From a virus: 22,884 nucleotides of DNA. Numbering within the stretch: position 1 is the stretch's first letter; every line of letters begins with the position of its first letter. Location: IMG/VR virus record IMGVR_UViG_3300035659_000102, positions 1-22,884 of that record; one strand, written 5' to 3'. This document shows, one piece after another, positions 1-22,884 of this stretch. The notes below the pieces were generated by a model that was given only the letters and a program-made list of their open reading frames with translations, made no database searches and was not told the origin of the DNA. The translations under genes and the position numbers were made by a program.

Positions 1-1770
1 ATCTCCTACTCCAACATTAGTAGTGCTCATCCATCCCCCTAGCCACTGTATTTGTGTGCTTGGAAATGTAATTTTTTGCCAGCCTCCATACCAAAGACTG
101 CCCAAAGATAGCGCAGAAGGAGGTATCATATCTATAGTAGCTCCAGCAACTAAAGCAGTAACATTAGTAGTATTATCCCCCTCTAAATCATACCCCGTTA
201 CACTATAAACAATACCAGAACCAGCTACCTCTAAAAATGCTGTAGTTATTACTCCTGCTGGAGTATAAAGCGCACCTGGAAGTGTTGAAACTCCACTTGG
301 GTTTGGAAGGTAAAGAGGCATAGAGTCCCAAGTAGTACCGAAGTTCTTTGTAGAAACAACCCACCATCTATTTCCAATTCCTGTAGGAACAATTGGTTGA
401 GTGTGGTATCCCATAATATGGAATCTGCCATAGGCTCCACATTCTTTTTCTACTTTTATTTTAGTTAAACCTGATCCAAGTATTACCGAGGAACTTTCAT
501 AATTTTTTAGGGATAAAGTCTCTAAGTTTGTTACTTTAGACCAAGAAGTTCCAGTACTTATACTTGGTCTTTTGTAAACCCCTGCCTGAGTTAGAAGCAT
601 AAGTTGATTATACTTATTAGCTGCGATACTCCACGAGTTCATTGCTGTTCCAGTTAACCCTTCAAAGAATGGTTCGAAGGTATCTCCGGCATCTAATGAT
701 ATAAGAGCACCTGCTCCAGTTCCTGCGGCGAAAACTACATCAGGAGGAGGAACTATTGTAATTCTAGGACATTTATCCCCAATTTTGAATGAAGTTATGG
801 CCCCGCTACTATCTATTTGGGTGGAGATCGTAGTTATTTGGGCATCACCATCAAATGACATATCTGATGCAGATATAGAAACATAGGCGTATTTACCAAC
901 CTTAACATTTGGATAAAACCCATGTGTTTCTACTACCATTACATCATCAAGTGTTCCTGTTATAGCTAAAATTCTAGCTGCGATTAATCTACAAACTGAG
1001 TCTCTTTTGATAAGAGGATTAGCTATAACTGTTGTTTTATCTACGAGCATTTCTGGCATACTAATTTTAGCTTGTCCAAAGGCCGGAGTAGTTTTTCCAG
1101 TGAATTGATTGTATTTCCAACCACCAAATACTTTAACTACATTTCTAGTTTTATCTGTGCTTAAATTTCTACTAATCCCAGTTGTTTTATCACTAGATAA
1201 AGATATTACTGGTCTTTCTATTTTGTACCTAAAAACTCTAAGTTTATCTATATCTCCATCATACTTAATATAATATGCACCGGCTCTTTCTAATTGATTT
1301 AGAGCGTCTCCCGCCGTTTGCATACCCATGGGAGTCGGTGCATCTGGTTCTCCTACTGTGGCACTAGTATAAGAATCAAACTTAACAGATAGGCCGACTA
1401 AACTTGCAATACGAGTAATCCAATAATCTACAGTTTGACCAGTAGCGTCTAACTTATAATAAATAAAGAAGTCATCTAATAAAAGAGACTTGTCCTGTCC
1501 GATACAGTCAAACGTACTCTTCTGAAGGTCCTCATTTATAGTTATAAGATAACCCCTGATTACATAGGCGCTAGAGCCTTCATATAGTTCTTGTATTTCA
1601 ACTGCCGCGTAAGGGTCTGGTCTAGTGAAACCTTTGGTGAATGAAATTGTAAAGGTATCCGCCCTCTGACATAGCGAGGACGTTCTCTCATATGATATTA
1701 CATATGAGGTTCTTTCCGTCCCATTTATCCATACTTTCACAAAATCGGGCAAATGTAATCCGTAACTCAT
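1..1770 (-). CDS. Baseplate hub-like protein with BNR/Asp-box beta-propeller (C-terminus beyond the window)
   Basis: This frame is open from an ATG at 1768-1770 to the window edge, 590 codons without a stop, so it is partial at its 3' end. A GAGG ribosome site lies five bases before the ATG, and the preceding gene stops seven bases upstream. Residues 1 to about 335 read like a tail hub (gp27/gpD-like) domain: a GYL turn, a conserved Cys-Asp region followed by DDFF, then a domain containing RNVVKVFGG. From about residue 344 the protein becomes a BNR-type beta-propeller. It opens with DVVFAAGTGAGALISLDAG, and Asp-box motifs (S-x-D-x-G-x-T-W-like) sit at about 358-365 (SLDAGDTF), 403-410 (SISTGTSW) and 474-481 (TKNFGTTW), with AGVYKR before the second. 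Such propellers bind or cleave glycans or serve as structural rings; I cannot say which here. It lies at the tail-tip end of the operon and is paralogous in layout to the upstream gene. Confidence 0.8.
   Translation of the reverse strand, partial: MSYGLHLPDFVKVWINGTERTSYVISYERTSSLCQRADTFTISFTKGFTRPDPYAAVEIQELYEGSSAYVIRGYLITINEDLQKSTFDCIGQDKSLLLDDFFIYYKLDATGQTVDYWITRIASLVGLSVKFDSYTSATVGEPDAPTPMGMQTAGDALNQLERAGAYYIKYDGDIDKLRVFRYKIERPVISLSSDKTTGISRNLSTDKTRNVVKVFGGWKYNQFTGKTTPAFGQAKISMPEMLVDKTTVIANPLIKRDSVCRLIAARILAITGTLDDVMVVETHGFYPNVKVGKYAYVSISASDMSFDGDAQITTISTQIDSSGAITSFKIGDKCPRITIVPPPDVVFAAGTGAGALISLDAGDTFEPFFEGLTGTAMNSWSIAANKYNQLMLLTQAGVYKRPSISTGTSWSKVTNLETLSLKNYESSSVILGSGLTKIKVEKECGAYGRFHIMGYHTQPIVPTGIGNRWWVVSTKNFGTTWDSMPLYLPNPSGVSTLPGALYTPAGVITTAFLEVAGSGIVYSVTGYDLEGDNTTNVTALVAGATIDMIPPSALSLGSLWYGGWQKITFPSTQIQWLGGWMSTTNVGVGD
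328..699 (-). repeat. Asp-box (BNR) repeat region of the propeller
   Basis: Three degenerate Asp-box motifs are read on the minus strand at 676-699, 541-564 and 328-351. Their spacing of 45 and 71 residues is compatible with propeller blades. The first keeps the Asp; the second and third carry Ser and Asn at that position. More blades probably lie beyond the left edge. Confidence 0.65.
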
Positions 1771-1777
1771 CCTGTCC

Positions 1778-2752
1778 TCATTTTGATAAAACTAGTCTTT
1801 GTTTGAATCCACTACTATCAAATCTGGATTCTACCTGATAAATAAACCAGTTGCCTGATGTATTAGTATAAGTTTCAGTAACAGTAGCAAATTTTCTGGG
1901 TTCTACTAAATAATTTCCTTCAATCTCTAACAGAAGTCTTTCCGTTAATCTATTAAATCTAGTTAAGTTCAAATCCGCGGTCTGTTGTGCGATTGTATTG
2001 TTATCAATAATAGAAGATGCTATAACTGATGTTTTATAGAAACCTGCTGGTAAATAGGCACTAGATACTGACGCTTGGGCCTGAACTCCGGTAACTCCAT
2101 AAACTACAACTCTATTTCTTAGATTTTCAGTAGACCTTTCGTGGGATATAGAAAAGATATTCTTATCATTTAAATCCCAATCAAAGTCTATAGATTCAGC
2201 AGTCCAGTATGGTTTAACATCAGCTAAATGAACTTGTCCGTTTCTATCTGCATACATAGACCACGCTAAAGCGTCAGCGATTGTTCTAGCAGCTTGATAC
2301 GCTGTAGTTAGATTAAACTGAACTCCTTTTGAACCAGTTCCCCATGTTACGGATAAAGGCACACTATAAGCATAATTTGTTATCTGGGCCTGATCTAATA
2401 TATCATGAATCAGATTTTCTGTTAGAATATTTTTTCTTTCAAACGGTTTTTCTGGGTCATTAGATGCCATAAAGAAATCTGTGGCTTTAGCTAATTCGTC
2501 CTCGCAGGTTAGTACAGTTTTATAATCTGGTAAGGATTGTGATATCTCTCTAACATAGCCAGTGAACATTTTTCCATAGCTGGATGAAAAACCTGCGTTA
2601 AAAGAAATAGAATCGCCAAGATTTAGACTCGTACTGCCACACTCTATTCTAGCCACTGACATAGCAGAGTTATAAGATTCTTTAACATCAATACTCTCTA
2701 GGTCAGAAACTCCAGTTATATTATGATAAAGAACTTTTGGAGTTGCTGGCAT
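1778..2752 (-). CDS. Baseplate hub-like tail protein (gp27/gpD-like)
   Basis: A 324-residue protein with the look of tail hub proteins of the late-control-D/gp27 type, which form the ring closing the tail tube and anchor the tip. Supporting features are a beta-rich N-terminal domain ending in FTGYVREI, then TCEDELAKATDFF, a helical stretch TENLIHDILDQAQI, and a later domain with RTIADALAWSMYADRNG and ENLRNRVVVYG. These elements recur in the same order in the next gene, suggesting the two are paralogous tip components. The ATG follows the preceding stop directly (TAA then ATG), with GAGG six bases upstream inside the previous gene. No catalytic motif is visible. The assignment rests on fold-like patterns and position, so 'hub' is an inference. 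Confidence 0.7.
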   Translation of the reverse strand: MPATPKVLYHNITGVSDLESIDVKESYNSAMSVARIECGSTSLNLGDSISFNAGFSSSYGKMFTGYVREISQSLPDYKTVLTCEDELAKATDFFMASNDPEKPFERKNILTENLIHDILDQAQITNYAYSVPLSVTWGTGSKGVQFNLTTAYQAARTIADALAWSMYADRNGQVHLADVKPYWTAESIDFDWDLNDKNIFSISHERSTENLRNRVVVYGVTGVQAQASVSSAYLPAGFYKTSVIASSIIDNNTIAQQTADLNLTRFNRLTERLLLEIEGNYLVEPRKFATVTETYTNTSGNWFIYQVESRFDSSGFKQRLVLSK

Positions 2753-3118
2753 TTACTTCCTCAAGGAACAGGATACTTGATACACGGGAGCTAATGTTGA
2801 CTGAGTGGTATCAATTAGCTGACAAACAGACATCACTCTAGTAGCCTTTATATTTTGAAAAAGAACTGTAATACCGGCTGGCTTTAAATCTGTAATGAAG
2901 GTAACTAAACTTCCTACTCCGGCCTCTAGAACTCCGAGATAGCCAGAACCTACAACATATCCTCCTATATCTACAGTATCATCTGGAGTGAATATAAAAT
3001 GATAAACTGAATCAGTAGAATTTATAGGATTTAGTTCAGCTATCGTCGGGCTACTCCCCTCTGAGTATTCACTAACATAGATGTTAGCACCGTTCAGTTT
3101 CCAAATAGACGCTGGCAT
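2753..3118 (-). CDS. Small beta-rich tail-tip protein following the tape measure
   Basis: A 121-residue protein that appears mostly beta-strand, beginning MPASIWKLNGANIYVSEY and ending in a DTTQSTLAPVYQV stretch. There is no signal peptide or membrane segment. It lies between the tape measure and the first hub protein, where siphoviruses usually encode the distal tail (Dit) protein; it is shorter than most Dit proteins, so a Dit-like or other tip-adaptor role is inference from position. The tape-measure stop TAA is immediately followed by this ATG, and GGAGG lies five bases upstream inside the tape-measure gene, so the two are translationally coupled. Tail-related with fair certainty; exact role unknown. 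Confidence 0.55.
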   Translation of the reverse strand: MPASIWKLNGANIYVSEYSEGSSPTIAELNPINSTDSVYHFIFTPDDTVDIGGYVVGSGYLGVLEAGVGSLVTFITDLKPAGITVLFQNIKATRVMSVCQLIDTTQSTLAPVYQVSCSLRK

Positions 3119-6100
3119 TTATGCCTCCACTACAAAGCCACCGCCGCCTGCACGTCTGGTAGCTGTCTTAAGAGTCGTATTCTGTCTTTCATTTATGGCC
3201 TGCTGTATCTTGACACCATCTAAAAGAATAGAAGTCTGATTTACAATTCTAGTATTAATTGTTACAGGTAGACTTAGGGGTTGAAGGTAAGTTGCACCAC
3301 CACCAGCAACAGCACCGCGAGGGTCGCCTACTGCTTTTGCCACAACCTTCCCCCCGCCCGTGGTGCCGGCTTCTGCAATTCCTAACTCTTTCTTGAACAT
3401 ATCCCAAAGTTCCATTGTCCCATCTTTAATACTACTGAAAATAAATTGTAGGTCCTCTAATATTCCAGTAGTATCAACTATAGGACCTGTAGTTGGAACA
3501 AGTCCTTGCCTTCCAGCTTCCTCTAGGCCTTTTTGAACGTCTCCACCAGTTGTTCCACCGATACCTTGGCCCCATTTTTCAGAAAATGTCTGCGCCAATA
3601 CACCTAAATCTGCAAAAAGTTGCTTTATCCATTCAGAGATTCCCTCATCACCAGGTCCCATAGTTTTCATATCTTCTAGTTTGAGGTTACTCTGACTACC
3701 ACCAACTTCTTTTTTGAACATATCCCACAGTTCCACTGTCCCCTGTATAAAGCTATCAAGCATAGACTTTAGGTCCTCACTAATGTTGCTAGTATCTATC
3801 GCAGGACCCTCTGTTGGGAGAAGTTTCTGTTTCTCAGCTTCTGATAAACCTGCTTGAACGTCCTCTCCGGTAGCTCCAGGAGTTATACCCCAATTTGCAG
3901 AAAATGTTTCGGCTAATGTGCCCAATTGTTCAAAGATACTCTTTATCCAATCAAGAACTCCTTCACCTGGACCACCAGCTCGCATTCCCTCTAATTGTTT
4001 GTCATAGTTCTCTTTCCATCCGGGGGAGCTAACTAACTCCATGAGGCTCTGAATAATTTGATCAAAGATAGGTATAACTAAATCACCACTAGTATCTGGT
4101 TTCATACCTCCACGGCCACCATAATGCTGTACTGGTTCTGGAGCTGCTCCATATCTCTTGGCGTATTCAGCTGCGGCTGCTATTGCTTCATCGTAAAGTT
4201 TCCCTAATTCTTCCTTATCAGTTGGTGCAGTTACAGCTTTAGCTAAATCTTTCGGGATTTCAGGAGGATGGGCGGCATCCCACTGTCTCTGATCTTCCTC
4301 TTCCATTCTAGCAAGTTTAGCTTCCTGAGCAGCAGTGAATTTATTAACAGCACCATCAAATACTCCGGTGCTAGTTGTAAATTCATTTACAGGAGGGCCA
4401 AATTTTTCAAGCATGTTACCGACATCTGCACCCTTATCAATGGGTTGATCAGAGAAGAATAACTTTCCAGTATAGGGGATCATTGCTGTCATCCCCTCTG
4501 GAATATTAAATATACCCTCTAACTGTTTCTCCTGGTTCTTAATCATCATGTCATAAGCCAGTCCGAATACAGTTCTTTGAATTTGTAATTCTTTTAGCAC
4601 CCCGTCATCAGTTACAAAGAGCACTTTTTCTACTGGCTCATTGGCTACTATTTGTGAACCATAGGAAGTAGTCTGTAATTTCTTCTTCCAGAATTCCATA
4701 TTTCCAAATAGTTGAGGTAGCTCACTAGCGGGAATATCAAGCTTTTCTAGGCCTATTTTTGCATTATCTGATAGTATACCAAGTTTCTCAAACTCCTTTG
4801 CAAGTATCTCATCCCAAATTTTATCAAATTCACCTGGAAGTTTTGTTATCGCCCCGGTAAGACTATCAACAATCAAAATTCCTACCTTACCCCAACCCTT
4901 ATAAATTTTTTCTTGTAATGCAGGGTCTGGTGTAACAGACTTAGCGTATTGTTCACTTAGTTTCTTAGCGTTTGCTAATCCTTGCTGTATTAATTTAGGA
5001 TCAGTTCCTCCGGCTACTCTAACATATCCGGGTTCCTCAAATTCTCTATATTTCTTTCCTGCGGCAGTTTCTTTAGACTGTAAGTTTAATAAAGTTTGTA
5101 ATCTAGCTAATTCCTGCATCTGCTCAATGAGTAATTTTCTAGAAGCATAATCTGACTCTCCAGCTTTTCTTAAATCATCAATTGAATTTACTAACTTCTC
5201 TACTCCAGAAGCAGTATTGAGAAGTGCCTGAGTTTCTTCCTCTGAGAGTCCTACTATTAACTCTGCCAGTTCCTTGAAACTAATAGCTGCTTTTTTATTG
5301 TTAGCCGTCATAGCAGCGTAAATTGTAGCGATATTGGCAGGGAATCCAGACTCTATATCTGTTAATGCCTGCAACGACTTAAGTCCGGTCTCTCCTCTAC
5401 CTACCTCTCCCGTAACAGCCGTTCTTTTTTCTGCGAATACTCCTTTGGCCTGTCCTCCAAATTGGGCTACTGTATCACGGATCATATTCCCAAATGCTGT
5501 TGCGGGGATGCTTGTAGATGCCTCCTCTGCGGCCTTCATGCCCAATGCTATTGCTTCATCGTAAAATTTCCCTAATTCTTCCTTTGTCTTTGCAGTCATC
5601 TTTGGAAGAAGCATTGCCATGGCTAGGTCTGCCATTCCTCCACCCTTAAGTCTACCAGAAGCAAGCCCGGCCATTGTTATAGCATAATTTTCTATATCTT
5701 CTTCCTTAGGTCTAAGCCTTCCGGTTCCTCCGGCCGCTGCCATGCCTGCTCCTAACCTACCAACTTCTTCAAACTTAAGTACGCCTCCCAGTCCCTTAAA
5801 TATACTTGAGGTAAGTTCTTCTCGTCTACTAGGCCCCGCAGGTCCTGTCTCTCCCGGAGGAGTCATAGCTTTGGTAAAGATTCTCTCAAATGCTGAAACA
5901 AGATCAACTTCTCTATTGATTAAATTATCGTATAAAGCTGTTGCAATAGCACCACCGATCATGCCTCCAATGGGATTTCCCCCCGCGATAACTTGGGAGA
6001 CTAGACTTGCGGCAATAGTTGATCCGGCCTTTCCAAGATTTGCCTTGTCCCCCATGAGACTTCCCGACATGAAAGACATCATAAGTCCTGTGCCCAATCC

Positions 6101-8539
6101 GCCTCCAGCCTTGCCCCACATAGAAGCTCCAGGACCTTTAAGTGCTCCACCAACTGTGCCCCCAATGGGCTGGTCCATGGCTGGTGATCCAGAGAGCATC
6201 TGGTAAAGCGCATTTCTAATTCTTCCAGTAGGAGGAGTTGGAGTTAATGTAGCTCCCACCCCCACCCCGCCCCCGCCACCGCGCATCCCTGCTGCTGTCC
6301 TTGCCGCCGCTGTTCCACCACCTGGGACCATTGTTCCACCTAAAATATCAAACAGTGTCCTCTGGCCTAAAGCTTGTAATGACGAACTCCTTTTTAGCAT
6401 AATCATGGCGGCAGATAGAGCTATTATCGCTGGAGTGGCAGTACTTAGAGTCTTTATAATTCCATTAAGTATATTAAGAAATCCTGTACCAGCATCTGTC
6501 ATGGCTGTAAATAGGTCTAAGAATCCGCCTTCTGCTCCTAAAGCTCTAGCCATCTCAGAAAAAGCTACGCTTAATCTAGTAGTGGCTGTTTCTAGAGTCT
6601 TCAACTGAATTGCCATTGCGTTAGCAGCGTCTCCCGACGCTGATTTACTAGCCTCGGCTACTTGTTCAACTCTAGGAATATTAGCTAAATATGCTTGAAC
6701 TTGTGCTCCTCGTCTCGCTCCTCTTCCTCCTAAAGTCTCAGAAAGTTTAGCAAAGGCTTGGTCGTCAATTAGTTTTAAGTTTCTACGTTCATAGATTTCT
6801 CTAGAAATTTGATCAAAAGATTTTAATTCACCAGCAGCATCTTGAATAGAAATACCAAATCTAGCAAGAGCCGCACCAGATTCTGGTCTAGTAAATCCCG
6901 ACATAAAAGCTCGAACAGCATTACCAGCCTCTGATGCAGATAAGACTGTAGTTTCTGCAACAACGGCAATAATAGCATTTAATCTGTCAACGCTAAGTCC
7001 TGCGTTTTCTGCCGCAGTAGCTGTAATAGCAAAGGAAGTTGATAATGTTTTAAGATCAACATTTGCGACTTTAGTAACAGCAACCCATTTATCAAGTAAT
7101 GTAACTCCTTGATCTAATGGCATGTTTAGCTGTCTTAAAGAACCAACTAAAGTATCAAGTGCAACAGCCTGTTCCATACCAGAAAGTTTAGATAAAATCA
7201 TAGAATCTGCTAGAAGTTGGGTGGCTAGAGCAGCTCTTTGTGTGGGGTCTACTACTTGACCCGCTGCTCTATATGCTAGAACATATCCATCCATAACACC
7301 TTGAAGGTGGACACCCAATTTGGCTGCTACATCCGCAGCAGCGTCGAAAGCTTTCGCGGTAACAGACGCCGATCCGCCAACAGAAATTTGAATGCTGGCT
7401 AATTTAGTTTGTAACTCCATAGATTCTTTAAAAAGGTCTTGTAACTTTCTCATTGGGACATAAATAGCTGCCGCTGCTATAGACCACTTGGCGAATTCTC
7501 CAATATCTCTGGCTATAGCAGAACCCCACGATCTAAATCCTCTTGCTGTACTATGAAGTACTTGTCCAGCGCTACCTGTTACTACAGAAAGATTTTTAAT
7601 AACACCAGTGGATGTTTCTAGTTGGCCTGACCATCTAGTAGTTTGAGTGGCACCATCCGTCTGAACTTTATTTAAATCTTTTAGCGCCCCACCCTGCTTT
7701 TTTAGTTCCTCTGTCATATTTTTTACTGCTGTTACTCCCCCATACACTCCACCAGGTCCTACTGGACTTCCTGGTGTCGATGAGGCTGGGTACTGTAAAT
7801 TCGAAGGACTAAATATTTTCGAATAATCTGCCTGACCACCGGCAGTTAGATTAGTTTGCCCACCGCCCCGTTGTCCTACTCTAATTGCTCCTAGATGAGA
7901 GAGAGCACTAAGTCCCCGATTTACTTGTTCTATTTCTACCTTACTGTAACCCAAATTCTTTGTTAGAGTGGCTGTATCAGTTGATATAGTTCGTAAAGTA
8001 CCAGAAGCTAGAACTCCACCTTCTGAGAGTTTAACTAAGTTTCGGTATAATTCTACAGTTTCTTGGTTAGACTTAGCAGGCAACATTGACGGCAGGTTAC
8101 GTGTGTAAGCCTGGAAACTTGGATCACGTTTTTGTGCCGCCATCCTATCGCCAAAATTCATAGTCCCCAATGGATCGGCCTGTCTATATCTTTCTGCCAG
8201 TAATGCAAGAGAACGCTGTGCAGCACCTATGCCGCCCTGAATTACTCCAGAGGGACGTTTCGCTTCTGGAAACATTTTTCCTTGGATATTTAGTTCTTTT
8301 AGTGCTGCTACATGTTTACGAGTTGCGGCCTCATCCGCATTTTGTGCTGACATCCATGCTCTTAAAGAGGCTTCGGCCTGAGTGAATGTCTGGGTAACGG
8401 CAAAGCCCTTTCCCAGAGAATTCATCATGTTATAGATTTCTACTCCGGCTCGCGCGCCTCCGACCATAGAAACGGTCATATTCTGCATGGCAATGGTTAT
8501 TTGTTCTATTTCTCGTCTTGCATTGCTTCCTATAGGCAT
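3119..8539 (-). CDS. Tail tape measure protein (TP901-type core)
   Basis: At 1806 residues this is by far the largest gene. Tape measure proteins fix tail length, act as scaffold for tube polymerisation and leave the tail during DNA ejection. Residues about 360-620 resemble the TP901-family core, with repeated helical segments such as GMEQAVALDTLVGSLRQLN, AENAGLSVDRLNAIIAVVAE and SASEAGNAVRAFMSG, then the ETLGGRGARRGAQ turn. Hydrophobic, Gly/Ala-rich stretches at about 351-362, 683-715 and 808-872 are typical of the parts that may insert in the cell membrane. Residues 1481-1720 contain about 2.3 tandem repeats. No peptidoglycan hydrolase motif was recognised. The ATG is one base after the chaperone stop, with GAGG upstream. 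By the usual relation of about 1.5 angstrom per residue, the tail would be near 270 nm; this is an estimate. Confidence 0.93.
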   Translation of the reverse strand: MPIGSNARREIEQITIAMQNMTVSMVGGARAGVEIYNMMNSLGKGFAVTQTFTQAEASLRAWMSAQNADEAATRKHVAALKELNIQGKMFPEAKRPSGVIQGGIGAAQRSLALLAERYRQADPLGTMNFGDRMAAQKRDPSFQAYTRNLPSMLPAKSNQETVELYRNLVKLSEGGVLASGTLRTISTDTATLTKNLGYSKVEIEQVNRGLSALSHLGAIRVGQRGGGQTNLTAGGQADYSKIFSPSNLQYPASSTPGSPVGPGGVYGGVTAVKNMTEELKKQGGALKDLNKVQTDGATQTTRWSGQLETSTGVIKNLSVVTGSAGQVLHSTARGFRSWGSAIARDIGEFAKWSIAAAAIYVPMRKLQDLFKESMELQTKLASIQISVGGSASVTAKAFDAAADVAAKLGVHLQGVMDGYVLAYRAAGQVVDPTQRAALATQLLADSMILSKLSGMEQAVALDTLVGSLRQLNMPLDQGVTLLDKWVAVTKVANVDLKTLSTSFAITATAAENAGLSVDRLNAIIAVVAETTVLSASEAGNAVRAFMSGFTRPESGAALARFGISIQDAAGELKSFDQISREIYERRNLKLIDDQAFAKLSETLGGRGARRGAQVQAYLANIPRVEQVAEASKSASGDAANAMAIQLKTLETATTRLSVAFSEMARALGAEGGFLDLFTAMTDAGTGFLNILNGIIKTLSTATPAIIALSAAMIMLKRSSSLQALGQRTLFDILGGTMVPGGGTAAARTAAGMRGGGGGVGVGATLTPTPPTGRIRNALYQMLSGSPAMDQPIGGTVGGALKGPGASMWGKAGGGLGTGLMMSFMSGSLMGDKANLGKAGSTIAASLVSQVIAGGNPIGGMIGGAIATALYDNLINREVDLVSAFERIFTKAMTPPGETGPAGPSRREELTSSIFKGLGGVLKFEEVGRLGAGMAAAGGTGRLRPKEEDIENYAITMAGLASGRLKGGGMADLAMAMLLPKMTAKTKEELGKFYDEAIALGMKAAEEASTSIPATAFGNMIRDTVAQFGGQAKGVFAEKRTAVTGEVGRGETGLKSLQALTDIESGFPANIATIYAAMTANNKKAAISFKELAELIVGLSEEETQALLNTASGVEKLVNSIDDLRKAGESDYASRKLLIEQMQELARLQTLLNLQSKETAAGKKYREFEEPGYVRVAGGTDPKLIQQGLANAKKLSEQYAKSVTPDPALQEKIYKGWGKVGILIVDSLTGAITKLPGEFDKIWDEILAKEFEKLGILSDNAKIGLEKLDIPASELPQLFGNMEFWKKKLQTTSYGSQIVANEPVEKVLFVTDDGVLKELQIQRTVFGLAYDMMIKNQEKQLEGIFNIPEGMTAMIPYTGKLFFSDQPIDKGADVGNMLEKFGPPVNEFTTSTGVFDGAVNKFTAAQEAKLARMEEEDQRQWDAAHPPEIPKDLAKAVTAPTDKEELGKLYDEAIAAAAEYAKRYGAAPEPVQHYGGRGGMKPDTSGDLVIPIFDQIIQSLMELVSSPGWKENYDKQLEGMRAGGPGEGVLDWIKSIFEQLGTLAETFSANWGITPGATGEDVQAGLSEAEKQKLLPTEGPAIDTSNISEDLKSMLDSFIQGTVELWDMFKKEVGGSQSNLKLEDMKTMGPGDEGISEWIKQLFADLGVLAQTFSEKWGQGIGGTTGGDVQKGLEEAGRQGLVPTTGPIVDTTGILEDLQFIFSSIKDGTMELWDMFKKELGIAEAGTTGGGKVVAKAVGDPRGAVAGGGATYLQPLSLPVTINTRIVNQTSILLDGVKIQQAINERQNTTLKTATRRAGGGGFVVEA
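3368..4099 (-). repeat. Tandem ~105-residue repeats in the tape-measure C-terminus
   Basis: Residues about 1481-1581, 1582-1688 and 1689-1720 align as two full units and one partial unit. Shared elements include DTS...EDL, ELWDMFKKE, GPG.G....WIK, LG.LA.TFS..WG, G.TG.DVQ.GL and PT.GP. The DNA also retains similarity: the segments beginning near 3393 and 3714 (both around ttgaacatatccca) are 321 bases, or 107 codons, apart. Confidence 0.8.
4178..4216. repeat. 39-base near-identical repeat, copy 1 (in the tape-measure gene)
   Basis: This segment matches 5546-5584 at 38 of 39 bases and encodes KEELGKLYDEAIA in the same reading frame. The near-identity includes silent third positions. Confidence 0.75.
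5546..5584. repeat. 39-base near-identical repeat, copy 2 (in the tape-measure gene)
   Basis: Partner of 4178-4216, with a single difference (a for g). It encodes KEELGKFYDEAIA. Protein similarity fades quickly on both sides, so only this short block is shared. Confidence 0.75.
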
Positions 8540-8540
8540 T

Positions 8541-8789
8541 TTATTCCTCTATATCATCTTCTCTTATAACGAAGGGAATTTCATCGTGTCTACGAGTTTC
8601 TTTAACATCATAAGCAGCGTCGATCCAGTCCTCTAATTCTTCTGAACTTCCTTCCCAAATAAGATGGTCTGTAGGTCTTTTTTCTTTCGACATTTCATTT
8701 AAACCATCTACTTGCATTCTTTTTCTAATAAGAAAACTCATTGTCCATGGCAGGTCAAGCGGAGTTTCAAACCCTGCAAATAAGTTCAT
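8541..8789 (-). CDS. Tail assembly chaperone, frameshift extension (GT-type T part)
   Basis: An 82-codon open frame from an ATG at 8789, but it is probably translated mainly as the C-terminal half of a frameshift fusion. The frame is open back to 8843 with no stop. Slipping -1 at the A-AAA-AAA heptamer (8843-8849) would join residue 236 of the upstream chaperone to 100 further residues, giving a protein of about 336. Upstream of the internal ATG there is only a weak AAGG, so independent initiation looks poor. The polypeptide is acidic toward the C-terminus (EGSSEELEDWIDAAYD, then EDDIEE) and starts with WMNLFAGFETPLDLPW. In lambda-type systems the fused GT form binds the tape measure and tube protein. 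Its stop lies one base before the tape-measure ATG, the usual gene order. Confidence 0.8.
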   Translation of the reverse strand: MNLFAGFETPLDLPWTMSFLIRKRMQVDGLNEMSKEKRPTDHLIWEGSSEELEDWIDAAYDVKETRRHDEIPFVIREDDIEE

Positions 8790-8800
8790 CCACTGACCTT

Positions 8801-8849
8801 GAGCAACGTTCCAAGCAGATGCTATGGCGTTGCTCCTCGCGATTTTTTT
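8801..8849 (-). promoter_or_regulatory. Programmed -1 ribosomal frameshift signal
   Basis: Read on the minus strand, the chaperone codons CTA AAA AAA contain the slippery heptamer A AAA AAA in correct phase (8843-8849). After a 7-base spacer, an 8-bp perfect stem pairs GAGCAACG (8828-8835) with CGTTGCTC (8801-8808). The loop can extend it with CCA/TGG and AGC/GCT pairs. The zero-frame stop TAG (8822-8824) lies inside the loop. Heptamer, spacer length and stem together match classical -1 frameshift sites. Confidence 0.85.
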
Positions 8850-9550
8850 AGCTGTGGGACGGTTAATTCTAACTCTTTATAGGCTTCCTCTAATTGCTCC
8901 TTCAATTTTGGAGAAATATTAGAGTAATCATCATAAGACCTGAAAGCCCTACGTCTAAATTTTTCATCCTCATATGTTCCAAAATAGGTGCTATAACTGT
9001 GGAATGTACTGTTCATTATAGAAGCACAGATGTAGTTTATGAGCTTAGTAATGTATTCCTTTTTGAGGTCCTCCTCCGACATTGCAGCAAATCTTACTAT
9101 CTCTCGCTTATCTATCTTTCTTATTTCTTTTTCTATTTCCTTTCCCCAAGTTTCAGGGAAATTATCCACAGATTTTTGATATTTTTCTTGTTCCTCTAAA
9201 GAAGCATCTGATTTAGGTTCTACAGGAAATCTGGAGATTACACTATTTCTAGCTTCATCCGAGTAGTCACTTATAGTTAATAGCTTTATGCCAGCGATAA
9301 TATTTTCGCTCTCAGTGAATTTAATGGGGGTTACATATGCCATATGTTCATCAGAGTTTTTATTTTTTAAAGCTTCTCTTATTTTAGAACTTTCTCTTAA
9401 GGAGGCGACTCTAGCACGGTTTAAATCGGCATCCCCGATTAGCCGCATCCATACCCTCTTTATTACAACATCCAAATCATCTTTTATTTCCACCTCTCTA
9501 TTCCATAGAAATAATTTAGACAGGTCTACATCATTCTTTTCTATATCCAT
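8822..9550 (-). CDS. Tail assembly chaperone (G-type)
   Basis: A 242-residue, highly charged, mostly helical protein placed between the major tail protein and the tape measure, the conserved position of the tail assembly chaperone in siphoviruses. These proteins coat the tape measure during tail assembly and are absent from the mature virion. There is no catalytic motif. The start ATG at 9550 has GGAGG five bases upstream. The last six residues after the slippery lysines (S-R-G-A-T-P) are replaced when ribosomes shift to the -1 frame. It follows the GNRA-capped hairpin after the tube gene, which may lower its expression relative to the tube protein. Sequence similarity to a named family was not evident to me; the call rests on position, composition and the frameshift site. 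Confidence 0.82.
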   Translation of the reverse strand: MDIEKNDVDLSKLFLWNREVEIKDDLDVVIKRVWMRLIGDADLNRARVASLRESSKIREALKNKNSDEHMAYVTPIKFTESENIIAGIKLLTISDYSDEARNSVISRFPVEPKSDASLEEQEKYQKSVDNFPETWGKEIEKEIRKIDKREIVRFAAMSEEDLKKEYITKLINYICASIMNSTFHSYSTYFGTYEDEKFRRRAFRSYDDYSNISPKLKEQLEEAYKELELTVPQLKKSRGATP

Positions 9551-9572
9551 TCCAGCCTCCAGCGGGAAAATT

Positions 9573-9616
9573 AAACGAGGTCATAACACAAATCGCTTCG
9601 TGCCATGACCCCGTTT
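9573..9616 (-). terminator. Long GNRA-capped hairpin after the tube gene (probable terminator/attenuator)
   Basis: The minus-strand RNA folds into a 20-bp stem: 12 pairs between 9605-9616 and 9573-9584, two G.U pairs, then six pairs CACGAA/UUUGUG, closed by a GCGA tetraloop. Four of the pairs are G.U wobbles that would be A.C mismatches in plus-strand RNA, so the structure is selected on the minus strand. It is followed by AAUUUUCCC, a short U run, which suggests a weak or partial terminator. Confidence 0.65.
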
Positions 9617-9650
9617 ACTTAAGCCTTTACGGTCAGTTTACTTGTTTAGT

Positions 9651-10859
9651 TTACGGTGCTCGTAAACCACTATATACAATCACCTGTCCTGTATCTGAAC
9701 GCCAGTCAAAGGTCTGTTGAGCGTTATCATTAACGTTCTGAGTAAAACCTTCACTAGTAATAGAGATAGAAGGCAGATAAATTGATTTCTTTATGTCCAG
9801 CGGCTCAACACAATCCGAAGGATCATATAACTTAATCTCGAGTGCAACACCGGCTGTTCCGCACTGTCCGATTGGATACTCTGTGTCAAGGTTGGGTGAA
9901 GAACCAGAAAGCAGAGCGAGCATATCGCTGTCAGTATCGAGCACTGTGATAGAGCCTGTAACCTCAGGAACCTGTGCTAAGTAACCAACGATTTCTCTGG
10001 TACCCATTTCTCTAACAGGTGTGGGATTGAAGTTACCATTAATGGTAACAGACTGGCCTCTAGAAACACCAGAAGCCGCGATAAGAACGCCAACGTCCTT
10101 ACCCTTGATGGCTGCTGGAGTGTTTGCATCCGCCGCCACATCAACCCACGCATCATTAGCAAGGGACGGAGACTGATACACGCAGATAACAAATCCAGTT
10201 CTAGTATCACCCGTTGTCAGGGCTGTACCAACGATTCTGTACTGACCTGCTGTAGGGGCTATTGATACCTCCTCCATGTAACTTCCATTCACAAGACACG
10301 TCATGGCGTATTTACCATTCTTTAGTATCTTGGGGGATTCGGAGAGTGTGAACGAGGTAGTACCAGTTGTGAATTTGTCAACCACTATATCATTCTTAAA
10401 CCATCGCTTCGATGAACCAATGGCAGTGTACTCTTCTGTAGAGTCACCATCAACTGAGTAGTTATATGTAAAGCTTTGAACTGTGCATCTTCGTAGATGT
10501 GCCGCCTTGACATACTGAACAAGGTTCTCGTCTCTGACACGAATAATCGCATCAATGGCCTTACCAATACCAGATACTCCGGTAAGATCAAGACCAAATT
10601 GAGGGAACCCAGACGAGGAAGCACCAGCAAGCGTAGCTATTAGCTTATGGCTAACATCCATAGACTGGAATGTTAATGTAACATTTGCCAAGTCTTTAGA
10701 CGAGCCTGCGTGCTGGCTATTTCCTAACTCATCAATAGTCGTGGTAGCTTGGTCCGCTGTAGCACTCACACGCTGAATTCTAGCGGCCTTATAAACGTCT
10801 CTGGGGCCGATGATTTCTAGTGCGACATACTTATGCGGAATTGCTAATCGTTTCGCCAT
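9651..10859 (-). CDS. Major tail (tube) protein with two tube-like domains
   Basis: A 402-residue protein upstream of the chaperones and tape measure, the position of the major tail protein whose rings form the siphovirus tube. Two parts resemble each other. In residues about 25-152, ELGNSQHAGSSKDLANVTLTF is followed by HKLIATLAG and later by YNYSVDGDSTEEYTAIG. In residues about 260-400, EMGTREIVGYLAQVPEVTGSI is followed by DMLALLSG and later by SEGFTQNVNDNAQQTFDWRS. Between them (about 155-255) is a beta-rich insert containing GQYRIVGTALTTGDTR. A two-domain tube subunit recalls phage T5 pb6, whose trimers mimic a hexameric ring. The ATG has AGGAGG upstream. Strong context; the duplication is my reading from sequence patterns. 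Confidence 0.82.
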   Translation of the reverse strand: MAKRLAIPHKYVALEIIGPRDVYKAARIQRVSATADQATTTIDELGNSQHAGSSKDLANVTLTFQSMDVSHKLIATLAGASSSGFPQFGLDLTGVSGIGKAIDAIIRVRDENLVQYVKAAHLRRCTVQSFTYNYSVDGDSTEEYTAIGSSKRWFKNDIVVDKFTTGTTSFTLSESPKILKNGKYAMTCLVNGSYMEEVSIAPTAGQYRIVGTALTTGDTRTGFVICVYQSPSLANDAWVDVAADANTPAAIKGKDVGVLIAASGVSRGQSVTINGNFNPTPVREMGTREIVGYLAQVPEVTGSITVLDTDSDMLALLSGSSPNLDTEYPIGQCGTAGVALEIKLYDPSDCVEPLDIKKSIYLPSISITSEGFTQNVNDNAQQTFDWRSDTGQVIVYSGLRAP

Positions 10860-10872
10860 TTAGAAAATCCTC

Positions 10873-11328
10873 CTAACTTGTAATTGGGTGATAAATCGTA
10901 GTAAATGATACAGAGACTCTCCAGTACATTTTCTCCTGCAATTCAGGAAACACTCTTATTGGTGATACTCTTAAATCATTTACTTCTAGCGCCCCTATTT
11001 TACTAGGACTTACTCCTGGAGGAAAACCTTGATCGTAATTATATACTGGTATACCATATTCTATAGCATCTACTATTAGACCAGCAATCTCATCTCGTTG
11101 AGCTTTGTTCTGGGCGAAGGCATCGATTATCCAGAAACGCTGCTTCAAACTTATTCTGTTGCCGAGTTCAAAAGGCAGTCCGATTATAGGTTGTGCTTCT
11201 ACAGATACGGTAGGCAAGGTCATATTAGCATCGGGGAACCCATCTACTATCTGTATAGTGGGGAGTGTGCTAAATATTCCCTTTAACCAGTAAGTTATAC
11301 TTAAATCTTGTTTTCTTAATATATTCAT
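10873..11328 (-). CDS. Tail completion/terminator protein
   Basis: A 151-residue protein immediately before the major tail protein gene, where siphoviruses encode the tail terminator that caps the tube and docks to the neck. The sequence has the usual pattern: an N-terminal helix with WLKGIFSTLPTIQIVDGFP, a central strand-rich region with KQRFWIIDAFAQNKAQRDEIAGLIVDAI, and a C-terminal strand MYWRVSVSFTTIY. The start ATG overlaps the preceding stop as TAATG, indicating translational coupling with the gp10-like gene. No catalytic residues are expected or seen. Family assignment is inferred from position and secondary-structure pattern. Confidence 0.65.
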   Translation of the reverse strand: MNILRKQDLSITYWLKGIFSTLPTIQIVDGFPDANMTLPTVSVEAQPIIGLPFELGNRISLKQRFWIIDAFAQNKAQRDEIAGLIVDAIEYGIPVYNYDQGFPPGVSPSKIGALEVNDLRVSPIRVFPELQEKMYWRVSVSFTTIYHPITS

Positions 11329-12209
11329 TATCCACCAAAGAATTCTCCAGGACCTGGGTATCTACCGTGCGATGTTGCTGCGAATCCCTTTTGTCGAGTA
11401 CGCCTACGGAATACTCTCCTATTCTTGTCCCTTCCCTTACTGATAGCGGCTCCTGAAGGCATTGTTGGGTCTTGCGAGAATGCCACAACAGTTTGTTCTA
11501 TAGAATCTGTCACAGCATTTGTCATTTCAAAAATTGTTTGTTTTAATAATAATGTAATTCTATTCTCGGCTCTTTCAACGAATCTTGTTGGACCGGCCAT
11601 TGGATAGGGAACTCCTCCCCCACCACCATGATTTCCTTCGTTTAAAAATATCCAATATGGAGCCATACCTCCCCACTCTGCCATTCTTGCGGTTAGAGTG
11701 TTGAAGTAACCAACCGTTCCATAGTTAGTAGTCATTTCCATGCTTTTTTTGGCGTAGGTTGCTCCTCCACCAGTGCCCTCTCTAGCTGGCCTATATATTC
11801 TATCTCTCCAGAAATCAGACGCTTGTTGAGGAGTAAGTTTATTTCCAATTCCTAGATCAGCTTTGGCTAGAAGTATTCCTCTCCATAAGTCATCCCTACT
11901 TCCCGCCACAGTGTCTATGGCAGGTCTTAGAGATACTTGTTCTAGAGTTGGATTCACAAGTCCAATTATTTCTGGATTACTAAATACTGATAACAACTGT
12001 TCTGCATATTCTGGAATACCATACTCTGACGATCTACTAATAGCCCCTGCCAGTTCTTCAAGAAGAATTTGTTGGGCTGCTGGCTTTATTGCCTCCCATG
12101 CCTGTAGATAAATAAAATCAATCTCTACAGCACTCTGTTGCAGAACTGCTACAAGTTGAGCAGCATTATCAGCGGCCCGTTGTAATTCTAGATAAAGGTC
12201 ATTTGCCAA
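11328..12209 (-). CDS. HK97 gp10-like neck/tail-joining protein
   Basis: I place the start at a TTG (12207-12209) because GGGGAG (complement at 12217-12222) lies seven bases upstream and the overlap with the preceding gene is then small. The frame is open to another TTG at 12245, but that one has no ribosome site. This gives 293 residues. The first third is helical (LELQRAADNAAQLVAVLQQ). Near residues 180-220 the stretch YWIFLNEGNHGGGGG, then PYPMAGPTRFVERAENRI, resembles the HK97 gp10 signature, in which a hydrophobic-Gly segment precedes a P..F...A helix. The C-terminus is basic (KNRRVFRRRTRQKGF). Such proteins sit at the head-tail interface. It ends in TAATG overlap with the tail completion gene. 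Moderately sure. Confidence 0.6.
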   Translation of the reverse strand: MANDLYLELQRAADNAAQLVAVLQQSAVEIDFIYLQAWEAIKPAAQQILLEELAGAISRSSEYGIPEYAEQLLSVFSNPEIIGLVNPTLEQVSLRPAIDTVAGSRDDLWRGILLAKADLGIGNKLTPQQASDFWRDRIYRPAREGTGGGATYAKKSMEMTTNYGTVGYFNTLTARMAEWGGMAPYWIFLNEGNHGGGGGVPYPMAGPTRFVERAENRITLLLKQTIFEMTNAVTDSIEQTVVAFSQDPTMPSGAAISKGRDKNRRVFRRRTRQKGFAATSHGRYPGPGEFFGG

Positions 12210-12459
12210 AAGTAGTCTCCCCGAATATGCCCTCAATATTACCAAATAATGATACTAAAATTGATCTTGTGTAATCATTAAAAGCATCTAGGAATATCTT
12301 TCTTGCATGAATAAATGCTTCCGTATCCTTGCCTAAAACCATTTCTAAATCGTCCATAGTATTCGCTATATATCGTCTACTTTTCTTGTCAATGATGCTG
12401 ATAACATCAAACATATTTAAACCATCAATGACTACCTGCCCACCTTTAGTTTGTGACAT
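12199..12459 (-). CDS. Small helical neck-region protein, unrecognised
   Basis: An 86-residue protein with an ATG at 12459 and AGGAG eight bases upstream, inside the end of the preceding gene. It looks largely helical (DGLNMFDVISIIDKKSRRYIANTMDDLEMVL, then EAFIHARKIFLDAFNDYTRSIL; each run is amphipathic). There are no cysteines, membrane segments or known motifs. It lies among head-tail joining genes and is tightly packed with both neighbours, so a virion or assembly role is likely, but I do not recognise the family. Confidence 0.6.
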   Translation of the reverse strand: MSQTKGGQVVIDGLNMFDVISIIDKKSRRYIANTMDDLEMVLGKDTEAFIHARKIFLDAFNDYTRSILVSLFGNIEGIFGETTFGK

Positions 12460-12461
12460 GA

Positions 12462-12908
12462 TTATCTCTCCTGTTCAACCAATGCAACTAAGATTCTGTT
12501 CGGATTAGGAACTCCTCTCAGCTCCGCCGTTTTCTTAATAAGTTTACGGCTATCCACTATAAAGTATTCTGAATTATCAACATGATCCATATTAACTACG
12601 GTGTATTTAATCTGTACTAAGCAGTCTCCATTTACAATCCTGCCTCCGGGTACCCATATAGGCTGGTCCGCTCCTGCCCAAGTTACATGGGCTGTTATAG
12701 TGATACCTGAAACTGTATTTAACCAGTAATTGCCGCTACAGACTGGACAGAATTGGTTTGTTGAAAGATTGGTTATAGGGTCTAAAGAGTCTCCTGAGTA
12801 TGGGCATGGAATACCTGACACTGACCTGTAAAGAAATATATCCCTTCCTATGGCTCCTCTTATATCATCTATAACCGTGACTGTGTTAGTAGGCCATGTT
12901 ATACTCAT
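12462..12908 (-). CDS. Neck protein with four-cysteine, zinc-finger-like pattern
   Basis: A 148-residue protein with cysteines at 35, 54, 57 and 96. The CPYSG and FCPVCSGNYW segments resemble knuckles of a zinc ribbon, so a structural metal site is plausible. The remainder is beta-rich (ITITAHVTW, CLVQIKYTVV, EYFIVDSRKLI), as in head-closure or stopper proteins of siphovirus necks. Its position, after the connector and glycosyltransferase and before the gp10-like gene, fits that role. The ATG overlaps the stop of the glycosyltransferase as ATGA, so the two are translationally coupled. The function is inferred; the cysteine pattern is observed. Confidence 0.6.
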   Translation of the reverse strand: MSITWPTNTVTVIDDIRGAIGRDIFLYRSVSGIPCPYSGDSLDPITNLSTNQFCPVCSGNYWLNTVSGITITAHVTWAGADQPIWVPGGRIVNGDCLVQIKYTVVNMDHVDNSEYFIVDSRKLIKKTAELRGVPNPNRILVALVEQER

Positions 12909-14161
12909 TCGTTTAAGACCTCAGTAAAAACCTTATCGAATTCGTTAGCAACTGAATCCCAACTAAATTCTGGTCTTTGAGTTACTTGATAAGACTTCTC
13001 GGACATTTCTGCTAAATAAAGAGGATCATCGTAGAGTTTCTGTAAAGAATTCGCTACTTGATCTGGAGTTAGCACCGCACCCTCTGTTAGAACCTTTTCC
13101 GTTGTCTGAAAAAACTCTGGCTTCATGAGAACAGCACCGTCTCCAAAAACTTCTGCCCCACCTGCGTAGCCTGTTATAACCTGAGCGGCTCCAGTAGCAG
13201 CGTGTTCGAAGTTAGTAAGTCCCCAACCCTCTCCAAATGACGTATTAAGCCCAACATCACATGCATTATATATTAAGTTTAGTCTATCATCTGGAACGCT
13301 AGGAAGAAAGTTCTCTTTATTCGATATAATCAATCTATCATCTATGTGGTATCTATCCGCTAGGCTGACTATGTTCCATCCCATATCTTCAATTCCCATA
13401 TGAAGATATAATTTGACATTCGGGGGCTTATCCTTACAAAACAAGGAGAAACCTTTCATGGTAACATCAATTCTTTTTCTAGGCTGATTTCTATTAGCGT
13501 TCAAAACTACAAACGAATCTAAGAAATCATTCTTATTAGGATAAACCTGTCTCTTAGCGTTTACCCTACCAGATAGGATTGCATTACCATGCCTATCATT
13601 CAAGTCCTCGAGTTTATAGAAAAGTTTAGTGTCAATTCCATGAGGTATTACATTAATCTTTGGAAACTTTACTGGTTCCGAAGAATGTAATCTCCACTGT
13701 TCTACACTATCTTCAAGAACTTTCTTAGCAAACTCTGTGTATACAATGTATCTATCAACGTCTCTAAGAGAGTGCGTCCATCGCCAGTCGATTGGTCCGG
13801 CATCAATAGGAGAATAACAGACTATCTTATATCTGTCATGCCATTCTTGTATTCTCTCCATATACATTGGTAACACCCAAACATCATTAAGCATAAATAC
13901 AAGTTTGGGCTGAATAAAGTCCAACAGGTCCATAATCCTGTTGATACCATAAATATCCCCCATCATACCACCGGCCAATGCTGCGGGATAAATTCTCCAA
14001 CTATAGGGATGTGGGTCACCCCGGTAGTTTATGGCTAAATGGTGAATTTCCCATTTTTCATTTTGGTCTAATCTAGATAAGATGCTATTAAGAACTCTAG
14101 CAAATCCAGTTGGTGCTACCCCATCCCCTACCACGAATATTTTTATCTTTTCTTTTCCCAT
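12905..14161 (-). CDS. GT4-like glycosyltransferase (GT-B fold) inside the neck gene cluster
   Basis: A 418-residue enzyme of the retaining GT-B type, expected to transfer a sugar from a nucleotide-sugar to an unknown acceptor. The N-terminal half carries the Gly-containing loop VVGDGVAPTGFARV (about 10-23). The linker has NVIPHGID (170-177). The C-terminal half carries NRNQPRKRID (223-232), with basic residues of the kind that contact donor phosphates, and the EX7E motif GEGWGLTNFEH with Glu311 and Glu319, followed by ATGAAQVITGYAGG. No signal peptide or membrane segment was seen, so it is probably cytosolic. The start has GAGG five bases upstream and is preceded by the structured 146-base leader. 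It is not a structural family, so it looks like cargo between connector genes, yet it is coupled by ATGA to the next neck gene. Confidence 0.88.
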   Translation of the reverse strand: MGKEKIKIFVVGDGVAPTGFARVLNSILSRLDQNEKWEIHHLAINYRGDPHPYSWRIYPAALAGGMMGDIYGINRIMDLLDFIQPKLVFMLNDVWVLPMYMERIQEWHDRYKIVCYSPIDAGPIDWRWTHSLRDVDRYIVYTEFAKKVLEDSVEQWRLHSSEPVKFPKINVIPHGIDTKLFYKLEDLNDRHGNAILSGRVNAKRQVYPNKNDFLDSFVVLNANRNQPRKRIDVTMKGFSLFCKDKPPNVKLYLHMGIEDMGWNIVSLADRYHIDDRLIISNKENFLPSVPDDRLNLIYNACDVGLNTSFGEGWGLTNFEHAATGAAQVITGYAGGAEVFGDGAVLMKPEFFQTTEKVLTEGAVLTPDQVANSLQKLYDDPLYLAEMSEKSYQVTQRPEFSWDSVANEFDKVFTEVLNE

Positions 14162-14307
14162 TTTATCCTCTCCCTAAATTTTTAGCCTCCCCACTAATAA
14201 AATAAGTTTGGATAATATTTACAGTGGGGAGGCTTCCCCGGATGCGGGTACGAGAGTATCCATCCGCTTATGCCAGACGAGCCTTTTACGGAATACTCTC
14301 GCATCTA
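14162..14307 (-). ncRNA. Structured non-coding leader with alternative hairpins
   Basis: This 146-base gap between the connector and the glycosyltransferase holds no gene. In minus-strand RNA, 14293-14301 pairs with 14251-14259 (CGAGAGTAT/ATACTCTCG). Flanking GATGCG/CGCATC (14300-14305 with 14241-14246) and inner TCCG/CGGA pairs can extend it. Downstream, the segment GCCTCCCC can form a short hairpin with the GGGGA before it (arms 14226-14230 and 14235-14239). Alternatively it can form an 11-bp stem between 14223-14233 and 14185-14195 (GCCTCCCCACT/AGTGGGGAGGC). The two cannot coexist. No U tract follows. It may be a regulatory leader; function unknown. Confidence 0.5.
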
Positions 14308-14799
14308 TTAGTCATGCTCATAGAGATTATCAACATACCCAGGCAAATGACCCTTTGTAGGTTGTGCTAATCTTTTCGCTCTCCAAGGAAGCATCGTGTC
14401 TAGCATCTTAATGTCTCTTTCGATTGATGCATCCTTCGCTCTACTTGTTTCCAAGTTAGAATAAGAAATTTCTGCGTCCCTCCATGCAACAAAACTCCAA
14501 GACATGTTTTCCAATGAACCTTCCTTTATGATGATAGATGCCTGTAAAATTATAGGCCAAACATCCCCTCTTTCAATAACAGGTGGTTCTGGAAGTATAA
14601 AATGTATATTAGGATTACGATATACGTCATCGTTATCACTTAGGAGATACTTAAAATTCCATCTCGGCATGAGTAATTCCACACCAGCGACAAGGGCTAC
14701 TCTGAGCCATTCATCTAGGTATCGTTTGGTGCTCTCTGTAGTATCTCCAAGATGAAGCCTTAGTCTCTCAATATATTGAGAAAGATTTGTAGTCAGCAT
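14308..14799 (-). CDS. Head-tail connector (adaptor) protein
   Basis: A 163-residue, mainly helical protein. The N-terminus, YIERLRLHLGDTTESTKRY then DEWLRVALVAGVELL, matches the general pattern of portal-proximal adaptor proteins (HK97 gp6/SPP1 gp15-like): a short helix, an L-G-D turn, then a long helix with small residues. A further helical region runs SWSFVAWRDAEISYSNLE. The adaptor ring binds the portal after packaging and recruits the stopper. It lies two genes after the capsid gene, as expected. The ATG has AGGAG six bases upstream, within the end of the previous gene. The exact family is uncertain, but a neck role is well supported by context. Confidence 0.65.
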   Translation of the reverse strand: MLTTNLSQYIERLRLHLGDTTESTKRYLDEWLRVALVAGVELLMPRWNFKYLLSDNDDVYRNPNIHFILPEPPVIERGDVWPIILQASIIIKEGSLENMSWSFVAWRDAEISYSNLETSRAKDASIERDIKMLDTMLPWRAKRLAQPTKGHLPGYVDNLYEHD

Positions 14800-14802
14800 C
14801 TA

Positions 14803-15315
14803 CTACTCCTGAGGCTTCGGGACTGTGCTTAGTTCTAACTCGGCTAATCTAGCCTTTATAGCAGCGGCGATCTTTTCAGATTTCTCTAGTTCCTCTGCTC
14901 TACGGAGTAATCTATAAACAGGTCCCGGTGCAGTAAACTGATTTAGTTTGTTCTTTAGGGCCAGAAACTTCTTTCCAAGTAATTCATCAATCTCATCATT
15001 GGTAATATCATTAGGACTTCTAGGAACTTCTGGCAAAGTTTCTGATAAAAGTCTTAAATTACCCGCAGTAAAGTGTTCTGCGTTCATTCTCTGGAAAAAG
15101 ATATCTTCTTTAGGACTCCAGATTTCAACGTATGTTCTAGTATTTCCGCCATCTGGTTCTCCAAAAAGATTGACCCCTTCTGGCTTGCCGGAGAAGGGAT
15201 TCAGTACAGTAACAAATACCATGCCCAAGATTGTCTTGATGTATCTCTTGTAAGGTTCCCCACCCTTCATTGCTGAATAAATAGCACGATCCATTGTATC
15301 ATCATCACCAGCCAT
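14803..15315 (-). CDS. Post-capsid structural or assembly protein, unrecognised
   Basis: A 170-residue protein directly after the capsid gene and its hairpin. An AAGGAG site lies about six bases before the ATG at 15315. The N-terminal half has strands around ILGMVFVTVLNPFSG and YVEIWSPKEDIFF. The C-terminal half is strongly helical and charged (DEIDELLGKKFLALKNKL, then LLRRAEELEKSEKIAAAIKARLAELEL), possibly a coiled coil. I recognise no family. Its place between MCP and connector suggests a head or neck component, or an assembly factor. Confidence 0.6.
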   Translation of the reverse strand: MAGDDDTMDRAIYSAMKGGEPYKRYIKTILGMVFVTVLNPFSGKPEGVNLFGEPDGGNTRTYVEIWSPKEDIFFQRMNAEHFTAGNLRLLSETLPEVPRSPNDITNDEIDELLGKKFLALKNKLNQFTAPGPVYRLLRRAEELEKSEKIAAAIKARLAELELSTVPKPQE

Positions 15316-15334
15316 TTTAATCTCCTTTTGGTAG

Positions 15335-15370
15335 TGGGAGGAGGGGTCGCTTGGCGTCCACCTCCTCCCA
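15335..15370 (-). terminator. Stable hairpin following the major capsid gene
   Basis: A 10-bp perfect stem pairs 15361-15370 with 15335-15344 (TGGGAGGAGG/CCTCCTCCCA). In minus-strand RNA it continues inward with GG/CC and CGC/GCG pairs to a CAA loop. It lies between the capsid stop (15385) and the next ribosome site. No U tract follows, so full termination is doubtful; protection of the capsid mRNA 3' end, or attenuation, is an alternative. Confidence 0.55.
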
Positions 15371-15384
15371 TCCCATTTTAGTTA

Positions 15385-16326
15385 TTAGGTAATCTTAAGA
15401 ACATAGATACCCATAGCGTTGTCGATAATCAATCCAAACTGTTGGTAAAGTTCAAGGTACCACTGAGGCGGCGTGGGAGCCATATCGGTCCACTGCTTGG
15501 TCTTGACATCACCATAAGTGATGAAGTCACCGACCTTATTGCCTATGACCAGAACCTTGTCAGACGGGATTAACTTTCTAAAATCTTCTGGGTTATCCCA
15601 AACTTGGTCGATAGCTACAAACGGAACACCGTACCATCTACCGACTCTACCACTATCAAAGACCTGCTGTAACTGCGAGTCTGTGGTCTCGTACTGAGTT
15701 GTAGATGCAGGATCACCCCAGAACGCAGTAAACTGAGTTGTAGGGGCAATAACTTCTCTAGCTCCAATAACAACCTTGGCACCAAGGCCTAAGTTATTGA
15801 CGGTATCAATGGCAGTTTTCATCGCGGCCATGGCTGTAGAGTTACCTGCGGCCCAGTTCGCGGCTGTGACTGTACCATAGTTAGTAGGTGTATTTGAGGG
15901 GGACCAAACTGTTGAAAGCAGCGTGAAAACTCTGTTAATGAAGTAATCCTGCAAAACCGCTCGCATTTCGCTGGAGATACTATCAACTGTACCAATCTCG
16001 CCTCTCTCAAGTTCCCACGCATTGTAGGTAACTTTCGTATCAGCGCCTTCCAAAACAAAGTTGATTCTATCGTTAATTGTGATTTCACTAGCAAGATGAA
16101 CTGCACCGGGAACTAAAGTTCTAACTTCAATACCCTTGCGGATTTTCTTGACAAGCACATCACCAGCGGTCAGTGACCGAGTATTAAGCAACAGGCTCAT
16201 GACGTCGTTTGTAAGATGGTTAGGCTGAATGAACTCCACCAAAATCTGTGCGAGCGCCTCCCGCTGTGCGGGACTGGGGTCCCGCATAATCTGGGCTAAT
16301 GTTTCCTTATAATTCTTTTCGCTCAT
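15385..16326 (-). CDS. Major capsid protein
   Basis: A 313-residue protein in the major capsid position, after portal, protease-scaffold and decoration genes. It has features of HK97-fold capsid proteins: an N-terminal helical arm (about 1-50), an E-loop-like region (KKIRKGIEVRTLVPGAVHLASE), a long spine-helix-like segment around MRAVLQDYFINRVFTLLS, and a C-terminal A-domain with GVPFVAIDQVWDNP and DKVLVIGNKVGDFITYG. It lacks the roughly 100-residue N-terminal delta scaffold domain of HK97 itself, consistent with scaffold sequence being carried on the upstream protease gene. GGAGG lies about 12 bases before the ATG, a longer spacing than at most other genes here, in an AT-rich leader. It is followed by a strong hairpin. 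Confidence 0.85.
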   Translation of the reverse strand: MSEKNYKETLAQIMRDPSPAQREALAQILVEFIQPNHLTNDVMSLLLNTRSLTAGDVLVKKIRKGIEVRTLVPGAVHLASEITINDRINFVLEGADTKVTYNAWELERGEIGTVDSISSEMRAVLQDYFINRVFTLLSTVWSPSNTPTNYGTVTAANWAAGNSTAMAAMKTAIDTVNNLGLGAKVVIGAREVIAPTTQFTAFWGDPASTTQYETTDSQLQQVFDSGRVGRWYGVPFVAIDQVWDNPEDFRKLIPSDKVLVIGNKVGDFITYGDVKTKQWTDMAPTPPQWYLELYQQFGLIIDNAMGIYVLKIT

Positions 16327-16357
16327 GATTTTATATATCCTCCATTATAACCCTAGA

Positions 16358-16927
16358 TTACGGGTTTAAAGTTCTAACTTCAAGCGAGTATGCGGTAGCG
16401 TCGTAACGCTCAACATAACCAACAACATTGGATGCCGAGAACTTCACCTTACCAGAAGCGGCGATAGTGCTATCTGTAGTCTTGTCAGACACAGTGAACG
16501 AAGCACCAGCTTGAATAAGGGATGCGTTATAGACCCACATACCAGACGGAATTGTGAATACGCCCTGACCAAAAGCTAAAGCAAGGAAGCCAGACGGAAT
16601 TGTGACCCCGTCCTTCGTTCCAGGCCAAGTCAGGTGTACTGTCGTAGAGGTCAGAGGCAGGTTAGTGGCCTTATCGAAACCCCATCTTAGAGCAAACCCA
16701 CCAGCAAGTGCCGGGGAAGGAATATACATAGGCATTTCCTGATAGGGAACGGGCCAAGTGACCACATATCTAGCAAGAGCAGCTTCCGCAGTATTCCAGG
16801 GGACTCTAACAGCAGGTAAGTCTGTGTAGGAACCTGTCACATTAGGCAGGATGAAACAAAAACTACCTTCTGGGATATCCGAGGAGGCAACAACACCTCT
16901 AACATCACTCATTTTATTGATTTCCAT
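16358..16927 (-). CDS. Putative capsid decoration/stabilisation protein
   Basis: A 189-residue beta-rich protein with no long helices, directly upstream of the capsid gene, where many phages encode a head decoration protein that binds the capsid exterior. The N-terminal part (VVASSDIPEGSFCFILP) and the C-terminal part (KVKFSASNVVGYVERYD) look like strands and loops of a virion protein. An internal motif TIPSG occurs twice, 16 residues apart. The ATG at 16927 has AGGAGG eight bases upstream; a second ATG five codons later (KMSDVRG) is a less favoured alternative. Role inferred from position and composition. Confidence 0.55.
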   Translation of the reverse strand: MEINKMSDVRGVVASSDIPEGSFCFILPNVTGSYTDLPAVRVPWNTAEAALARYVVTWPVPYQEMPMYIPSPALAGGFALRWGFDKATNLPLTSTTVHLTWPGTKDGVTIPSGFLALAFGQGVFTIPSGMWVYNASLIQAGASFTVSDKTTDSTIAASGKVKFSASNVVGYVERYDATAYSLEVRTLNP

Positions 16928-16948
16928 TGAAAATTCCTCCTATCAAAG

Positions 16949-17989
16949 TTACTTCTTTGATTTTTCCCTTTCTTCTCGCATCTTCTGAGCAATTTCCTTA
17001 GGTGTAAGTTCATCGCTCTTGTCAGAGATGTTGGGGATAGTTTTCTTCGTTGTAATACTATGCTTCTCTGAGGCTATTTCGTCAGCAGGTTTCTTAACAG
17101 AAAAGACAGCTAATTCTTGGATCATAAACTCTAACTGAGATAAATCCATTCCAAGCAGCTTTTCTGCCTTAGTTTCGTCTGACAGATAATCCTCAGGAAG
17201 GGTGACTCCTGACTTGGTGAACAGTTCAGTAATCGAGGCTAGCTTTTGGGTTTTCTCATTAGAGGCATCGATTTCATGCTTGAATGCGGCTAACGTATCT
17301 CTTTCTTGTGTGAGAGCTTCCATTGCTGTCTGCATTTCCTTAAGCCGTGTCGCCAAAGTCTCCTTCTCGCCCGTTAACGCGACGATCTTTTCTTCCAAAT
17401 CTTTGATTTCCATTGTATCTACTTCCTCCGTTACAATTTTGTAATCGGCGTCGCCTTCTTTCTTGTCTTTGGAAGCCATAGTAAGAATTGGCGTTCGGCC
17501 TTCGTAAGCAGGCATACCAACAATGGTAGCTGCCCGTAACGCCACGTCCTTTAGTGCTTCCCCTGTTTCCTCGGCAACAGAATCTTGGTACATTATTTCC
17601 CAAGATAATTGTGGTTTCTTATCTGATTTTGACATTTCCTCGAGGATTTTTATTTCCTCAGGGAATTCTCTAGACCATAGGGCTGCAATGCCTTCTACAT
17701 AACTATCTCTTTCAGCCAATGCTGTAATAGTTCCAATAGGAACTGAATACTCATGGCCTTCTAGGATAGCCCCCTCTGCCATTTTAATTGGCATGTGAAC
17801 CCCTGTATTTACAAGATTGGCAAATTCGTTCTTAGGAATTCTTTGCTTATTAACATTTAAAGCATCATCTGTAAGAACAAATTTAATCCACTTTAGAGTT
17901 GGGTTCCTAGACATAGCTGCCATAACTTCTTTAGTGTTATCTTCTAAACTTAATTCTACCATATTTGACACGATATTGTGTGTTTTCAT
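16949..17989 (-). CDS. Head maturation protease fused to scaffold-like coiled coil
   Basis: A 346-residue protein with two parts. Residues about 30-172 look like a phage prohead protease of the herpesvirus-assemblin type. They contain HMPIKMAEG, then GHEYSVPIG with His79, a central region with LWSREFP, QLSWEIMY with candidate nucleophile Ser129, and GMPAYEGRTPILTMAS at the end. Residues about 190-245 form a charged heptad-rich coiled coil (LEEKIVALTGEKETLATRL onward), followed by a flexible lysine-rich tail, the usual make-up of scaffold. One gene would thus give scaffold plus protease, which would digest the scaffold and trim the prohead. The start overlaps the previous stop as TAATG. The catalytic residues are my assignment from pattern; the position after the portal supports it. 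Confidence 0.75.
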   Translation of the reverse strand: MKTHNIVSNMVELSLEDNTKEVMAAMSRNPTLKWIKFVLTDDALNVNKQRIPKNEFANLVNTGVHMPIKMAEGAILEGHEYSVPIGTITALAERDSYVEGIAALWSREFPEEIKILEEMSKSDKKPQLSWEIMYQDSVAEETGEALKDVALRAATIVGMPAYEGRTPILTMASKDKKEGDADYKIVTEEVDTMEIKDLEEKIVALTGEKETLATRLKEMQTAMEALTQERDTLAAFKHEIDASNEKTQKLASITELFTKSGVTLPEDYLSDETKAEKLLGMDLSQLEFMIQELAVFSVKKPADEIASEKHSITTKKTIPNISDKSDELTPKEIAQKMREEREKSKK

Positions 17990-18231
17990 TATAACTTTCC
18001 CTTTTCGTCTAATAACCTTTGAACAAAAATAGGTCCAATGGCATCAATAAGATCGAAAATTTGTTCCTCTTCTGGACTAAATTCCACAGAAGCCTTGTTC
18101 TCGTGAGCGGCCTCTCTAGGAGTTTTTCCATGTTTTCTATAGAACTGGGCGGCACAAATCGCATGGGCAGAAGTAGAAGATTTGCCACTTTTTATTACAG
18201 ATTCAACACAATCTTTGTATTCCTTTGGCAT
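17989..18231 (-). CDS. Small protein between portal and protease, unrecognised
   Basis: An 80-residue protein with an ATG at 18231 and AGGAG eight bases upstream, located in the end of the portal gene. The N-terminal half (DCVESVIKSGKSSTSAHAIC, then AAQFYRKHGKTP) is basic, with cysteines at 8 and 26. The C-terminal half is acidic and helical (SPEEEQIFDLIDAIGPIFVQRLL). From memory, short proteins with this AIC-containing pattern occur near head genes of other phages, but I cannot attach a function. It is coupled by TAATG to the protease gene. Confidence 0.6.
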   Translation of the reverse strand: MPKEYKDCVESVIKSGKSSTSAHAICAAQFYRKHGKTPREAAHENKASVEFSPEEEQIFDLIDAIGPIFVQRLLDEKGKL

Positions 18232-18245
18232 ATTTATTCTCCTAA

Positions 18246-19754
18246 CTAAGCCTTAGCGGGCTTCTTAGCAGTAACTGACGGTTTGGTGGTGGGTTTTTCT
18301 GGCTTTGTCTGGATTATAAATTTAGGACCACCACTGTTTGGTTTAGGAGATTCCTTAGATTGAGGGGGTTTTAATCCCGACTCCTTAAGTATCTCCTGCT
18401 CATCCTGCATTTTATCTATTTGTCCAAACCAATCAAAACCAAACACTGCTGCAAAGTCTTGCTTTGATAGATTTCCTGAGTCAAATAAAGCTGTGATGCC
18501 ATCGACAAACTGAGAGGATGCCATCATATTAATAGGCTTAAACTGCACATTTGCAGTACCACCTAAGTTATTATCTAATACTATTGTATCAATAATCCTC
18601 TTAATTATGGGGAATATTGATTCTCTAATACGGTACATCGTTTGGAGGGGGGAAATGGTAGCAATTTGGGGGTCTGAGACAAAAGATCGCTCAGTTTCGC
18701 CAGTAACCAGGATATTTGGAAACCCCAAGGCTATAGCAATGTCGTGGTTTACGCTCTTATATTTAGTATCTTCGAGTATAATTCTAACATCTGGCATAAT
18801 CCACTCTATACTTACTGTGTGATTAGAGAATAGTTGGAAAATTCTTTCCACGTTTTCATTATAAAGATCATTTCTCCATCGCATTTGCTTCTTTAGTTCT
18901 TCTAGCTGATCTTGATTATCCTCTGTTAGTGGATACTCGTCATTACCCATCTTGATTAATTGAATAGCTGTGATAACTCTAGATGCTAATGAATAATCCA
19001 TTCTTCTAAGATTTCTCTTATGTCGAAGTGATTCTAGTGCCGGCATAAGATACGGTGTCGGATAGGTTTCTCCAGCAAGAGTTCTATATTGAATAACTAA
19101 AGGATTATCTAAAAGAATTTCTGTCTTTCCAGCTTTTATTGAGGCTACAAATTCTGGCATTTCCTTTACTAAGGTTTCATATAAGTCTTTGTCTACATTT
19201 CCATCAGAATATCTACCTTCATTTGTGATAAAAACTTTCATTTCTTCTGGAATTTTTACAAAGTAAGATTTTCTACCACCAATTAGAGGACTTTTAATAA
19301 CAACTGCTGAGGGGTCTCTTAACCACATATCTGTGGGTAGAGATAACTTGCTAAATCTTTTAATCCCTAAATTCTGTAGATCATCTTTTTCTACATTCTC
19401 AAATGTAACTTCTGGAATAACAAGTCCACTTAATAAATACTCTAATGCGGCACTTCTCATGAACATAAGAAGATTTGGTTTAATAGCCTCTACTATATCT
19501 TTTATAGACTTTCTAGCGTCTCCCTCATGAATAATTAAGTCATTGATAGATAAATCAACGATTTTATTAATAACTGTAGAGACGAATGGATCACGTTTGT
19601 AGAAGTATCTACAGTCATCAACTACATTCTTCCATGTATTATAAGTTAACTCTAACTTATCTATCTTTTCTATTCCCCAAGGAGACGCGTCCCGAGCTAA
19701 TGGATATAAAATTGTGTATTGCTCTAAACTTGACTTAGCTAATTTTTCGGTCAT
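18246..19754 (-). CDS. Portal protein
   Basis: A 502-residue protein following the large terminase, with the usual portal layout. A helical N-terminal region contains FYKRDPFVSTVINKIVDLSIND. A central beta-rich region contains LWSLP-like strands (KLSLPTDMWLRDPSAVVI). A clip/stem portion contains RMDYSLASRVITAIQLIKMG. Then comes ALGFPNILVTGET, reminiscent of the L-G-x-P segment frequent in portals. The last 45 residues are Pro/Lys-rich and probably disordered. Twelve copies form the DNA channel at one capsid vertex and the docking site for terminase. The ATG overlaps the terminase stop as ATGA, so the two proteins are translationally coupled. Confident from context and pattern. Confidence 0.88.
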   Translation of the reverse strand: MTEKLAKSSLEQYTILYPLARDASPWGIEKIDKLELTYNTWKNVVDDCRYFYKRDPFVSTVINKIVDLSINDLIIHEGDARKSIKDIVEAIKPNLLMFMRSAALEYLLSGLVIPEVTFENVEKDDLQNLGIKRFSKLSLPTDMWLRDPSAVVIKSPLIGGRKSYFVKIPEEMKVFITNEGRYSDGNVDKDLYETLVKEMPEFVASIKAGKTEILLDNPLVIQYRTLAGETYPTPYLMPALESLRHKRNLRRMDYSLASRVITAIQLIKMGNDEYPLTEDNQDQLEELKKQMRWRNDLYNENVERIFQLFSNHTVSIEWIMPDVRIILEDTKYKSVNHDIAIALGFPNILVTGETERSFVSDPQIATISPLQTMYRIRESIFPIIKRIIDTIVLDNNLGGTANVQFKPINMMASSQFVDGITALFDSGNLSKQDFAAVFGFDWFGQIDKMQDEQEILKESGLKPPQSKESPKPNSGGPKFIIQTKPEKPTTKPSVTAKKPAKA

Positions 19755-21316
19755 GGTAACATCCTATCTGCAAACCACGTTGGAGTATAAAGTCTCTTAC
19801 TTTTATGTCTATTCTGACTTGCATCTTTTACGAGATAGTGGGCCACTGATGCACATAGCAATGCTGATGTGTGGTGGTCCTCACCCTTTTCTCCTCCTCG
19901 TAAAGTTAGAGTTCTATAAACTACTTCTCCTGACGGGGTTTTAGTATATGTGGTCCTTTCTAATTCTGATATAAATTCCATATCAGTAGATGAATAAATT
20001 ATCTTATGAGAGTTAGAATATTCTTGTGCCAAAGATACGGCAAATGGTTTTAGTTTAGTCTTAATTTCATTACCATCCGCATCTATACCCAGAACAATCT
20101 GGGAGGCAAATTCAATGGGGAACATTCTTTTCTTGTAGTCTTTGTGGATAAAATCATCGGCTTCCAGTAAGTCTTGAACGAATGGCTTACCGGGTCCGCC
20201 TGCATCAATACCGATTATATCAAATCTTCCAAACTTATCGTCCAGAAAATCTATTAGTCTTTTCTGTAGGGGATAAGAAACTTTAGTTAATTGAATTCTA
20301 GCATGATAAAATAGTTGACCATCTTTTGCATACAAGATATGTATAGCCGTTGGCTCTGTGTACCCCAAGTCAATTCCAACTAGTGTATAGTCTACCTTAG
20401 TTTCAATCTTAGGAAGAACAGACAGCTTATTATAAATTTCAGATGTATCCACAACAACTGTTCCGTCCACCTTAATTTTATATACAGGATATTGCTTTAT
20501 GAGCATTAAGTTTCTGTCAAATACAGCGAATGTTGGAGAACCGTGCCTCCCCATAACATGGTGAATGTAATCTTCACTATCAACTCCTCCATACTGTTCA
20601 ATATTTTCTTGTTCTTTCTCTGGTGTATATCTAGGATTTTGATGGGCAGTTACTCTATGAATAGAGAACTTACTGTCTATCTCGTCTGCATAATAACAGA
20701 CATTATTTTCTCTTAACCCAATTGGAACACCGGATACGATTAGTCTAAAACCCTTTTGCCATTGATTTAGAGTCGGCTGGAGTTCAATCCATGTGCCCCA
20801 AGGAAAGAAACCAGACTCATCTAGAATTTCAAACGGACTGTGCATACCAACTACGTTAGTACCTGTTCCAGTCGTTCCGGCTATTCTGCAATCTAACATG
20901 GTAAAGTTTAGTAATTTTATAGTATGAGTAGATGAGTTGATACCCTTCTTAGGATCGATGAATTGCTTTAGGAGAGAGTTGACTCTAAATAATCTAGATA
21001 GGTGATTAAACACAGGATCAAGATGCACCTTATTAGGAACTACATATACTATGTAGTCTCCCCTGAATACCTGATTTATCATTAGCCAACAGATAATAAC
21101 GCCTAGGGATATGGTTTTTCCAACAGACCTACCACAACAGAGACTTACAAAGTTACCAAAATCACAGATGAACTCTTTCTGATATACAGTTAACTCAAAC
21201 GACTCATCCTCAGGCTCTAGGTCAACGTTATAGAAAAACTCTCCCATTAGAACCGGATGTCTCATAATTTCATAGAGGATCATATCCTCATGACTAGGCT
21301 TCTCAACAATAGGCAT
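19751..21316 (-). CDS. terL: Terminase large subunit
   Basis: This packaging motor cuts concatemeric DNA and pumps it through the portal. I start it at the ATG 21314-21316, which forms TAATG with the preceding stop and gives 521 residues; the frame extends six codons to a TTG at 21334 that has no ribosome site. The ATPase domain shows an adenine-binding-like YQKEF (45-49), Walker A GRSVGKT (62-68), Walker B FEILDE (162-167, with Glu167 catalytic) and a coupling-like VSGVP (about 194-198). The RNase H-like nuclease domain shows GIDLGYTEPTA with Asp316, IIGIDAGGPGKP with Asp371, and EDHHTSALLC with Asp480, a plausible metal-binding triad. No small terminase is visible in the window. Confidence 0.95.
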   Translation of the reverse strand: MPIVEKPSHEDMILYEIMRHPVLMGEFFYNVDLEPEDESFELTVYQKEFICDFGNFVSLCCGRSVGKTISLGVIICWLMINQVFRGDYIVYVVPNKVHLDPVFNHLSRLFRVNSLLKQFIDPKKGINSSTHTIKLLNFTMLDCRIAGTTGTGTNVVGMHSPFEILDESGFFPWGTWIELQPTLNQWQKGFRLIVSGVPIGLRENNVCYYADEIDSKFSIHRVTAHQNPRYTPEKEQENIEQYGGVDSEDYIHHVMGRHGSPTFAVFDRNLMLIKQYPVYKIKVDGTVVVDTSEIYNKLSVLPKIETKVDYTLVGIDLGYTEPTAIHILYAKDGQLFYHARIQLTKVSYPLQKRLIDFLDDKFGRFDIIGIDAGGPGKPFVQDLLEADDFIHKDYKKRMFPIEFASQIVLGIDADGNEIKTKLKPFAVSLAQEYSNSHKIIYSSTDMEFISELERTTYTKTPSGEVVYRTLTLRGGEKGEDHHTSALLCASVAHYLVKDASQNRHKSKRLYTPTWFADRMLP

Positions 21317-22242
21317 TATCCTTGGGGTCTCCAATAATCTGCAATAGCTCTCTCATTATCTCGTCTAGAAATCTTTATGCTAGGCTCTAAAGGAATATTT
21401 CCTCCTAATGAATAGGGTTCTCCGTTGAAAGGAATATCATACATTTCCTGTCCAAAATCTCCTCCCCACTTAGTCATATAGAACTTACGATTATTATTAA
21501 AATATTGATGATTAGATGTTTTTTCTACTGAGTTTTTTATTTCGAACTGCTTTATAGTTCTACTCCAAAAGTGGAAATAGACAGAGTTAGTTAAGTTACA
21601 AGTCTTAAGTTTAGCGTTGACGCCTCTTCTTGCGTAATCATTATCTTCATAATATGCAGGATAAAAATTAGGGTCTACATAACCAATAGCGTCAAATACA
21701 GATTTCTTATAAAGACAGAGATTATGAACGTCTTTAATAACATTAGGTTCTATAACTCTCTCATCACAATACCCAGTAAAACTCTCCCACGGTTTAGTTT
21801 TAAAATCTTCAAAAAGAAGTTTATCGGGTCCACCATGAAAATATTTTTCAGTTTCTGGGAACTGATTTATTAATGTTTTAACATCATACTGAGAAGCACT
21901 GATCCATTCCCAGTCTGTTTCCTTTGCCAGTTTAATCATATTATCTATGGCATACGGATAGCAAATAATATCGTTACCTGCTGTAATCACATAATCATAA
22001 TCATTATGAACAAATCCATAGTCATAAATATCATTTAATCCAGCAGGAAAACCCATATTGACTTCGTGGACTACACTAGGAACTGCTGATGCGTCTAGCC
22101 ACTGTTTTGTTATAGTGTCACTAGGTCTACCCACTACCACAAACAAGTCAAAAGGAGACTTCACTGTTCTATCAAAGGATTCTATCGTTAATCTAGTGAA
22201 GTCAAATGCTCCGTATGTCACAATCCCCACTAAAGTTTTCAT
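21316..22242 (-). CDS. GT2-like glycosyltransferase (GT-A fold)
   Basis: A 308-residue inverting-type GT-A glycosyltransferase. The N-terminus MKTLVGIVTYGAFDFTRLTI is the nucleotide-binding first strand and helix. NMGFPAGLND (62-71) matches the N-x-G-x-x-x-G-x-N loop. AGNDI (88-92) occupies the place of the metal-binding D-x-D. YYEDNDYARR (197-206) resembles the catalytic ED motif with a following Arg. No membrane helix was seen, so the acceptor is likely soluble, such as a virion protein, or a lipid-linked sugar reached peripherally. It lies between a GDP-sugar-type Nudix hydrolase and the terminase, and both junctions are TAATG overlaps, so the three are probably translated together. The sugar and acceptor cannot be read from the sequence. 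Confidence 0.85.
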   Translation of the reverse strand: MKTLVGIVTYGAFDFTRLTIESFDRTVKSPFDLFVVVGRPSDTITKQWLDASAVPSVVHEVNMGFPAGLNDIYDYGFVHNDYDYVITAGNDIICYPYAIDNMIKLAKETDWEWISASQYDVKTLINQFPETEKYFHGGPDKLLFEDFKTKPWESFTGYCDERVIEPNVIKDVHNLCLYKKSVFDAIGYVDPNFYPAYYEDNDYARRGVNAKLKTCNLTNSVYFHFWSRTIKQFEIKNSVEKTSNHQYFNNNRKFYMTKWGGDFGQEMYDIPFNGEPYSLGGNIPLEPSIKISRRDNERAIADYWRPQG

Positions 22243-22715
22243 TACGCCTCTCCCTTTTTTCTAAAGTACTGTTTTGTATATTCATGGACATTCTCTGATT
22301 TAAGTATATCTTCTTCTGAAAACCATTGAAAACGTCTATGTTGACCCTCTGGCAAATGGTCGCTATCGGTTCCTACATGCGCGTGGAGCCCTATAACAAT
22401 ATAGTGTGTCCCAGAAGAACTCCCATAAATATTTTCTTTATATATATGCTCAAAGATACCAGCAAAACCACAGGATTTTATGCCGATTCTAACTCCCAGT
22501 TCCTCTTCGCTAACTCTTTCTACGGCCTCGTCTATGTGCTCTCCCCTTAGTATCCTTCCGCCCGGAACAAACCAGTAGTCTTTTGCTGGAGGATTATTCC
22601 TAAGTCCTAGCAGGACCTTGCCGCTTTGGTTTCTGACGATAAGATCAATAGAAATTAAAGGAGTATTTTCAACAACAGTTCTAAATGTTTCTCCATCTAA
22701 TCTTTCTATAAGCAT
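22242..22715 (-). CDS. gmm: GDP-mannose mannosyl hydrolase-like Nudix enzyme
   Basis: A 157-residue Nudix protein closely resembling Escherichia coli Gmm (NudD), which hydrolyses GDP-mannose or GDP-glucose to GDP plus the free sugar. Family-specific features are visible: the start TPLISIDLIV then LLGLRNNPPAKDYWFVPGGR; a modified Nudix box from Gly52 to Gly74 that ends ER-x3-EEELG rather than the standard REx2EExGU; THYIVIGL; and EGQHRRFQW, whose His126 corresponds to the histidine described as general base in the E. coli enzyme. The C-terminal SENVHEYTKQYF also matches. Length is near the family norm. The ATG at 22715 has a weak GGTG site and overlaps the end of the preceding gene by ten bases. 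Coupled by TAATG to a glycosyltransferase, it may tune GDP-sugar pools or alter host polysaccharide. Confidence 0.9.
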   Translation of the reverse strand: MLIERLDGETFRTVVENTPLISIDLIVRNQSGKVLLGLRNNPPAKDYWFVPGGRILRGEHIDEAVERVSEEELGVRIGIKSCGFAGIFEHIYKENIYGSSSGTHYIVIGLHAHVGTDSDHLPEGQHRRFQWFSEEDILKSENVHEYTKQYFRKKGEA

Positions 22716-22884
22716 AGTTTCACCGCCGATTCCATAACGGTAAAGAAACCAATTGGATTATTAGTTTCAAGCCAGAATTTTCTCATAGGTAAATCATTTG
22801 ATAGCACGAAATGGGATGCTTCTTTCTTTCTAGTAAGAGATACATTTATCTTAGTTGGGTCTTGCCAGTTATCCATGACCTGTG
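22706..22884 (-). CDS. C-terminal fragment of an unrecognised protein (5' end beyond the window)
   Basis: A frame open from the right edge to a TAG at 22706-22708 gives 58 residues, including WQDPTKINVSLTRKKEASHF, then RKFWLETNNPIGFFTVMES and a C-terminal KLCL. It overlaps the Nudix start by ten bases in a different frame, which is the packing seen elsewhere in this operon and supports its being real. An ATG at 22876 could make a 56-residue gene, but only eight bases are visible upstream, so a longer gene running off the edge cannot be excluded. No motif is recognised. Confidence 0.5.
   Translation of the reverse strand, partial: QVMDNWQDPTKINVSLTRKKEASHFVLSNDLPMRKFWLETNNPIGFFTVMESAVKLCL

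Follow-up and report, generated by a model that had tools for sequence, protein, structure and literature searches.

A predicted programmed -1 frameshift cassette with a covarying stem between the tail genes of an uncultivated tailed-virus lineage

Results

Gene content of the tail region

The window analysed here is the whole of IMG/VR record IMGVR_UViG_3300035659_000102, a stretch of 22,884 bases from an uncultivated tailed virus. On its minus strand, a G-like reading frame and a T-like segment in the -1 frame lie between the genes of a probable major tail protein and the tape measure protein, and their junction carries a heptamer, a spacer and a stem (Table 1). The product of the probable major tail protein gene showed a weak match to a virion structural protein family (PHROG 985, E 7e-4), and genes for a portal (PHROG 2739, E 1.3e-12) and the large terminase subunit (PHROG 2, E 4.6e-13) were found further upstream. 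The genes are arranged as in the morphogenesis module of a long-tailed phage. Two glycosyltransferase genes (12905–14161 and 21316–22242, both on the minus strand; Pfam PF00534, E 2.4e-8, and PHROG galactosyl transferase, E 2.9e-11) are located within the head-tail module. The first occupies the same place in two relatives (L002 and L072), and the second adjoins a NUDIX hydrolase gene (22242–22715, minus strand; PF00293, E 1.2e-14) just upstream of the large terminase gene.

Table 1. Features of the predicted frameshift cassette and its flanking genes in the window
Feature	Position	Strand	Evidence
Tape measure protein gene, 1806 aa, directly downstream	3119..8539	-	PHROG 4211, E 7.9e-22; Pfam PF10145, E 2.3e-16
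T-like segment in -1 frame, 100 codons plus stop, predicted to be entered by frameshift	8541..8843	-	translation; 35-row alignment
Stimulatory stem (putative), 3' arm CGTTGCTC	8801..8808	-	sequence, folding; register 48 class
Zero-frame stop TAG, within stem loop	8822..8824	-	sequence
G-like upstream reading frame, zero frame, 242 aa	8822..9550	-	ORF list, translation, 35-row alignment, AlphaFold2 model
Stimulatory stem (putative), 5' arm GAGCAACG	8828..8835	-	sequence, folding, covariation
Spacer TCGCGAG, 7 nt	8836..8842	-	sequence
Slippery heptamer A_AAA_AAA, in phase with zero frame	8843..8849	-	sequence; 92/92 distinct relatives with in-phase heptamer
Probable major tail protein gene, 402 aa, directly upstream	9651..10859	-	position, conservation in relatives (identity inferred)

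No credible Pfam family match was obtained for the G and GT-frame proteins, and the second-frame proteins had no family match; two PHROG families of tail assembly chaperones (19026 and 21634) gave weak matches, each to 4 of 35 members (best E 0.0017). The G-like protein was modelled by AlphaFold2 with a mean pLDDT of 89.4, and a fold search with this model against PDB and BFVD returned no significant match. The designation of the two products as tail chaperones in the initial annotation is in line with their architecture and with their location between the probable major tail protein and tape measure genes, but finds no backing in a family match. Synteny, architecture and the biology of phage lambda together suggest a chaperone role for the G-like and G-T proteins.

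Anatomy of the junction

The zero frame ends in ...CTA AAA AAA TCG CGA GGA GCA ACG CCA TAG, so written by codons, and the 8-bp stem GAGCAACG/CGTTGCTC encloses a loop of 19 nt. The 5' arm doubles as coding sequence for the conserved residues R-S-N-A of the -1 frame. No stop codon interrupts the -1 frame between the heptamer and the stop at 8543–8541, and the predicted fusion protein comprises 236 zero-frame codons (9550–8843) followed by 100 codons of the -1 frame, that is, 336 residues. The initial annotation had described an in-phase A AAA AAA heptamer, a 7-base spacer, a perfect 8-bp stem with the zero-frame stop inside its loop, and a -1 frame open into the frame at 8541–8789 that would give a protein of about 336 residues; the sequence agreed with this description base for base, with the TAG at 8824–8822 and the -1 frame open to 8541.

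Heptamer and reading phase in relatives

Relatives were drawn from IMG/VR, which supplied many, and from GTDB genomes, which supplied two contigs from metagenome-assembled genomes (MAGs). A profile-based script located both frames in 230 loci representing 92 distinct junctions, 81 of which had been recovered by protein similarity and not via the heptamer pattern. Neither protein matched any record of the INPHARED phage collection, and among annotated phages no relatives of either protein were found, the terminase alone having a distant one.

The second frame was -1 relative to the first in all 92 distinct junctions, and all 92 contained an in-phase heptamer (85 A_AAA_AAA, 6 A_AAA_AAC and 1 A_AAA_AAT). 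Loss of the heptamer with both frames kept as separate genes, which had been set beforehand as a refutation, was seen in none of the 92. The relatives with A_AAA_AAC or A_AAA_AAT (L012, L013, L014, L015, L050, L051 and L140) have the stop directly after the heptamer. Across all relatives the zero-frame stop was situated 0, 18, 21, 36, 48, 54 or 57 nt past the heptamer; since it follows immediately in 36 of the 92 junctions and 18 nt on in another 44, there is little conserved protein in the zero frame beyond this point. In a 35-row alignment the last six zero-frame codons of the window, which lie past the heptamer, were not conserved, and the -1 frame was conserved from the first residue past the heptamer (IARSNA...). 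The first lysine codon of the heptamer was AAA in 45 of 45 sequences and both codons were AAA in 40 of 45, the remainder having AAC and none AAG; in the rest of the G genes only 64% of lysine codons were AAA.

Of the two MAG-derived relatives, L072 (contig JAUWDF010000002.1) had been assigned to a Bathyarchaeota bin and L073 to a spirochaete bin. An archaeal host, considered on account of the former, is disfavoured, as neither PCNA nor MCM was found among 28 large relatives and a DnaB-type helicase was present in 24 of them. These gene contents suggest that a bacterial host is likelier, and the disagreeing MAG labels may be binning effects.

Likelihood of a chance stem

RNA folding of positions 8842–8780 recovered the stem plus additional inner pairs (-20.1 kcal/mol), with a z-score of only -1.65 relative to dinucleotide shuffles; thermodynamic stability on its own is unconvincing support for the stem. 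Perfect stems of 8 bp or more that start 5–9 nt downstream and have a loop of 3–30 nt are available at 0.38% of window positions, and A7 runs occur twice on the minus strand of the window and not on its plus strand. When the window's own -1 frame was recoded synonymously, an equally good stem arose at p = 0.002. The same recoding test carried out relative by relative missed p <= 0.05 in 25 of 45 cases. The decisive support for the predicted frameshift cassette comes from comparative evidence.

Stem covariation and the moving 3' arm

For comparison among relatives, the register of a stem was defined as the sum of both arm offsets measured from the heptamer end. The 5' arm lies about 9 nt past the heptamer in relatives, within the S-N-A codons. 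In the largest group, the 3' partner is located within the A-L codons, and two of seven pairs switch between C-G and U-A in step through mostly synonymous changes (15 CG/8 UA and 14 CG/8 UA in 23 sequences); shifting the partner by 1 to 3 columns destroyed the pairing. In this group, the register 59 set, 95% of cells were paired, five of seven pairs were changed on both sides and none of 500 shuffles matched the score. In the register 48 set, which holds the window, 96.4% of cells were paired and four of seven pairs were changed on both sides. The comparison of related phages for stem conservation, which the initial annotation had called for, thereby revealed two-sided, mostly synonymous covariation.

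Because the register 59 and 48 sets had been picked by stem register, the test was redone on clades of the protein tree. Pairing peaked at register 59 in clade A (0.90), at register 71 in clade B (0.92) and at register 48 both in the window clade (0.84) and in four deep A6C/A6T sequences (1.0), against a median pairing over all registers of 0.32–0.39 in the protein-tree clades. For the two variable positions of clade A, correlation with the partner reached 0.83 and 0.93, against 0.39 or less for non-partner columns, in a test free of stem selection that covers one clade of related sequences. The relatives with A_AAA_AAC or A_AAA_AAT mostly form deep branches, the exception being L140, which lies inside the register 59 clade.

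The distance of the 3' arm varied by clade (registers 48, 53, 59 and 71), and the stem registers required 11 changes on the protein tree compared with a mean of 38.9 for shuffled registers. Register 48 is probably the older state, because it is common to the window clade and the deep lineages, a polarity inferred on a tree whose root is not fixed; registers 53, 59 and 71 characterise other clades. One relative (L039) has an altered 5' arm with an 8-bp partner at register 90, and another (L152) has an 8-bp partner at register 75; these single cases may be due to chance. We consider it likely that the slip site and the 5' arm have stayed fixed and that the 3' arm has repeatedly been re-created elsewhere in the coding sequence (registers 48, 53, 59 and 71, perhaps also 75 and 90), leaving loops that range between about 10 nt and over 50 nt, selection keeping the existence of the stem and its distance to the slip site and not the loop.

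The usual stem was absent in some relatives (L003, L072, L007, L060 and L109). Two of them, L003 (5708–5790) and L072 (5001–5080), are close kin of the window that have kept the heptamer and miss the usual 3' arm; in L003, a helix of the CTCC/GGAG type about 22 nt downstream offers an alternative. Because of these relatives and of those that missed the threshold of the recoding test, the stem may be helpful rather than strictly required, or another structure may substitute for it. Shine-Dalgarno (SD)-like tetramers upstream of the heptamer, which could act as stimulators, were sparse and scattered, and none was conserved. No known RNA family in Rfam matched, and no description of a covarying stem at phage G/GT sites was found in the open literature searched, which does not prove absence.

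Discussion

A programmed -1 ribosomal frameshift is the favoured explanation

Heptamer, phase and fused frame are universal in the relatives, and the stem covaries. On the strength of these sequence comparisons, the cassette very probably encodes a programmed -1 ribosomal frameshift of the lambda G/GT type, as the initial annotation had proposed; slipping at the heptamer itself is a prediction, as is any rate for it. Most ribosomes would read 9550–8822 and terminate at the TAG, releasing the 242-residue G-like protein. With lysyl-tRNAs on AAA AAA, the downstream stem would slow translocation, and a fraction of the ribosomes would shift back by one base, the tandem lysyl-tRNAs re-pairing on AAA AAA in the -1 frame. 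These ribosomes would then read ATC GCG AGG... and end at 8541, yielding the 336-residue G-T fusion. In lambda, the tape measure protein is bound by both gpG and gpGT and the major tail protein by the T part, the two products being made at a ratio of about 30:1 (PMC5009743). By analogy, excess G would coat the product of the adjacent tape measure gene, the less abundant G-T would recruit the major tail protein, and the slip rate would set the ratio of G to G-T. The suggestion that an all-A heptamer with a stem-loop may be efficient is unsupported, as A_AAA_AAA is less shift-prone than A_AAA_AAG in Escherichia coli (PMC5009743). A low slip rate would suit a chaperone ratio.

The second frame could instead be a separate gene with its own start, reached by translational coupling, with the heptamer being incidental. 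The window does offer an ATG at 8789, from which an 82-residue ORF can be listed, and 48 of the 92 relatives have some ATG within the first 50 second-frame codons. The position of this ATG is, however, unconserved (codons 6–48), 44 of the 92 have none in the first 50 codons, and any start with an SD-like tetramer was found in only 11 of 92; moreover, the methionine of the window is replaced by isoleucine or valine in L002 and L016, and conservation starts at the heptamer, upstream of any start. We regard an independently initiated gene as very unlikely.

Equally improbable in our view is transcriptional slippage, in which RNA polymerase would slip on the A run, the two frames being joined in transcripts whose length has changed. 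The run is homopolymeric, and slippage of this kind is known as an alternative from insertion sequences and Thermus dnaX (PMC5009743), yet the run is only seven A long, and in seven relatives it comprises six A and a terminal C or T, a change expected to weaken slippage by the polymerase. Nor would a covarying stem 9 nt past the run be expected from polymerase slippage alone; the nascent-RNA stems reported as stimulating such slippage are situated upstream of the slip site. An assembly error or pseudogene, in which an indel in the homopolymer, the usual site of such errors, would have split one gene, is refuted for practical purposes by the identical phase and in-phase heptamer across all 92 distinct junctions, which come from independent metagenomes, and by the conservation of both segments.

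Implications

Frameshifting in phage tail genes is already familiar; the programmed -1 frameshift proposed here is that of a large lineage of tailed viruses with no relatives in culture. The -1 cassette is clear and supported by covariation, and the putative tail chaperone genes of this uncultivated lineage find no match among curated families; the general understanding of tail assembly is left unchanged. Gene callers could annotate both the G-like and the G-T products. A series of stems sharing one arm within a lineage is unusual, and such a natural series, in which one arm is fixed and its partner moves, provides a test set for the effects of spacer, stem strength and loop length on the ribosome.

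Comparison with known systems

The cassette resembles lambda G/GT and its counterparts in other long-tailed phages in having two frames between the major tail protein and tape measure genes, the second at -1. As in lambda, a slippery heptamer lies near the end of the first frame, and the predicted fusion joins a shared N-terminal part to a T-like part. It differs from lambda in its heptamer, which is A_AAA_AAA (A_AAA_AAC/T in distant relatives) and not G_GGA_AAG, and in having a covarying 3' stem whose distal arm is movable; moreover, neither protein is detectably similar to those of cultured phages. E. coli dnaX likewise combines an all-A-type heptamer with a 3' stem-loop stimulator, but uses A_AAA_AAG and an upstream SD stimulator, of which no conserved equivalent was found here, and its shift gives a shorter product, whereas the shift predicted here would give a longer one. 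In IS3-family orfA/orfB a -1 shift also joins overlapping frames, with a downstream structure in many elements (PMC5009743); the present locus is a phage tail module that contains no transposase. Haloarchaeal tailed viruses (HVTV-1 and HCTV-1/2/5) share the -1 shift in their tail chaperone genes g-t, the heptamer of HCTV-2 being A_AAA_AAC (PMC5009743), a motif also present in some of the relatives described here, whereas our lineage is without archaeal replication markers.
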